Shown in pieces: positions 1 to 64,000 of a stretch of 64,000 nt of DNA. The DNA comes from Saccharopolyspora sp. SCSIO 74807. Its GTDB lineage: Bacteria; Actinomycetota; Actinomycetes; Mycobacteriales; Pseudonocardiaceae. The notes under the pieces are model-generated. The model did no database searches. It saw nothing but the letters and a program-made list of their open reading frames with translations, and had not been told where the DNA came from. Location: contig NZ_CP146100.1 in NCBI RefSeq assembly GCF_037023755.1, forward strand, positions 1,304,501-1,368,500, in the 5' to 3' direction. The stretch's first letter is position 1; each line of letters begins with the position of its first letter. Made by a program: the position numbers and the translations under genes.

Positions 1-773
1 CCGAATACCGCCCGGGCACCCCGTGCTGGGTGGACCTCGGCGTGCCCGACCCCAGCACGACATCCGAGTTCTACGCCGAGCTGTTCGGCTGGACCGTGCA
101 CGACACCGGCGACGAAGGCGGCGGCTACCGGATGTGCCTGCGCCACGGCAAACCCGTCGCGGGCATCGGCCCGCACTCCGGCGGCAGCAGCGGCCCGCGG
201 TCGTGGACCACCTACATCTGCGTCCGCGACGCCGACGCCGCAGCGGAAGCGGTGCGCAGGGCGGCGGGGCAGGTGCAGCTGGAGCCGATGGACGTGCTGG
301 ACGCTGGCCGCATGGCGGTGTTCACCGACCCCTCGGGAGCGGCCATCGCGGCGTGGCAGCCCAACGAGCACATCGGCTCGGCGGTGCTGGACGAACCCGG
401 CGCCCCCTGCTGGCACGAACTCGCCACCCGCGACCCGGAATCCGCGGTGGAGTTCTACTCCGCCGTGTTCGGCTGGGAGGCGGCCAACGAGCAGATCGGC
501 GCGGAGGACTACACCGCCTGGCGGCTGGAGGGGCGCACGATCGCGGGCATGATCCAGATGACCGCGAGCTGGCCCACCGAGCTGCCCGCGCACTGGACGG
601 TCTACTTCACCGTCGCCGACACCGACGCCGCGATCGAGCACCTCGACCGGCTCGGCGGAACCGTGCTCGCGGGCCCCACCGACATCGAGCCGGGCCGGTT
701 CGCCGTGGTGCACGACCCGGCGGGTGGGCTGTTCGGCATCATCGCGATCAACCCCGCGGCCGCGCCGGGTTGA
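1..773 (+). CDS. VOC (glyoxalase-like) family protein, 5' truncated by window
   Basis: The reading frame is open from base 3 to the TGA at 771-773, so the true start lies left of the window. Two tandem vicinal-oxygen-chelate repeats are visible, each with the family signature FY-x3-FGW (FYAELFGW and FYSAVFGW) and a closing D-P-x-G strand. The visible beginning (GTPCWVDLGVPD) is typical of actinobacterial two-domain VOC proteins annotated as glyoxalase or bleomycin-resistance-like. The substrate cannot be told from sequence; dioxygenase, glyoxalase and antibiotic-binding members share this fold. A tRNA gene on the other strand follows. Confidence 0.85.
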   Translation, partial: EYRPGTPCWVDLGVPDPSTTSEFYAELFGWTVHDTGDEGGGYRMCLRHGKPVAGIGPHSGGSSGPRSWTTYICVRDADAAAEAVRRAAGQVQLEPMDVLDAGRMAVFTDPSGAAIAAWQPNEHIGSAVLDEPGAPCWHELATRDPESAVEFYSAVFGWEAANEQIGAEDYTAWRLEGRTIAGMIQMTASWPTELPAHWTVYFTVADTDAAIEHLDRLGGTVLAGPTDIEPGRFAVVHDPAGGLFGIIAINPAAAPG

Positions 774-860
774 CGCCGCGGCTCGCGGCCGGGGGCGATC
801 AATGCCTCGATCGGGTCCTGTCGCCGAAGGGCAGGACGCGCTTAGGCTGCTCGAACCGGG

Positions 861-933
861 AGCCGCTGAGGGGATTCGAACCCCTGACCATCCGCTTACA
901 AGGCGGGCGCTCTGCCTACTGAGCTACAGCGGC
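861..933 (-). tRNA. tRNA-Thr (anticodon UGU)
   Basis: Read on the minus strand, this 73-nt segment folds as a full cloverleaf: acceptor stem GCCGCTG/CAGCGGC, D-stem GCTC/GAGC, anticodon loop CTTGTAA giving anticodon UGU (codon ACA), T-arm AGGGG-TTCGAAT-CCCCT, and discriminator T. The first pair of the anticodon stem is a C-A mismatch. The 3' CCA is not encoded, as is common in actinobacteria. No integrase or partial tRNA duplicate lies beside it, so there is no sign of use as an attachment site here. Confidence 0.95.
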
Positions 934-1140
934 GCACAGCAACCGGCGATGCCGGCGACCACGCGGACACATCGTAATCACCGCACGCCCGCCGCGAGCA
1001 GGCGGTCGCGCAGGACCCTCGCACGCGGGCGCGCGAGGCGAAGTGTCAGGCTCGTGACCGAGGACACCCGAGGTCCGTGCAACAGCAACGGCAACGGCGC
1101 CGATGGGCGAGGTGACGATCAAGGCGAGCCGCCGGGAGCG

Positions 1141-2598
1141 GTGAGCAGGAAGGTGGTTTCAGCGGTGGGAATCACGCAGCGCGCCCGTGGTGTGCTGCGG
1201 CGGCGCGAACCGGCCGAGACGGTCGGGACCCGCAACGCCGTTTACGGGCCGGCACTGCCCGACGAATCGACCGTCCACTTGGTCATGGACCTAGGACTGC
1301 GCATCGGCGAGGTCCAGATGGCCAGCGGTGCGGGCGCCTCCGACGTGACGGCCACGATCATCGGCGTGGTCAGCGCCTACGGTCTGCCGCACTGCGAGGT
1401 CGACGTGATCTACACGTCGATCACGGTTTCCTGCTACCGCGGCACCGAGTCGGTGCCGATCACCTCGCTGCGCGTGGTGCGCAACCGCTCGATCGACTAC
1501 ACCCGCCTCGACGACGTGGAGAAGCTGGTCCGGCGGATCACCGCGGGCGAGATGTCCGCCGCGGAGGCGTACTCGGAGCTGGATCAGATCACCTCCGCGC
1601 CACACCCGTTCCCGCGCTGGGTGGCGACCTTGGCGTGGGCCGGGATGGCGGCTTCGCTGTCGGTGCTGCTCGGCGGTGGCCCGCGGCTGGCCATCGTGGC
1701 CGCCGTGGCGACCGCGCTGGTGGACCGGATCGGGCGGGTGCTGAACAAACGCGCGCTGCCGTTCTTCTTCCAGCAGGCGGTGGGCGGCGCCATCGCCACC
1801 ACCATCGCGTTGCTGTGCTCGTACCGGGAGAGCTTCCTGCCTGCGGAGTCCGGTGCGCTGGCGGTCGCGGCGAGCATCATCGTGCTGCTGTCCGGGATGA
1901 CCGTCGTCGGCTCCATGCAGGACGCGATCACCGGGTACAACGTGACCGCCGCAGGCCGCATCGCGGAGATCGCGCTGATGTCCGCGGGATTGATCGCCGG
2001 CGTGGTGCTGGCCCTCTACACCGGTTCCCAGCTGTTCGGCCAGCTCGCCGGGGACCCCAGGCTCGTGGGCGGGGCGCAGATCGAGTCCAAGGCGCTGATG
2101 ATCCCGGTGCAGACCCTGGCGGGCGCGTCGACCTCGGCGTGCTTCGCGCTGGCCAGCTACGCACCGCCGCGGCCGCTGGTCGTGGCCGGGCTCGGCGGCG
2201 CGGTCGCGGCGGGGGTCTCGGCGACGTTCACCACGCTGCTGTCGCTGGACCCGGTGCTGGCCGGTGCCGTGGCCACCACGGTGGTCGGCGTGATCGGCGG
2301 GGTCATCGCCCGCAGGCTGGAGATCCCGGCGCTGGTGATCGCGGTCTCCGGTGTGGCACCGCTGCTGCCAGGGCTGGCCACCTACCGCGGGCTGTACGAG
2401 GTCGTGGTGTTCGGCGACCCGAACGGCATGTCCACGCTGATGCTGGCGGCGGCCACCGGGCTCGCGCTCGGCGCCGGCGTGGTGCTCGGCGAATACCTGG
2501 CGCAGCCGGTGCGGACGCGGCTGGGCAGGCTGGAGCGCAAGCTGGTCGGGCCGCGGCTGTCCGGACCGCTGCGGCCCACCCGCCGCAGGCTGGAATGA
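1141..2598 (+). CDS. Threonine/serine exporter family protein (ThrE-like)
   Basis: A 485-residue membrane protein of the ThrE family (DUF1212 domain followed by DUF3815). The N-terminal half carries the conserved block LGLRIGEVQMASGAGASDV and the segment covering CEVDVIYTSITVS; the C-terminal half has about ten hydrophobic segments. ThrE of Corynebacterium exports threonine and serine by proton antiport, so an amino-acid export role is inferred. The start is uncertain: GTG 1141 is used here, but GTG 1165 has a better Shine-Dalgarno (AGGAAGG at 1147-1153, 11 nt ahead). It stands alone, with 222 bp before otsA. Confidence 0.85.
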   Translation: MSRKVVSAVGITQRARGVLRRREPAETVGTRNAVYGPALPDESTVHLVMDLGLRIGEVQMASGAGASDVTATIIGVVSAYGLPHCEVDVIYTSITVSCYRGTESVPITSLRVVRNRSIDYTRLDDVEKLVRRITAGEMSAAEAYSELDQITSAPHPFPRWVATLAWAGMAASLSVLLGGGPRLAIVAAVATALVDRIGRVLNKRALPFFFQQAVGGAIATTIALLCSYRESFLPAESGALAVAASIIVLLSGMTVVGSMQDAITGYNVTAAGRIAEIALMSAGLIAGVVLALYTGSQLFGQLAGDPRLVGGAQIESKALMIPVQTLAGASTSACFALASYAPPRPLVVAGLGGAVAAGVSATFTTLLSLDPVLAGAVATTVVGVIGGVIARRLEIPALVIAVSGVAPLLPGLATYRGLYEVVVFGDPNGMSTLMLAAATGLALGAGVVLGEYLAQPVRTRLGRLERKLVGPRLSGPLRPTRRRLE

Positions 2599-2820
2599 GT
2601 TGCGTGACCGAACACTCGCTCTCGGTTGCACCACACGTCCGACGCGCCCATGGGGCTGATTGGTTAGCCTCGCGAGCGGGTAGTGGGTGATCCGGGATCG
2701 GTCCCGCGATGCCAACCGGGCAGCGGGTGACGCCCAGCCCCGAGCCGCTGGAGAGCACCAACGCCGTCGGCGCAGCCCATCCCGCCCGAGACAGCAGAAG
2801 TCTCCCGAGGAGGCACACCG

Positions 2821-4260
2821 GTGACTAGGGGCAGCAACCCCGCCCGAGCGGATTTCGTCGTCGTGGCCAACCGGCTGACCGTGGACCTGGAGCGGCTGGA
2901 AGACGGCACGGAACGCTGGAAGCACAGCCCGGGAGGCCTGGTGACGGCGCTGGAGCCGTTCCTGCGCGCCCGGCGCGGCGCGTGGGTCGGCTGGCCCGGT
3001 GTCGCCGACATCGACGTGGAGCCGTTCGACGACGGGGACCTGCACCTGCACCCGGTGCGGCTGTCCTCGGACGAGTTCCGCGACTACTACGAGGGTTTCT
3101 CGAACGCGACGCTGTGGCCGCTCTACCACGACGTCGTGGTGCCGCCGGTGTTCGACCGCTCCTGGTGGGAGGCGTACCGGCGGGTGAACAGGCGGTTCGC
3201 CGAGGCGGCGGCCGCGGTCAGCGCCGAGGGCGCGACCGTCTGGGTGCAGGACTACCAGCTGCAGCTGGTGCCCGCGATGCTGCGGGAGCTGCGCCCGGAC
3301 CTGCGGATCGGGTTCTTCCTGCACATCCCGTTCCCGCCGGTGGAGCTGTTCATGCAGCTGCCGTGGCGCACCGAGATCGTGCGCGGGCTGCTGGGCGCCG
3401 ACCTCGTCGGGTTCCACCGGCCCGGCGGCGCGCAGAACTTCCTGTGGCTGGCCCGGCGGCTGGCCGGTTTCGAGCCCAGCCGCGGCCAGGTCGGGGTGCG
3501 CTCGCGGCCGGGCGTGGTGCAGGTCGGCGACCGCACGGTGCGGGTCGGGGCGTTCCCGATCTCGATCGCCTCCTCCGAGCTGGACCACATGGCCCGCAGC
3601 AAGGACGTGCAGCAGCGCGCCAAGGAGATCCGGGCCGAGCTGGGCAACCCGCGCAAGATCATGCTCGGGGTGGACCGGCTGGACTACACCAAGGGCATCG
3701 ACGTCCGGCTGCACGCGATGCACGAGATGCTGCAGGAAGGCCGGGTCCGCGCCGAGGACGTGGCCATGATCCAGATCGCCACGCCCAGCCGGGAGCGCGT
3801 CGAGCACTACAAGCAGATGCGCGAAGGCATCGAGCGCGAGGTCGGCCGGATCAACGGCGAGTTCGGCCGGGTCGGCCACCCCGCGGTGCACTACCTGCAC
3901 ACCTCGGTGGACAAGCGGGACCTGGTGGCGTTCTACTGCGCGGCCGACGTCATGGTCGTGACGCCGGTGCGGGACGGCATGAACCTGGTGTGCAAGGAGT
4001 ACGTGGCGTGCCGCAACGATCTCGGCGGTGCGCTCGTGCTCAGCGAGTTCGCCGGCGCGTCCGCGGAACTGACCAGCGCCTACCTGGTCAACCCGCACAA
4101 CCTGGACGGAGTCAAGGAAGCGCTGCTGGCCGCCCTCGACATCGAGCAGGCCGAGGGCCGCCGTAGGATGCGAGCATTGCGTAGGCAGGTGCTCACGCAC
4201 GATGTCGATCGCTGGGCGCGATCGTTCCTCGAAGCGCTGGGTACGACCCTTACGGATTAG
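2821..4260 (+). CDS. otsA: Trehalose-6-phosphate synthase
   Basis: Glycosyltransferase family 20 enzyme, 479 residues, which joins UDP- (or ADP-/GDP-) glucose to glucose-6-phosphate to make trehalose-6-phosphate in the cytosol. Visible family blocks are SPGGLVTAL near residue 40 (donor-phosphate loop), [10 protein letters not shown], the acceptor-site segment [26 protein letters not shown], and the C-terminal [19 protein letters not shown] and [10 protein letters not shown] signatures. The GTG start has a strong Shine-Dalgarno, CGAGGAGG, at 2807-2814. The next gene encodes the phosphatase for its product, so the pair forms the OtsAB pathway. Length is normal for the family. Confidence 0.95.
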
Positions 4261-4417
4261 TGCGCGGTCCCGCATTCGCCGGCACGACCGGGAAGCGGGC
4301 GACGGCACGACCGATCGACCACCGGCAGGCGTGCTGCGGGAACCGGCAGCGGACCCGACTCGCGCGCCGCGGCACCGGATCGATCACGAAGACCCATCCG
4401 AGAAGCCCCAGAGGAGT

Positions 4418-6967
4418 ATGGCGTTGACCGCCGAAGCTCTCCCCGCCGAGCTCCGACGCACTCTCGTGCAGCTCGCGCGCACCCCTCGACTGCTGGTCGC
4501 CTGCGACTACGACGGCACGCTCGCACCGATCGTGGCCGACCCGAACGCGGCCAAACCGCTGCCCGAATCGGTGCACGCCATGCGTTCGCTGGCCGCTCTT
4601 CCCGCGACCACCACCGCGGTGATCTCCGGACGCGCCCTGCGCGACCTCGCCACCCTGTCCCGGCTGCCCGCCGAGGTGCACCTGGTCGGCAGCCACGGCT
4701 CCGAATTCGACGTCGGCTTCGTGCACCAGCTGGACCCGCAGGCCACCGAGCTGCGCACCGCGCTGCAGCGGGCCGCGCAGGAGGTCGTGGTCGGCGAGGA
4801 AGGCGTCACGCTGGAGGCCAAGCCGGCCAGCGTGGCCGTGCACGTGCGCCGCGCCGCGGAAGACGTGGCCGAGCGGGTGCTCGACGCCATCCGCTCCGGC
4901 CCGGCCACCTGGGACGGCGTGCAGGTCACCGAGGGCAAATCGGTGATCGAGCTGGCCGTGGTGCAGACCGACAAGGGCAACGCGCTGGACGCGCTGCGCC
5001 ACCAGGTCGGCGCGACCGCCGCGATCTTCCTCGGCGACGACGTCACCGACGAGAAGGCGTTCGCCCGGCTGCACGGCCCGGACATCGGGCTCAAGGTCGG
5101 CGACGGCGAAACGCTGGCCGGTTTCCGGGTGGCCGACACCACGCAGGTCGCCACCGCGCTGGCGTTCCTGATGGAGGAGCGGCGCACCTGGCTCTACGGC
5201 GAGCAGGCCCCGCCGATCGAGCGGCTGACCATGCTGTCCAACGAGCGCACCGTGGCGCTGCTGACCCCGGACGCCCGGGTGACCTGGATGTGCCACCCCG
5301 GGCCGGATTCGGCGGCGGTGTTCGCCGACCTGCTCGGCGGCCCCGGCGCCGGGCACTTCTCGATCCGCCCGCACGGCGGCGACGGCGCACCGCGCAGCCC
5401 GCTGCCGCTGGGCCAGCGCTACGTGCCGGGCACCATGACCGTCGAGACCCGCTGGTCGCGGCTGCTGGTCACGGACTACCTGGAGCACGGGGTCGACGGG
5501 CACCGCACCGACCTGATCCGGGTGATCAGCGGCGGCAGCACCGCGAGCATCGAGTTCGCCCCGCGCCCCGAGTTCGGCCAGGTGCCGGTGCGGCTGGTGC
5601 AGGAGGCGGGCGGCCTGCGGGTGATGGGCACCTCCGAGCCGATCGTGCTGCACTCGCCCGACGTGCAGTGGGAGATCACCTCGGACGGGATGCACGAATC
5701 GGCGCACGCCGTGGTGGAAGCCTCCGACGCCGAGCCGGTGGTGCTGGAGATGCGCTGCGGCACCGAGGACCTCTCCCCCGCGCAGCTGACCCAGCCGCAG
5801 CGCCGCGCCGCGGCGGACGCCTACTGGTCGGACTGGCTGGAGACGCTCACGCTGCCCGCGGTCGAGCGCGACCTGGTGGGCCGTTCCGCGCTGACGCTGC
5901 GCGGGCTGTGCAACACCGACACCGGCGGCATCATGGCGGCCGCCACGACCTCGCTGCCCGAGGAGATCGGCGGGGTGCGCAACTGGGACTACCGCTACTG
6001 CTGGCTGCGGGACGGCTCGATGACCGCGCAGGCGCTGGTCACGCTCGGCTCCACCGCGGAAGCGGAAGGTTTCCTGAACTGGCTGCACAACGTGCTGGCA
6101 TCGCTGCCGGGCCCGGAGCGGCTGCACCCGCTCTACAGCTTGCAGGGCACCAGCCTCGGCCCGGAGGCCGTGATCGACAGCCTGCCCGGCTACGCCGGAT
6201 CCCGCCCGGTCCGCGTCGGCAACCTCGCCGACCAGCAGGTGCAGCTGGACGTGTTCGGGCCGGTCGTGGAGCTGGTGACGAACCTGGCGGCGGCCACCGG
6301 CGCGCTGCGCGATCAGGACTGGGAACTGGTCAAGGCGATGGCCGAGGCCGTCTCGCACCGCTGGTTCGAGCCGGACCACGGCATCTGGGAGGAACGCGAC
6401 CAGCCGCGGCACCACGTGTACTCGAAGGTGATGTGCTGGGTCACGCTGGACCGCGCGATCAAGCTGGGCGAGCGCTACGACCGCACTCCGGAATCGACGT
6501 GGGGCCCGCTGCGCGACCAGATCTCCCAGGACGTGCTCAAGAACGGCTGGCAGGCGGACGTGCAGGCGTTCACCACCGCCTACGAGGGCTCGGACCTGGA
6601 CGCGGCTTCGCTGCACGTCGGCTTGTCCGGGCTGATCGACCCGGCGGACGAGCGGTTCAGCGCCACGGTCACCGCGATCGAGTCGGAGCTGCGCAGCGGC
6701 TCCACCGTCTACCGGTACCGCCGCGACGACGGACTGCCCGGCGACGAGGGCGGTTTCCACCTCTGCGCGGCGTGGCTGATCGAGGCGTACCTGCTGATCG
6801 GGCGGCGCACCGAGGCCGAGGAGCTGTTCCAGCAGATCGTGGACACCGCAGGGCCGACCGGGCTGCTGGCCGAGGAGTACGACCCGATCGCGGAGCGTTC
6901 GCTGGGCAACCACCCGCAGGCCTACTCGCACCTGGGCTTGATCCGCTGCGCCCAGTTGCTGTCGTAG
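4418..6967 (+). CDS. otsB: Trehalose-6-phosphate phosphatase fused to GH15 hydrolase (trehalase/glucoamylase)
   Basis: An 849-residue two-domain protein. Residues about 1-250 are an HAD phosphatase of the OtsB type: nucleophile motif CDYDGTLAP (Asp30, Asp32), VISGRALRDL, and GDDVTDEKAF near residue 206. Residues about 265-849 are a glycoside hydrolase family 15 domain with RNWDYRYCWLRDGS, a probable catalytic acid Glu in GIWEERDQPRHH (about 658) and catalytic base Glu in GLLAEEYDP (about 818), closing with GNHPQAYSH. Both active sites look intact. Mycobacterial GH15 relatives are trehalases, so one polypeptide may make trehalose and cleave it; glucoamylase-type activity on other alpha-glucans is an alternative. 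Start ATG has GAGGAG at 4411-4416. Confidence 0.92.
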   Translation: MALTAEALPAELRRTLVQLARTPRLLVACDYDGTLAPIVADPNAAKPLPESVHAMRSLAALPATTTAVISGRALRDLATLSRLPAEVHLVGSHGSEFDVGFVHQLDPQATELRTALQRAAQEVVVGEEGVTLEAKPASVAVHVRRAAEDVAERVLDAIRSGPATWDGVQVTEGKSVIELAVVQTDKGNALDALRHQVGATAAIFLGDDVTDEKAFARLHGPDIGLKVGDGETLAGFRVADTTQVATALAFLMEERRTWLYGEQAPPIERLTMLSNERTVALLTPDARVTWMCHPGPDSAAVFADLLGGPGAGHFSIRPHGGDGAPRSPLPLGQRYVPGTMTVETRWSRLLVTDYLEHGVDGHRTDLIRVISGGSTASIEFAPRPEFGQVPVRLVQEAGGLRVMGTSEPIVLHSPDVQWEITSDGMHESAHAVVEASDAEPVVLEMRCGTEDLSPAQLTQPQRRAAADAYWSDWLETLTLPAVERDLVGRSALTLRGLCNTDTGGIMAAATTSLPEEIGGVRNWDYRYCWLRDGSMTAQALVTLGSTAEAEGFLNWLHNVLASLPGPERLHPLYSLQGTSLGPEAVIDSLPGYAGSRPVRVGNLADQQVQLDVFGPVVELVTNLAAATGALRDQDWELVKAMAEAVSHRWFEPDHGIWEERDQPRHHVYSKVMCWVTLDRAIKLGERYDRTPESTWGPLRDQISQDVLKNGWQADVQAFTTAYEGSDLDAASLHVGLSGLIDPADERFSATVTAIESELRSGSTVYRYRRDDGLPGDEGGFHLCAAWLIEAYLLIGRRTEAEELFQQIVDTAGPTGLLAEEYDPIAERSLGNHPQAYSHLGLIRCAQLLS

Positions 6968-7011
6968 CGCTGTGCCGCGGGTCGGGCGGCCGAGCCTGAC
7001 CCGCGCGAACG

Positions 7012-7056
7012 AGCGGGCCGTTCGTCCGGTGCACTGGGCGAGCCGGCCCGCTTTTT
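7012..7056. terminator. Rho-independent terminator between otsB-GH15 and lacI
   Basis: A 9-bp perfect stem, AGCGGGCCG (7012-7020) with CGGCCCGCT (7044-7052), is followed by TTTTT at 7052-7056. It ends the plus-strand trehalose operon and lies between convergent genes. The loop segment shares ACTGGGCGA with the 51-nt dispersed element at 54844-54894, so it may be a divergent relative of that family. Confidence 0.75.
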
Positions 7057-7088
7057 CCTGCGTCGGCCGGTGCCGGCTCAGCGGCTCG

Positions 7089-8189
7089 TCACGGCCCGAA
7101 CCAGCGCTCCTCGGCGGATCGCGGCGGCGCGGCGGTGCTGCCGGTGAGCATCTGCGTCTCCAGCACGACCTCGCGCGGGCGGCCCGGTTCGCTGGTGTCC
7201 AGCAGCAACCGCCCGGCCGCGCGGCCCTTCTCCATCACCGGCTGGCGAATCGTGGTCAGCCCGACCCGCTCGGCGTCCTCGATGCCGTCGAAGCCGGTGA
7301 CCGTGAGGTCTTCCGGCACGCGCAGGCCGCGGCGCTCGGCCTCCTGCATCGCGCCCAGCGCGAGGATGTCCGAGGTGCACACCACCGCGGTGATCTCCGG
7401 GTCCAGCTCCAGCAGTTGCGCCGCCGCGGAGGCACCGGATTCGGTGGAGTGGTCGAAGCGCTCCACCACCGGCACCTTCGACCAGTCCACGCCCGCTTCG
7501 CTGAACCCTTCGGCGAGCGCGGTGAGCCGGGAGCGCTGCACGTGGAAGCTGGCGTTGGCCTGCCGGTGCACCGAGGCGATCCCGTCGTTGCGCCCGCGCG
7601 CGAGCCGCATGCAGCAGACCCCGATGCGCCGGTGCCCGAGGCCGATCAGGTGCTCGGTGAGGACTTTGACGGCGCGTTCGTCGTCCGGCCCGACCCAGTC
7701 GACCTGCTCGACGCGCGGCTGGTCAGCGACCACCACCGGCACCGGCCGTTCCAGCACGGCGGCCAGGTGCGGGTCGTCCTCCGGCACCGAGTACACGACG
7801 AAGCCGTCCACCCCGGCGCGGTGCACCGACGCGACGTCTTCGTGTTCCGGGTTGGCCGGGATCAGCAGCAGCCCCTGCCCGGCGTCCTCGCAGGCCAGCG
7901 CGAGGCCTTCCAGGAAGCGGATCGCCGCGGGGTCGCGGAAGGCGTAGGAGAGGTTCTCGGTGAGCAGCAGTCCGACCGCACCCGCCTTGCGGGTGCGCAG
8001 CGAACGCGCCACCGGGTCCGGCCCGGGGTAGCCCAGCCTGCGCGCGGTGTCCAGCACCCGCTTGCGCAGCTCCGGCGAGAGCTGGTCGGGGCGGTTGTAG
8101 GCATTCGACACCGTGGTCCTGGAAACGCCCAGCTCCGCGGCGAGCGAAGCCAGCGTCGCGGGCCGTCGGGCATTCGTTGACCGAGCCAT
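7089..8189 (-). CDS. LacI-family transcriptional regulator
   Basis: A 366-residue repressor. Residues 11-36 hold the LacI helix-turn-helix (TLASLAAELGVSRTTVSNAYN), and the rest is a periplasmic-binding-protein-like sugar sensor (DEYxV-type blocks GVDGFVVYSVPEDDP, TAVVCTSDILALGAMQ, VTGFDGIEDAE). ATG 8189 is chosen because it places the helix-turn-helix at the N-terminus; a longer frame to 8279 adds residues with no family match. It faces a divergently transcribed sugar ABC ATPase gene across 187 bp that contain several palindromes, the usual layout for a repressor controlling itself and its neighbour. The inducer is unknown; a trehalose or maltose-type sugar is plausible given the neighbours. 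Confidence 0.92.
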   Translation of the reverse strand: MARSTNARRPATLASLAAELGVSRTTVSNAYNRPDQLSPELRKRVLDTARRLGYPGPDPVARSLRTRKAGAVGLLLTENLSYAFRDPAAIRFLEGLALACEDAGQGLLLIPANPEHEDVASVHRAGVDGFVVYSVPEDDPHLAAVLERPVPVVVADQPRVEQVDWVGPDDERAVKVLTEHLIGLGHRRIGVCCMRLARGRNDGIASVHRQANASFHVQRSRLTALAEGFSEAGVDWSKVPVVERFDHSTESGASAAAQLLELDPEITAVVCTSDILALGAMQEAERRGLRVPEDLTVTGFDGIEDAERVGLTTIRQPVMEKGRAAGRLLLDTSEPGRPREVVLETQMLTGSTAAPPRSAEERWFGP

Positions 8190-8274
8190 GGAGGAACGGT
8201 AACGGTTCAGTACTCGGGGGTGAAGCCGCCATGATGCAGATCCCACCGCTGATCGGAAACGATCACTCCTGGTC

Positions 8275-8365
8275 ATCACGTGATCACGCAGTGAACGGGT
8301 GCGCCGGAACCCGTGAACTTAACTTAGTTAAGCGCTAAGTTTGCTTTCACTCGAGCCAGTGAAAG
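8275..8365. promoter_or_regulatory. Divergent lacI/ABC-ATPase control region with four palindromes
   Basis: Four inverted repeats are stacked in 91 bp: ATCACGTGAT (8275-8284); ACGGGT/ACCCGT (8295-8300 and 8309-8314); AACTTAG-N7-CTAAGTT (8321-8327 and 8335-8341), overlapped by TTAAC-TTA-GTTAA (8319-8331); and CTTTCACT-N6-AGTGAAAG (8344-8351 and 8358-8365). The AT-rich TTAAGCGCTAA core at 8328-8338 has the central CG of LacI-family operators. The last repeat contains part of the ABC-ATPase Shine-Dalgarno (AAAGGTG at 8362-8368), so as RNA it could hide the ribosome binding site. Confidence 0.65.
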
Positions 8366-8376
8366 GTGCGTCACAC

Positions 8377-9474
<1,098 letters not shown>

Positions 9475-9520
9475 CGCGCCCGGAGCGGCAGCGATCCGCT
9501 GCCGCGCTGCTCCGCGCAAG

Positions 9521-9720
9521 GTGCACCGAAACGGCGCGACGGAGTCGCGCCACTGGTTGCGAATGGCCGTCGTCGGCGACAGGACGAGAGCCTGCCTGCC
9601 GACGCGCCGGGCCAACTCGATGCCCACCGGGCTCGGGCGCGCGGGAGCACTGCTGCAGCAGGTGGCGCTGCGGCTTGCGCCACGTGAACGTCGCTTCCAG
9701 ATCCGACCAACCGGTCACGA
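9521..9720 (-). pseudogene. Remnant of a DEAD/DEAH-type helicase gene
   Basis: Read on the minus strand, one frame from 9718 gives TGWSDLEATFTWRKPQRHLLQQ. After about 9630 the continuing homology is in another frame: VGIELARRVGRQALVLSPTT followed by AIRNQW. These two pieces match the N-terminal Q-region and the post-Walker-A strand of large actinobacterial superfamily-2 helicases. The Walker A segment (expected PPGAGKT) is missing at the junction near 9625-9640, and nothing follows after about 9525. It is therefore a short, frameshifted, internally deleted relic. It cannot encode a working enzyme. Confidence 0.6.
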
Positions 9721-9824
9721 CACTCCCCGCAGCACGATCACGCGGTATGACCTGCGCAAATCAGTGCACCGGCGGAACGGCTCACAAGCATTCGCGCACT
9801 CCGCGGGTCCGGTCGGGCACCGCG

Positions 9825-9853
9825 AGTGAACACAAATAGTTGTCATGTTCACT
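9825..9853. promoter_or_regulatory. Inverted repeat upstream of znuA
   Basis: An 8-bp perfect dyad, AGTGAACA (9825-9832) and TGTTCACT (9846-9853), surrounds an AT-rich core (caaatagttgtca). It lies about 90 bp ahead of the znuA start in a non-coding stretch. It may be an operator or part of the promoter; the bound protein cannot be named from sequence. Confidence 0.4.
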
Positions 9854-9898
9854 TCGCCCAGCCGATGGTTTTCGCTGGTGCGGCGGCGTAAGCTGCAC

Positions 9899-9917
9899 AT
9901 GACAACGGTTTCCGTTT
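9899..9917. promoter_or_regulatory. Candidate Zur box ahead of znuA
   Basis: The segment ATGACAACGGTTTCCGTTT contains the palindrome AACGG-TTT-CCGTT and resembles actinobacterial zinc-uptake-regulator boxes (TGA-A-rich dyads with a central AACGGTTT-like core) found upstream of znuA genes. It sits 28 bp before the znuA start. The match is partial, and no zur gene is in the window. Confidence 0.35.
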
Positions 9918-9944
9918 GCCTGCCGCCTGCCCGAGGAGTCGCAC

Positions 9945-10958
9945 ATGACCGCGTTGATCCGACGTGCCCGCCGCACCAGCGCCGCAGTGGCAGGACTGGC
10001 GGCGACAGCGCTGACCGTGAGCGGCTGCGGCGGCGCGGGCGGCGGGTCCGCCGACGACGGGCTCAACGTCGTGGCCACCACCAACGTGTGGGCGAGCGTG
10101 GCCCGCGCGGTCGGCGGCCCCGGCGTCCAGGTCGACTCGATCATCGACGACCCGGCCGCGGACCCGCACTCCTACGAGAGCAGCCCGCGGGACGCGGCCA
10201 AGGTCTCCGATGCCGACCTGGTGCTGGTCAACGGCGGCGGCTACGACGAGTTCGCCGAACAGATCCTGGCAGGCTCCGGGCAGGACAAGCCGACCGTGCA
10301 AGCCGTCGAGGGCGAGAACGAGCACAGCCACGACCACGGCGAACCCGCGCAGGGGGAAAACGAGCACGCCGGACATGAGCACGGCGGACATGAGCACGGG
10401 GAACATGAGCACGGGGGCCACGACCACTCCACCAACGAACACGTCTGGTACGACCTGCACGTCGTGCGCGAGACCGCCGACAAGGTCGCCGAGCAGCTCG
10501 GCAAGCAGCAGCCGCAGCAGGCCCAGGAATTCCGGGACAACGCCGCCAGGTTCGGCGCGCAGATCGAGGACCTCGGCTCCCGGGTGGACCAGCTCGCCGC
10601 CGCGGACCGCGGCAAGAAGGTGATCGTCACCGAGCCGGTCGCGCACTACCTGGTCGAACGAGCGGGGCTCACGGACATCACCCCGCAGTCGTTCGTGCGT
10701 TCCGCGGAGGAGGGCAACGACCCGCCCGCCGCGGCGGTCGCGGAGATCCAGAACGCGGTGAACTCCAAGCAGGCCGCCGCGGTGATCTACAACCCGCAGA
10801 CCGAATCCCCGGTCACCAAGTCGGTCCGGGAGGCCGCGCAGCGCGGTGGCACCCCCGTCGTCGAGATGACCGAGACGCTGCCGCAGGATCAGGACTACCT
10901 GCGTTGGATGGACGGGCAGATCAACGACCTGCGGCAGGCGCTGACCGCCCGCCCCTGA
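9945..10958 (+). CDS. znuA: Zinc ABC transporter substrate-binding lipoprotein
   Basis: A 337-residue cluster A-I metal-binding protein. A lipoprotein signal ends at LTVSGC (Cys28), so it should be anchored outside the membrane. A histidine- and glutamate-rich loop (about 124-162, repeats of HEHGG) precedes NEHVWYDL, the usual metal-ligand histidine region; later blocks are VTEPVAHYLVERAGL and VIYNPQTESPVTKSV. This acid/His loop is typical of zinc rather than manganese binders. The start ATG has GAGGAG at 9932-9937. It heads a three-gene operon with the ATPase and permease genes, and candidate metalloregulator sites lie upstream. Confidence 0.93.
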   Translation: MTALIRRARRTSAAVAGLAATALTVSGCGGAGGGSADDGLNVVATTNVWASVARAVGGPGVQVDSIIDDPAADPHSYESSPRDAAKVSDADLVLVNGGGYDEFAEQILAGSGQDKPTVQAVEGENEHSHDHGEPAQGENEHAGHEHGGHEHGEHEHGGHDHSTNEHVWYDLHVVRETADKVAEQLGKQQPQQAQEFRDNAARFGAQIEDLGSRVDQLAAADRGKKVIVTEPVAHYLVERAGLTDITPQSFVRSAEEGNDPPAAAVAEIQNAVNSKQAAAVIYNPQTESPVTKSVREAAQRGGTPVVEMTETLPQDQDYLRWMDGQINDLRQALTARP

Positions 10959-11001
10959 GCGGCCCGCCCGGACCGCGCCACCTCCGAACCGAAAGCCACC
11001 G

Positions 11002-11847
11002 TTGGAACCCATCACCGACACCGCGGACACCTCCGCGCCCTCCGCACCGGACCGCGACCCCGCGGTCGAGCTGCGCGACGCCCGCCTGGCCTACGGCACC
11101 CGAGTGCTGTGGGAGGGGCTCGACCTGGACGTGCGCCCCGGGGAGTTCCTGGCCGTGCTCGGCCCGAACGGCTCGGGCAAGACGAGCCTGCTGCGCGTGC
11201 TGCTCGGACTGCAGCCGCTGTCGGCCGGAACCGTGCGCGTCGCGGGCGAACCGGCCCGGCGCGGCAGCGACCGCATCGGCTACATCCCGCAGCAGCGCTC
11301 CATCGACCCGACGCTGACGGTGCGCGGCACCGACCTCGTCGGGCTCGGGCTGGACGGGCACCACTGGGGCGTGGGCTTGCGGCACCGCCGCGCGCGCAAG
11401 CAGCGGGTCGAGCGGGCGCTGCGCGCGGTGGAGGCCACCGAGTACGCGCGGGCGCCGCTGGGCCTGCTCTCCGGTGGTGAGCAGCAGCGGCTCCGCGTCG
11501 CGCAGGCCCTGGTCGGCGAGCCGGACGTGCTGCTGTGCGACGAACCGCTGCTGTCGCTGGACCTGGCGCACCAGCGCAACGTGAGCAGCTTGATCGCCCG
11601 GCAGGCGCGGGACGCCGACGCGGCGGTGCTGTTCGTGACGCACGAGATCAACCCGGTGCTGCCGCTGGTGGACCGGGTGCTGTACCTGGTCGACGGCCGG
11701 TTCCGGATCGGCACTCCGGACGAGGTGATGACCTCGGAGACGCTGTCCGAGCTCTACCGCGCCGACGTGGAAGTGGCCCGCGTCGGCGGCCGCCTGGTCG
11801 TCGCGGGCGCCGACGGGCCCGACCACCACGTCGAAGGGCAGCGGTGA
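11002..11847 (+). CDS. znuC: Zinc ABC transporter ATP-binding protein
   Basis: A 281-residue ABC ATPase with Walker A GPNGSGKTS, Q-loop YIPQQRSIDPTLTV, signature LLSGGEQQRLRVAQAL, Walker B VLLCDEPLLSLD and switch FVTHEINPV. The start is taken as TTG 11002, the only initiation codon ahead of the conserved LRDARLAYG strand without a long unrelated extension; the Shine-Dalgarno is weak, so translational coupling to znuA (43 bp upstream) is likely. It supplies energy for zinc uptake by the lipoprotein/permease pair on either side. Its stop codon overlaps the next start (TGATG). Confidence 0.9.
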   Translation: MEPITDTADTSAPSAPDRDPAVELRDARLAYGTRVLWEGLDLDVRPGEFLAVLGPNGSGKTSLLRVLLGLQPLSAGTVRVAGEPARRGSDRIGYIPQQRSIDPTLTVRGTDLVGLGLDGHHWGVGLRHRRARKQRVERALRAVEATEYARAPLGLLSGGEQQRLRVAQALVGEPDVLLCDEPLLSLDLAHQRNVSSLIARQARDADAAVLFVTHEINPVLPLVDRVLYLVDGRFRIGTPDEVMTSETLSELYRADVEVARVGGRLVVAGADGPDHHVEGQR

Positions 11848-12725
11848 TGGACGAGCTGATCGAATCGCTGGGCCGGATGTTCGACTTCGAGCTGACCGGG
11901 GAGCTGCTCGGCTACCCGTTCGTGCAGCAGGCGCTGCTGGCCGCGGCCGCGCTCGGGCTGGTCTCGGGCGCGCTGGCGCCGCTGGTGGTGGCCCGGAAGA
12001 TGTCGTTCGCGGTGCACGGCACCGCCGAGCTGGCGTTCACCGGCGCCGCGGCGGCCTTGCTGATCGGGGCGAGCGTCGGCGTCGGCGCGCTAGCGGGCGC
12101 CGTGGTCGCTGCGCTGCTGCTCGGCCTGCTCGGGCAGCGCGGCGGTGAGCGGGACTCGGTGATCGGCGCGATCCTCTCGTTCGGGCTGGGTCTGGGCGTG
12201 CTGCTGCTGTGGATGAACCCGGAGCGCACCGCGAACAAGTTCAGCCTGCTGGTGGGCCAGATCGTGGGCGTGGACTCAGCCGACGTCGCGCTGCTGACCG
12301 GCAGCGCCGCGGTGGTGCTGGTGGCGCTCGCGGTGGTGTACCGGCCGCTGCTGTTCGCCAGCGTCGACCCGGACGTGGCGGCTGCGCGCGGAGTTCCCGC
12401 CCGGATGCTCACCCCGCTGTTCGCGGTGCTGGTCGGGGTGGCCACGGCGCTCGGGGTCTACACGGTGGGCGCGCTGCTGGTGCTCGCGCTGATGGTCACG
12501 CCGGGTGCCGCGGCGGCGCGGGTGACGGCGAGCCCGCTGCTGGCGACGGTGCTGGCGGTGGTGTTCGCGGAGTTCGCGGTGCTCGGCGGCATCGTGCTGT
12601 CGCTGGCTCCGGGGGCGCCGGTGAGCGCGTTCGTGACGATCTTGTCGTTCGTGATCTACCTGGTGTGCAGGCTGGTCGGCGGCGCTCGGCTGCGCCGGGT
12701 GGCGCACGCACCGGCCGCGGCCTGA
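11847..12725 (+). CDS. znuB: Zinc ABC transporter permease
   Basis: A 292-residue integral membrane protein of the ABC-3 family with about eight hydrophobic helices. Family blocks include SGALAPLVVARKMSFAVHGT, GAILSFGLGLGVLLLWMN, DPDVAAARGVPARML and VGALLVLALMVTPGAAAA. The ATG overlaps the znuC stop by one base, supporting translational coupling. Together with znuA and znuC it forms a complete high-affinity zinc importer. Manganese or other divalent transport cannot be excluded, but the His-rich ZnuA favours zinc. Confidence 0.92.
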   Translation: MDELIESLGRMFDFELTGELLGYPFVQQALLAAAALGLVSGALAPLVVARKMSFAVHGTAELAFTGAAAALLIGASVGVGALAGAVVAALLLGLLGQRGGERDSVIGAILSFGLGLGVLLLWMNPERTANKFSLLVGQIVGVDSADVALLTGSAAVVLVALAVVYRPLLFASVDPDVAAARGVPARMLTPLFAVLVGVATALGVYTVGALLVLALMVTPGAAAARVTASPLLATVLAVVFAEFAVLGGIVLSLAPGAPVSAFVTILSFVIYLVCRLVGGARLRRVAHAPAAA

Positions 12726-12777
12726 GCCGCCCGGGACGTCGCTGGCGGTCTCCCGCTGCCGCGCCCACGCTGGACCG

Positions 12778-13266
12778 GTGTTCTCACCGGAGCCGAGCGG
12801 ACGGACCCTGCTGGTCGGTGCGCTGACGAACGTTGGCGCGATCGCCGCAGGCACGGCGGTGTACTTCGCGCTGCCGCTTGGCGTGTTCGGCAAGTCCGGC
12901 ACGTGGGCGTTCGTCGCGCTGTTCGCGCTGGGGCTGGCGCTGGTGTCGGCGGCGATCGTGCGGCAGGTGCGGCGCTTCCGCTCCGGCGCGGCCAGGTTGA
13001 CCGGGGTGCTCACTTCGCTGTACCTGGCGGTGCTGTTCTTCGCGGCTGTCTACTTCGGACTGTCCGCGCACTGGCCGGGGTCGGTGGTGCAGCTGCGCAC
13101 GAAGGTCGACGCGCTGTACTTCGCGCTGTCGATCACCAGCACGGTCGGGTTCGGCGACGTGCACGCGGCCGGGCAGCAGGCGCGCGCGGTGGTCGGCGTG
13201 CATCTCGTGTTCAACCTCGGCTTCCTCGGGGTCGCGGTGCACGCCGTCCGGTCCGTCCGCGCCTGA
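12778..13266 (+). CDS. Two-TM-type potassium channel family protein
   Basis: A 162-residue membrane protein. Two N-terminal hydrophobic helices precede a C-terminal pore module with the K+ selectivity filter TVGFGD (residues about 123-128, in SITSTVGFGDVHA), followed by a final helix. This is the ion-channel (Ion_trans_2) signature. No cytoplasmic RCK/TrkA-N domain is present. The GTG start is 52 bp after znuB, and the gene ends 5 bp before the convergent AlgX-like gene. A link with zinc uptake is not supported by anything seen. Confidence 0.85.
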   Translation: MFSPEPSGRTLLVGALTNVGAIAAGTAVYFALPLGVFGKSGTWAFVALFALGLALVSAAIVRQVRRFRSGAARLTGVLTSLYLAVLFFAAVYFGLSAHWPGSVVQLRTKVDALYFALSITSTVGFGDVHAAGQQARAVVGVHLVFNLGFLGVAVHAVRSVRA

Positions 13267-13271
13267 CCGGG

Positions 13272-14561
13272 TCAACGAGGATGCGCGGCGAGGACCGCGC
13301 CGATCCGGTCGGCGACGGCCGGATCGAGCAGGTCGTAGCGGCCGCCGGAGACGAACCGCTCGGACAGCTCGAACGTCACCACCTCGCCTTCGGCCAGGAA
13401 CTCGCCCATCTCCCGCGGCCGGGCAGGCACGTCTTCGGCGTGCGCGATGCCGATGTCGGTGAACGTCGCGGCCAGGTACGGGCTGGCGAACTGGCTGAAC
13501 GAGTCCCCGATCATCCGCGTCGGCTGCCGGATCATGCCCGGCTTGGGCGGCGAGTGCAGCTGCAGCGGCCGGTGGAAATCACTGGGCCGGAATCGGGTGT
13601 TGTCCGCGCCGCCGTCCGGGGCCAGCGAATATGCCTGGATCGGCACGGTGCGCTGCTGCCCGAGCAGGTCGGGGATGTCCGCGGTGTGCGGGTACTGCCT
13701 GCTGGGCGCGACCTTCCAACCGTCGGTCACGCCGGGCTGCAGGCGCTCGCCGAGCTGGTAGGCCATCGTGATGCCGCCCTCGTGGGTCCAGTGCGTGTCG
13801 ATGTCGTGGTAGATCGGCCGCCCGTTGCGCTCGGCGGCTTCCCGCAGCGGTTCGCGCATGTCCACTGCGCCGGTGGCCTGCGGCACGCGCCGCCAGAACT
13901 CCTGCCGCGCGCGCGTGGCGCAGTCCTCGCCCGCGTAGTTCTCCGGCAGGTTCCCCGGGTACATCGTGGATTTGTCCGGCGCGATCACCAGTTGGAACCG
14001 CCGCCCGGACGCCTCCACCACCTGCCGCCACCGCTGCAGGCCGCTGATCACCTGCTCCAGGTCGCGCCGCGCGGTGCACGGGTACGACACGTCGTGCCCG
14101 AGGTACAGCCAGCCCGCGTCACCCTCGATGACCTTGGGGAACACGTTCTCGTCCAGCGGCGGGCGCGGCTGCTGGTCGCTTCCGGTGCCGATCGGCGAGC
14201 TGTGCGAGCCGTTGTCCAACCGGGCGGGTTCACCGAACACGCCCTGGCTGATGCCGTGCACCGAACGCACCGCCGCACCGCGGAACGGCAGGTTCTCCGC
14301 CGCCCACGGCCCGAGGCCGGTGAGGAAGCCCCAGCCCTCGGTGATGCTCGGGAACTCCGCGGGCGGCCGGTTCTCCAACTGCTCCGCGCGTGCCCCGAAC
14401 ACCCAGGTCGTCACCGGTGCGGTCAGGAACAGCAGCGCGCACAGCAGGGCCGTGAGCTGCCGCCGCCCGTGCCGCGGCCGGTGCAGCGGGTGCTCCCGCG
14501 GCAGCCACGACTCGTGCACCGCAGGTAATTCCGTGGGGTCCGTCCTCGACACGGTGCTCAC
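13272..14561 (-). CDS. AlgX/AlgJ-like SGNH O-acetyltransferase
   Basis: A 429-residue protein with one membrane segment near residues 36-55 (LTALLCALLFLTAPVTTWVF) and an extracytoplasmic SGNH-hydrolase-like domain. Visible parts are the FPKVIEGDAGWLYLG strand, LVIAPDKSTMYPGNLP, the D-x-H pair in DIDTHWTHEGG, and the serine motif MIGDSFSQF. Together with the MBOAT gene upstream it resembles AlgI-AlgJ/X and PatA/B systems, in which the MBOAT protein moves acetyl groups across the membrane and this partner places them on a polysaccharide. The target glycan is unknown. It is the last gene of the minus-strand operon. Confidence 0.85.
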   Translation of the reverse strand: MSTVSRTDPTELPAVHESWLPREHPLHRPRHGRRQLTALLCALLFLTAPVTTWVFGARAEQLENRPPAEFPSITEGWGFLTGLGPWAAENLPFRGAAVRSVHGISQGVFGEPARLDNGSHSSPIGTGSDQQPRPPLDENVFPKVIEGDAGWLYLGHDVSYPCTARRDLEQVISGLQRWRQVVEASGRRFQLVIAPDKSTMYPGNLPENYAGEDCATRARQEFWRRVPQATGAVDMREPLREAAERNGRPIYHDIDTHWTHEGGITMAYQLGERLQPGVTDGWKVAPSRQYPHTADIPDLLGQQRTVPIQAYSLAPDGGADNTRFRPSDFHRPLQLHSPPKPGMIRQPTRMIGDSFSQFASPYLAATFTDIGIAHAEDVPARPREMGEFLAEGEVVTFELSERFVSGGRYDLLDPAVADRIGAVLAAHPR

Positions 14562-14606
14562 GCTAGCGGGCGGCCGCGTCCCGCCGCGGGCACTTCACCG
14601 CGCTCG

Positions 14607-15074
14607 TCAGGGGTGCACGAGCAGGAGCAGGTCGGAACGGCTCCCGTCGGGTTCAGCAATGGCGGCGGGCAGGGTCCGTTCCACCACGAAGCCCTCCGAC
14701 TCGTAGAGCGCCAGCGCCCGCGCATTGCTCGGTTTCACGTCGAGCCACACCCTGCTCGCCTGATAGCGCTGGTGGGCCCGGTCCACCAGCAGCCGCAGCA
14801 ACCGCCGCCCGGTCCCGGAACCGCGGGCGTGCTCGGCGACCACGATCCTGCGCAGCTCGATCACGCGGTCCTGCCTGCTCAACCCGGCCAGCACCGCGAA
14901 ACCGGCGGGGCCGTCGCGGGTTTCGGCGAGCAGATGTTCCTGATCGGAGTCCGCCAACGCCTTCGCGTGCCATTCCCGGCTGGTGTCGCCGAGCCACCGG
15001 GACGTGCCGTCGTCGAGTTCCATCTCCGCGACAGCGGCCAGCTCGTGCTCGGCGGTGGGGCGCAGATCGAGCAT
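14607..15074 (-). CDS. GNAT-family N-acetyltransferase
   Basis: A 155-residue single GNAT domain. The acetyl-CoA-binding motif A is visible as IVVAEHARGSGTGRRLLRLL (R/Q-x-x-G-x-G/A form) and motif B as NARALALYESEGFVVE. It sits between the MBOAT gene (44 bp upstream) and the AlgX-like gene (45 bp downstream) in the same direction, so all three are probably co-transcribed. The substrate is unknown; acetylation of a sugar, a protein or a small molecule are all possible. Confidence 0.88.
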   Translation of the reverse strand: MLDLRPTAEHELAAVAEMELDDGTSRWLGDTSREWHAKALADSDQEHLLAETRDGPAGFAVLAGLSRQDRVIELRRIVVAEHARGSGTGRRLLRLLVDRAHQRYQASRVWLDVKPSNARALALYESEGFVVERTLPAAIAEPDGSRSDLLLLVHP

Positions 15075-15118
15075 GCGGGCACGGTACTGGGCGAAGTCCG
15101 GGCGTTCCGGAGCATTCG

Positions 15119-16552
15119 TCAGAACTGGTAGTACAAGAACGGGCTGAACGCACCGGTGGCCACCAGCAGCCCGGAGTACGCCAGCCCCACCGTCATGACC
15201 CCGATGCGCAGCGCGTTCGCCTGCCTGGTGCGGACGGATTCGAGGAACGGCCCGGTCCCGGTCGTCGCGGGCAGCGCCACCACGACCAACGCGACCAGCA
15301 GGAAGAACATCCGCTGGTGCGTGACCGAAGCGGCGACGATGTCGGTCAGCCCGGACAGGTCGGGCACCAGCATGTGCCCGAGCATCGTTCCCGCGGTGCC
15401 CAGATCAGGTGCCCGGAAGAACACCCACCCGACGACGATCAGCAGCAGCGTCAAGGCGCGGCGGCCCAGCTGCGCCGCCCACTCCTCCGGCGCGCGGTCG
15501 TAACCTGTGGCGCGCTCGACGACCAGCAGCAGCCCGTGGAACAGGCCCCACACCAGGTAGGTCCACGCCGCCCCGTGCCAGAACCCGGTGAGCACGAAGA
15601 CGATCGTCAGGTTCCGGTAGGTGCGGCCCACACCGCGCCGGTTGCCGCCCAGCGGGATGTACACGTAGTCGCGGAACCAGCGGGACAGCGACATGTGCCA
15701 GCGCCGCCAGAACTCGGTGATGGTCACCGAGGAGTACGGGCGCGCGAAGTTCTCCGGGAGCTTGAACCCCAGCATCCGGCCGAGCCCGATCGCCATGTCC
15801 GAGTATCCGGAGAAGTCGAAGTACAGCTGCACCGCGTAGCCGATCGCCCCGAGCCACGCCACCGCGAAGGTCATCTCCGAGCCCGGCGTGGCGAAGCAGG
15901 CGTCGACCATCGGCGCCAGCGTGTCGGCGACCACGACCTTCTTCGTCAGCCCCCACGCGAACCGGGGGAAACCGGCGGCGATGTCGTCCAGCCGGTGCGT
16001 GCGCGGCTGCGGCAGCTGATCGGCGATCTCCCGGTAGCGCACGATCGGACCGGCCACCAGCTGCGGGAACATCGCGATGTAGGTGACGAACGCGACCGGG
16101 TTGCGCAGCGCGGGCCGCTCACCGCGGTACACGTCCACGACGTAGGAGATGTGGTGGAACGTGTAGAACGAGATCCCGATCGGCAGTGCCAGCTGCAGCA
16201 CCGGCAGGTCCGCGCCGAACCAGCCGCCCAGCGTCGCGATCTGCTGCGTGGCGAAGCCCGCGTACTTCCACAGCACCAGGACCAGCAGGTTGAACGAGAC
16301 CGCGCCGATCAGCAGCCACCTGCGGCGCTGCGCGTCCAACCGCCATTCGTCCGGTTCCAGGCCGCGCCCGGCGAAGTAGTTGACCACCACGCACGCCAGC
16401 AGCAGCAACGTCGTGCCGCCCGCGCCGCTGGCGTAGAACACCAGGCTCGCGGCGGCGACGATCCCGTTGCGCGCGGTGCGCGGGGCGAGCAGCACGGCCG
16501 CCAGCACGACCGGCAGGAACAACCACAGGAACAGCGGAGTGGAGAAGTACAT
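15119..16552 (-). CDS. MBOAT-family O-acyltransferase (AlgI-like)
   Basis: A 477-residue polytopic membrane protein of the membrane-bound O-acyltransferase family. The AlgI hallmark blocks are all present: PIGISFYTFHHISYVVDVYRG, FPQLVAGPIVRYREI, QLYFDFSGYSDMAIGLGRML, FWRRWHMSLSRWFRDYVYIP and the catalytic histidine in LTGFWHGAAW. Such proteins pass acyl (usually acetyl) groups across the membrane for modification of extracellular polysaccharide. It heads an operon with a GNAT gene and an AlgX-like partner. No alginate-type biosynthesis genes are in the window, so the acceptor may be a different envelope glycan. Confidence 0.93.
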   Translation of the reverse strand: MYFSTPLFLWLFLPVVLAAVLLAPRTARNGIVAAASLVFYASGAGGTTLLLLACVVVNYFAGRGLEPDEWRLDAQRRRWLLIGAVSFNLLVLVLWKYAGFATQQIATLGGWFGADLPVLQLALPIGISFYTFHHISYVVDVYRGERPALRNPVAFVTYIAMFPQLVAGPIVRYREIADQLPQPRTHRLDDIAAGFPRFAWGLTKKVVVADTLAPMVDACFATPGSEMTFAVAWLGAIGYAVQLYFDFSGYSDMAIGLGRMLGFKLPENFARPYSSVTITEFWRRWHMSLSRWFRDYVYIPLGGNRRGVGRTYRNLTIVFVLTGFWHGAAWTYLVWGLFHGLLLVVERATGYDRAPEEWAAQLGRRALTLLLIVVGWVFFRAPDLGTAGTMLGHMLVPDLSGLTDIVAASVTHQRMFFLLVALVVVALPATTGTGPFLESVRTRQANALRIGVMTVGLAYSGLLVATGAFSPFLYYQF

Positions 16553-16716
16553 CGGTGCGCCGGCCTCGCGTTGCCGGGAGGCCTGGCCTCCCCGTTCGTC
16601 TCCGCCGGACTCTAGTGCAGGCGAGTCCCCGGATTCTGCGGAACGGCGCGATCCGATTCGCGCGCGGCGCAGCTACCGGCACCCGCCCCAGCGGCCCGCC
16701 CACCCCGCTTCGCCAG

Positions 16717-16767
16717 GAGTGAACGGACCGTTCGACCAATCTATTCGGACCAACAGTCCGTTCGCTC
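16717..16767. repeat. 51-nt stem-loop repeat, copy A
   Basis: A 51-nt element between rlmB and the MBOAT gene, both on the minus strand. The left arm GAGTGAACGGACCGTT faces the right arm AACAGTCCGTTCGCTC. The loop is identical to that of copy B at 26567-26617, and two arm positions differ from perfect pairing. A smaller hairpin, GCTCGT-GA-ACGAGC, follows at 16781-16794. There is no T-run, so it is not a typical terminator. Confidence 0.8.
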
Positions 16768-16843
16768 GGAAACTCCGGGTGCTCGTGAACGAGCGGATCC
16801 GGCGGGGCGCACCCCGATCAGCGCCAGCGGCTCGGCACGCTGC

Positions 16844-17800
16844 TCAGCGCCTCCGGCGGCGAGCCACCTCGGAGAGCACGACCCCGGCCGCGACCGAGGC
16901 GTTCAACGACTCGACCTCGCTGAACATCGGGATGGACACCGTCTGATCGCAGGTGTCCCGCACCAGCCGGGAAAGCCCGCGGCCCTCCGAGCCGACCACC
17001 ACGACCAGCGGCCGGGTCGCCAGCTCCAGCTCGTCGGAGCTGATGTCGGAGTCCGCGTCCAGCCCGACCACCATCAGGCCCTCGGACTTGAGGTCCTTGA
17101 GCGTGCGGGTGAGGTTCACCGCCATCGCCACCGGCAGCTTCGCCGCCGCCCCGGCGCTGGTGCGCCAGGCGACCGCGGTGATCCCGGCGCTGCGCCGCTG
17201 CGGCAGGATCACCCCGTGCGCGCCGAACGCGGCCGCGGAACGGATCACCGCGCCCAGGTTGCGCGGATCGGTCACCCCGTCCAGCGCGACCAGCAGCGGC
17301 GGCCGGCCGGAATCCACGGCGGTGCGGAGCACGTCGTCGGTGTGCGCGTACTTGTACGGCGGCACCTGCAGCGCCATGCCCTGGTGCAACGCGCCACCGG
17401 TCATCCGGTCCAGCTCGGTGCGCGGCACCTCGACGACCGAGATGCCGCGGTCGCCTGCACGCTGCACCGCTTCTTTCACGCGGTCGTCCGCGTCGATGCC
17501 GTACGCCACGTACAGCCCGGTGGAGGGAACCTCCGCGCGCAGGCATTCCGCGACCGGGTTGCGGCCCGCGATCAGCTCCGGCTGCTCCCGCTGTTCCCGC
17601 TGCTTGCGCTGCTGGAACTCGGACTTCGCCTTGGCCGAGTCGACCCGCTGCTTGGCGGGGTGGCTGACCCGGTTCTTCGCCTTGGGCGTGGGGCCCTTGC
17701 CTTCCAGCCCCTTGCGACGCTGGCCGCCGGAGCCCTTCACCATGCCCTTCTTGGTGCCGGGCTTGCGGGTCGCCCCGCGGCGCTTGTCGTTGCCTGCCAA
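16844..17800 (-). CDS. rlmB: 23S rRNA (guanosine-2'-O-)-methyltransferase
   Basis: A 318-residue SpoU-family (SPOUT) RNA methyltransferase. About 75 basic N-terminal residues rich in Lys and Arg precede the substrate-binding domain ([15 protein letters not shown]). The three SpoU motifs follow: [33 protein letters not shown] and the final [20 protein letters not shown]. The family methylates G2251 (E. coli numbering) in the ribosomal P-loop. The TTG start at 17800 is preceded by GGTGAG overlapping the cysS stop, so the two genes are coupled. The cysS-rlmB order matches Rv3580c-Rv3579c of M. tuberculosis. Confidence 0.93.
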
Positions 17801-17807
17801 CGTTGTC

Positions 17808-19202
17808 TCACCCGTCCTTGAGTGTCCACAGCGGACCGTCGGGGGTGTCCTCGACGGCGACGCCGGAAGCCAGCAGCCGGTCCCGCAACAGGTCGGCGGT
17901 GGCGAAGTCGCGTTCCGCCCGCGCTTTCTGCCGCTGCTCCAGCAGGCCGTCCACCAGCTCGGTCAGTGCTCGCCGCGCCGCGTCGTCGGCGCCGGAATCC
18001 TCGGCCCACTGCGGCGAGAGCGGGTCCAGGCCGAGCACATCGGTCATCGTGCGCACCGAGGCCGCCGCCGTGCGCGCCGCGGCGTCGTCACCGGCGTCCA
18101 GCGCCGCGTTGCCGTCGCGGATCGTGGTGTGCACCGCGGCGATCGCCTGCGGCGTGGACAGGTCGTCGTCCATCGCCGCGGCGAACTCCGGCCGGACCTC
18201 GCCGTGCTCGACGCTGCCGGTGCGCTGCACGACGCGGTGCAGGAACGACTCGATCCGGCGGTAGGTGGTGCTCGCCTCGGTCAGCCCTTCCTCGGAGAAC
18301 TCGACGGTCGAGCGGTAGTGCGGGCCGACCAGGTAGTACCGCAGCTCGCTGGCCCTGGCGCGTTCCAGCACCGCCGGGATGGTCAGCATGTTGCCGAGCG
18401 ACTTCGACATCTTCTCGCCGCTCATCGTCACCCAGGCGTTGTGCATCCAGTACCGGGCGAAGGGGTCGCCGGCCGCGTTGGACTGGGCGAGTTCGTTCTC
18501 GTGGTGCGGGAACACCAGGTCCAGCCCGCCGCCGTGGATGTCGAACTCGCTGCCCAGGTAGCTGGTCGCCATCGCGGAGCACTCCAGGTGCCAGCCCGGC
18601 CGCCCCTCGCCCCACGGCGTGGGCCAGCTCGGTTCGCCGGGCTTGGCGGCCTTCCAGAGCGTGAAGTCGCGCGGATCCCGCTTGCCTGCGGCCGCGACCT
18701 CGCCCTGCTGCACCTCGTCGAGGCGCTGCCCGGACAACCTGCCGTACTCCTCGCTCCAGGAGGACACCGAGAAGTACACGTCGCCGCCGGTGGCGTACGC
18801 GTGCCCCTTGTCGATCAACCGCTCGATGAGCTCGGACATCTGCCCGATGTGCCCGGTGGCGCGCGGCAACGCCGACGGGGGCAGGCAGCCGAGCTGGTCG
18901 TAGGCGTGCTCGAAGGCCCGCTCGTGGGTGGCCGCCCACTCCCACCACGGACGTCCGGCCTCGGCCGCCTTGTTGATGATCTTGTCGTCGATGTCCGTGA
19001 CGTTGCGGATCAGCCGCACGTCGTAACCGGTGTGCCGCAGCCAGCGGCGCAGCACGTCGAAGTTGAGCCCGCTGCGCACGTGGCCGACGTGCGGCACGCC
19101 CTGCACGGTCGCCCCACAGACGTAGATCGACGCCACTCCGCCGCAGCGCGGGTGGAATTCGCGCGTCGTCCGGGTCGCGGTGTCATGCAGGTGCAGGCTC
19201 AC
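17808..19202 (-). CDS. cysS: Cysteinyl-tRNA synthetase
   Basis: A 464-residue class I synthetase that charges tRNA-Cys. The HIGH motif is PHVGHVRSG, the KMSKS loop is [14 protein letters not shown], and zinc-ligand regions are visible (Cys29 in [27 protein letters not shown]). The C-terminal helical DALR region is present. The start is GTG ([11 protein letters not shown]). It is followed by rlmB with 7 bp between. In mycobacteria ispF precedes cysS directly; here three extra genes separate them (19.2-22.3 kb). Confidence 0.96.
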
Positions 19203-19288
19203 GATCCCGATGGTACGGGGCCAGCCTGATCGCGAACCACGACAGGGGTCGGCGCGTCAAGACCGGCCAGCGGAATTTCCGCCCGGCC

Positions 19289-19996
19289 TCAACCCTCGCG
19301 GACCGGTTCGGCCTGCGCACCGTGCGCGGCGACCGCCTTGAGCAGCGCATCCGGCCGGTCCTCGGTCGGCAGCGGGGGCACGATCTCGACGGCGCAGCCG
19401 ATCTGCGCGGCGCCGCCGTCGGCCTCCTCGCTGTCGCCGATCATCAGCGCCTCCTCCGGCGCCACGTCCAGCCGCGCGCAGGCGAGCCGGAACAGCTCGG
19501 CGTCCGGCTTGATCACGCCTTCGACGTAGGACATCAGGTACTCGTCGACGAGGTCGAGCACGCCCAGCTCGGCGAACGCCGGCCGGATGTCGAAGGCGAT
19601 GTTGCTGATCACCGCGATCCGCACGCCCTGGTCCCGCAGGTTGCGCAGCACCTGGGCGGTGTCCGGATACGGCGTCCAGGACAGCGGGTCGACCAGCCGC
19701 GAGTACAGCCCCTCGGCCTGCTCCGGCGTGCTGATCCCGGACAGCCGCAGCACCTCGAGGTTCGACTTGCGGTGCATCTCCGGGTCGAGGTCCCGGTGGT
19801 ACCAGGCGTGCTGGTACTCGGGCTCCATCACCGCCACGTTGCCGGACGGGGCGGTGAGCTTGCGCAGCACCTCGGTCTGCGCCTCCAGGTCCAGCGGGGT
19901 ACCGCTGCCGTCGGTGAGATCGGCCAGCCAGGACTCGTCCTGCTCCAACCGGAACAACGTGCCGGAGAAGTCGAAGAACACCGCGCGCAAGGTCAC
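19289..19996 (-). CDS. HAD-superfamily hydrolase
   Basis: A 235-residue haloacid-dehalogenase-like protein. Motif I is VFFDFSGTLF: the nucleophile Asp is present, but the usual second Asp is a serine (D-F-S-G-T). Motif II Ser is in VISNIAFDI, motif III Lys in GVIKPDAELFRLA, and motif IV is MIGDSEEADGGAA. GTG 19996 is chosen because it directly precedes the first strand. A phosphatase or phosphonatase-like role is possible; the changed motif I leaves the acid/base step uncertain. It is transcribed away from the NACHT gene. Confidence 0.85.
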   Translation of the reverse strand: MTLRAVFFDFSGTLFRLEQDESWLADLTDGSGTPLDLEAQTEVLRKLTAPSGNVAVMEPEYQHAWYHRDLDPEMHRKSNLEVLRLSGISTPEQAEGLYSRLVDPLSWTPYPDTAQVLRNLRDQGVRIAVISNIAFDIRPAFAELGVLDLVDEYLMSYVEGVIKPDAELFRLACARLDVAPEEALMIGDSEEADGGAAQIGCAVEIVPPLPTEDRPDALLKAVAAHGAQAEPVREG

Positions 19997-20130
19997 CGGC
20001 CCAGCGTACGTGCGGGCCGGAGCGCACCGCCGGAACCTGCGGCCGATCTCACTGCGCAACGACGACCGGACACGAGGTGACCGCACTCTCCGCTACCCTT
20101 CGATCACAGCACCGGCTGCCGAAGGCGACC

Positions 20131-22052
20131 ATGGCGCACTCGCACAACGAGTTCCACGGCAATGCCAAGCACGTTGTCCAGGCGGAACGCATCGACAACG
20201 TGCACATCACGCAGGTCCCCGATGATCCGCTGAGCGAGCCCCAGGAAGCCCTCGCGCACGCCGTCGAACTGCAATGGCGCGAAGAAGCGGCCAAGCGCAG
20301 GCTGTTCGACCCGGCACCGCTGGCGGTGTCCTGGCACGCGGTCGACGGAGACCTGGCCGACCACGCGCGCAACACCGGCGCACCGATCTCCGGCAGCAGC
20401 GACCGGATCAGCACCCTGGTGCGGGCCTTCCGGGAGACGCCGGAACGCCGCCTGGTCCTGCTCGGCGACGGCGGCTCCGGCAAGACCACGCTCGCGCTGC
20501 TGTTGCTGCTCGGGCTACTGAAGGAGCGCGCGCCGGGTGATCCGGTGCCGGTGCTGCAGTCGATCAGCTCGTGGAACTCCGCCGGTGAGCACGTGCACAC
20601 CTGGCTGGCCCGGCGGCTGGCGGAGGACTACCCGGACCTCGGTGATCAAGGGCCGGACACCGTGCAGCGCCTGCTCGGCACCGGTCGCGTGCTGCCGATC
20701 CTGGACGGCTTGGACGAGTTGCCCGGCCCTCGGCGGGAGCTGGCGATCACGACGTTGAACCGCTCGCTGAACGCCGACGCCCCGCTCGTGCTGACCAGTC
20801 GCACCGCGGAGTACGAGGCAGCGGTCCGCAAGGCCGATGTGCTGCGGTCCGCGGCGGTGGTGCAGGTCGAGCCGGTCGGCGTCGACGTGGTCATCGACTA
20901 CCTGTCCGCGGCCGTCTCGCCGCAGCGGACGAACTCGTGGCAGCGGGTGTTCACGCATTTGCGGGAGCACCCGGACGGACCGCTGGCCCAAGCCCTCGGA
21001 TCGCCGTTCATGGCCTCGCTGCTGCGCAACGTTCATGCGCCGCGGCGGTACGCACCGGTGCACCTGACCGAGCTGGCGACCCGTAGCGAGGTGGACGAGC
21101 ACCTGCTGGACGACCTGGTGCGGCACGCCTACGAGGAGCCATCGGCGCAGGCGCACGATCCCCGAAAGGCCCCGCAGTGGCTTCGGTTCCTGGCCGGCAC
21201 TCCGCACACCGGCAACAAGCACGGTGTCGGCAATCCCGACCTGGCGTGGTGGGAGCTGCAATTCGCGGTGCCGCGTTGGCTCTACCCGGTTTCCGGCGGA
21301 ATCGTCTTCGCCGTGGCACTGGGTGCGTGCTGGGCGGGCGCGGGCAACCCGGTGGAGCTGTTCGACCCGGTCCTCGCCGTCGGCTCGCTCGTAGTGACCT
21401 TCCTGATCTTCACGGCCGCTTCAGCATCGCCGCTGTGGAAGGCAAAGCCCCGAAGTCGACGCTGCGGCGGACCGGACGCCGACCTGTCACCGACCTCGCC
21501 CGGAGAATCGCGCGAGTGTGCGCGGCGATGGTCGCGGTCTCCGCGGCGATGCTGCTGACGGGAGGCGCGGCGATCCAGTTCCTGCTCGGCGCGAGCAACT
21601 CCCGGAACGGCCGATCCCGGGCGACCTGGCACTGGCTGACCCGCGGCGGCGGCATCTCCGGCACCTCGTGGGAGGCGACCACTCCCACTACTTCGTTGCG
21701 CGACGACCGGACCGCCACCCTGATCCCGGCGTTGACCTTCCTCGTGCTCGGGAAACTGCCGACGCTCGCGCTCTTGGCGCTGGGGCCGATGCCCCCGGAC
21801 GAAGCGTGGCCGGTCACCACCGCAGGGCTGACCGACCTCATCGGGACGGTGCTGTGCATCGGAACGCTGACGGAATCAGCATGGTGGTACTTCGTGATCG
21901 CCCGCGGCTGGCTGGCGATGCGCGGCAAGATCCCGCTGCGGCTGATGCGGTTCCTCGACGACGCGCGGGAGCGCGAACTGCTCCGGCAATCCGGAGCCGT
22001 GTACCAGTTCCGGCACGCGCAGCTGAAGGAGCACATCAAGCAGAAGTGGTGA
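20131..22052 (+). pseudogene. NACHT-domain STAND NTPase, frameshifted
   Basis: The first part (20131-21558, 475 codons) begins MAHSHNEFHGNAKHVVQAE, then DNVHI, and carries a NACHT NTPase: Walker A LLGDGGSGKTTLALL, Walker B VLPILDGLDELPG and sensor LVLTSRTAEY, then two hydrophobic segments. Around 21432-21450 (after SPLWK) the homology moves to the -1 frame (GKAPKSTLRRTGRRP), continues through more membrane helices and ends with the usual family C-terminus RFLDDARERELLRQSGAVYQ, then FRHAQLKEH. One missing base explains this. Without correction the first frame ends early at 21558. Such NACHT proteins are common in Streptomyces and relatives, and some are anti-phage proteins. It could be a true pseudogene or a sequencing error. 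Confidence 0.75.
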
Positions 22053-22055
22053 TGC

Positions 22056-22256
22056 TCAGCATCGGCTCGCCCGGTCGCGGTGCATGGGCGCGAGGATTCC
22101 GAACACGCAGCACGCGGTGCTGATCCACAGGACCAGCGCGGCCAAGGCGAGCGCGGCGGGCCCGCCGCCCGCCCACAGCAGCAATGCGCACGGCCAGGCG
22201 ATCAGCGGCTGTCCGACCACTGCCCGGCGCACCCAGCGGTTCTGTCCGATCACCAT
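22056..22256 (-). CDS. Small hydrophobic protein, function unknown
   Basis: A 66-residue frame starting with ATG (MVIGQNRWVRRAVV). It has two strongly hydrophobic stretches (QPLIAWPCALLLWAGG and PAALALAALVLWISTACCVF), consistent with a two-helix membrane protein. It is convergent with the NACHT gene, ending 3 bp after that gene. No family is recognised, and codon structure alone supports it moderately. Confidence 0.45.
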   Translation of the reverse strand: MVIGQNRWVRRAVVGQPLIAWPCALLLWAGGGPAALALAALVLWISTACCVFGILAPMHRDRASRC

Positions 22257-22358
22257 GCGTCGAGCATGAACCGGATGCGGGCGGCGCGGCCAGGGTGCGC
22301 ACCCCGAGCTTTCCCGGACTTGTCCCCGCGATCCCCCGGCGTTAACCGGGCGCGCAGG

Positions 22359-22850
22359 TCAAGCGGCCGGGAAGAGCAACGCGGTGGCGATCGCGGCGAT
22401 GCCTTCCCCGCGGCCGGTCAGCCCGAGCCCGTCACTGGTGGTTCCGGAAACCGACACCGGCGCGCCGAGCACCTCGGAAAGCACCCGCTGCGCCTCCTCG
22501 CGGCGCTTGCCGATCCGCGGCGCGTTGCCGATCACCTGGACCACGGCGTTGCCGACCTGGAAACCGGCCGCGGTGATCCGCGAGCGCGCTTCGGTCAGCA
22601 GCTCCGAACCGTGCGCGCCGGACCACCGCTGGTCGCCGGTGCCGAACACGGCACCGAGATCTCCGAGCCCGGCCGCGGAAAGCAGCGCGTCGCACAGCGC
22701 GTGCGCTGCGACATCACCGTCCGAATGTCCGCTGCACCCGTCGACGCCGGGCCAGTGCAGCCCGGCCACCCAGCACTCGCGTCCCGCTTCCACCGGATGC
22801 ACGTCGACGCCCTGCCCGATCCGGGGAACCGGGCCGGACGGTGCGTTCAC
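22359..22850 (-). CDS. ispF: 2-C-methyl-D-erythritol 2,4-cyclodiphosphate synthase
   Basis: A 163-residue enzyme of the MEP isoprenoid pathway that cyclises CDP-methylerythritol phosphate. The metal-binding pair D-x-H is in [12 protein letters not shown], followed by the signature [18 protein letters not shown] and the C-terminal [19 protein letters not shown]. The GTG start overlaps the ispD stop (GTGA), giving translational coupling. Length is normal. The order carD-ispD-ispF matches Rv3583c-Rv3581c. Confidence 0.96.
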
Positions 22851-23623
22851 CGGGGATCTCCGATCGGTTCGGCCGCGAGCACCGACTCGGCGATCGCCAG
22901 GTCGAACGCGGTGGTGATCTTCAAGGCGTGCGGGTGGCCCGCAACGGTGCGCACCACACCACCGATCCGCTCGACCAGCCCGGCGTCGTCGGTGGCGGAG
23001 TCATCGGCCGCGGCGTACGCGGCGCGCAGCACGTCGATCTCGAAGCCCTGCGGGGTCTGCACGCTGCGCAGCCGGGAACGGTCCACGGTCGCGCTGACCA
23101 CCTCGTCGGCGTCGACCTGCTTGATCGTGTCACTGACCGGCAGCACCGGAACGACCGCGGAGGCACCGCCGCGAACGGCGTCGGCCACCTCGCGGATCAC
23201 CGGCACCGGGGTGAACGCCCGCGCGGCGTCGTGCACCAGCACCGCCCGGACATCCGGCACGGCCCGCTCGGCCGCCGCCAGTGCCAGCCGCACTGACTCG
23301 GTCCGGTCCGCACCACCGGCAACGACGCCGACCGGCGAAGCCGGATCGGACACCTCGGCAGGTGATTCGGGAACGTTCGCGCCGAAACCGGAATCCGGCC
23401 GCCACGACGCGACGGCACCGAGCACCGCCAGCTCCCGCTGCACGACATCGACCTGGTCGGGCGGGGCAGCGACCACCACGTGGTGCACGCTGCCGGACTC
23501 CAACAGCCCGCGAACGGCGCGGACCAGCAAGGACTCACCCGAAACCGGGACCAGTGCTTTCGGCGTCCCGGCCCCCAGGCGCACCCCGCGCCCGGCGGCC
23601 GGAACCAGGGCCACCACTTTCAC
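22847..23623 (-). CDS. ispD: 2-C-methyl-D-erythritol 4-phosphate cytidylyltransferase
   Basis: A 258-residue MEP-pathway enzyme that attaches CMP to methylerythritol phosphate. Family motifs are [20 protein letters not shown] at the N-terminus, [25 protein letters not shown] and [11 protein letters not shown]. It is somewhat longer than the usual 230 residues because of an insertion near residues 82-105 ([20 protein letters not shown]). GTG 23623 is chosen because it starts directly on the nucleotide-binding strand; it lies 19 bp after carD. Confidence 0.95.
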
Positions 23624-23642
23624 GCTTCGCCGGACCCGCCGA

Positions 23643-24131
23643 TCAGACGGCCGTTGCGAGCACTTCGTCCAACAGGGACTCGGCCTTGCCCTCGTCGGTG
23701 CCCTCTGCCAGCGCGAGCTCGCTGACCAGTATTTGCCGGGCCTTCGCGAGCATTCGCTTCTCACCCGCGGACAATCCGCGGTCCTTTTCGCGCCGCCAGA
23801 GGTCGCGCACCACTTCGGCCACCTTGTTCACATCGCCGGAGGCGAGTTTCTCCACGTTGGCCTTGTACCGCCGGGACCAGTTCGTCGGTTCCTCGGTGTG
23901 CGGGGCGCGCAGCACGTCGAAGACATGGTCCAGACCCTCTTGACCGACCACGTCCCGAACACCGACGATCTCGGCGTTGTCCGCAGGAACGCGCACGGTC
24001 AAGTCGCCTTGGGCGACTCGCAGGACGAGGTACTGCTTTTCCTCGCCCTTGATCACGCGGGTCTCGATTGCTTCGATGAGCGCAGCACCGTGGTGCGGGT
24101 AGACGACGGTCTCTCCGACCTTGAAAACCAT
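23643..24131 (-). CDS. carD: RNA polymerase-binding transcription factor CarD
   Basis: A 162-residue CarD/CdnL regulator. The N-terminal Tudor-like RNA-polymerase interaction domain ([20 protein letters not shown]) and the C-terminal helical DNA-binding domain ([20 protein letters not shown]) including the conserved Trp are both intact. CarD stabilises open complexes, notably at rRNA promoters, and is essential in mycobacteria. It heads the carD-ispD-ispF cluster. GAGGA stands just before the start, and a TAGGCT -10-like hexamer lies about 40 bp upstream. Confidence 0.96.
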
Positions 24132-24407
24132 GTGTCCTCTGCCCCTTTCGCTCAGCTCAGCCTAGCACGAGCGACAACCGAGCCTCGACCGCCCTACCAT
24201 CGTCATCGCAGGTCAGGACGCGATCGGGGGTTGACAAACAGCCACTGGCCGTGCTTCGCCAGGTCCGCGCGGATGGCTCGATTGATCCATTGTGGACATC
24301 CGGTGGGCGGGCCGCACGCCGCCGGACGGGGGTCTGCCTCGGGTCCTGCGGGAAGGGCGATTAAGCTGCCACGCGGTCGTCCGGCTATCAGGAAGGACAC
24401 TGCCACC

Positions 24408-25046
24408 GTGAGCCGCCCCCAGCACCACACTGCTTTCCGCGTGCGGTTGACCTCGGCCGCACTGGGCCTGGGCGCCGTCGTCGCACTCGCCGGCTGCAGC
24501 GCGGGCCAGGTGACCGAGACCGACACCCAGGTCGCCGCCGTCCCCGGCGGCAGCGGCGATGTCAACGGCATCGGCGTGCGCAACGCGACGCTGGTCTTCC
24601 CGACCGGCCAGGGCCGGTACGGCCCGGGCTCCTCGGCGCCGCTGCAGGCCGTCTTGATCAACAGCGGCGCGCAGGACGACAAGCTGGTCCAGGTCACCAG
24701 CAGCTTCGCCAATTCGGTGCAGGTCGGGCAGACGACGGAGCTGCCGTCGAACAGCTCGCTGCACGCCGACGGTGCGCCGGCGCAGAGCGGCCAGACCTCG
24801 CAGGGTGCCCAGCCTTCGCAGGGCGGCCAGCCTTCGCAGCAGCAGGCGCCCTCGCAGGGCAGCGCCACCGACGAGCGGCAGGTGTCGATCACGCTGAACG
24901 GCCTCACGCAGCAGATCACACCGGGCGTCACGGTTCCGGTGACCTTCGTGTTCGCCAAGGCCGGACCGGTCACCGTGCAGGTGCCGATCGGCGAGGACTC
25001 CAGCCCGCGCCCGGAACACGGTTCCGGCGGGGCGAGCCACCACTGA
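24408..25046 (+). CDS. LpqE-like lipoprotein
   Basis: A 212-residue secreted lipoprotein. The signal peptide ends in VVALAGC, and a beta-rich domain follows (VNGIGVRNATLVFPTGQG, APLQAVLINSGAQDDKLVQV), as in copper-chaperone PCuAC/LpqE-like proteins. A Ser/Gln-rich linker with repeated SQG-QPSQ (residues about 125-150) interrupts the domain before ERQVSITLNGLTQQITPGVT. GTG 24408 has an excellent Shine-Dalgarno, AGGAAGGA, at 24390-24397. It sits between carD and radA as Rv3584 (lpqE) does in M. tuberculosis. Its molecular role is not established. Confidence 0.85.
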   Translation: MSRPQHHTAFRVRLTSAALGLGAVVALAGCSAGQVTETDTQVAAVPGGSGDVNGIGVRNATLVFPTGQGRYGPGSSAPLQAVLINSGAQDDKLVQVTSSFANSVQVGQTTELPSNSSLHADGAPAQSGQTSQGAQPSQGGQPSQQQAPSQGSATDERQVSITLNGLTQQITPGVTVPVTFVFAKAGPVTVQVPIGEDSSPRPEHGSGGASHH

Positions 25047-25150
25047 CCAGCGGTTTCGCTTCGGGAGGGCCGCCAGCGGGCGGCCCTTCGGCATGTCCGG
25101 GGCCGACTCGCCGGAGCACTGCGGCCGGTGGAGTCGTCGGGCCCGGCGGA

Positions 25151-25156
25151 TAGCCT
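25151..25156 (+). promoter_or_regulatory. -10 element of a likely leaderless radA promoter
   Basis: TAGCCT lies exactly 6 nt before the radA GTG at 25163, and no Shine-Dalgarno is present. In actinobacteria a TANNNT hexamer at this spacing marks transcripts that start at the first base of the start codon. Confidence 0.5.
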
Positions 25157-25162
25157 CCCGCC

Positions 25163-26539
25163 GTGCCTGCCAAGAACGCCCGCGCGGCCCGCCCCGCCTA
25201 CCGCTGCGCCGACTGCGGCCACGAGGTCACCAAGTGGCTCGGCCGCTGCCCCTCCTGCCACGCCTGGAACACCATCGAGGAGACCGCCGCGGCCCGGCCC
25301 GCCGCCGCGAAGGTCACCGCCGCCGCACCGGCGACCTCCGCGCGCCCGATCGCCGAAGTGGACCTGGACTCGGCCCGGCAGGTGCCGACCGGCATCGCCG
25401 AGCTGGACCGGGTGCTCGGCGGCGGGATCGTGCCTGGCGCGGTGATGCTGCTGGCCGGGGAGCCGGGAGTGGGCAAGTCGACGCTGCTGCTGGAGGTCGC
25501 GCACCGCTGGGCGGCGGCCGGTTCGGGCGGCCCTTCGCTGTACGTCACGGGTGAGGAATCGGCGGGCCAGGTGCGGTTGCGCGCGGAGCGCACCGACTCG
25601 CTGCACCCCGAGCTCTACCTCGGTTCGGAGGCCGACCTCGGAGCCGTGCTCGGGCACGTGGACGCCATCCGCCCCGGACTGCTGATCATCGACTCGGTGC
25701 AGACCGTGCAGTCGCCGGACGTGGACGGCACGCCGGGCGGGGTCACCCAGGTCCGCGCGGTCACCTCCGGCCTGGTCGCGCTGGCCAAGGAACGCGGGCT
25801 GCCGGTGGTGCTGGTCGGGCACGTGACCAAGGACGGCGCGGTGGCGGGACCGCGCGCGCTGGAACACCTGGTGGACGTGGTGCTCAACTTCGAGGGCGAC
25901 CGGCATTCGTCGCTGCGGATGCTGCGCGGAATCAAGAACCGTTTTGGCCCGGCCGACGAGGTCGGCTGCTTCGAGCAGCGCGACGACGGGATCGCCGAGG
26001 TGGCCGATCCCTCCGGGTTGTTCCTGAACCGCCAGGAGGCTGCGGTCCCGGGAACCGCGGTGACGGTCATGGTCGAGGGCAAGCGCCCGCTGCTGGCGGA
26101 GGTGCAGGCGCTGGTCGCGCCGACCCAGATGCAGATCCCGCGCCGGGCGGTGAGCGGGCTGGACTCGGCGCGGGTGTCGATGGCGCTGGCGGTGCTGGAA
26201 AAGCGCGGCCGGGTCCGCACCGGCGAGAAGGAGGTGTTCGCGGCCACCGTCGGCGGCATGAAGGTCACCGAGCCCGCCGCGGACCTGGCGGTGGCGCTGG
26301 CCATCGCATCGTCGGCCATGGACGTTCCGCTGCCGCCGAACATGGTGGTGGTCGGCGAGGTCGGGCTGGCCGGGGAGATCCGCCGGGTGAACGCGGTGGG
26401 CAGGCGGCTCGCGGAGGCGCAGCGGCTGGGTTTCGACCGCGCGCTGGTGCCGCCGGATTCCGGCAGGCTCCCCTCCGGGATCAAGGCCACCGTCGTGCCC
26501 GACCTGCAAACCGCCCTCAAGTCGCTGCGCTCGAACTGA
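25163..26539 (+). CDS. radA: DNA repair protein RadA (branch-migration ATPase)
   Basis: A 458-residue RecA-like protein. The N-terminal zinc finger is C-x2-C-x11-C-x2-C (CADCGHEVTKWLGRCPSC), followed by the ATPase with Walker A GEPGVGKST, Walker B LLIIDSVQTVQ and the RadA-specific KNRFG motif, then a C-terminal Lon-protease-like domain lacking protease function (PPNMVVVGEVGLAGEIRRVN). RadA processes recombination intermediates. In M. tuberculosis disA follows radA immediately; here the next gene is convergent and only 91 bp away, with a 51-nt stem-loop between. Confidence 0.96.
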   Translation: MPAKNARAARPAYRCADCGHEVTKWLGRCPSCHAWNTIEETAAARPAAAKVTAAAPATSARPIAEVDLDSARQVPTGIAELDRVLGGGIVPGAVMLLAGEPGVGKSTLLLEVAHRWAAAGSGGPSLYVTGEESAGQVRLRAERTDSLHPELYLGSEADLGAVLGHVDAIRPGLLIIDSVQTVQSPDVDGTPGGVTQVRAVTSGLVALAKERGLPVVLVGHVTKDGAVAGPRALEHLVDVVLNFEGDRHSSLRMLRGIKNRFGPADEVGCFEQRDDGIAEVADPSGLFLNRQEAAVPGTAVTVMVEGKRPLLAEVQALVAPTQMQIPRRAVSGLDSARVSMALAVLEKRGRVRTGEKEVFAATVGGMKVTEPAADLAVALAIASSAMDVPLPPNMVVVGEVGLAGEIRRVNAVGRRLAEAQRLGFDRALVPPDSGRLPSGIKATVVPDLQTALKSLRSN

Positions 26540-26566
26540 GCCTCTCCCGCACGCGCCAGCCTCAGC

Positions 26567-26617
26567 GGGTGAACGGACCGTTCGACCAATCTATTCGGAC
26601 CAACGGTCCGTTCACCC
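26567..26617. repeat. 51-nt stem-loop repeat, copy B (perfect arms)
   Basis: Arms GGGTGAACGGACCGTT (26567-26582) and AACGGTCCGTTCACCC (26602-26617) form a perfect 16-bp inverted repeat with a 19-nt loop. It lies between the convergent genes radA and 26631-27239. The loop and inner arms are the same as in copy A (16717-16767), differing at only a few positions in total. Confidence 0.85.
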
Positions 26618-26630
26618 ACGATGAACGGGG

Positions 26631-27239
26631 TCAGGTGAGGCGGAACGGGGTTGGCTGGCTGATGAGGCCGCCCAGGCGGGCGCCGACTACGTAGTCGCCC
26701 GCGGGAGCGGTCTCGCGCTTGGCGGCGCACTGCTCGGGCGATGCTTCCGGGGTGGAGGCGACGCCGGTCCATTCGAGTTCGTTGCGGACGGATTCACCGG
26801 GGGCCAGCACCGGCATCTCGTTGCTGGATTCGGTCTGGCAGTCGTTGCTCGACCAGAAGCGCTTGCCGTCCGCAGTGGACACCACGACCTCGCGCAGCAT
26901 CCGGCCGGTGTCCCGGACGCAGTCCACCGGGCCGGTGTTGGTGATGACCATGCGCAGCCCGACCGGTTCGCCTGCCGGGATCTCCGGGCGCACCGGCTCC
27001 GCGGTGATCCGCAGGTCCCGGTCGCCGCACGCCGGTGGAGCCGCGGGTGGCGCGGCGGCCTGCGGCGGCGGGGCACCCCCGTGCGTTCCGGCTTGCTGCG
27101 ATGCTGCCGGGACGAGCGCTCCGGCCAGCGCGATCACGCCCCACACCGCGAGAGCGATCGCCAGCAGGACCGCACCGAACGCCACCGCTCGGCGGCGCCA
27201 GTACACCTCGGGGCGAAGCGGTCCGATGGGATCCAGCAC
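26631..27239 (-). CDS. Membrane-anchored secreted protein (Rv3587c-like), function unknown
   Basis: A 202-residue protein with a cytoplasmic N-terminus (VLDPIGPLRPEVYWRRR), one transmembrane helix (AVAFGAVLLAIALAVWGVIA), a Pro/Ala-rich linker and an extracellular beta-domain (RITAEPVRPEIPAGEPVGLR, ITNTGPVDCVRDTG). Four cysteines (at about 75, 111, 138 and 171) may form disulfides. By position it corresponds to the membrane protein Rv3587c downstream of radA-disA. GTG 27239 is preceded by TACTGT (27251-27246) with a 6-nt gap, suggesting a leaderless start. Confidence 0.75.
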   Translation of the reverse strand: MLDPIGPLRPEVYWRRRAVAFGAVLLAIALAVWGVIALAGALVPAASQQAGTHGGAPPPQAAAPPAAPPACGDRDLRITAEPVRPEIPAGEPVGLRMVITNTGPVDCVRDTGRMLREVVVSTADGKRFWSSNDCQTESSNEMPVLAPGESVRNELEWTGVASTPEASPEQCAAKRETAPAGDYVVGARLGGLISQPTPFRLT

Positions 27240-27419
27240 GGTCCGACAGTAACCCGGTGATCCCGCTGAGCCGACCAATCGATGATCACCCGATCAGGCG
27301 TATTTGTACCGCCGTTCAGGCAGCAAGATCAGTCCGTTCGTGTGGTCTTGCCCCGGTACGCGGCCGGTTCCGGGGCGCCCCGGGAGCTCCGGCGCGCGCC
27401 TGGCAGGATCGGTGCCGAG

Positions 27420-28310
27420 ATGACGACGACCGCCTGGGACCCCACCGAGCTGATCGACTGGTTCGCCGCCGAGGCCCGCCCGCTGCCGTGGCGCGCGCCC
27501 GGCACGACCGGCTGGGGCGTGCTGGTCAGCGAAACCATGCTGCAGCAGACGCCGGTGAACCGCGTGCTGCCGATCTGGCAGGAGTGGATGGCGCGCTGGC
27601 CGCGCCCGTCCGACCTGGCCGCGGCCCCGCAGGCCGAAGTGCTGCGGGCCTGGGGCAAGCTCGGCTACCCGCGCCGCGCGCTGCGCCTGCACCAGGCCGC
27701 CGGGGCGATCGCCGCCGACCACGACGACCTCGTTCCGTCCGATGTGGACACCCTGTTGGCGCTGCCGGGGATCGGGACCTACACCGCCCGCGCGGTCGCC
27801 GCGTTCGCCTACGGCAAGCGGGCTCCCGTGGTGGACACGAACGTCCGCAGGGTCGTGGCACGGGCCGTGCACGGCGCGGGCGATGCCGGGCCGCCGTCGC
27901 CGAAGCGCGACCTCGCCGATGTCGAGGTGCTGCTGCCCGGCGACGACGCGAGCGCGGCGAGCCTGTCGGCGGCGTTGATGGAACTCGGGCAGGTGGTGTG
28001 CACGGTCCGCTCCCCCGCCTGCGAGCGCTGCCCGATCGCGCACGACTGCGCGTGGCAGCACGCCGGGCGCCCGGCCTACGCGGGACCGCCGAAGAAGGTG
28101 CAGCGCTTCGCGGGAACCGACCGGCAGGTGCGCGGCAAACTGCTGGACGTGCTGCGCGGCGCGGAAGGTCCGGTGCGGCGGGAACAGCTCGACGCGGTCT
28201 GGTCGGACGCCGGTCAGCGGGACCGTTGCCTGGATTCGCTGCTGGTGGACGGGCTCATGGAGCAGACCGAGGACGGGAGGTTCGCATTGCCCGGGGAGCA
28301 CGGGGCCTAG
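27420..28310 (+). CDS. mutY: A/G-specific adenine DNA glycosylase
   Basis: A 296-residue base-excision repair enzyme that removes adenine paired with 8-oxoguanine. The catalytic Glu is in LVSETMLQQTPV, the helix-hairpin-helix is LLALPGIGTYTARAVAAF with catalytic Asp in VVDTNVRRVVAR, and the [4Fe-4S] ligands follow the C-x6-C-x2-C-x5-C pattern (CTVRSPACERCPIAHDC). The C-terminal domain is short compared with E. coli MutY, as is usual for actinobacterial members. ATG 27420 is used; upstream in-frame codons add only unrelated sequence. Confidence 0.95.
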   Translation: MTTTAWDPTELIDWFAAEARPLPWRAPGTTGWGVLVSETMLQQTPVNRVLPIWQEWMARWPRPSDLAAAPQAEVLRAWGKLGYPRRALRLHQAAGAIAADHDDLVPSDVDTLLALPGIGTYTARAVAAFAYGKRAPVVDTNVRRVVARAVHGAGDAGPPSPKRDLADVEVLLPGDDASAASLSAALMELGQVVCTVRSPACERCPIAHDCAWQHAGRPAYAGPPKKVQRFAGTDRQVRGKLLDVLRGAEGPVRREQLDAVWSDAGQRDRCLDSLLVDGLMEQTEDGRFALPGEHGA

Positions 28311-28434
28311 GCAACGCTTGCCGCGGACGTCTTCCTCCGCGAGCCGGAAGAGCACTGGCCCGCAGCAGCACCGACCCAAGCACCAACGGAGCGCCGAGCG
28401 ATCCGGCCGATTGGAAATCGAGGGAGCTGGACCG

Positions 28435-28932
28435 ATGGCGCAGGAACTGACCGTCTTCTTCGACGACTCCACCGACGGCGAGCTGCGCGCGCTGCGCGAC
28501 CGGCTCACCGCGGCCGGAGTTCCGGTCACCGCGGGACGTCCCGGCGTGACGCTGGCCGCCGCGGGCAACATCCCGGCGGCGACGCGCAAAGCGCTGCGCG
28601 CGGAGCTGCGCGTGCTGTCCATTCCGGACCTGTGGTTCTACACGCTGGGCACTTTCCCCGGCGAGGACGCGGTTCTGCTGCTGACGGCGGTGGTGGACAC
28701 CGAGCTGCTGGCGGTGCATTCGGCCGTGCACGACGTGCTGGCGGGAAAGGTCGCGCACCCGTCGGCGTACTACTTCCCCGGCGCCTGGATCCCGCACTGC
28801 CCGCTGACTCCGGCATTGGACCGCGAGCAGCTGGCGGCCGGGTTCGCCGCGCTGCAACCCGCGGGCTCGATCCGCGGCTCGGTCTCCGAGATCGCGATCA
28901 AGGACGCGAACGGGGCCGAAACGCTCGCCTGA
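28435..28932 (+). CDS. 2'-5' RNA ligase / 2H phosphoesterase family protein
   Basis: A 165-residue protein with the LigT-like 2H fold. The second H-x-T/S-like motif is present as WIPHCPLTPAL, and the fold-typical strand LWFYTLGTFPGE stands where the first H-x-T normally lies, with tyrosine instead of histidine. HSAVHDVLAG may supply another histidine. It may be a cyclic phosphodiesterase or RNA-end-processing enzyme; activity is uncertain because of the changed first motif. The start ATG has AGGGAG at 28421-28426. Confidence 0.75.
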   Translation: MAQELTVFFDDSTDGELRALRDRLTAAGVPVTAGRPGVTLAAAGNIPAATRKALRAELRVLSIPDLWFYTLGTFPGEDAVLLLTAVVDTELLAVHSAVHDVLAGKVAHPSAYYFPGAWIPHCPLTPALDREQLAAGFAALQPAGSIRGSVSEIAIKDANGAETLA

Positions 28933-29114
28933 CGCGCTCGGTCGGGTGATCTCCGCACCGCTCCGACCGGCACCGCGAAACAGCTCCCGCAAGCCTGCGA
29001 CCTGCGATCCCGAGCTCTCCACAGTGGACTACTCCGGGTGCCCGCCCGAGTTGCCCACGCCCACCTGCAGGCCCACTTTGGATCGGCATCCTGCCACGCG
29101 GCGTGAGGAGCGAC

Positions 29115-29810
29115 ATGGATGTCGAAGGCGTGAGCATCGTCGCCCGCGGGATCACCGCAACCGGCCCGGAAGGCATCGTCTTCGAGAACGTCGACGCGCG
29201 GATCTACCCGGGCGAACTGGCGGTGGTCGTCGGTGAGGGCGGCACCGGCCGCACCTCGCTGCTGCTGGCGCTGTCCGGCAGGCTGCGGGTGCTCGCCGGG
29301 CGGATCGAGTTCGACGAAGCACCCCGCCGCGCGCGGCACGTGCGGCGGAGCGTGGTGCCCGCCCGGCTGCGGCCCGGTTTCGAGCTGGAAGGCCGGCTGC
29401 GGGTCGCCGAGACCATCCGGGAGCGCAGGCTCACCACCCGCGTTTCCGCCCGGGCCGTGGAGGAAGCGCTGGCCCTGGTAGGCGCCGACGTGGACCGGGA
29501 CGCGCTGATCGACGAGCTCTACCCGGACGACAAGCTGCTGCTGGCCATCGCGCTGGCCGCAGCCGGTGAGCCGCCGGGGATGCTGGTCGACGACGTCGAC
29601 CTCGGACTGCTGCCGTCCGGGCGCAGCCGGGTGTGGTCGGCGTTGCGCACGCTCGCCGACACCGGCATGACCGTGCTGGCCAGCGCCACCGAACACCCTT
29701 CGGAAGCCGACGTGCAGATCAAGCTGCCGTACAACATCGTCGACTTCGGCGACGACACCACCGGGCTCCCGCTGTTCAGCACGCCCTTGGCCCGCGAGGA
29801 CACCCGATGA
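29115..29810 (+). CDS. Degenerate ABC transporter ATPase paired with YhgE/Pip permease
   Basis: A 231-residue ABC-ATPase-like protein. The Walker A equivalent is VGEGGTGRTSLLLAL, in which the catalytic lysine is replaced by arginine. The signature LSGGQ is absent (LYPDDKLLLAIALA stands in its place), and the Walker B-like strand is GMLVDDVDLG. It may bind but probably hydrolyses ATP poorly. Its stop overlaps the ATG of the permease gene (ATGA), so the two are a coupled pair. Start ATG 29115 has GAGGAG at 29105-29110; GTG 29103 is an alternative. Confidence 0.75.
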   Translation: MDVEGVSIVARGITATGPEGIVFENVDARIYPGELAVVVGEGGTGRTSLLLALSGRLRVLAGRIEFDEAPRRARHVRRSVVPARLRPGFELEGRLRVAETIRERRLTTRVSARAVEEALALVGADVDRDALIDELYPDDKLLLAIALAAAGEPPGMLVDDVDLGLLPSGRSRVWSALRTLADTGMTVLASATEHPSEADVQIKLPYNIVDFGDDTTGLPLFSTPLAREDTR

Positions 29811-31747
29811 AGGCGCTGTACCTGGCTTGGCTGGAACTGCGCCGGTTCCGCGGGCCGTGGCGCCGGTTCGCGCCCGCGGTGCTGATCCTGATCCCGCTGC
29901 TGTACGGGGCGGTGTTCCTGTGGTCGAACTGGGACCCCTACGGGCGGATGTCGGCGGTGCCGGTCGCGGTGGTCAACTCCGACCGCCCGGCCGACCGCAA
30001 CGGGGAGCGGGTCAACGCCGGTGAGCAGTTCGTGCAGCAGCTGCGCACGACGGACACGTTCCAGTGGAACTTCGTCGACGCGCAGGAAGCGCGCGCCGGG
30101 CTCGAGGACGGGCGCTACTACTTCACCATCCAGGTGCCGGAGGACTTCAGCAGCCGGCTGGCGAGTTCCACCCGCAGCGCGCCGCAACGCCCGGCGCTGA
30201 TGCTGACCAGGAACGACGCCAACGGGCACCTGGCAGGGATCATGGCCGACACGATGCGCGGCGAGCTGCAGAACCAGATCAACGCCGCCGCCTACTCGGC
30301 CTACGCGCGGGCGCTGTACGGCGACCTCGGCGAGGTGCGCGGCAAGCTCACCTCCGCGGCCGAGGGCTCCGAGCAGCTGGTGCAGGGCACCCAGCTGAGC
30401 AGGCAGAGCACCGGGGCGCTGGCGCGCGGGCTCGGCGGAGTGCAGGACGGGACCGGCCGCGTCTCCGGCGGCTCGCAGGACATCTCGGACGCCACCGCGC
30501 AGCTGGACCAGCGGTTGTCCTCGATCAACGACTTCTCCTCCCAGCGGCTGCCCGCCACCGCGGACGCGCTGGTCGACGCGGGCGGACGAGCGGTCAGCGA
30601 CCTCAACGGCGTCGCTTCCGGCACCGCGGCGGCGAACGGTCAGGCGGCCCGGAGCGCGGGCGCCTTGCAGCGACTCGCGAACCGGCACCCGGAGCTGTCC
30701 GCGGACCCGGCGTACCGATCCGCGCTGGGCGACGCCCGCCAGGTAGCCGCGACCACCGCGGCCATCGACGGCGCCGCGCAGGACGCGCGAACATCCGCCG
30801 CGGATGCGCACGACCGGGCATTGGCGCTGCGCGACGACATGGTGCCGTTGCAGGAGGAGATCAAGGACGTCAACGAGCCCGCCGAGCGGCTGCGGGTGGC
30901 GTCCGCCGAACTCAGCGCCGCCTCCTCCGGGCTCACGCAGGGGATCAACGCGCTGGTCGCGAACATCGGCGTCGCCGAGACCAGCGCGGGGCAGCTCAAC
31001 GACGGGGCGCGCAAGCTCGCGGACAACGTGCGCGGCGGCCTGGACCGGATGCCGCCCGCCGGGCCGACCGAGGTCGCGAAGGCGTCCTCGGAGCTGGGCA
31101 CCCCCTCGGTGGTGCGGGCGACGACGCTGAACTCGGCCGACACCTACGGACGAGGGATGGCTCCGCTGCTGTTCGGCATCGCGTTGTGGAGCTTCGGGCT
31201 GTTCGCTTACCTGCTGTTCAAGCCGCTGAACCCGCGGGCGCTGGGCGGGCGCACCAACCCGTTCTCGATCGCCATCGGCGGCTGGCTGCCCGCGGCAGCG
31301 CTCGGTGTGATCGGCGGGCTGGTGCTGATGGGCGCGCTCGATCTGGCGCTGGGGCTGGCACCGGTGGACCCGGTGGGCACGGTCGGGTTGATCACCTTGG
31401 GCGCGGGCGCGTTCGTGGCGATCGATCACTTCCTGCGCGCGGCTTTCGGGGCGACCGGCGGCCTGGTGTCGGCGGCGCTGCTGGTGCTGCAAATAGCGGG
31501 CTCCGGCGGGCTGTACCCGCTGGAGGTCTCGCCGGAGCCGTTCCAGGCGGTGCACGCCCTGCTGCCGATGACCTACCTCGTGGACGGGCTGCGGGTGACG
31601 ATCAGCGGCGGCGAGGTGACGCACCTGGTGCACGACGCGGTCGTGCTGGGCAGCGTGCTGCTCGGCTTCCTGCTGCTGACCTCGCTGGTGGTGGTGCGGC
31701 ACCGGATGTGGACGGTCGCGCGGCTGCACCCGCAGTTCGAGGTGTAG
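29807..31747 (+). CDS. YhgE/Pip-type ABC-2 membrane protein
   Basis: A 646-residue membrane protein. An N-terminal helix (FAPAVLILIPLLYGAVFLW) and the family block GRMSAVPVAVVNSDRPADRN are followed by a long extracellular Ala/Gln-rich coiled-coil region (about 100-430). Five C-terminal helices of ABC-2 permease type follow (LLFGIALWSFGLFAYLL through VLGSVLLGFLLLTSLVVV), including SGGLYPLEVSPEPFQAVHAL and LPMTYLVDGLR. Relatives are phage-infection proteins (Pip), YhgE and ESX-like secretion accessories. Substrate unknown. It is translationally coupled to the atypical ATPase gene. Confidence 0.85.
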   Translation: MKALYLAWLELRRFRGPWRRFAPAVLILIPLLYGAVFLWSNWDPYGRMSAVPVAVVNSDRPADRNGERVNAGEQFVQQLRTTDTFQWNFVDAQEARAGLEDGRYYFTIQVPEDFSSRLASSTRSAPQRPALMLTRNDANGHLAGIMADTMRGELQNQINAAAYSAYARALYGDLGEVRGKLTSAAEGSEQLVQGTQLSRQSTGALARGLGGVQDGTGRVSGGSQDISDATAQLDQRLSSINDFSSQRLPATADALVDAGGRAVSDLNGVASGTAAANGQAARSAGALQRLANRHPELSADPAYRSALGDARQVAATTAAIDGAAQDARTSAADAHDRALALRDDMVPLQEEIKDVNEPAERLRVASAELSAASSGLTQGINALVANIGVAETSAGQLNDGARKLADNVRGGLDRMPPAGPTEVAKASSELGTPSVVRATTLNSADTYGRGMAPLLFGIALWSFGLFAYLLFKPLNPRALGGRTNPFSIAIGGWLPAAALGVIGGLVLMGALDLALGLAPVDPVGTVGLITLGAGAFVAIDHFLRAAFGATGGLVSAALLVLQIAGSGGLYPLEVSPEPFQAVHALLPMTYLVDGLRVTISGGEVTHLVHDAVVLGSVLLGFLLLTSLVVVRHRMWTVARLHPQFEV

Positions 31748-31774
31748 CGCTCGTCAGCGGCCCGCGCGCATCAG

Positions 31775-31780
31775 TAGCCT
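31775..31780 (+). promoter_or_regulatory. -10 element of a likely leaderless mhuD promoter
   Basis: TAGCCT ends 6 nt before the ATG at 31787, and no Shine-Dalgarno precedes it. This is the same hexamer and spacing as at radA (25151-25156). Confidence 0.5.
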
Positions 31781-31786
31781 GGGCAC

Positions 31787-32089
31787 ATGGCGGTTGTGAA
31801 GATCAATGCGATCGAGGTCCCGGAAGGCCAGGGGCCCGAGTTGGAGAAGCGGTTCGCCAGCAGGCACGGGTCGGTCGAGGACGCCCCGGGCTTCCTCGGT
31901 TTCGAGCTGCTGCGCCCGGTCAACGGCGAGTCGCGGTACTTCGTCTACACCAAGTGGGAGACCGAAGAGGACTTCCAGAACTGGGCGCAGGGACCGGCGA
32001 AGGCCGCGCACGCGAACGCGAACGAGAACCCGGTCGCCACCGGCGCGAGCCTGCTGGAGTTCGAGATCGTCCAGCAGACGCAGAAGTGA
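31787..32089 (+). CDS. mhuD: Heme-degrading monooxygenase (MhuD/IsdG family)
   Basis: A 100-residue ABM-fold protein closely resembling M. tuberculosis MhuD (Rv3592). It shares VVKINAIEVP, GPELEKRF, PGFLGFELLRPV, GESRYFV, GPAKAAHA and NPVATGASLLEFE. The residues MhuD needs for heme cleavage are in register: Asn7, Trp66 and His75. MhuD opens heme to mycobilin and releases iron without CO, so a role in recycling heme iron is inferred. Its place between mutY and clpC also fits the mycobacterial order. Confidence 0.88.
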   Translation: MAVVKINAIEVPEGQGPELEKRFASRHGSVEDAPGFLGFELLRPVNGESRYFVYTKWETEEDFQNWAQGPAKAAHANANENPVATGASLLEFEIVQQTQK

Positions 32090-32162
32090 GCCCGGCCGCG
32101 GAAACGGCCCCGGCCGCCGCGCCGCCCGTCCGCCGGGCGCGCGGCCGCTCGGGCACGCGGGC

Positions 32163-32984
32163 ATGAGCGACGATGCGCTGTCCGCGGCCGCGGAGCTGAT
32201 CCGCGACGCCGAAGCGCTGCTGGTGTGCGCGGGCGCGGGGATCGGGGTGGACTCCGGCCTCCCCGACTTCCGCGGCGACACCGGTTTCTGGCGGGCCTAT
32301 CCGCCGTACGAGCGGCTGGGCCTGAGCTTCGCCGAGGTCGCCGATCCGGTCCACTTCGCCGAAGATCCCGAGCTGGCGTGGGGCTTCTACGGCCACCGGC
32401 TGGCGATGTACCGGCGCACCACGCCGCACGAGGGTTTCCGGATCCTGCGCCGCTGGGGTGCGTCGATGCCGTCCGGCTCCGGCGTGTTCACGTCCAACGT
32501 GGACGGACATTTCCAAGCGGCCGGGTTCGAGCAGGTCGCCGAATGCCACGGCAGCATCCACCACCTGCAGTGCCTGGAACCCTGCACGGACGACGTGTGG
32601 TCCGCCGACGACGTCTCCGTCGAGGTCGACACCGCGACCATGCGGGCGGTTCCGCCGCTGCCCGCCTGCCGCAACTGCGGCGGCACCGCGCGGCCGAACA
32701 TCCTGATGTTCGGGGATTTCAGCTGGATCCCGGAGCACGCGCAGCCAGCGCTGGACTCGTTGCAGGCGTGGCGGCGGTCGTTGCGCTCGGCCCGCCTGGC
32801 CGTGGTCGAGCTGGGCGCGGGAACCGCGGTGCCGACGGTGCGGCGGCACGCCGAGCTGGCCAGCGCCGGGTCCGGCGCACTCATCCGGATCAACCCGCGC
32901 GAGCCGGAGGTCCGGCACGGGCGGGGCATCTCGCTTCCCGCGGGCGCGCTGGAGGCGCTCGGGGCGATCGACGAGCGGCTCTGA
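32163..32984 (+). CDS. Sir2-family NAD-dependent deacylase (sirtuin)
   Basis: A 273-residue sirtuin-like protein. NAD-binding motifs are VCAGAGIGVDSGLPDFRGD and the TQN-ID equivalent TSNVDGHFQ; the catalytic histidine is in ECHGSIHHLQC. Zinc-ligand cysteines may be C-x4-C (CLEPC) and C-x2-C (CRNC). The closing nucleotide-binding segment VVELGAGTAVPTVRRH replaces the usual GTSL-VEPA. The variation places it in a divergent bacterial class, and the deacylated substrate cannot be predicted. It is convergent with the next gene, 1 bp apart. Confidence 0.85.
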   Translation: MSDDALSAAAELIRDAEALLVCAGAGIGVDSGLPDFRGDTGFWRAYPPYERLGLSFAEVADPVHFAEDPELAWGFYGHRLAMYRRTTPHEGFRILRRWGASMPSGSGVFTSNVDGHFQAAGFEQVAECHGSIHHLQCLEPCTDDVWSADDVSVEVDTATMRAVPPLPACRNCGGTARPNILMFGDFSWIPEHAQPALDSLQAWRRSLRSARLAVVELGAGTAVPTVRRHAELASAGSGALIRINPREPEVRHGRGISLPAGALEALGAIDERL

Positions 32985-32985
32985 C

Positions 32986-33984
32986 TCAGCTCGGGACCAC
33001 CAGGTGCGCGAACACCGCGCGGTGATCGCTGCCCGGCACGTCCAGCACCGAGTACGCCTGCGCAACCACGCCCGCGCTGGTCAGCACGTGATCGATGGTC
33101 ACCCGCGGCACCCAGCCGCTGCCCCAGGTCGGGGTGAACCCGCCGCCGGTGACCTCGGCCGCGTCCGAATAGCCGCGCCCGAGCATCGTGCGCAGCGGCG
33201 TGTGGTCCAGCGTCCCGTTGAAGTCACCCGCGAGAACCCGGGCCGGGCCGCCCTCCGCGGGCGGTCCGGGCAGCGCGGTGATCTCGCGCAGCCATGATCC
33301 GGCGGTGTCCGCGCCCATCGGGTACAGCGGGTGCACCCCGACGAACTCGACGTCCCGCCCGCCGGGCAGGTCGATGCGCGCGGAGGGCTGCGCCAGCGAG
33401 GTCGGCGGCACCAGCGACAACTCGCGCATCGGGAAGCGGGAGGCGATCCCGGTCCCGTCCGCGCCGGGACGGGCGTGCACGACGCGGTGCGGCAGCAGCT
33501 CGCGCAGGCCCGCGCGGTCCAGCGCGGCGACTGCCTCCGGCGTGACCTCCTGCAGGCTCAGCACGTCGACCCGGCGGCTGCGCACCAACTCGACCACCCG
33601 CTCCGGCTGCGCTTGGCCGAAGTACAGGTTGACCGACAGCACCCGCAGCGGCGTGCCCTGCACGGGAGTCGGCGAGTCCGGGATTCCGCGGGGTAGCACC
33701 AGCACCGCCAGCAGCACCGTCAGCAGCGCGGCGACCAGCGTGCTGATCCACCGCCGCAACGCCAGCCCGAGCACGACCAGCACCACGCCGACCGGAAGTG
33801 CGTACTGCAGGATCGCGACCAGTGCGATCGTGTACCGGTTCTGCGTGTCGAAACCGAGCAGCACCGGCGCCGTCCACGCCAGCAGGCCGAGCACGGCGAG
33901 CGCGACCAGCGCGGTCACGGTGCCGCTCTTGCGCTTGCGGGGAGGTGGTTCGATCTCCTGCGGTTCGGCCACGGCCAGATCCAT
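32986..33984 (-). CDS. Membrane-anchored endonuclease/exonuclease/phosphatase-family protein
   Basis: A 332-residue protein with three N-terminal hydrophobic helices (residues about 23-100) and an extracytoplasmic EEP domain. Catalytic blocks are LRVLSVNLYFGQ, DVLSLQEVTPE (metal Glu), FVGVHPLYP, VLAGDFNGTLDHTPL and the final DHVLTS and GSDHRAVFAHL. The membrane anchor points to an outside-facing nuclease or phosphodiesterase/phospholipase. Actinobacterial members of this architecture are common, but few have known substrates. Confidence 0.87.
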   Translation of the reverse strand: MDLAVAEPQEIEPPPRKRKSGTVTALVALAVLGLLAWTAPVLLGFDTQNRYTIALVAILQYALPVGVVLVVLGLALRRWISTLVAALLTVLLAVLVLPRGIPDSPTPVQGTPLRVLSVNLYFGQAQPERVVELVRSRRVDVLSLQEVTPEAVAALDRAGLRELLPHRVVHARPGADGTGIASRFPMRELSLVPPTSLAQPSARIDLPGGRDVEFVGVHPLYPMGADTAGSWLREITALPGPPAEGGPARVLAGDFNGTLDHTPLRTMLGRGYSDAAEVTGGGFTPTWGSGWVPRVTIDHVLTSAGVVAQAYSVLDVPGSDHRAVFAHLVVPS

Positions 33985-34088
33985 GCACTCCCCCCGACAC
34001 CCGTTCCCGCACCGGCTGCCAGCGACCTGTGCGCCGACTGTCAGCCGTGCCCCCGATGATGGCGAGGATAGCGAAACGAGGAGGGGGA

Positions 34089-35066
34089 ATGTCCCACGCG
34101 ATCCAGGCCGAAGGTCTGGTGAAACGGTTCGGCGGCACCACGGCGCTGGACGGAATCGACCTGGCCGCGCCCACCGGCTCGATCCTCGGCGTGCTCGGAC
34201 CGAACGGCGCGGGCAAGACCACCGCCGTGCGGATCCTGGCCACGCTGCTGCGGCCGGACGCGGGCGAAGCGCGCATCGCAGGGCACGACCTGCGCCGCGA
34301 AGCGGTGGCGGTGCGCAGCAAGATCGGGCTCACCGGGCAGTACGCCTCGGTGGACGAGGAACTGACCGGCACCGAGAACCTGGTGCTGATCGGCAGGTTG
34401 CTCGAGCTGCCCCGCCGCGAGGCGCGCGCCCGCTCCGCCGAGCTGCTGGAGCGCTTCGGCCTGTCCGACGCGGCGCACCGGTCGCTGAAGACCTACTCCG
34501 GCGGGATGCGCAGGCGGCTCGACCTGGCCGCCAGCCTGGTCGGCAGGCCCGAACTGCTCTACCTCGACGAACCCACCACCGGGCTGGACCCGCGCAGCCG
34601 CAACCAGGTGTGGGACATGGTCCGCACGCTCACCGAAGAAGGCGTCACCGTGCTGCTGACCACCCAATACCTGGAGGAGGCCGACCACCTCGCGGACCGC
34701 ATCAGCGTGATCGACCACGGTCGGGTCGTCGCCGAGGGCCGCGCCGACGAGCTCAAGCGCCGCACCGGCAGCCAGACCCTGCTGGTGCGGCCGAGCGATC
34801 CCGCCGACGCCGCCGAGGTGCGGCGGATCGTCGCCGAACTCACCGCGGCCCAGCCCGCGACCGCCGACGAAGGCGCCTTGATCACCGCGCCGGTGGACGA
34901 TCCCGTGCTGCTGTCCGCCCTGGTGCGCAGGCTCGACGACGCCGGGATCACCGCCGACGAGCTGGCGTTGCGGCTGCCCAGCCTGGACGAGGTTTTCCTG
35001 GCGCTGACCGGCAAACCGGCCGAGGAACCCGGCAGCGCCGAGACCGGACAGGAGGACGTGGCATGA
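34089..35066 (+). CDS. DrrA-type daunorubicin-resistance-like ABC ATPase
   Basis: A 325-residue ATPase with Walker A GPNGAGKTTAVRIL, Q-loop GLTGQYASVDEELTG, signature TYSGGMRRRLDLAASL, Walker B LLYLDEPTTGLDPRSR and switch LLTTQYLEEAD. The C-terminal extension (SLDEVFLALTGKPAEE) is the DrrA-specific domain. With the next gene it forms a two-component ABC-2 exporter like DrrAB, which exports drugs or lipids. The substrate is unknown, and no biosynthesis cluster is nearby. GAGGGGG precedes the start. Confidence 0.93.
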   Translation: MSHAIQAEGLVKRFGGTTALDGIDLAAPTGSILGVLGPNGAGKTTAVRILATLLRPDAGEARIAGHDLRREAVAVRSKIGLTGQYASVDEELTGTENLVLIGRLLELPRREARARSAELLERFGLSDAAHRSLKTYSGGMRRRLDLAASLVGRPELLYLDEPTTGLDPRSRNQVWDMVRTLTEEGVTVLLTTQYLEEADHLADRISVIDHGRVVAEGRADELKRRTGSQTLLVRPSDPADAAEVRRIVAELTAAQPATADEGALITAPVDDPVLLSALVRRLDDAGITADELALRLPSLDEVFLALTGKPAEEPGSAETGQEDVA

Positions 35067-35887
35067 CCACCACCGTCGAACGTTCCGCCGACACCGCGGC
35101 GCAGCCGGTGGCGCACGGTCGCATCGGTCCGCTGCGGGCGGCCCGGCACGGCCTGGTGCTGGCCGGACGCAGCGTCCTGAAGATCCGCAAGACTCCGGCG
35201 GCGCTGCTGGACGTGACCTTGCAGCCGGTCCTGTTCCTGGTCATGTTCGTCTACCTGCTCGGCGGCGCGATCGCCGCGGACACCGGCGCGTACCTGCAGA
35301 TCACGCTGCCCGGCGTGATGGCGATGAACATGGTCTTCGGCAGCCTCGGCACCGGCATGCAGCTCAACACCGACATCAACAAGGGCGTGTTCGACCGGTT
35401 CCGCAGCCTGCCGATCGCCCGCTCGGCGCCGCTGGTCGGAGCCGTGCTCGGCGACATCGTCCGCTACATGGTGTCGCTGGCGGTGCTGCTGGTGGTGGCG
35501 ACGCTGATGGGCTTCCGCATCCAGACCGGGCCGGTGCAGCTGGCGGCCGCGATCGTGGTGGTGCTGGCGTTCGCGCTGGCGATGTGCTGGATCACGGTGT
35601 TCATCGGGATGCTGGTGCGCAGCGAGCAGGCGGTGCCCGGGGTGGCGATGTCGGTCATGTTCCCGCTGACCATGGGCAGCAACGTGTTCGCGCCGACCGA
35701 CACGATGCCCGGGTGGCTGCAGGCGTGGGTGAAGGTCAACCCGGTCACGCAGCTCGCGGACACCGCGCGCGGGCTGATGATCGGCGGGCCGGTGGCCGGT
35801 CCGCTGACCGCGACGGTGATCTGGATGGCGGTGATCGTGGCGGTGTTCTTCCCGCTCGCGATGTGGGCGTACAGCAGGCGGGTGTGA
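35063..35887 (+). CDS. DrrB-type ABC-2 permease
   Basis: A 274-residue membrane protein with six predicted helices. Family blocks are LDVTLQPVLFLVMFVYLLGG, LPGVMAMNMVFGSLGTGMQL, NTDINKGVFDRFRSLPIARS and the C-terminal NPVTQLADTARGLMIGG. The ATG overlaps the stop of the ATPase gene (ATGA). Together they form an efflux pump of the DrrAB class. A 15-bp tandem repeat array begins 54 bp downstream. Confidence 0.92.
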   Translation: MTTTVERSADTAAQPVAHGRIGPLRAARHGLVLAGRSVLKIRKTPAALLDVTLQPVLFLVMFVYLLGGAIAADTGAYLQITLPGVMAMNMVFGSLGTGMQLNTDINKGVFDRFRSLPIARSAPLVGAVLGDIVRYMVSLAVLLVVATLMGFRIQTGPVQLAAAIVVVLAFALAMCWITVFIGMLVRSEQAVPGVAMSVMFPLTMGSNVFAPTDTMPGWLQAWVKVNPVTQLADTARGLMIGGPVAGPLTATVIWMAVIVAVFFPLAMWAYSRRV

Positions 35888-35940
35888 GCGGGTTGCGCCG
35901 GAGCACGCCGCCGGGTCGGGTCGGCACCGGATCGAGCCGT

Positions 35941-36060
35941 TCAGACCGGTGCCGCTCAGATCGGCGTCGATCGGGCCGGTGCCGATCAGGCCGGTGCGGA
36001 TCAGGCCAGGTCCGATCAGAACAGGGCCGATCAGAACAGGGCTGACCAGGCCGGGTCAGG
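35941..36060. repeat. Eight tandem 15-bp repeats
   Basis: Eight units of exactly 15 bp (consensus TCAGRCCGGTGCCGA) run from 35941 to 36060 without indels. The period is a multiple of three, and the plus strand reads as a pentapeptide series of PIR/GPI type (VPIRP-VRIRP-GPIRT), but no gene start or homology supports translation. The last unit overlaps the stop of the minus-strand gene ending at 36056. Confidence 0.85.
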
Positions 36061-36550
36061 CCAGCGTCGCGCGCAGCTCGTCGAAAGCCTCTTCGCGGCT
36101 GAGCGCGGCGCCGGCGTCGAACGCCTTGCGCCGGGTCTCCGGGTCCGGGTGCGCGGCGAGCTCCGCGAGCACGCCGCGCACGTCCGGATCGCCCTCGTCC
36201 GGCACGCCGCGCAGCCGCACCGCCAGCCCGAGCATCCGCTCGGCACCCAGCGGATCACCGATGCGCAGCCGCCAGCGCGCCGCGATCTCGGCGATCGCGG
36301 CCACCGCGGGCATCTCCCGCACGCCCATGCCGCTGTCCAGCGCCAAGACCAGCCGTTCCCGCGCCGCCTCGTGCTCGTTCTCGTCGAGCAGCACCGGTGC
36401 GGCGGCCATTGCCGTCACCACCTGCGCGGGACCGGTGCGCGACATGTCCGAAGCCGCTTCTTCCGCCTCGGCCAGGTGCCGGTGCGCCTGCGCCCCCTGC
36501 TTTCCGTCGGCCGAGTGCAGGCGGAACGGCCCCAGCATCGCCACGCGCAC
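36056..36550 (-). CDS. AfsR/SARP-like TPR fragment
   Basis: A 164-residue helical protein. The first residues, MLGPFRLHSADG (from ATG 36538), recall the N-terminal strand of AfsR/BTAD regulators, while the C-terminal part GAERMLGLAVRLRGVPDEGD, then PDVRGVLAEL, resembles the C-terminal tetratricopeptide segment of the same proteins. The DNA-binding, BTAD and NB-ARC domains expected between are absent, so it looks like an internally deleted remnant. It may still be expressed as a small TPR protein. The start may be GTG 36550 or ATG 36538. Confidence 0.5.
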   Translation of the reverse strand: MRVAMLGPFRLHSADGKQGAQAHRHLAEAEEAASDMSRTGPAQVVTAMAAAPVLLDENEHEAARERLVLALDSGMGVREMPAVAAIAEIAARWRLRIGDPLGAERMLGLAVRLRGVPDEGDPDVRGVLAELAAHPDPETRRKAFDAGAALSREEAFDELRATLA

Positions 36551-36880
36551 CCTTCCAGCTTCGCAGCGGGCTTGAGCCGGGTGCGCGGGATTTTTCAGCG
36601 CCCTGTGGATTGATCACGTAGTTGTCCACAAGAGGGGTCCACAGGAAGGCTTGTTATCCACAGCTCTGTGGATCAATGCGCCGAGTCGGGCGCGATTAGG
36701 ATCACACGGCGAAGCGCCCGAGCGCGCTGGAATCATGGAATAACGGACATTCGCCCCTACCCGGTCGATCTCCGGATGATCCGCGGACCTGGCCGCGCCC
36801 GCCCCCACGGGACGCCGCGACCGGGCGAAGCCGCACCGACCAGCACAGCCCCTCTGCTGCCGACGCCACCGGAGTTCCCG
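36551..36880. other. Intergenic region with five DnaA-box-like 9-mers
   Basis: Within 72 bp lie TGTGGATTG (36604-36612), TTGTCCACA (36622-36630), GGGTCCACA (36635-36643), TTATCCACA (36654-36662) and TGTGGATCA (36667-36675). The second is the actinobacterial DnaA-box consensus and the fourth the E. coli consensus; the first and last are inverted. The last two form a dyad (ATCCACA-GCTC-TGTGGAT). No dnaA, dnaN or parAB genes are in the window. The rest of the region holds the DedA promoter and leader; no gene is seen. Confidence 0.65.
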
Positions 36881-37618
36881 ATGCACTCGACCGCACTGGC
36901 CGCCGCGCCCGCCGAGCCGACCGGGTTCACCGCCTGGGTCATCGGCGTGATGGAAACTCTCGGCGGCCCCGGCGCCGGCCTGATCATCGCGATCGAGAAC
37001 CTGTTCCCGCCGATCCCCAGCGAACTCATCCTGCCGCTGGCCGGGTTCACCGCCAGCCAGGGCAACATGAACATCTTCGCGGCGGTGCTGTGGACGACGG
37101 CCGGATCGCTGCTCGGCGCGCTCGCGCTGTACTGGCTCGGCCACGCGCTCGGCAGGGAGCGGATGCACCGGATCGCGGCGAAGATGCCGCTGGTCAAGCT
37201 CTCCGACGTGGACCGCACCGAGGCGTGGTTCGGCAAGCACGGCGTGAAGGCGGTGTTCTTCGGCCGGATGATCCCGCTGTTCCGCAGCTTCATCTCGCTG
37301 CCCGCAGGGGTGGAGAAGATGCCGCTGCCCACGTTCGTGCTGTTCACCAGCCTCGGCAGCCTGATCTGGAACACCGTGTTCGTGGTGGCGGGCTACCTGC
37401 TCGGGCAGAACTGGTACCTCGTCGAGCAGTACGCGGGCATCCTCTCCAAGGTCGTCCTGGCCGTGGTCGCACTGGCCATCGCCTACTTCGTGATCTCCCG
37501 CGTCCGGCAAACCCGCCGCGAGCGCGACGAGGCGGACGATGCGGATGCCCCCACCGACCAGTTCCCCCGCGTCACCCACCCCGAAAGCCCCACCGAACGC
37601 CTCCCCCGCATCCGCTGA
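36881..37618 (+). CDS. DedA-family membrane protein
   Basis: A 245-residue protein with about five hydrophobic segments. The DedA motifs are IENLFPPIPSELILPLAG (E-x4-P-x-P-x-E) and FFGRMIPLFRSFISLPAGVE (G-R-x2-P-x3-R). The C-terminal tail is charged and likely cytoplasmic. DedA proteins are implicated in lipid-carrier (undecaprenyl-phosphate or phosphatidylethanolamine) flipping and membrane homeostasis. GGAG at 36871-36874 precedes the ATG by 6 nt. A 51-nt stem-loop (37634-37684) follows directly. Confidence 0.92.
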   Translation: MHSTALAAAPAEPTGFTAWVIGVMETLGGPGAGLIIAIENLFPPIPSELILPLAGFTASQGNMNIFAAVLWTTAGSLLGALALYWLGHALGRERMHRIAAKMPLVKLSDVDRTEAWFGKHGVKAVFFGRMIPLFRSFISLPAGVEKMPLPTFVLFTSLGSLIWNTVFVVAGYLLGQNWYLVEQYAGILSKVVLAVVALAIAYFVISRVRQTRRERDEADDADAPTDQFPRVTHPESPTERLPRIR

Positions 37619-37633
37619 CGCCCCGTTTTCCCG

Positions 37634-37684
37634 GAGTGAACGACCTGTTCGCCCCATCCAGCAGGGCCAGCGGTCCGTTCGCTC
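37634..37684. repeat. 51-nt stem-loop repeat, copy C
   Basis: Located between DedA and a convergent DUF397 gene, 15 bp after the DedA stop. The outer arms GAGTGAACG and CGGTCCGTTCGCTC are kept, with the middle diverged (CCTGTTCGCCCCATCCAGCA). The length is the same 51 nt as the other copies. Confidence 0.7.
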
Positions 37685-37778
37685 CCCGTCGGTGGTCGAA
37701 AACCGCGAACGCGAAGCGGACCCCGCACCGCGGAAGATGCGAGGGCCGGAATCTCAGTAGAACCGGGGTCGGTGCTGC

Positions 37779-37973
37779 TCAGTGCTGTGCCCGCCCCGCC
37801 ACCTCGCCGAGGGAACGCGCCCACGAAGCGTGCTCCACACGCACCTGGCCGCCCGCAGGGTCCTTCGAGTCGCGCACCGACACACCGCGCTCGGTTAACC
37901 GCACCTCGACACAAGCGTCGCTGTTCGCCGCGCTCCGACTGCTCTTGAACCAGCCGGTGTCGTGGTTGATCAT
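37779..37973 (-). CDS. DUF397 domain protein
   Basis: A 64-residue DUF397 protein with the family landmarks GWFKSSRSAANSDACVEVRL (W-x-K-S-S-x-S, CVEV) and VSVRDSKDPAGGQVRVEHASW. Such small proteins are coded next to XRE/DUF5753 regulators in Streptomyces and Pseudonocardiaceae and act with them, as in BldB-like and WhiJ-like pairs. It is 29 bp downstream of a second DUF397 gene, with which it shares over half its residues, suggesting tandem duplication. Confidence 0.9.
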   Translation of the reverse strand: MINHDTGWFKSSRSAANSDACVEVRLTERGVSVRDSKDPAGGQVRVEHASWARSLGEVAGRAQH

Positions 37974-38002
37974 TGCACGCCCGCCACCCGCCGGGCCGCG
38001 GG

Positions 38003-38191
38003 TCAGGGTCGGTCGTCCGCAATCTCACCCAGGAACCGGCGCCAAGCCGCATGGCTCACACCCAGATGCCCACCCGCAGGCTCCTTCGAATCCCGCACGA
38101 ACACACCGCGGTGGGTCAACCTGACCTCAACGCACATGTTGCTGGTTCCGGAGCTCCGGGTGCTCTTTAACCAGCCCGTGTCGTAACCCAT
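38003..38191 (-). CDS. DUF397 domain protein
   Basis: A 62-residue DUF397 protein (MGYDTGWLKSTRSSGTSNMC, then VEVRLTHRGVFVRDSKEPAG). ATG 38191 overlaps the stop of the upstream regulator gene by one base (TGATG), indicating translational coupling; GTG 38194 is an alternative start. It is the first of two adjacent DUF397 copies and the one coupled to the regulator. Confidence 0.9.
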   Translation of the reverse strand: MGYDTGWLKSTRSSGTSNMCVEVRLTHRGVFVRDSKEPAGGHLGVSHAAWRRFLGEIADDRP

Positions 38192-38853
38192 CACTGCACG
38201 CCCCTCAACTTCGCGGATAGGAGCTCGCCCGACGCCTCGGGAGACGACGCCAGTTCACGAAGTCGTTCCATCGCCCGGAACATCGGCGTCGTGTCCTGCT
38301 CATGATCGTAGTAGGTGGCGGGCGCGTGACTACCTTTGAAAGCGATTCTCGGCGCCGACGCACCGAAGTCCAGGGTGATCAGCCCTTCACCCAGCACCGG
38401 ATTGTCCGGAACACTACGCGGGATGATCTGGACCGTGACGTCGTCACGATCAGCGAGCCGTAGCAAGTGCTCAAGTTGGCCGCCCAGCACGGACGGGCTG
38501 CCGACGACCTGGTCAAGCGCCGTTTCGGTCAGCACCAACGTGATGTCCTTCGGCTCCGACGCCTCCAGCACACGGCGCTGCTGCTCGAGCCGGAAGTCCA
38601 ACCTCCGCCGGATCTCCTCTTCCGAGGAGGGCCACCAGACTCCGTCGCACGCAGCGAACACCGCTCGCGCGTATTCAGCGGATTGCGCGAGGCCGGGCAC
38701 GATTCCGGTGTCGTAGAAACCGATCGCCGTGGCATCGGCCTGCAGGTCGGCGAGCCGCTCGAACGAGCGCTGGCACAACTGGTCAACGCGGCGCGCCGGA
38801 CCGTCGACGACGCCCGTAGCTGAACGAGCAACACAGCCGCGGAGTGACCGCAC
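38191..38853 (-). CDS. DUF5753 regulator lacking its helix-turn-helix
   Basis: A 220-residue frame matching the C-terminal DUF5753 domain of XRE-family regulators: FERLADLQADATAIGFYDTG, VPGLAQSAEYARAVF, RRRLDFRLEQQRRVLE, LVLTETALDQVVG and the final TYYDHEQDTTPMFRAMERL. The usual 70-80-residue N-terminal helix-turn-helix is missing. Upstream sequence is only 95 bp before clpC and is taken by the clpC terminator. The gene therefore looks truncated at its 5' end and may not bind DNA. It is coupled to a DUF397 gene. Confidence 0.75.
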   Translation of the reverse strand: MRSLRGCVARSATGVVDGPARRVDQLCQRSFERLADLQADATAIGFYDTGIVPGLAQSAEYARAVFAACDGVWWPSSEEEIRRRLDFRLEQQRRVLEASEPKDITLVLTETALDQVVGSPSVLGGQLEHLLRLADRDDVTVQIIPRSVPDNPVLGEGLITLDFGASAPRIAFKGSHAPATYYDHEQDTTPMFRAMERLRELASSPEASGELLSAKLRGVQ

Positions 38854-38889
38854 GGCACCCTCAACGGCGAAGCACGGAGCGAACGCGAA

Positions 38890-38925
38890 GCGGCCCCCGC
38901 ACCCAGAGAAGGGTGCGGGGGCCGC
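38890..38925 (-). terminator. clpC terminator hairpin
   Basis: A perfect 15-bp stem, GCGGCCCCCGCACCC (38890-38904) with GGGTGCGGGGGCCGC (38911-38925), and a 6-nt loop, 23 bp after the clpC stop. There is no strong T-run, as is common for actinobacterial hairpin terminators. Confidence 0.8.
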
Positions 38926-38948
38926 GTTCGTCAGCGGAGCTCGTCAGG

Positions 38949-41513
<2,565 letters not shown>

Positions 41514-41790
41514 TCGCACTCCCTGACTGCTGCGCCGGCGGTGTTGTACCGGGACACGGCTCCTGCCTCGCCGATGCCCACGATGGGTTCAGCACGCTGG
41601 GGTCCACTGTAGTAGCCCCACCCCGCCACGGTCCGCGCCCGCTGGCAGCCCGCTGTTCACTTTCGTCCTCTACCGTGCGGTTCAACGAGCCGCTGTGCTG
41701 CGACATTCCGCCGGGGCAGGGCAATGGGGGCGGTGTCCGCTCACCGCGAACACGGCCGCTTTCCGCAGGTCGATTGCACTCGTTCGGGTG

Positions 41791-42657
41791 TCACCGACCG
41801 GTCTCGTTCGGCACGCTGGGCGTTTGCCGGCCGCCTACGGGCACCACCATCGGAGTACCCGCGACCGGGTCCGGAATCACCTTGGCGTTCAACCCGAAGA
41901 CATCCGCCAGCAATTCCTCGGTGAGCACCTCGCCCGGCGCCCCCTCGGCCACGATCGCCCCGTCGCGCATCGCGACCAGCCGGTCCGCGTAGCGGGCGGC
42001 CAGGTTCAGGTCGTGCAGCACCATGACCACGGTCCGCCCGCTGTCGTCGTGCAGCCTGCCGATCAGGTCCAGCACCTCCACCTGATGCGAGAGGTCCAGG
42101 TACGTCGTGGGCTCGTCGAGCAGCAGCAGATCGGTGCCCTGCGCCAGCGCCATGGACAGCCAGGCGCGCTGCCGCTGGCCGCCGGAGAGCTCGTCGACCG
42201 CGCGCTCCGCCAGGTCGCCGATGCCGGTCAACGCCAGCGACTCGGCCACCGCCCGCTCGTCGTCCGAGGACCACTGCCGGTACCAGGACTGGTGCGGGTG
42301 CCTGCCGCGCGCGACCAGATCGGCCACCGTCAGCCCCTCCGGCGCCTGCGGCGACTGCGGCAGCAGGCCGAGCACGCGGGCGACCTCCTTGGTCGGCATC
42401 TTGTGGATCTGCTTGCCGTCCAGCAGCACCTGCCCGCTCTTCGGCGGCAGCAGCCGCGCCAGCGCGCGCAGCAGGGTCGACTTGCCGCAGCCGTTCGGCC
42501 CGATCACGGCCGAGATCGTGCCGTCCGGCACGTCGATGTCGAGGCCGTCCACGACGACCCGTTCGCCGTAGGCCAGCCGCAGCCCGCGGCCGCGCAACCG
42601 CTGGTCGGCTGCGGAGCCGGTGAGCGGCTGGGTGGGTGTGGACACGGGTGAGGTCAT
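41791..42657 (-). CDS. Iron-siderophore ABC transporter ATP-binding protein (FecE-like)
   Basis: A 288-residue ATPase with Walker A GPNGCGKSTLLRAL, Q-loop LLPQSPQAPEGLTV, signature ELSGGQRQRAWLSMALAQ, Walker B LLLLDEPTTYLDLSHQ and switch MVLHDLNLAARY. The T-T-Y-L-D-L-x-H-Q form of Walker B is characteristic of the FecE/FepC siderophore class. Its ATG overlaps the stop of the upstream permease gene (ATGA). It is the last gene of an operon with two FecCD permeases under an IdeR-type box. Confidence 0.93.
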   Translation of the reverse strand: MTSPVSTPTQPLTGSAADQRLRGRGLRLAYGERVVVDGLDIDVPDGTISAVIGPNGCGKSTLLRALARLLPPKSGQVLLDGKQIHKMPTKEVARVLGLLPQSPQAPEGLTVADLVARGRHPHQSWYRQWSSDDERAVAESLALTGIGDLAERAVDELSGGQRQRAWLSMALAQGTDLLLLDEPTTYLDLSHQVEVLDLIGRLHDDSGRTVVMVLHDLNLAARYADRLVAMRDGAIVAEGAPGEVLTEELLADVFGLNAKVIPDPVAGTPMVVPVGGRQTPSVPNETGR

Positions 42658-43730
42658 GCGTGGTCCTCCCGGTACCGACGGACGAGCAGGTAGATCAGGT
42701 ATGGGGCGCCCAGGATCGCGGTCACGATGCCGACCGGGAGTTCCATGGCGCCGAAGGCGGTCCGGGACAGCAGGTCGGCCACGACCACCAGCACCGCGCC
42801 GAACACCAGCGATGCGACCAGGGGTGGTCGTGCCGCCCGCGCCATCCGCATCGCGATCTGCGGCGCTGCGAGCGCCACGAACTGCACCGGTCCCGCGGCT
42901 GCGGTCGCGACCGAGGCCAGCACGACCGAAGCCAGCAGCAGCGCGCCCCGCGCCAGGTCGGTCCGCACGCCCAGCCCGCGGACGGTGTCGTCGTCGAACT
43001 GCAACGCCCCGAGCACGTGCGCGCCGAGCAGCGCCAGCGGCAGCAGCACCGCCAGCGCGATCGCCGTCGGCACCACGTGCTCCCAGCCGCGCGCGTTGAG
43101 GCTGCCGGTCAGCCACACCATCGCGCGCCCCGCGTCGTTGACGTCGCCGACGGTCAGCAGCCAGTACGTGGCGTTCCCGGCCAGCGCGGAGACGCCCACG
43201 CCGACCAGCACGATCCGGTAGGAGTCGACGCCCTGGCGATAGGCCAGCAGGTAGATCGCCAGCCCGGCGAGCAGTCCGCCGATCAGCGCGACCACCGGCA
43301 GGCCGATCGCCGAAGCCGCGCCGAGCCCGCTGCCGAGCACGATCATCGTGGTCGCCGCCAGCCCCGCGCCCGAGGTGATGCCCAGCATGTCCGGACTGGC
43401 CAGCGGGTTGCGCGCGACCGCCTGGGTGATCGCACCCGCCAGCCCGAGCGCTGCGCCGACCAGCAGGCCGGTCAGCGCCCGCGGCATCCGCAGCGTGAAC
43501 ACGATGAGCTGATCCGCGCGGTCACCGCCGCCGAACAACGTCGCCAGCACCTGACCCGGGCTGATCGGGTACGTCCCGATGGCGACGTCGAGCACCAGCC
43601 CGGCGAGCAGCACCACGAGCCCGCCGAACAGCACCAGCAGCGGCCGGGCGCGCAGCACTCCGGACAGCGGACCGACCCGCACCGGCGAGCGGCCGGGTAC
43701 CCGCTTGGGGCTCTCGAGTAGCTGAGTCAC
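42654..43730 (-). CDS. Iron-siderophore ABC permease (FecCD family), second subunit
   Basis: A 358-residue membrane protein with about nine helices. Blocks are LRMPRALTGLLVGAALGLAG, TQAVARNPLASPDMLGITSG, GVGVSALAGNATYWLLTVGD and the C-terminal VQFVALAAPQIAMRMAR and LPVGIVTAILGAPYLIYLL. GTG 43730 overlaps the stop of the first permease gene (GTGA). The frame continues upstream antisense-like for many codons but without family match. It pairs with the other permease to form the membrane channel. Confidence 0.92.
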   Translation of the reverse strand: MTQLLESPKRVPGRSPVRVGPLSGVLRARPLLVLFGGLVVLLAGLVLDVAIGTYPISPGQVLATLFGGGDRADQLIVFTLRMPRALTGLLVGAALGLAGAITQAVARNPLASPDMLGITSGAGLAATTMIVLGSGLGAASAIGLPVVALIGGLLAGLAIYLLAYRQGVDSYRIVLVGVGVSALAGNATYWLLTVGDVNDAGRAMVWLTGSLNARGWEHVVPTAIALAVLLPLALLGAHVLGALQFDDDTVRGLGVRTDLARGALLLASVVLASVATAAAGPVQFVALAAPQIAMRMARAARPPLVASLVFGAVLVVVADLLSRTAFGAMELPVGIVTAILGAPYLIYLLVRRYREDHA

Positions 43731-44857
43731 AGCCGCACCAGCCTCCTGCGCCGCACCAGCGCGATGAAGAACGGGGCGCCGACCATCGCGAGCATCACTC
43801 CGACCTGCACCTCGGCGGGCCGCGCGACCAGCCGGCCCACCACGTCCGCGAGCAGCACCAGGGAAGCGCCCAGCAACGCGGAGAACGGCAGCAGCCAGCG
43901 GTGATCGGAACCGGTGAAGAACCGCGCGATGTGCGGCACGACGAGCCCGACGAAGCTGATCGGCCCGCACACCGCCGCCGCACCGCCGACCAGCACTGCG
44001 ATCGCGAGCAGCCCGAGCCGGCGGGTCCACTCGACGCGGTGGCCCAGCCCGCGGGCCACGTCGTCGCCCAGCGACAGCGCGTTGAGCCCGGAAGCGTTCG
44101 CCAACGCCAGCACCATCCCGGCCACCAGGAACGGCGCCACCTGCCAGAGCACGCCGGGGTCGGTGATCGCGATCGAGCCGACCTTCCAGAACCGGTAGGT
44201 GTCCAGGCTCTCCTGATCGGTCAGCACCAGCGCCGAGGTCAACGCCTGCAGCAGCGCGCTGATCGCCATGCCCGCCAGCGCGAGCGTCACGGGTGTCGAC
44301 CCGCCGCGGCCCATCGAGCCGATGGCGAACACGGCGATCGCACCGAGCAGCGCGCCGACGAACGCGAACCAGATGTAGCCGTAGAGGCTGCTGATGCCGA
44401 ACGAGTACACCGCGAGCACCACCGCGAGCGCGGCGCCCTGGGTGATGCCGAGGATGCCTGGGTCGGCGATCGGATTGCGGGTGTGGCCCTGCATCAACGC
44501 GCCGGCCAGGCCGAGCGCGGCACCGGCCAGCACGCCGACCAGCGTCCGGGGCAGCCGGAGCTGCTGCACGATCAGATCGTTCTCCGCGCCCGCGGGCGCG
44601 ATCAGCGCCTGCCACACGTCGCCGAGCGGGATGGACTTCGCCCCGGCCGCGACGCTGAGCAGGCAGCTCACCACGAGCACGCCGAGCAGCACCGCCAACC
44701 CGAGCAGCCGCCTCCTGCGCCGGGAACCGAGCCGCGCGGCCGCGGGTGCGGACCCCGGCTCGGCGGAGCCGCCTGCCGAGTTGTCCGGGCCGTCGGGTGG
44801 GCCGTCGGCGGTGCCCGCGGCGGTCGCGCCGCTCCCGCTTGGTCTCAAAGCGTCCAC
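43727..44857 (-). CDS. Iron-siderophore ABC permease (FecCD family), first subunit
   Basis: A 376-residue membrane protein. After a Gly/Ala/Pro-rich cytoplasmic leader of about 45 residues come the FecCD helices (LLGLAVLLGVLVVSCLLSVA, LRLPRTLVGVLAGAALGLAG, MQGHTRNPIADPGILGITQG and the conserved PISFVGLVVPHIARFFTG). GTG 44857 starts 34 bp from the IdeR-type box. It heads a permease-permease-ATPase operon. No substrate-binding lipoprotein is encoded beside it, so that component must be elsewhere. Confidence 0.93.
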   Translation of the reverse strand: MDALRPSGSGATAAGTADGPPDGPDNSAGGSAEPGSAPAAARLGSRRRRRLLGLAVLLGVLVVSCLLSVAAGAKSIPLGDVWQALIAPAGAENDLIVQQLRLPRTLVGVLAGAALGLAGALMQGHTRNPIADPGILGITQGAALAVVLAVYSFGISSLYGYIWFAFVGALLGAIAVFAIGSMGRGGSTPVTLALAGMAISALLQALTSALVLTDQESLDTYRFWKVGSIAITDPGVLWQVAPFLVAGMVLALANASGLNALSLGDDVARGLGHRVEWTRRLGLLAIAVLVGGAAAVCGPISFVGLVVPHIARFFTGSDHRWLLPFSALLGASLVLLADVVGRLVARPAEVQVGVMLAMVGAPFFIALVRRRRLVRL

Positions 44858-44890
44858 TCCCAGCTCGTCCGGCTCGTTCCGGCACCCAAG

Positions 44891-44909
44891 TTAGGTTAGG
44901 CCGTCCTAA
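44891..44909. promoter_or_regulatory. IdeR/DmdR-type iron box
   Basis: TTAGGTTAGGCCGTCCTAA matches the actinobacterial iron box (TTAGGTTAGSCTWHCCTAA) at 17 or more of 19 positions, including both flanking TTAGG/CCTAA half-sites. It lies 34 bp upstream of the first siderophore permease start, so the operon is probably repressed when iron is plentiful. Confidence 0.9.
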
Positions 44910-45668
44910 GACTAGCCGACCGGTCCGGCGAAGCCGACCGTTTTCCTTCGAGCCGGATCATCCGGACACGTCACACCGGGCGCTGGTCCCGGCACCGACC
45001 GTGCCACTCGGCGGGGAGCGGGCGCGGTTTCCGCGCGCCGCGCGGTGCGCTGTTTTTCCACTCAGCACGCACGGTGCCGTTTCATGCGCCGCGCGCGACG
45101 CCGTTCGGCGAACCGCGCGCACTGCGCTCGCTGCCGCATATCGGTTTGCTCTGTCCGGCAGAACGAGGCGCGACCGCTGCGGCAATCTTGCGGCGAACAG
45201 CTCAGCGCGGTGCAAAAAATCCGCCGCCCGCGAGCCGGAACGCAGCGCGTGAACATCCGAACCGCTCGTTTCGCGACCCGCGGGCGACCCGCGGGCGGAC
45301 GCGGAAAGAAACCGGCGAGTTCGGATGCGAAACGACCACCGACGCCGCGGCGACGCGCGGTGAGAAGTTGCGAGCCGAGAACATTCGGCGCACGCCCGCA
45401 TCGGCAGGCACCAAACGAGCGGCGGAACGCCGAACATCCGGATAGCCGAACAGCACTCGGCACCGCACACCCGAACACCGAAAGTGACAATCCGATCAAC
45501 GGCCGATGCCTGCGCGGCGCCCGCGGATTCGACACCGACCGGCAATCCCGCGGTGCTCGCGCGAACCGGCCGAGCACTCCCGGTCACTTCTCGATCCCGC
45601 GCGCCCGCGAAACAACGCGCCGGAGTCGTGATCGGTATCCGCCCGATCCGCGAACAACCGGCGCACAA
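44910..45668. other. Gene-free 759-bp region between the iron operon and lsr2
   Basis: Open frames exist on both strands, but none shows a family match, a good ribosome site or normal third-position GC bias. The words CCGAAC and GCGAAC, and the nonamer GAACATCCG (twice), recur on the plus strand. Apart from the iron box at its edge and the lsr2 terminator at the other end, nothing is recognised. It may be decayed coding DNA or an untranslated or small-RNA region. Confidence 0.5.
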
Positions 45669-45708
45669 CGATCAGGGGGCGCCGGGATCACCCGGCGCCC
45701 CCTGATCG
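45669..45708. terminator. lsr2 terminator hairpin
   Basis: A perfect 18-bp stem, CGATCAGGGGGCGCCGGG (45669-45686) with CCCGGCGCCCCCTGATCG (45691-45708), and loop ATCA. It begins 8 bp after the lsr2 stop on the minus strand and is the strongest hairpin in the window. It lacks a T-run but is symmetrical and could stop transcription both ways. Confidence 0.85.
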
Positions 45709-45716
45709 CGACTGCT

Positions 45717-46070
45717 TCAGTTCGCCTTGTGGTATTGGTCGACGATGTCGGCGGGGATGCGGCCCCGGTCCGAGACCTTCAGGCCGCGCTTGCGCGCCCA
45801 TTCCCGAATCGCCTGGTTCTGCTCCCGGTCCGCGCTGGTGGAACCGCTCGAGGAGCGCCCGCTCGAGGACGGCCGCGGGCCGGGCTTCTTGCGCCCACCG
45901 GCCCGCCGGGCGCTGGAGACGTAGCCGGACAGCGCGTCGCGCAACTCGCTCGCATTGTCGTTGGAAAGGTCGATCTGGTACGAGACGCCGTCCAGCGCGA
46001 ACTCGACTGTTTCATCGGCCTGTCCGCCGTCCAGATCGTCGACAAGCGTGACCGTGACCTTCTGCGCCAT
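45717..46070 (-). CDS. lsr2: Lsr2-family nucleoid-associated protein
   Basis: A 117-residue H-NS-like xenogeneic silencer. The N-terminal dimerisation domain ([35 protein letters not shown]) is followed by a Ser/Gly-rich linker and the C-terminal AT-hook-like domain ([20 protein letters not shown]) with the R-G-R minor-groove motif. It binds AT-rich DNA and silences foreign genes. GGGGAGG lies 9 nt before the ATG. It sits upstream of the clpC region as in M. tuberculosis Rv3597c, but lysS, which lies next to it there, is absent. Confidence 0.96.
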
Positions 46071-46786
46071 GGTGGCAATCCTCCCCGGAGTTTGTGCGAT
46101 AAACCTGATGACGACACCTGGCGCCGTGACCTGGACAGGCGGCCCGGACTCCGCACCGGGACTCTCCCACCGAGCCGCTGGCTGGGCGCTATTGCCGAAC
46201 TGCTCCACCCGACCTTCCCGTTCCGGCGCACTCGGGGTGCGCCGACCGGGCCACCGGACTCCGGCGGCGGTTGCCCGGAAGTGACTCGCAAGCGGTCCTT
46301 CTTCGGGCGGTGCCACCGAGCCGGCGATGAAGTTCGACAGCGCACAACCGAGTTGAACAATCGCCTTCCGGTTGGAGCGTTCGCCGAAGCCGTCATCGGC
46401 CGTATCGAAGCTGCCGTCGCAGCTGTCATAGGAGCCGTCACCGAACATTGTCACGGTCAGGTTAGCGCAGCGACTCGGCAAACGCACTCACCCCGCCGAG
46501 GAAAATCCTAGGGGACTCCCCGGATCGGGTCATTCCGGGCGAGCTCTCCGAAGCGGATCGAGCCGATACCCACTCGTCGCACCGCATGGTCTCCGGTACT
46601 GCCATTCCTGCACCGCCGACGGCATTCCGCACTCCGCGGCAAGCAGAAAGCACGCACTCACCGGGCCGCGACCTCGCCCGCAGCCGAACTTCCCGATGAC
46701 CGCACCGGTTCCGCGTGGCAAGCGTCGGACTATCCCTCACGAGTAACGAGCGCGGTGCGGGATACCGATTTCGCAGCGGCGCCGGA
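46071..46786. other. 716-bp intergenic region between lsr2 and coaX
   Basis: No convincing gene is seen. The lsr2 promoter must lie near its left end (a TTTATC/TAAACC segment at 46098-46107 is the most AT-rich part). In M. tuberculosis this interval carries lysS. Here neither a class II synthetase motif nor a readable remnant is recognised on either strand. Confidence 0.5.
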
Positions 46787-47584
46787 TCAGCGGAAGTTGC
46801 GGTCGTAGACCAACCGCAGCCCGAGCAGCGTCAGATCCGGCACGTGCTGGGTGATCGTTCGCGATTCGGCGACGACCAGTGGCGCGAGACCACCGGTGGC
46901 CAGCACCGTCGTCGGGCCGCCGTGGGTGGATTCCAGTTCCGCCACGATCTGCTCCACCAGCCCGTCGACCTGACCCGCGAAACCGAACAGGATCCCGGAT
47001 TGCAGGCACTCCACGGTGTTCTTGCCGATCACCGAGCGGGGCCGGGTGAGTTCGACCTTGCGCAGCTGCGCGGCGCGGGAGGCCAGCGCGTCCAACGAGA
47101 TCTCCACACCGGGCGCGAACGCGCCGCCGAGGAACTCCCCTTTCGACGAGATCACATCGACGTTCGTGGACGTACCGAAATCCACCACCACGCAGTTCGT
47201 GGAATGCAGGTGGTGCGCGGCCAAGGTGTTGATGACCCGGTCCGCGCCGACCTCCTTCGGGTTGTCCACCAGCAGCGGAACCCCGGTGCGCACACCCGGT
47301 TCCACCACGACTCGCGGCACCTCGTCCCAATAGCGGCCGAGCATCACGCGCAGTTCGCGCAGCAACGCGGGAACCGTGGACAACGCGGAGATGCCGGTTA
47401 TCCCGTCGGCGTGCGAGCCGAGCAGACCGCGCACGGTCAGCGCGAGCTCGTCAGCCGTCATCCGCGGTTCGGTCCGCATCCGCCAGTCCCGCACCAGCCC
47501 GCCGTCCGCGCGATCCGCCCCGTCCGCTTCGTCGTAGAGGCCGAGGGTGATGTTGGTGTTGCCGACGTCCAGGGCGAGCAGCAC
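46787..47584 (-). CDS. coaX: Type III pantothenate kinase
   Basis: A 265-residue ASKHA-fold kinase, first step of coenzyme A synthesis from pantothenate. Motifs are the P-loop LLALDVGNTNITLGLYD, GADRVINTLAAHH (substrate Asp), VVVDFGTSTNVDVIS and GAFAPGVEISLDALASRAAQ, ending with LATGGLAPLV. The start is GTG. It is followed downstream by the lsr2 interval and preceded by panD with a 57-bp gap, making a pantothenate/CoA gene group panC-panD-coaX. Confidence 0.95.
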   Translation of the reverse strand: MLLALDVGNTNITLGLYDEADGADRADGGLVRDWRMRTEPRMTADELALTVRGLLGSHADGITGISALSTVPALLRELRVMLGRYWDEVPRVVVEPGVRTGVPLLVDNPKEVGADRVINTLAAHHLHSTNCVVVDFGTSTNVDVISSKGEFLGGAFAPGVEISLDALASRAAQLRKVELTRPRSVIGKNTVECLQSGILFGFAGQVDGLVEQIVAELESTHGGPTTVLATGGLAPLVVAESRTITQHVPDLTLLGLRLVYDRNFR

Positions 47585-47641
47585 CGGCTTCCTTCCTTCC
47601 AGATTTCGCCGCGGGGCGGGCTTCGGGGCGGGTCCGGCCGG

Positions 47642-48127
47642 TCAGGCTTCGGGACGGGCCAGCAGCGCGTCGAGGCGCGTGGCGTCGTCGGTCTCGGCGG
47701 GCGCCGCGGAATCCGCCGGTTCGACGGCGCTGGTGGCGAGCCCGGAACCTGCCGGGGCGGAACCCGGATCGGCGCCGCGTTCGACCACCGCGTTGTCCGC
47801 GTCGACGAAAACCACGTTGGCCTCGCGGCTGCGCGCCTCCGCCTCGTCCATCACCCCGTAGGCGATCAGGATGACCAGGTCACCGGGCTCGACCAGGTGC
47901 GCGGCCGCGCCGTTGATGCCGAGCACTCCGGACCCGCGCGCACCGGTGATCACGTAGGTCTCCAGCCGCGCCCCGTTGGTCACGTCGACGATCGTGACCT
48001 GCTCGCCCGCCAGCAGGTCGGCGGCGTCCATCAGGTCCGCGTCCACCGTGACGGATCCGACGTAGTGCAGGTCCGACCGGGTCACCGTGGCCCGGTGGAT
48101 CTTCGACTTGAGCATCGTGCGGAACAT
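47642..48127 (-). CDS. panD: Aspartate 1-decarboxylase
   Basis: A 161-residue pyruvoyl enzyme that makes beta-alanine for pantothenate. The self-cleavage site Gly24-Ser25 is visible in [18 protein letters not shown], and the active-site region [17 protein letters not shown][11 protein letters not shown] is intact. The C-terminus carries an extra Ala/Pro-rich tail of about 40 residues beyond the usual 120, of unknown role. It is 53 bp after panC. Confidence 0.95.
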
Positions 48128-48180
48128 CGGGACAGCTCCCCTTCATCCACCGCCGCAGCGGTCCGGCACCGGCCGCGGCG

Positions 48181-49074
48181 TCACTGGGAGCCCAGCACCA
48201 CGAGCGCGTTGTCGATCAACCTGGTGGTGCCGACCTTCGCCGCCACCAGCAGCCGGGCTTCTCCGGACTCCGGTGCGGGCCCGAGTTCGGTGTCCCGCAG
48301 CTCCAGGTAGTCCGGCTGCACGAGCGGTTCCGCGTCGAGCACCTCGCGCGCGGCGGCGACCACCGCCGACGGCCCGGAACGACCCGCGTGCGCACCGGCG
48401 GCCATCGCCGCGGACAGCGCGAGCGCGGCGCGGCGCTGCTGCTCGTCCAAGTAGCCGTTGCGCGAGGACAGGGCCAGCCCGTCGGCGTTGCGCACGGTCG
48501 GCACGCCCTGGACGCCGGTGTCGAAGTTCAGCTCCCTGGCCATCCGGCGGATCAGCACCAACTGCTGGTAGTCCTTCTCGCCGAACAGCGCGTAGTCCGG
48601 GCGCACGATGCCGAGCAGCTTCGCGACCACGGTCAGCACCCCGTCGAAGTGCCCGGGCCTGCTGGCGCCTTCGAGCTGTTCGCCGATGGATCCCGCGGTG
48701 ACGCCGATCTGCGGGTCCGGGCCGTACATCTGCGCCGGTTCCGGTGCCAGCACGAGCTCGGCGCCTTCCGCGCGGCAGACCTCCAGATCGGCTTCCTGCG
48801 AACGCGGGTAGCGGTCGAAGTCCTCGCCCGGCCCGAACTGCAGCGGGTTCACGAAGATCGACACGACGGTCACCGAGTTCGGCACCTTGCGCGCCGCGCG
48901 GATCAGCTCGACGTGCCCGGCGTGCAGCGCGCCCATCGTCGGCACCAGCACGACCTGCCGCCCCGTCGCGCGCAGCGCCCGCGTGACCTTCGCCAGCTCG
49001 GCGGGCATGCGGTGCACCGTGAGCTCTCGCGGCGTGAAACCGGGGCCTGCACCAACGCTGTTCGCTGTGGTCAT
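48181..49074 (-). CDS. panC: Pantothenate synthetase
   Basis: A 297-residue adenylate-forming enzyme that couples pantoate and beta-alanine. The HIGH-like motif is [18 protein letters not shown], followed by [55 protein letters not shown] and the C-terminal [11 protein letters not shown] 49074 overlaps the stop of the DUF2520 gene (ATGA), indicating co-translation. Order matches Rv3602c. Confidence 0.96.
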
Positions 49075-49991
49075 CGCTGCTCCTCGTCCAGCGCGTCGGT
49101 CACTTCGGAAGCCGAGTGCCGGTCCAGCAACCCGGCCTGCTCGGCGCGCGCCGCGGTGCGGCGGGCCAGCTCCGCGTAGCCGGCGGAGACCTCCGGCGCG
49201 GACTCGCGCAGTTCGGCGAGGTGCGCCCGGACCGTGCCGGTGTCGCCCCGCGAAACCGGGCCGGTCAGCCCCTTGTCGCCGAAGCGCAGCGCGTTGTCCA
49301 GCGAGGCCGACAGGATCGGCGCCAGCACCCGTTCCGGGATCTCGACACCCGCGCCGCGCAGCAGGTCCGAGCACTCGTTGATCAGGGTGATCAGGTGGTT
49401 CGCGCCGTGCGAGAGCGCGGTGTGGTACAGCCGCCGGGCCTGCTCGGGCACCCGCACCGGTTCCGCGCCGAGTTCGAGCGCGAGCACTTCGCCGACGTTC
49501 CAGGAGGCTTCGTCCGCCCCGGCGGCGGTGACGGCCGCGCAGGCGCTCGCCAACCGCTCGACGTCCTCGGGTCGGCCGGTGAACGTCATCGCCGGGTGCA
49601 GCGCCAGCGGCAGCACGCCGACCTCCGCTGCGGGTTCGAGCACGGCGACGCCGTGCGCGCCGCAGGTGTGCACCAAGATCTGCCCGGAGCGCAGCGAGCC
49701 GGTGGCGACCAGGCCGCGCACCAGACCGGCGAGCACGTCGTCGGGCACCGCGAGCAGCACCAGATCGGCGGAGTTCGCGACCTCGTCGGGCGGGCGCACC
49801 GGAACTTGCGGCAGCAGCTCCTCGGCGCGGCGCAGCGACGCGGCGGAAACACCGGAGACCGCGACGACCTCGTGCCCGGCGCGCTGGAACGCTGCTCCCA
49901 GCACGGCGCCCACTCGGCCCGCGGAGATCACGCCGACCCGTAGCCGCGGGCCGTCGCCCCGGCGGGCCGGACGCCCGGCAGACATCGCCAC
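49071..49991 (-). CDS. Rossmann-like / DUF2520 oxidoreductase-like protein
   Basis: A 306-residue protein with an N-terminal NAD(P)-binding fold ([37 protein letters not shown]) and a C-terminal DUF2520 helical domain ([20 protein letters not shown]). It resembles ketopantoate-reductase or pyrroline-carboxylate-reductase folds. Coupling to panC, as with Rv3603c, suggests a supporting role in pantothenate synthesis, possibly as a ketopantoate reductase substitute, but this is inference. The GTG start has AGGGAGG 5 nt ahead; ATG 49985 is an alternative. Confidence 0.85.
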
Positions 49992-50195
49992 GTCGTCCTC
50001 CCTACCTGTTCCAGTCCCGAACCGGGTACCGGACAGCAGCGCGAGAGTAGCCCGCGCGATGCGGTGCGCGGACAGGCGGGTGGGCAGGATTACGCGGGCG
50101 GTTCGGCCGGGCCGGGGCGATCAGGCCGCCGGGGCGGGAGCGTTGCCGCGTCCGCGTCGTGCCGGTGGTGCGGTCGCTCCGAGCTGCCGGACGGA

Positions 50196-51731
50196 CTAGC
50201 CCGGGCGGTGCTGATCCGGCGGCGGGTTCGGGTGCGGCCGGTTCGGCGGGTGCTGACCCGGCGGGGATTGCGGAGGCCTGTGCTGCGGACCGTGGGGCTG
50301 CGCGTTCGGCGGATCGTGCGGGTTGCGCACCGGCTGGCCGGGTGCGGGCCGCGCGCCCGGGGGCGGGCCCGGCTGGGGCGGGGGCTGCTGGTGCGGGGCT
50401 TGCTGGTGCGGGGCTTGCTGATTCGGCCCCTGCTGATTCGGCCGGGCCGCCCGGCCCGCCTGATTCGCGTCCTCCTGCGCGTCGTCCGGAACCGTCGGCC
50501 ACACCGCCGGGCGCCGCACGCTCTGCGTCAACTCGTGGATCTTGACCCGAGCGGTCTGGAACCCCTCCCGCGACCCGACGGCCTCCCGCCGGGCGGCCTT
50601 GAGCTCCTCGATCAGCTGCTCCCGCCGCGCGCGGCGCACCGCACTGGTGGTGCGCCCCTCGGCCGCGCGGTGCTGCAGGAACGCCAACTCGGTCACCGCG
50701 ATCTGGTAGTCCCGCACCGCCTTCGCGGCATCCGCGCCCGCGCTGCGGCGCACTTTGCGCAACCAGCCCTGTCGGCCCGCCAGCGAAGCCAGCATCTCCA
50801 CCTCGCTGCGCACGATCAGCCCGGCCCGCTGCAGCACCGGCAGCTGGTCCACGACGATCCGCTGCTCCCGCTTGCGCTGCCAGACGATCAGCCAGCCGGT
50901 GCCCGCGAAGATCGGCACCATGATCAGGAAGTACATGTTCAGGAAGCCCGTACCGCTGAGCAGCGTCGAAGCGTTCCAAGCCGCGTGCAGCACCACCGCG
51001 CCGAGGTAGCCCAGCAACGGCCACAGCACGCGCCGCCGGTTGTCGGCGGTGCGCGAGGCCAGCCCGATGCCGATGCCGACCATCGCGCTGAACAGCGGGT
51101 GCGAGAACGGCGCGAGCACGCCGCGCAGGATGAACACCGCGACCACCCCGCCCGTGGCGTTGCCCAGGCCGCCCTCCGCGAACGCCTTGCCGAAGTACAG
51201 GATGTTCTCGGTGAACGCGAAGCCCGCCGCGGTCAGGCTCGCGTAGACGATGCCGTCGACCAGGCCGTTGAACTCCGAGCGCCGCCGGAACCACAGCGCC
51301 ACCACGAACAGCGCCTTGGCGCCCTCCTCCACCAGCGGGGCCATCAGCGCGCGCTCGAAGAAGACGTGCCTGCTGGGGCCGAACAGCAGCTCACCGAGCC
51401 CGACCACCGAGTCGTTGAGCAGCAACGAGCACGCCGTGGCACCACCCGCGCCCCACAGGAACGCGCCGAGCATGAGCAGCGGCGGCTCCGGTTCCCAGCG
51501 GTCGATCCACACGATGGCGGCGAACACGACGCCCACCGGGATCAACGCCGCCAACGCGCCGACCAGCGCGGGCAGCGCACCGACCCGGGAGGTGGCCACG
51601 CCGACCATCACCAGACCGACCACGCCGAGCACCAGCAGACCGGCCACCGGCAGACCGACCGCGGAATGCTTGCGGGTCTGCAGCCTGCGCGCACCGGAGA
51701 GGTCGGGACCGGGAAGATCAGGATGGGACAC
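50196..51731 (-). CDS. PrsW-family intramembrane metalloprotease with Pro-rich tail
   Basis: A 511-residue protein. About eight membrane helices carry PrsW motifs: LMAPLVEEGAKALFVVALWF (EE pair), AAGFAFTENILYFG (E-N), APFSHPLFSAMVGIGIG (His) and GYLGAVVLHAAWNAS (His). The C-terminal 210 residues are cytoplasmic, first helical and charged, then low-complexity with NQQGPNQQAPHQQ repeats and many prolines. PrsW proteases cleave anti-sigma factors in Bacillus; the target here is unknown. GTG 51731 is chosen as the last start before the first helix with a typical leader. Confidence 0.85.
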   Translation of the reverse strand: MSHPDLPGPDLSGARRLQTRKHSAVGLPVAGLLVLGVVGLVMVGVATSRVGALPALVGALAALIPVGVVFAAIVWIDRWEPEPPLLMLGAFLWGAGGATACSLLLNDSVVGLGELLFGPSRHVFFERALMAPLVEEGAKALFVVALWFRRRSEFNGLVDGIVYASLTAAGFAFTENILYFGKAFAEGGLGNATGGVVAVFILRGVLAPFSHPLFSAMVGIGIGLASRTADNRRRVLWPLLGYLGAVVLHAAWNASTLLSGTGFLNMYFLIMVPIFAGTGWLIVWQRKREQRIVVDQLPVLQRAGLIVRSEVEMLASLAGRQGWLRKVRRSAGADAAKAVRDYQIAVTELAFLQHRAAEGRTTSAVRRARREQLIEELKAARREAVGSREGFQTARVKIHELTQSVRRPAVWPTVPDDAQEDANQAGRAARPNQQGPNQQAPHQQAPHQQPPPQPGPPPGARPAPGQPVRNPHDPPNAQPHGPQHRPPQSPPGQHPPNRPHPNPPPDQHRPG

Positions 51732-51865
51732 GCCCGAAACCTTAGAACGCGGCCGGGCCGCCCGGGACCGCCCGGGCGGCGATCTGCACGCTGACCGGTC
51801 CGGCAAAATCGTCGCAACGCCTCGGCGAAGCGTTCAGGGCGATGCGGGTGGGCAGGCCGCGCGGC

Positions 51866-53086
51866 TCAGTCGCTGCGGCGACGGCGGCGCTTCGACGCGG
51901 AGCCGCGCGAATCGCCGTAGGCGGCGAGCAGGTCGGTGACCGAAGTGCCCTCGGTGTGCGCTCCGGCCGCGTTCGACGGTTCCGCTGCTTGCGGCTCGGC
52001 CGGTTGCTGCGGCTTCGCCGGTGCTCCAGCGGGATTCCCCGGTGCTGCTGCGGAGGTTTCCGGTGGCCCTGAGTGGTGTTGCGCAGGCGGGGCGGAGTTT
52101 TGCGGCGCCGCCGCGCGGTCCTGCGTCGACGCCGGGGAACTTTCTGGTGCCGCAGCGCTTTTCGGTTGCACGGCAGGTTGTTCGGCCGTCATGGCCGGAT
52201 TGCCCACCCCGGCCTGCTGGGGATGCCCGCCGGTTCCCTGCGCACCAGCGGCCGGCGCCGGCTGGTGCGCGGCGGCGCGCCCGGTCGCGGCGGGGTTGCC
52301 CGCGAGAGCCTCCTGCACATCGGTGCCGCCGTTCACCGGGATCTCCCCGGTCCGGCTCGCCGGGTGCTCCCGCGGCCGCTGGATCGGCGGTTGCGGCTGC
52401 TGCGCGGGCCACGCGCCCTGCGCGACGTTGCGCGGTTTCCGCGGTTCCGGCTGCCGGGGAGCGGGTCTGCCCTGCTGCGGACGGGACTTGCGCGGACGCG
52501 GCTGGCGCGGCGGTTGCTGCTCGCCCACGTGCGGATCCACCTGGCCCTGCACACCGGTGGAGAGCTTGCCGCGGCCGTCGCCGTGCTGGATCACCCGCGG
52601 CTGGTTCCCGGTGCCGCCGTGCTCGGCCAGCGAGCGCAGCCGGGTGGACTCCGCGCGCAGCGCGACCCGCTCGAACAGCACGTCGCCGCCGAGCACCTTC
52701 TCCAGGTTCTCCCGCAGCGACTGCAGCTCCGCCTTCAACGCCTGGATCTCGGTGTCGGACTGCTCGGCGGCCTTGCGCCGGGCGTCGGCTTCGGCCTCGG
52801 CCTCGAACTCACGGCGAGCGGCGATCTCGCGCTCCAGCTCCAGCTCGTAGATCCGCTGCCGCTCGTCGGAGCGCTCCGCCTCGGCCGCGACCTTGGCGCG
52901 CAGCTTGGCCACCGCGAACGCGCCGAGCAGCGCCGCCCACAGCGCCGCCACCAAGCCCAGTTTGAGCACCCGCGAGTCGTCGCTGAGCACCATCACCGCG
53001 GCCGCCGCGGCGGCGAGCACGACCGTGCCGATCCACAGCGCCGAGGTATGTCGAGGCGCGTGTTCGGGGCGGCCGGAGCTGGTCAT
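51866..53086 (-). CDS. Membrane protein with coiled coil and low-complexity tail (Rv3604c-like)
   Basis: A 406-residue protein. Two N-terminal hydrophobic helices (SALWIGTVVLAAAAAAVMVL and LGLVAALWAALLGAFAVA) precede a charged coiled coil (about 60-130, ERQRIYELELEREIAARREF) and a conserved block LGGDVLFERVALRAESTRLR typical of DUF6779. A long Pro/Gln/Ala-rich disordered region ends with the conserved TSVTDLLAAYGD and a basic cluster (KRRRRR). It corresponds by place to Rv3604c. Function is unknown; a cell-envelope or division-related role is possible. Confidence 0.75.
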   Translation of the reverse strand: MTSSGRPEHAPRHTSALWIGTVVLAAAAAAVMVLSDDSRVLKLGLVAALWAALLGAFAVAKLRAKVAAEAERSDERQRIYELELEREIAARREFEAEAEADARRKAAEQSDTEIQALKAELQSLRENLEKVLGGDVLFERVALRAESTRLRSLAEHGGTGNQPRVIQHGDGRGKLSTGVQGQVDPHVGEQQPPRQPRPRKSRPQQGRPAPRQPEPRKPRNVAQGAWPAQQPQPPIQRPREHPASRTGEIPVNGGTDVQEALAGNPAATGRAAAHQPAPAAGAQGTGGHPQQAGVGNPAMTAEQPAVQPKSAAAPESSPASTQDRAAAPQNSAPPAQHHSGPPETSAAAPGNPAGAPAKPQQPAEPQAAEPSNAAGAHTEGTSVTDLLAAYGDSRGSASKRRRRRSD

Positions 53087-53221
53087 GTCCGCACGGTACC
53101 CGGCGGTTACCTGTTCGAGATCCGCAGGGAACCGACCGCTCGGCATGTTCCGCGGCGCGCACCAGTGCCATACCTCCGGACGGCCGAGCCGTTGTTTTCC
53201 GCGTGAGAGAAACCCGCGGAG

Positions 53222-53683
53222 TCACTCCTCGTCGTCGTGCTCTTCGGGGTCGTCCGGATTGCGCAGGCAGTGCTCCAGCCACAACCCGGCCGCCACCAGC
53301 AGCGCCGCGCTCACCAGCCCGATGACGGCCGCCGGGGTGTCCGAGGCCGCGGCCTGCACTTCGCCGCGCATCGGCAGCAGGAAGCCGAGCAGGCCGAGCC
53401 ACACCCCGCCCATGATCGCGCCGGCCATCGAGGAAGCCTTCGCCAGCGCGACCGCGCGCGCCGCGGTCAGCGAATCCACCGGCTCGGTACCGGACTTGCG
53501 CAGGATCCGCGGCCGCATGGTGCTGGCCAGGATCACGTCGACGATCGCGACCAGCAGCAACGTCGCGCCCGCGAGCGCGGGCAGCCGCGGCAGTCCGCCA
53601 TAGGCTGCGCGGCAGCCCAGGTACGCCAGCGCACCCGCCACGACGGCGGCGATGACGAGGTGCCGGATCTGGGTGAAGCTCAT
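53222..53683 (-). CDS. DUF3180 membrane protein
   Basis: A 153-residue protein with four hydrophobic helices (HLVIAAVVAGALAYLGCRAA; GATLLLVAIVDVILAST; IMGGVWLGLLGFLLPM; VIGLVSAALLVAAGLWLEH) and a DUF3180-typical LTAARAVALAKASSMAGAI loop. It matches Rv3605c by position, upstream of the folate genes. Function unknown. ATG 53683 starts MSFTQIRHL like other family members; GTG 53707 would add eight residues. Confidence 0.85.
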   Translation of the reverse strand: MSFTQIRHLVIAAVVAGALAYLGCRAAYGGLPRLPALAGATLLLVAIVDVILASTMRPRILRKSGTEPVDSLTAARAVALAKASSMAGAIMGGVWLGLLGFLLPMRGEVQAAASDTPAAVIGLVSAALLVAAGLWLEHCLRNPDDPEEHDDEE

Positions 53684-53771
53684 CCGCTCTTGCTGCCGAG
53701 GTGCCACCGGACCAGCATCCCACCGCGCGGCCCCGTGCCCGCCACGCCCCGCAGCGGAAATCGGGCTTGCA

Positions 53772-53788
53772 CTTCCAGCGGCTGGAAG
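53772..53788. promoter_or_regulatory. Likely MerR operator
   Basis: A perfect dyad, CTTCCAG-CGG-CTGGAAG, lies 17 bp ahead of the MerR-type gene start and overlaps a TTGCAC -35-like hexamer (53767-53772). MerR regulators bind such dyads in their own promoters. Confidence 0.65.
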
Positions 53789-53804
53789 GCGGAAGGTGAC
53801 CGGC

Positions 53805-54752
53805 GTGGACGACGACCAGCGCTACAGCATCGGAGAGCTCAGCCGCCGCACGGGCCTGAGCGCCAAGACGATCCGGTTCTACTCCGACGAGGGCCTGGTC
53901 CCGCCCATCGACCGCACCTCCGCGGGCCACCGCCGCTACGACGTGACCGCGATGGCCCGGCTCGAGCTGGTGCGCACGTTGCGCGACCTCGGTGCCGGTC
54001 TCGGCGAGGTACGCCGCGTGCTGGCCGCCGAGACGGATCTGCCGTCGCTGGCGCAGCGGCAGCTTCAGCTGGTGGAGGAGCAGTTGCGGCGGCTGCGGAC
54101 GCGGCGGGCCGTGCTGCGCGCGGTCGTCCGGGAGCAGAAGACGACCGAAGAGGTGAGGCTCATGCACAAGCTCGCGCAGATGTCGGACGGCGAGCGCGAC
54201 CGGCTGATCGACGAGTTCTGGGACTACACGATCAGCGGGCTGGACATCGACGAGGAATTCGCCGAGTGGATGCGTTCGGCGAAACCCCGGTTGCCGGACG
54301 ACCCGAATCCCGCGCAGGTCGAAGCGTGGGTGGAACTGGCCGAGCTGATCAACGACCAGAGCTTCCGCGCCGCGGTGCGGGAGATGTGGCGCCGGCAGGC
54401 CGAGCGGATGGCGGCGGGCGACGAGGTTCCCGTGCAGACCCCGGACCAGGCGGCGCAGTGGTGGTCGCTGCACGACGACGTCAACGCGGCCGAGCAGGCG
54501 GGCACGGCGCCGGACTCGGCTCGTGGCCGGGAGCTAGCCGAGCGGGCCGCCCGGACCTACGCCGAGCAGCTCGGCACCGCCGACTCGCCGCAGGTCCGCG
54601 GCGAGCTGGCGGAGTTCCTGGCGCAGCCGGTCGACGAGCGGATGTCGCGCTACTGGGAGCTGCTGGCGATCATCAACGACTGGCCCGCGCACCCGACCAG
54701 GCAGGCCGGGATGCACTGGCTCGCCGCCGCGGTGCGCGGCACGCTGGATTGA
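53805..54752 (+). CDS. MerR-family transcriptional regulator
   Basis: A 315-residue regulator. The N-terminal winged helix is YSIGELSRRTGLSAKTIRFY, followed by SDEGLVPPIDRTSAGHRRYD, and a coiled-coil linker (about 80-115). A long C-terminal helical domain (about 125-315, HKLAQMSDGERDRLIDEFWD) has no recognised ligand motif, as in other large actinobacterial MerR proteins that bind drugs or amphipathic molecules. The GTG start follows a palindromic site probably used for autoregulation. No obvious target gene lies beside it. It is convergent with folK, and a 51-nt stem-loop lies between. Confidence 0.9.
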   Translation: MDDDQRYSIGELSRRTGLSAKTIRFYSDEGLVPPIDRTSAGHRRYDVTAMARLELVRTLRDLGAGLGEVRRVLAAETDLPSLAQRQLQLVEEQLRRLRTRRAVLRAVVREQKTTEEVRLMHKLAQMSDGERDRLIDEFWDYTISGLDIDEEFAEWMRSAKPRLPDDPNPAQVEAWVELAELINDQSFRAAVREMWRRQAERMAAGDEVPVQTPDQAAQWWSLHDDVNAAEQAGTAPDSARGRELAERAARTYAEQLGTADSPQVRGELAEFLAQPVDERMSRYWELLAIINDWPAHPTRQAGMHWLAAAVRGTLD

Positions 54753-54843
54753 TCCACTCTGGACTGATCCCTGCTGAGCCTGATCCGCGCTCGCCCTCCC
54801 GCCGACACGCCCGCCCACCCGCCGAACGGTGCACTTCCACCCG

Positions 54844-54894
54844 GAGTGAACGACCTCTTCGCCCTACAAGACTGGGCGAACGGTCCGTTCACTC
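54844..54894. repeat. 51-nt stem-loop repeat, copy D
   Basis: Located between the convergent MerR and folK genes. Arms GAGTGAACG and CGAACGGTCCGTTCACTC are kept, and the middle is CCTCTTCGCCCTACAAGA. It shares GAGTGAACGACCT and TTCGCCC with copy C and the same right arm as copy B. Exact length 51 nt. Confidence 0.75.
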
Positions 54895-54976
54895 ATTGCG
54901 GAAATCGCAGCAGAGCGCCGGTTTCCGGGCGTGTCGGCGCAGCGCGGAGCTCGGATCGGAGCGAACAGGCGGTTCT

Positions 54977-55480
54977 TCAGCGCGGAATGCGCAGCGCGAG
55001 GTCCGGGCGGGCACGCACTGCTTCGAGGTCGGCAGCGGGCAAGGCATCGCGCAGCGCCGCGACCGGACCGCGCCCGGGCAGCACCGCCTCCGGCTCGACC
55101 GCGAGCCACGGGATCAGCACCGTCGCCCGGCTCGGCGTTCCGGGATGCGGCAGCAGCAGGTCCGGGTGCTCGCTGCGCACCCCGTCCACGGCGACGACGT
55201 CGACGTCCAGCGTGCGCGGACCCCAGCGCTGCTCACGGATCCGTTCCGCAGCCCGTTCCAGCTCTTGAGCGCGCCGCAGCCAACCCCATTCGTCCACATC
55301 GGACGACTGCACCACGAGCACCGCGTTGAGGAAGTCCGGCTGATCGGTCACGCCCCACGGTTCGGTCTCGAACACCGGTGAGGCCGCCACCAGGACGTCG
55401 GCGAACCCGTCCACGGCCAGCTGCAGGAAACCCAGCCGGTCCCCCAGATTCGACCCGAGCGAGAGCACCGCCCTGCTCAT
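54977..55480 (-). CDS. folK: 2-amino-4-hydroxy-6-hydroxymethyldihydropteridine diphosphokinase
   Basis: A 167-residue HPPK enzyme of folate synthesis. Family motifs are LSLGSNLGDRLGFLQLAVD, SPVFETEPWGVTDQPDFLNA, the signature RWGPRTLDVDVVAVDGV and LLLPHPGTPSRATVLIPW. ATG 55480 has GGGAGGG 5 nt ahead; GTG 55486 is an alternative. It closes the folE-folP-folB-folK cluster after a 124-bp gap. Confidence 0.95.
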   Translation of the reverse strand: MSRAVLSLGSNLGDRLGFLQLAVDGFADVLVAASPVFETEPWGVTDQPDFLNAVLVVQSSDVDEWGWLRRAQELERAAERIREQRWGPRTLDVDVVAVDGVRSEHPDLLLPHPGTPSRATVLIPWLAVEPEAVLPGRGPVAALRDALPAADLEAVRARPDLALRIPR

Positions 55481-55604
55481 CCGCACCCTCCCGCCAGATC
55501 AAGCTCGCCGATCGCTGTCACGCCGCCCCGATGTCGTGCAGCTCGATCGATCGCAGAGAGCCGCGGTCGCTCCCACGAAGCAGACCATCTCGCCGCGAAC
55601 CAGC

Positions 55605-55991
55605 TCAGGGCGAGTTGCCGCCCCGGCCACCGCGCCGCGAACGGCGGATCGTCACCGCCACGTCCGCGAACGTCAACGGGATCGGGGCGGACGGCTTGTG
55701 GATCGTCACCTCCGCGGCGTGCGCGGCGTGCGCAGCCATGATGCCGTCGGCGATCTCCGCGGCCACGGTCTCGATCAGATCCCGCGAGGGACCGCCCACC
55801 ACGTCCGCCGCGCGCTGCGCCAGCTCGCCGTAGTTCAGCGTCTGCGCCAGGTCGTCGTCCGCCGCGGCACCCGCCAAGTCGGCCCACACGGTGATGTCGA
55901 CGGAGAACTCGTGCCCGTCGCGCTTCTCCTGGTCGTAGACCCCGTGCCTGCCGTGCACCCGCAGCCCGGTCAACGTGATCCGGTCAGCCAA
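55605..55991 (-). CDS. folB: Dihydroneopterin aldolase
   Basis: A 128-residue enzyme that converts dihydroneopterin to hydroxymethyl-dihydropterin and glycolaldehyde. The conserved blocks are [48 protein letters not shown] and [20 protein letters not shown] (catalytic Lys in the last). The TTG start overlaps the end of folP by 8 bp. The Gly/Arg-rich tail ([10 protein letters not shown]) is an extension. Confidence 0.95.
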
Positions 55992-56829
55992 CGGTCCTCC
56001 CCGCTCGCCACGCCGCGGCCACCGCGACCGCGTCCAACGAACTCACCACGTCGTGCACCCGGACCGCCCACGCGCCGCGGTCCGCGGCCAGCGCCGAAAC
56101 CGCCGCCGTCGCGGTCTCCCGCCCGGTGGGCGGGCGCGGCGTGCCGTCCGGATCGGCCAGCAGCTTGCCGAGGAACCGCTTGCGGGCAGCGCCCACCAGC
56201 ACCGGGAACCCGAGCTGCACGAACTCGCCGAGGTCGTGCAGCAGCGCCCAGTCGTGCTCCCCGGTCTTGGCGAAGCCGAGCCCCGGGTCGAGCACGATCG
56301 CCTCCTCCCGGACACCGGCCCGCACCGCCGCGTCCACCTGCCGCAGCAGTTCGGAACGCACCTCGGCGACCACGTCGGTGTAGTTCGCCAGCGAATTCAT
56401 GTCCCGGCTGTGCCCGCGCCAGTGCATCAGCACCCACGGCAACCCGGTCTCCGCGGCCACCCGCGCCATGTCCGGGTCCGCCAGCCCGCCGGAAACGTCG
56501 TTGATCATCGCGGCACCGGCCTTCGCGGTGGCCTCCGCGACCTGCGCACGCGTGGTGTCCACGCTCACCGGCACACCGGCCGCGACCAGCTCGGTCACCA
56601 CCGGAAGCACCCGATCGGCCTCGGTGCCGGGATCGACCCGCGCCGATCCCGGCCGGGTGGACTCGCCACCGACGTCGATGATGTCCGCGCCCGCCCGGTG
56701 CATCTCGATGCCGTGCTCGATCGCGGCCGCGCGGTCCAGGTAGCGCCCGCCGTCCGAGAACGAATCCGGCGTCACGTTCAACACGCCCAGCACGGCGCAC
56801 CGGCCGGGGCGGGGCAGCTCGACGACCAT
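55984..56829 (-). CDS. folP: Dihydropteroate synthase
   Basis: A 281-residue TIM-barrel enzyme, the sulfonamide target, which joins pterin diphosphate and p-aminobenzoate. Visible motifs are [84 protein letters not shown] and [20 protein letters not shown] 56829 overlaps the folE stop by one base (TGATG), so the genes are coupled. Confidence 0.96.
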
Positions 56830-57470
56830 CAGTTCCCCCTGATCAACGCCAGGGCCTCGGACCGCGACGAAGCCGACGTGCGGAACACGCCGCGCACCGC
56901 CGAAGTGGTCGTGGTCGACCCGGCCTTGCGCACGCCGCGCATCCCCATGCACAGGTGCTCGGCGTCGACCACCACGATCACGCCGCGCGGTTCGAGTTTG
57001 CGCACCAGGGCGTCGGCGACCTGCGAAGTCAGCCGCTCCTGCACCTGCGGGCGCTTCGCGTACAGATCCACCAGCCGGGCCAGCTTGGACAGCCCGGTCA
57101 CCCGGCCCTTCTCGTTCGGGATGTAGCCGATGTGCGCGACCCCGTGGAACGGCAGCAGGTGGTGCTCGCACTGCGAGTACATCGGGATGTCGCGCACCAG
57201 CACGAGTTCCTCGTGCGCTTCGTCGAAGGTGCGGTCGAGCACCTCGTCCGGGTCGGTGTAGAGGCCCGCGAACAGTTCCTGGTACGCCCGCGCCACCCGG
57301 GACGGGGTTTCCCGCAGGCCCTCCCGGTCCGGGTCCTCACCGGCGGCGAGCAGCAGTTCCCGGATCGCCGCCTGCGCCCGCTCGTGGTCGAAGCGGGGGT
57401 GTTCGAACGTCGTCGCGGACGGCCGGAAGTCGTCCTCCGACCCGGCTTGCTCACCGAGACTGCTGATCAC
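56829..57470 (-). CDS. folE: GTP cyclohydrolase I
   Basis: A 213-residue zinc enzyme that opens the folate pathway from GTP. Zinc ligands are in [20 protein letters not shown] and the C-terminal [16 protein letters not shown]; the decamer interface helix and [20 protein letters not shown] are intact. GTG 57470 is preceded by GGAGG. It begins the folE-folP-folB cluster directly downstream of the ftsH terminator hairpin. Confidence 0.96.
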
Positions 57471-57498
57471 TGGTCGTTCCTCCACCGGTTCGGCCGCA

Positions 57499-57533
57499 CC
57501 GATGGGGGCACCGGCGTGCGGTGCCCCCATCGG
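57499..57533 (-). terminator. ftsH terminator hairpin
   Basis: A perfect 15-bp stem, CCGATGGGGGCACCG (57499-57513) with CGGTGCCCCCATCGG (57519-57533), and loop GCGTG, 46 bp after the ftsH stop and 28 bp ahead of folE. It would limit read-through from ftsH into the folate genes. Confidence 0.75.
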
Positions 57534-57579
57534 CGTTGCTCGTGCACCGGCTCGATTCCTCGACGCGCGGCCGTCGTGC

Positions 57580-60138
57580 TCAGCGGGACGTGCCGCCGCC
57601 GCCCGATTCGTCTCCCCGGTCCGTCCGGTTCGGGTCCTCGCCCGCGGGCGGGGACTGCGCCGAGTTCTGCTCGGTCCCGGACCGGTTGGCCTGGTCCTGC
57701 GCACCCGAAGCGTTCTGGCCTTCGGCCGTGCCGGGCTGCTGGTTCCCCGGCTGCTGGCTGCCGTACTGCTGGCTGGCCGGCTGCTGGGGCTGTTGCCCGC
57801 CGTACTGCTCACCCGGACCGGCCGTGGGCTGCTGGCGTTCCCAGGACGGAACCCACTGGTAGGGCTGCTGCTGTCCAGCCGGCTGCTGCCCGCCCGGCGC
57901 GACACCGCCGGACGCCGTGGCCGGGCTCCACCCGGGCGGAGCGCCGTAGTTCGGCGGCACGCCGTGCGGCAGCTGCTGGCCCTGCGGAGGCTGGCCCTGC
58001 TGTGGGTACTGCCCGCCCTGCGGTTGCTGCCCCTGCTGGTACTGGCCCTGCGGGTACTGGCCCTGCTGCGGGTTCGGGAACTGGACGGTGCCCTGATTCT
58101 GCTGGTCGTACTGCTGGTTCTGCTGCGCACCCGGGACCGCGCCCGCGGGCACCGAACCGTTCTGCTGACCGGCACTGACCGGCGTGGGCTCGGCCTCCGG
58201 CGGGGGCCACGGCTCGCCGCGCTCGATCGCCTGCTCGCCAGGGGTCTTGATCGGCGGCTTCTCCGACGGGGTGCGCCCGCCGAAGTCGTTGAACGCGGTG
58301 ATCCGCGGCCGCTTCTCCACCCGGGAGAAGATCCGCTCCAGGTCCTTGCGGACCAGCGTCTCCTTCTCCAGGACCTCCATCACGAGGTCGTCGAGGACGT
58401 CGCGGTAGGTGTTGAGCACCTCCCACGCCTCGGTGTGCGCGGCCTCGATGAGCTTGCGCACCTCCTCGTCGATCTCGTGCGCGACCTCCAGCGAGTAGTT
58501 CGGCTGCTGCCCGGCGGAACGGCCCAGGAACGGGTCGCCCTCCTCCTTGCCGTACTTGACCGCGCCGAGGCGGGCGGTCATGCCGTACTCGGTGACCATC
58601 GCGCGGGCGATCTTGGTCGCCTGCTCGATGTCGCTGGAGGCACCGGTGGTCGGCTCGTGGAACACCAGCTCCTCGGCGGAGCGTCCGCCGAGCGCGAAGA
58701 CCAGCCGCCCGATCATCTCCGAGCGGGTCATCATGTCCTTGTCGTCCTCGGGAACGACCAAGGCGTGCCCACCGGTCCGGCCGCGCGGCAGGATCGTGAG
58801 CTTGTAGACCGGCTCCACGTCCGGCATCGCCCACGCGGCGAGTGCGTGCCCGCCCTCGTGATAAGCGGTGATCTTCTTGTCCCGCTCCGAAATGATCTTG
58901 CTCTTGCGCCGCGGGCCGCCGATCACGCGGTCCACCGACTCCTCCAGGGCGGCGGCGGTGATCAGCTGGCCGTTCTCCCTGGCGGTGAGCAGCGCGGCCT
59001 CGTTGACCACGTTCTCCAGGTCCGCGCCGGAGAACCCGACGGTGCGCTTGGCCAGGCCTTCCATGTCCGCGTCCCCGGCGAGCGGCTTGCCCTTGGAGTG
59101 CACGCCCAGGATCGCGCGGCGGCCCCGCAGGTCCGGCGCCGAAACCGGGATCTGCCGGTCGAACCGGCCCGGCCGCAGCAGCGCCGGGTCCAGGATGTCC
59201 GGGCGGTTCGTCGCCGCGATCAGGATGATCCCGCCGCGGGAGTCGAACCCGTCCATCTCCACCAGCAGCTGGTTGAGCGTCTGCTCCCGCTCGTCGTGCC
59301 CGCCGCCGAGCCCGGCGCCGCGCTGGCGGCCGACCGCGTCGATCTCGTCGACGAACACGATGCACGGCGCGTTCTGCTTGGCCTGCTCGAACAGGTCGCG
59401 GACGCGGGAGGCGCCGACACCGACGAACATCTCCACGAAGTCCGAACCGGAGATCGAGTAGAACGGCACGCCCGCCTCACCGGCGACGGCCCGCGCCAGC
59501 AGCGTCTTACCGGTGCCGGGCGGCCCGTACAGCAGCACGCCCTTCGGGATCTTCGCGCCGAGCGCCTGGTAGCGCGCCGGGTAGGAGAGGAAGTCCTTGA
59601 TCTCGTGCAGCTCTTCGACGGCCTCGTCGGCACCGGCGACGTCGCCGAACAGCGTCTTGGGCATGTCCTTGGTGAGCTGCTTGGCCTTGGACTTGCCGAA
59701 GTTCAACACCCGGTTGCCGCCGCCCTGGACGTTGTTCATCATCCACATCAGCAGCAGCACCAGCAGGCCGATCGGCACCAGGTAGATCAGCATCTGCATC
59801 CAGAGCGAATCCTGGGTGACCTGGGTGTTCCAGCTGCCGACGCCGGCCTGGCGGATCTCGTTGACCACCGCGTCGGTGGAGCCCGCGGGGTACTGGGTCG
59901 TCAGCATCGAGCTGCCGTCGAAGCTCTGGCCGGGCTTCATGGTCAGCAGCACGCGCTGTTCTTTGTCCTGGATGGTCGCTTCGGAGACCTTGCCTTCGGA
60001 GATCTGCTGAAGCGCTTGGGAGGTGGAGACCGGGTGGTAGCCCCGGGTCTCGTCCATGATCACGCTGAGGCCCCACATCAGCGCGAACACCGCCAGGATC
60101 CAAAGCAGCGGGTTACGGAGCAGGCGCTTTCGGTCCAT
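57580..60138 (-). CDS. ftsH: ATP-dependent zinc metalloprotease FtsH
   Basis: An 852-residue membrane AAA+ protease. Two N-terminal helices ([18 protein letters not shown] and [19 protein letters not shown]) flank an extracytoplasmic domain. The AAA domain shows [33 protein letters not shown] and the [21 protein letters not shown]; the protease site is HEGGHA (HExGH). The C-terminal 200 residues are a long Gln/Gly/Pro-rich disordered tail with [14 protein letters not shown]-like repeats, longer than in E. coli but usual in this lineage. It degrades unassembled membrane proteins. Confidence 0.97.
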
Positions 60139-60362
60139 TCACTTGCGGCCGACGGATTCGGCCTCGACCCTCCCTGACTTCACCTCGGGCAACGGCACCG
60201 GTGAACGGCGCACGCACGAACCGTCGCCGCCGTCAACCCCCTCGAACCAGCGTACCGGCCGCCACGAGTGCGCGACCACGCCGCGAGCCGTGCAGTCAGA
60301 CCAGCCTACTCTTGGCCGGAACCGGATCTTTCGCGCGGCCGTTCCCGCCCGCCGGTGCGGCG

Positions 60363-60920
60363 TCACAGCCCCGAGGTGTAGACCTTCGGGTCCAAGGAGC
60401 CGATGTAGGGCAGGTCGCGGTAGCGCTCGGCGAAGTCCAGCCCGTAGCCCACGACGAACTCGTTCGGGATGTCGAACCCGACGTAGCGGACCGGCACGTC
60501 CACCTGCACCGCGTCCGGCTTGCGCAGCAGCGTGCACACCTCCAGGGAGGCGGGGTTGCGCGAAGCCAGGTTCTTCAGCAGCCAGGACAGCGTCAGCCCG
60601 GAGTCGATGATGTCCTCCACGATCAGCACCTGGCGGCCCGCGATGTCCCGGTCCAGGTCCTTGAGGATCCGCACGACGCCGGACGACGAGGTCGAGGAGC
60701 CGTACGAGCTGACCGCCATGAACTCCAGCTGGGCGGGCTGCGGCAGCGCCCGCGCCAGGTCGGTCATGACCATCACCGCACCCTTGAGCACTCCCACCAG
60801 CAGCAGGTCCCCGCCCGGGGCGTCCCGGTAGTCCTCGGAGATCTGCTTGGCCAACTCGGCCGTCTTGTCCTTGATCTGCTGCTCGGTGATGAGCACTGAA
60901 GCGATGTCGCCGTCGTACAC
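60363..60920 (-). CDS. hpt: Hypoxanthine phosphoribosyltransferase
   Basis: A 185-residue purine-salvage enzyme. The PRPP-binding motif is [20 protein letters not shown], with the flexible-loop segment [20 protein letters not shown] and the purine-site block [19 protein letters not shown]. The GTG start is 33 bp downstream of tilS. Order tilS-hpt-ftsH is conserved across many bacteria, and this matches Rv3625c-Rv3624c-Rv3610c in relative order. Confidence 0.96.
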
Positions 60921-60953
60921 GGCCCGGCTTCCCCTCTCCTGTTGGGCGCACGT

Positions 60954-61985
60954 TCACCCGCCGCTCAACCGTTCGGCGGTTCCTCGTCCACCACGTTCCA
61001 CCTGAAGCCTGCCATGCGTCCGGCGCAGCACAAAGTTGCCCGGCAGAGCGTGACCACCCTGTCCCCGCCAGTCACCGATCAGGGCGTCCGCGGACCGCAG
61101 ATGGGCGTCCGAGAGCTCGGCGACGCCCTGCTGCAGCAACCAACCGCGCAGCACCCGGCGCCGCACCGCGGGCGGTTCGGCTGCCAGCGCCGTCGCGTCG
61201 AGCGCGCCCGCGAGCTCGACCCGGCCGCGCACTCGTGCCGCGACCGCGTCCAGCGCGTCCACGTCCTCGCGCAGCTGGCGGGCCGTGCGGGCCAACGCCG
61301 GTGCGACGCCGCCCTGCAGCACTTCCTCCAGCAGCGGGAGCACTTCCCCGCGCAGCCGGACGCGGGTGAACCTGCCGTCGCTGTTGTGCGGGTCCTGCCA
61401 CGGCACCAGGCCGAGTTCGGCGCAGGAACGGGCCGTGGTCTCCCTGGTGATCTCCAGCAGCGGCCGCGCCCAGGGTTCGTCCCACGCGCGCATCCCGGCC
61501 AGCGAACGAGCTCCCGAACCGCGTCCCAATCCCAGCAGCACCGTCTCGGCCTGATCGTCCAGCGTGTGCCCGAGCAGCACCATCGACCCGTCCGGCCGCG
61601 CCCGCTCCAGCGCCTCGTACCGCGCGCGGCGAGCGGCGGCCTCCGTGCCGCCTGCACCGCTCACCCGCACCGGCAGTACTTGCACGTCCGGGAAATCCAG
61701 TGCCCGCAACTGGTCGGCAGCCGTCGAAGCCACCTCTGCGGATTCCTCCTGCAACCCGTGGTCCACGACCACTCCGCGCAGCGAGCGACCTTCGCGGGCC
61801 GCCACGTGCGAAGCGGCGGCGGCGAGCGCGAGCGAGTCGGCGCCACCGGAACACGCCACCACCAGCGGGGCCGCGTTTCCGGCCGCGGCGAGAAAGCGGC
61901 GCAGCGCCGTTCGCACGGCCAGAGTCGCCTGGCCTGCGAAGCGGCTGGCGCCGTCGGCCGCGGGGCCGGGGAACGCGGAGGTCAC
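60954..61985 (-). CDS. tilS: tRNA(Ile)-lysidine synthase
   Basis: A 343-residue N-type ATP pyrophosphatase that converts the C34 wobble base of tRNA-Ile2 (CAU) to lysidine. The PP-loop is VVACSGGADSLALAAAA, followed by GVVVDHGLQEES and LLGHTLDDQAETVLLGLGRG, with the C-terminal substrate domains short as in most actinobacteria. GTG 61985 is chosen as the only suitable codon before the conserved domain. Clustering with hpt is widespread. Confidence 0.94.
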   Translation of the reverse strand: MTSAFPGPAADGASRFAGQATLAVRTALRRFLAAAGNAAPLVVACSGGADSLALAAAASHVAAREGRSLRGVVVDHGLQEESAEVASTAADQLRALDFPDVQVLPVRVSGAGGTEAAARRARYEALERARPDGSMVLLGHTLDDQAETVLLGLGRGSGARSLAGMRAWDEPWARPLLEITRETTARSCAELGLVPWQDPHNSDGRFTRVRLRGEVLPLLEEVLQGGVAPALARTARQLREDVDALDAVAARVRGRVELAGALDATALAAEPPAVRRRVLRGWLLQQGVAELSDAHLRSADALIGDWRGQGGHALPGNFVLRRTHGRLQVERGGRGTAERLSGG

Positions 61986-62019
61986 GACAACATTGTGCGG
62001 GGCGCGGCGACAGCCGCTG

Positions 62020-63138
62020 TCAGCCGTGCACGCGGCGCAGCCACGACGGCGGATCCGAGATCTCGGCGCGCGTCGGCAGCTGCTCCGGCGACGTCCACAC
62101 CGCGTTGAACCCGTCCATGCCCACCTCGCGCACGACGTGCCGGGTGAACGCAGCACCCTCCGCGTACTGCCGCATCTTCGCGTCCACCCCTAGCAGGCTG
62201 CGCAGCAGCCGGTCCAGCAATCCGCCACCGTTGCGGCGCTCGGTGAACCTGCGGCGGATGGTGGCCACGCTGGGCACCACCTCCGGCCCGACGGCGTCCA
62301 TCACGTGATCGGCGTGGCCTTCCAGCAGCGTGGACAGCGCGAGGATGCGGTCCAGCGCCGCCCGCTGCTCAGGCCCCTGCAGCAGCTCGACCACGCCGAG
62401 CACCCCCGGGCTCGACTCCGTCCCGGCCCGCGGCCCGCGCAGCACCGACGGCAACCGCCGCAGCAGCTCGACCAGCGACGAGTCCATGTCCGAGAGCAGC
62501 ACCCCGAGACTCTGCGCGAAGTGCTCCCGCAGCCACGGAACCGCGTTGAACTGCAGCCGGTGCGTCGACTCGTGCAGGCACACCCACATCACGAAGTCGT
62601 CCGCGGGCACGTCCAACGCCCGCTGCGCGGCCACGATGTTCGGCGCCACCAGCAGCAGCCGCCCGGGACGCGTGCCGCGGGAACTCGGCAGGAACGGGTC
62701 GTACTGCCCGAGGACCTTCGTGCCCAGGTACGACAGCACGAGTCCGGTTTGCAGCCCGGCGCCGCGCGCACCGAGGCCGCTGAGCAGATCAGCGCCGAGC
62801 GCGCCGGGACGACCGGCCGAGCGCAGCGCCACACCGGTCAACTCGGACAGCCCGTGCGCGGCCGCGCGCACCCATTCCGGCCGGTCGACCACATCGCCCT
62901 GCAACACCGGCAGGTCCAGGCCCAAGCCGGTCAGTTCGCGCACGTGCGACTCCGCCGCGACGCTGGCCCGCCGCAGATCGCGCACCGCGCGGTCCGCTTC
63001 TTCCCGAGGCACGTCCGGGCCGCTGGACATCAGCCGGGCCGCGGTCGCCGCGGCCAGGTCCCAATCCAGCGTGCGATCCGCTCCGGTCGAGCCGTTGTCG
63101 GGAGTGCTCGGCGGCAAAGTGGCGGATCGCGAAGTCAC
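62020..63138 (-). CDS. Zinc-dependent metalloprotease (DUF2342 type)
   Basis: A 372-residue protein with the family zinc motif HEXXH as VCLHESTHRLQF (residues about 190-195) and a downstream conserved Glu in LLEGHADHVMDAVG. Other family blocks are VLSYLGTKVLGQYDPFLP and RLLLVAPNIVAAQRALDVPA. It matches the Rv3626c family, whose substrate is unknown; a coenzyme F420-related assignment sometimes given is not supported here. GTG 63138 is the start. A short repeat cluster (63158-63247) lies just upstream. Confidence 0.9.
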   Translation of the reverse strand: MTSRSATLPPSTPDNGSTGADRTLDWDLAAATAARLMSSGPDVPREEADRAVRDLRRASVAAESHVRELTGLGLDLPVLQGDVVDRPEWVRAAAHGLSELTGVALRSAGRPGALGADLLSGLGARGAGLQTGLVLSYLGTKVLGQYDPFLPSSRGTRPGRLLLVAPNIVAAQRALDVPADDFVMWVCLHESTHRLQFNAVPWLREHFAQSLGVLLSDMDSSLVELLRRLPSVLRGPRAGTESSPGVLGVVELLQGPEQRAALDRILALSTLLEGHADHVMDAVGPEVVPSVATIRRRFTERRNGGGLLDRLLRSLLGVDAKMRQYAEGAAFTRHVVREVGMDGFNAVWTSPEQLPTRAEISDPPSWLRRVHG

Positions 63139-63157
63139 AGCACCGACCGTACCCCCG

Positions 63158-63247
63158 GTGCCCTGCGCACCGACACTTCCGCGCGCTGCGCAGCGACATT
63201 CCACGTGCAGGGCACGGACACTCCCACGTGCAGCGCACGGAACCCGC
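63158..63247. repeat. Cluster of about four imperfect 23-bp repeats
   Basis: Units begin at 63158, 63183, 63205 and 63228. The clearest are GTGCAGGGCACGGACACTCC (63205) and GTGCAGCGCACGGAACCC (63228); the first two are more diverged (GTGCCCTGCGCACCGACACT; GCGCTGCGCAGCGACATTCC). They lie between dacB and the metalloprotease gene. Function unknown; the inner GTGC/GCAC pairs could form small hairpins. Confidence 0.5.
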
Positions 63248-63257
63248 GCGGAGCCGC

Positions 63258-64000
63258 TCAGCGGCAGCCGCACTCCCGCAACGCGGAGGCGACCTTGTCC
63301 AGCGCGGGACGCAGCACGCCGGAGCTTCCGGTGTGGTTGGACATGAACGCGAACACCAGCAACCGGCCGTCCCGGGTGACCACCGACCCGGCCAAGCCGT
63401 TCGCCCCGTCCAGCGTGCCGGTCTTCGCCCGGACCCATCCGCGACCGGAGCTGTCCGCGTACCGGTCGCCGAGGCTGCCGGAACCGCCCGCCACCGGCAG
63501 CCCGGTCAGCAGCTCGCGCAGCTTCGCCGACTTGTCCGACGCCCCGCCGGTCGAGCCGGAACCGCCGTTCGCGTTCGCCCCGCCGGTCGAGTTCGCCGCG
63601 GCCAGCAGGTTGCCGAGCACCTTCGGCGGGATCTTGTCGTTGGTGGACAACCCGCTGCTGTCGTCCATCCGCACGCCGGTCAGGTCGAAACCGTTGCGCT
63701 GCAGCACTTCGCGCACCGCCTGGGTGGCGCCGGCGAACGACGGCTCGTTGCCGTTCTTGATGGCGACTTCCCTGCCGAGCGCTTCGGCCAGCACGTTGTC
63801 CGAGTGCAGCAGGGTCGTCTCGACCATCTTGCGCACCGTCGGCGATTCGACCTGGCCGAGGCTCTGCGCGTTCGGCCCGGCGCTGGCCTCCGAGACCGCC
63901 GAGGACGGCAGCCCGAGCAGCTTCGCGAGCTCCTGCCCCGTCTGCTGCGCCGGGGTTTCGGTGCGGGGGCTGTAGTCCTCCTTCGGATTCTTCCGCCCGC
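63258..64000 (-). CDS. dacB: D-alanyl-D-alanine carboxypeptidase/endopeptidase (PBP4, S13 family), 5' end beyond window
   Basis: The frame is open from the stop at 63258 to the right edge, so the N-terminal part, including the SxxK active serine, is outside. The two remaining penicillin-binding-protein motifs are visible: [12 protein letters not shown] (SxN) and [15 protein letters not shown] (KTG). A Gly/Ser/Asn-rich insertion ([16 protein letters not shown]) interrupts the C-terminal part. The enzyme trims peptidoglycan stem peptides. Next to the zinc metalloprotease gene, as Rv3627c is next to Rv3626c. Confidence 0.9.

Follow-up and report, generated by a model that had tools for sequence, protein, structure and literature searches.

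What is a palindrome of fixed length doing four times within 64 kb of a bacterial chromosome? The question is raised by a stretch of the genome of Saccharopolyspora sp. SCSIO 74807 (one contig of 6,688,468 bases, G000 below). The stretch covers positions 1,304,501-1,368,500, and all 64,000 nt of it are called the window here. The original prediction described a stem-loop in four copies and gave the right coordinates, all four being exactly 51 nt long. Copy A (16717..16767, plus strand) sits between two minus-strand genes (15119-16552 and 16844-17800). The others occupy gaps between convergent genes: copy B (26567..26617, plus) between 25163-26539 on the plus strand and 26631-27239 on the minus strand, copy C (37634..37684, plus) between 36881-37618 (plus) and 37779-37973 (minus, a weak gene call), and copy D (54844..54894, minus by the strand of the family consensus) between 53796-54752 (plus) and 54977-55480 (minus). 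This agrees with the predicted three of four in convergent gaps, with A between co-directional genes. Gene positions here and throughout are those of our own codon-based gene finder, unchecked against annotation. Folding confirms the perfect 16-bp arms of copy B, and the two copies said to share an identical loop are A and B.

A T-run hairpin at 7012..7056 (plus strand) had been proposed as a looser relative. It does lie in a convergent gap, as stated, but it falls below the family score threshold and, outside the family, resembles an intrinsic terminator of the usual kind. Elsewhere in the window, a tRNA gene occupies 861-933 on the minus strand.

The reading developed below treats the 51-bp palindrome as the repeating unit of a short-repeat family of REP/BIME-like type. 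Among the genomes searched, this family is confined to the Saccharopolyspora lineage; it would spread by copying and be bound by protein in a phased manner. We lean towards it, if only slightly past an even chance.

Size of the Family

The window alone holds nine matches to GTGAACGNNCNNTTCG, a pattern built from the copies, at ≤1 mismatch, against 0.43 expected in shuffles. Across the whole genome, a degenerate 51-mer with ≤3 mismatches finds 85 forward and 80 reverse matches, many palindromic copies being counted on both strands, and the reversed control finds 0; copy A matches this 51-mer with 0 mismatches. A position-specific scan of the window and 120 tiles of 20 kb across the genome (2.43 Mb, 36% of the genome) gave 80 hits, 75 of them scoring >45, with a reversed-sequence maximum of 7.8. 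Because 75 copies in 2.43 Mb is about 31 per Mb, the 6.69-Mb genome is expected by extrapolation to hold about 200. The prediction was of tens to hundreds of copies, chiefly between genes and favoring convergent ones, and this is what is seen, 72 of 74 copies being intergenic. The copy number also passes the mark of more than about 100 intergenic palindromes set for REP families, by the same extrapolation from 75 in 2.43 Mb.

In a sequence-blind hairpin scan over lengths 36-89, 51 nt is the most frequent length with 40 hits, compared with 10-13 at 49, 50, 52, and 53 and ≤33 elsewhere. By eye, 25 of the 40 belong to the family; of the rest, 11 are other hairpins and 4 are runs of N. The runs of N in this genome (L163 from 3312501 and L207 from 6290001) give four spurious hairpin hits at each length looked at.

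Genomic Context

Where do the copies lie? Context was counted for 74 of the 75 copies, copy D being excluded because of tile overlap. There are 37 in convergent gaps, 27 between co-directional genes, 8 between divergent genes, 1 within a gene and 1 unplaced. Of all intergenic bases, 15% belong to convergent gaps, yet these hold 37/74 copies. With one count per locus, convergent gaps account for 31 of the 59 intergenic loci (p about 1e-11 when judged by bases and 1e-8 by gap number). Convergent or co-directional placement, the location expected of REPs, accounts for 64/74 copies. The copies also lie close to gene ends. For the 37 convergent copies the median distance to the nearest stop is 13 nt, and in 28 it is ≤30 nt. 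In 7 of the 37, the flanking gene runs 6 nt into the core and takes its stop codon from the TGA at core positions 4-6.

On a larger scale, no G000 copy with ≤2 mismatches lies between 4.59 and 5.54 Mb among the matches listed, a stretch of ~950 kb around the point opposite dnaA (dnaA is at 1.71 Mb). None was found in 220 kb of G000 tiles from 4.5-5.5 Mb. Avoidance of the terminus as a rule was dropped, since two relatives of other species (G001 and G003) carry copies near their own point opposite dnaA. Among the matches listed, copies or pairs cluster at 690-918 kb in G001, 5.57-5.87 Mb in G003, 5.22-5.42 Mb in a further relative (G004) and 2.79-2.94 Mb in G000. In all four species these clusters lie to the same side of dnaA, relative to the window, at a distance of ~0.9-1.3 Mb. 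A second dense stretch of listed copies in G000 lies at 5.54-5.86 Mb.

Distribution and Turnover

The family is found in all five species of the genus that were searched, G000 included, and in 0/55 other genomes of the family and order (both at ≤3 mismatches to the G000 consensus). A search of 84,980 species genomes with the exact core pattern, from which records of G000 itself or near it were possibly excluded, returned 47 stretches, all from NFXS83 and HNM0986. NFXS83 is the probable name of G002, a relative of another species. HNM0986 is likewise the probable name of G060, a fragmented genome labelled as the same species as G000; excerpts of PMC11599206 describe HNM0986 as the type strain of S. 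galaxeae. The matches listed in relatives have the arms in common, whereas the inner part is different and more symmetric. The consensus is species-specific, and so, mostly, is the placement.

Comparison of the two strains reveals no movement. Presence was defined as a copy within 200 nt, and part of the HNM0986 set was chosen for holding copies. By this measure all 36 testable HNM0986 copies (of 49) have a counterpart in G000, and no insertion difference is found among them. At one of the 36 (L227) the G000 copy is, by eye, present but short by two bases; what the scan picked up there was the adjacent copy. All four window copies are present in HNM0986. The picture between species is the reverse. 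Of the 19 testable NFXS83 copies (of 111), 17 are missing from G000, that is, 8 of 9 loci, and the two at the remaining locus are shared. Placement therefore turns over. Whole NFXS83 arrays of 3-4 copies (L039, L068, and L076) face G000 sites with no copy. Likewise, none of the window copies was located at the corresponding positions in four relatives, which have copies elsewhere in the region. No target duplication was seen by eye; intergenic DNA is too diverged between species for an exact empty site or a target duplication to be demonstrable.

Between the strains, differences affect 9/1932 core sites versus 38/2950 sites in the nearest flanks (p=0.004). Against all intergenic DNA the difference gives p=0.13, and the core rate equals that of coding DNA (560/123905). 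Purifying selection on the cores is thus only suggested, because the compared copies were also chosen by pattern match. A separate observation concerns one pair of neighbours, G000 5848259 and 5848379 versus G060 C33:77937 and 78057, in which both members show the same loop difference, as if one member had been copied to the other.

Transposase and Parent Element

If copies spread, what moves them? REPs suggest a REP-associated tyrosine transposase, and the original prediction had proposed looking for one. The family of these Y1 (RAYT-type) transposases, PF01797, was searched in G000 and the four carrier relatives. None of the four relatives has a match. Two such genes are present in G000 (G000:C1:2447842 and 4665956). 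The transposase is evidently not needed, and a RAYT as a requirement was rejected, with four of five carrier species having no PF01797 match.

Scanning the sampled tiles (36% of the genome) for the motif and for half-sites also turned up no parent transposon with the ends of the family. These scans yield 17 sites beyond the listed copies; most are shortened or degraded relatives, and two are parts of copy D. Between cores 300-2600 bp apart, no transposase-like gene was recognized by look, judged on the first 60 residues only.

Helical Phasing of Neighboring Copies

The distance between neighboring copies is periodic near 11.5 bp with a similar phase in all five species. Significance was judged against a null of uniform jitter of ≤6 bp, taking the maximum over periods 9-13.5. 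In G000 (n=25) the best period is 11.6 bp, and 0 of 3000 null sets were as strong (phase 5.6, this and the following phases being given at 11.5). The best period is 11.5 in NFXS83 (n=55, p=0.003, phase 4.3), 11.4 in G001 (n=60, p=0.0003, phase 3.7), 11.2 in G003 (n=47, 0/3000, phase 3.1) and 11.7 in G004 (n=40, p=0.001, phase 5.5). Pooling all 227 spacings gives a best period of 11.5 (R=0.40, 0/3000). The period was first noticed in G000 and NFXS83 and then tried in G001. G003 and G004 are replicates for which period and phase were set beforehand, some of the G003 spacings being already known.

Spacings cluster near 64, 74, 86, 96, 108, 119, and 133 nt and are sparse between. It follows that the spacer (spacing minus 51) lies near n x 11.4 bp, with n from 1 to 7. 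A two-ended pattern, with full cores unverified, supplied the spacings of G001, G003, and G004. G001 contributes 60 among 63 matches listed, of 94-95, and G003 contributes 47 among 51 listed, of 54-55. Spacers that appeared repeated by eye were dropped (three in G001 and four in G003), as were three G004 matches that contain an inner core (inner spacings 61-65 by eye). Three NFXS83 spacings >170 nt were left out, together with one G000 spacing (161) beyond the tested range of 60-145.

Could related spacers create the period? Some spacers that resemble one another are still among those used for G001 and G003, and the similarity test covers the 85 spacers with sequence. With one spacer taken from each of the 77 similarity clusters of these 85, the phasing holds in 20/20 draws (R 0.41-0.43). 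As a control, 103 core-to-stop distances show no such period (R=0.06 at 11.5). Neighbors in the same orientation do show it (n=52), and those in opposite orientation are too few to do so (n=12, p=0.13). Most pairs are in fact head-to-tail (21/22 in G000 and 44/58 in NFXS83). Non-adjacent pairs 150-400 bp apart show no period (n=31, p=0.64); scatter accumulated over two steps would, however, smear one out.

Fits to in vivo looping in E. coli, as given in excerpts of PMC1762422, put the helical repeat at 11.60, 11.08, and, in the absence of HU, 10.95 bp per turn, and the excess of 11.60 over 10.5 is attributed there to negative supercoiling. The simplest account of a near-helical period that five species share, and that survives the removal of similar spacers, is a putative protein in contact with two copies from the same side of the helix.

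Arms, Flanks, and RNA Structure

The least variable parts of the G000 copies are mostly the outer arms. Each consensus arm holds a 13-bp palindrome, GAACGG-A-CCGTTC in its commonest form, and each core arm has what we take to be a resemblance to a TetR-type operator.

A stem that works as RNA would be expected to show compensatory changes, and these had been predicted. They were not seen. Among 75 G000 copies there is no excess of complementary pairing at variable pairs except at one weak pair (2-50, 88% vs 84%, p=0.045), the most variable pairs being at or below chance; Watson-Crick pairing is below expectation at pairs 11-41 (48% vs 56%) and 13-39 (37% vs 51%). Among 108 distinct NFXS83 copies there is none. 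The hairpin is thus not visibly maintained as an RNA, because the variable stem pairs lack a complementary excess, and selection on RNA structure was rejected for want of compensation. No T-run follows the core on its 3' side, T counts being 2 to 19 of 75 at the 7 following positions. Rfam at gathering scores finds only tRNA in the window and five loci.

Some copies are embedded in a larger symmetric form. A 13-nt motif, CGGGYGTGTCGGC (≤2 mismatches), flanks the core at a distance of 29-31 nt, on one side or both in 15 of 75 G000 copies and on both in 5, one of which is copy D. Over 48 offsets tried, 20 of 21 hits fall at just three, 29-31 nt. Around copy D the motif CGGGCGTGTCGGC occurs twice, at 54801..54813 (minus strand, 30 nt from copy D) and at 54926..54938 (plus strand, 31 nt away), so that the two bound a symmetric element of 138 bp. 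The motif (≤2 mismatches) was not found at 60/75 G000 copies, nor its exact form in NFXS83 flanks. A divergent subfamily of the same 51-nt length has arms such as GAGTGAAGG instead of GAGTGAACGG (G000 201309, 1876448, and 6656228, at L098, L133, and L213), and some 30 nt beyond the copy at 1876448 comes an outer arm that matches.

Competing Explanations

The original prediction offered three possible natures: a REP-like mobile element, a bidirectional terminator family and a protein-binding site. The first is supported, as is the third through the phasing of neighbors, but a pure bidirectional terminator finds no support as the full explanation. Suppose that the palindromes are bidirectional terminators or mRNA 3'-end hairpins, working as RNA at convergent gene ends. 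The hairpins are strong, the bias is convergent, and 28 of the 37 convergent copies lie ≤30 nt from a stop codon (median 13). Hairpins of other sequence also stand, by eye, at the place matching copy D in G001, G003, and G004, and at one NFXS83 site as it appears in G000 (L177 near 2745). However, no T-run follows the core and the arms are uncompensated beyond the one weak G000 pair. Moreover, RNA hairpins would not predict helically phased neighbors. The idea that copies replace terminators was discarded, since intrinsic-terminator-like hairpins occur alike in convergent gaps with a copy (5/31) and in those with none (41/215; shuffled, 3 and 16). An RNA role as the main explanation is unlikely. 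A relative of this idea holds that gene conversion among copies has replaced the sequence of ordinary terminators and made it uniform, with no transposition. The pair at G000 5848259/5848379, with the same loop difference in both copies relative to G060, speaks for it, as do the hairpins at some matching sites in relatives. Nevertheless, the NFXS83 arrays of 3-4 copies where G000 has none do not fit, and phased spacing is not predicted; conversion as the source of the family is very improbable.

What if the family is instead a purely selfish miniature transposon with no host function? The phasing would then be the geometry of an insertion complex landing beside an existing copy. Lineage-specific placement, arrays, species-specific inner parts and the rare larger form with outer inverted motifs on both sides (5/75) are all in keeping with this. 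Yet none of the four carrier relatives has a PF01797 match, a transposon with these ends is not seen in the sampled 36% of the genome, and no target duplication is seen. On this evidence we regard pure selfishness as doubtful.

In the preferred reading, a REP/BIME-like family that is copied and bound, new copies would be laid down by copying at 3' positions that tolerate them. A putative protein would bind the palindrome as double-stranded DNA and contact its neighbor on the same helical face. As to the origin of the phasing, this protein may steer each new copy to an in-phase site, or selection for joint binding may favor arrays that are in phase. Terminating transcription or shielding mRNA ends may be a by-product of the hairpin. 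The phasing points to a protein that acts on double-stranded DNA, either a phased-insertion machine or an architectural reader of arrays. A more ambitious version is a genus-specific chromosome-organizing system of ~200 sites, many of them in phased arrays, with one dedicated putative binding protein that contacts same-face neighbors and acts at the ends of transcription units, where supercoils build up. We consider this version unlikely. Such a chromosome-organizing protein may also set where new copies land.

Comparison with Known Systems

The nearest known systems are the REP and BIME repeats. These are high-copy intergenic palindromes near 3' ends, mostly between convergent or co-directional genes; some supply the stop codon of the flanking gene, they occur as singles, dimers, and clusters, and BIMEs bind gyrase and, between REPs, IHF (excerpts of PMC3733652 and PMC2817692). 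The Saccharopolyspora copies are likewise intergenic, near 3' ends, grouped, and in some cases the source of a stop codon. BIMEs are defined by regular spacing and alternating orientation. Here the spacing is phased and the orientation mostly head-to-tail. This also differs from GTAG repeats, whose head-to-tail pairs are absent or under-represented in most genomes (excerpts of PMC3733652), whereas those of Saccharopolyspora are mostly of this kind (21/22 and 44/58) and helically phased. Unlike GTAG/CGTC REPs, the family has no unpaired tag by base counts in the flanks of 75 copies, the GTGA at core positions 3-6 being stem-paired. The core is 51 bp, compared with 20-40 bp for a REP. RAYT-associated REPs have a Y1 (PF01797) transposase gene flanked by copies, and PF01797 matches are found in 0/4 carrier relatives here. 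Because tag, size, and RAYT all fall outside the REP definition, the family is filed as REP-like, neither tagged nor RAYT-linked. REPINs (paired-REP miniature mobile DNA; PMC3116915) are similar in having two inverted halves in one hairpin and in being amplified within a genome. They differ in size, 51 bp here versus 89-bp repeats that end in inverted Pflu1 REPs (excerpts of PMC2817692), and four of the five Saccharopolyspora carrier species have no RAYT.

Two other kinds of system share single features with the family. A MITE has terminal inverted repeats and a target-site duplication. Five G000 copies recall this through their 13-nt outer inverted motifs ~30 nt from the core, whereas 60/75 copies have no outer motif, NFXS83 flanks have no exact one, and neither duplication nor parent transposon is seen. 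SlmA and Noc each bind, as one DNA-binding protein, many palindromic chromosomal sites. Many palindromic sites are spread over the Saccharopolyspora chromosome too, although arrays and phasing are not known to be features of those systems.

A literature search found nothing on repetitive extragenic palindromes of Saccharopolyspora or on REP/RAYT in Actinobacteria, and excerpts of PMC3610266, PMC2267715, and PMC11599206 contain no palindromic intergenic repeat family of this genus. The present family adds REP-like amplification in an actinobacterial genus, in which four of five species have no detectable Y1 (RAYT-type) transposase. Readings of REP-like repeats have ranged over RNA hairpins, selfish DNA and protein sites, and sequence alone offers little to choose among them. 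What is new here is the helically phased spacing of neighbors in a REP/BIME-like family. At 11.5 bp, within the range of helical repeats in E. coli in vivo, this signal separates a mechanism that works on double-stranded DNA from one that works on RNA.
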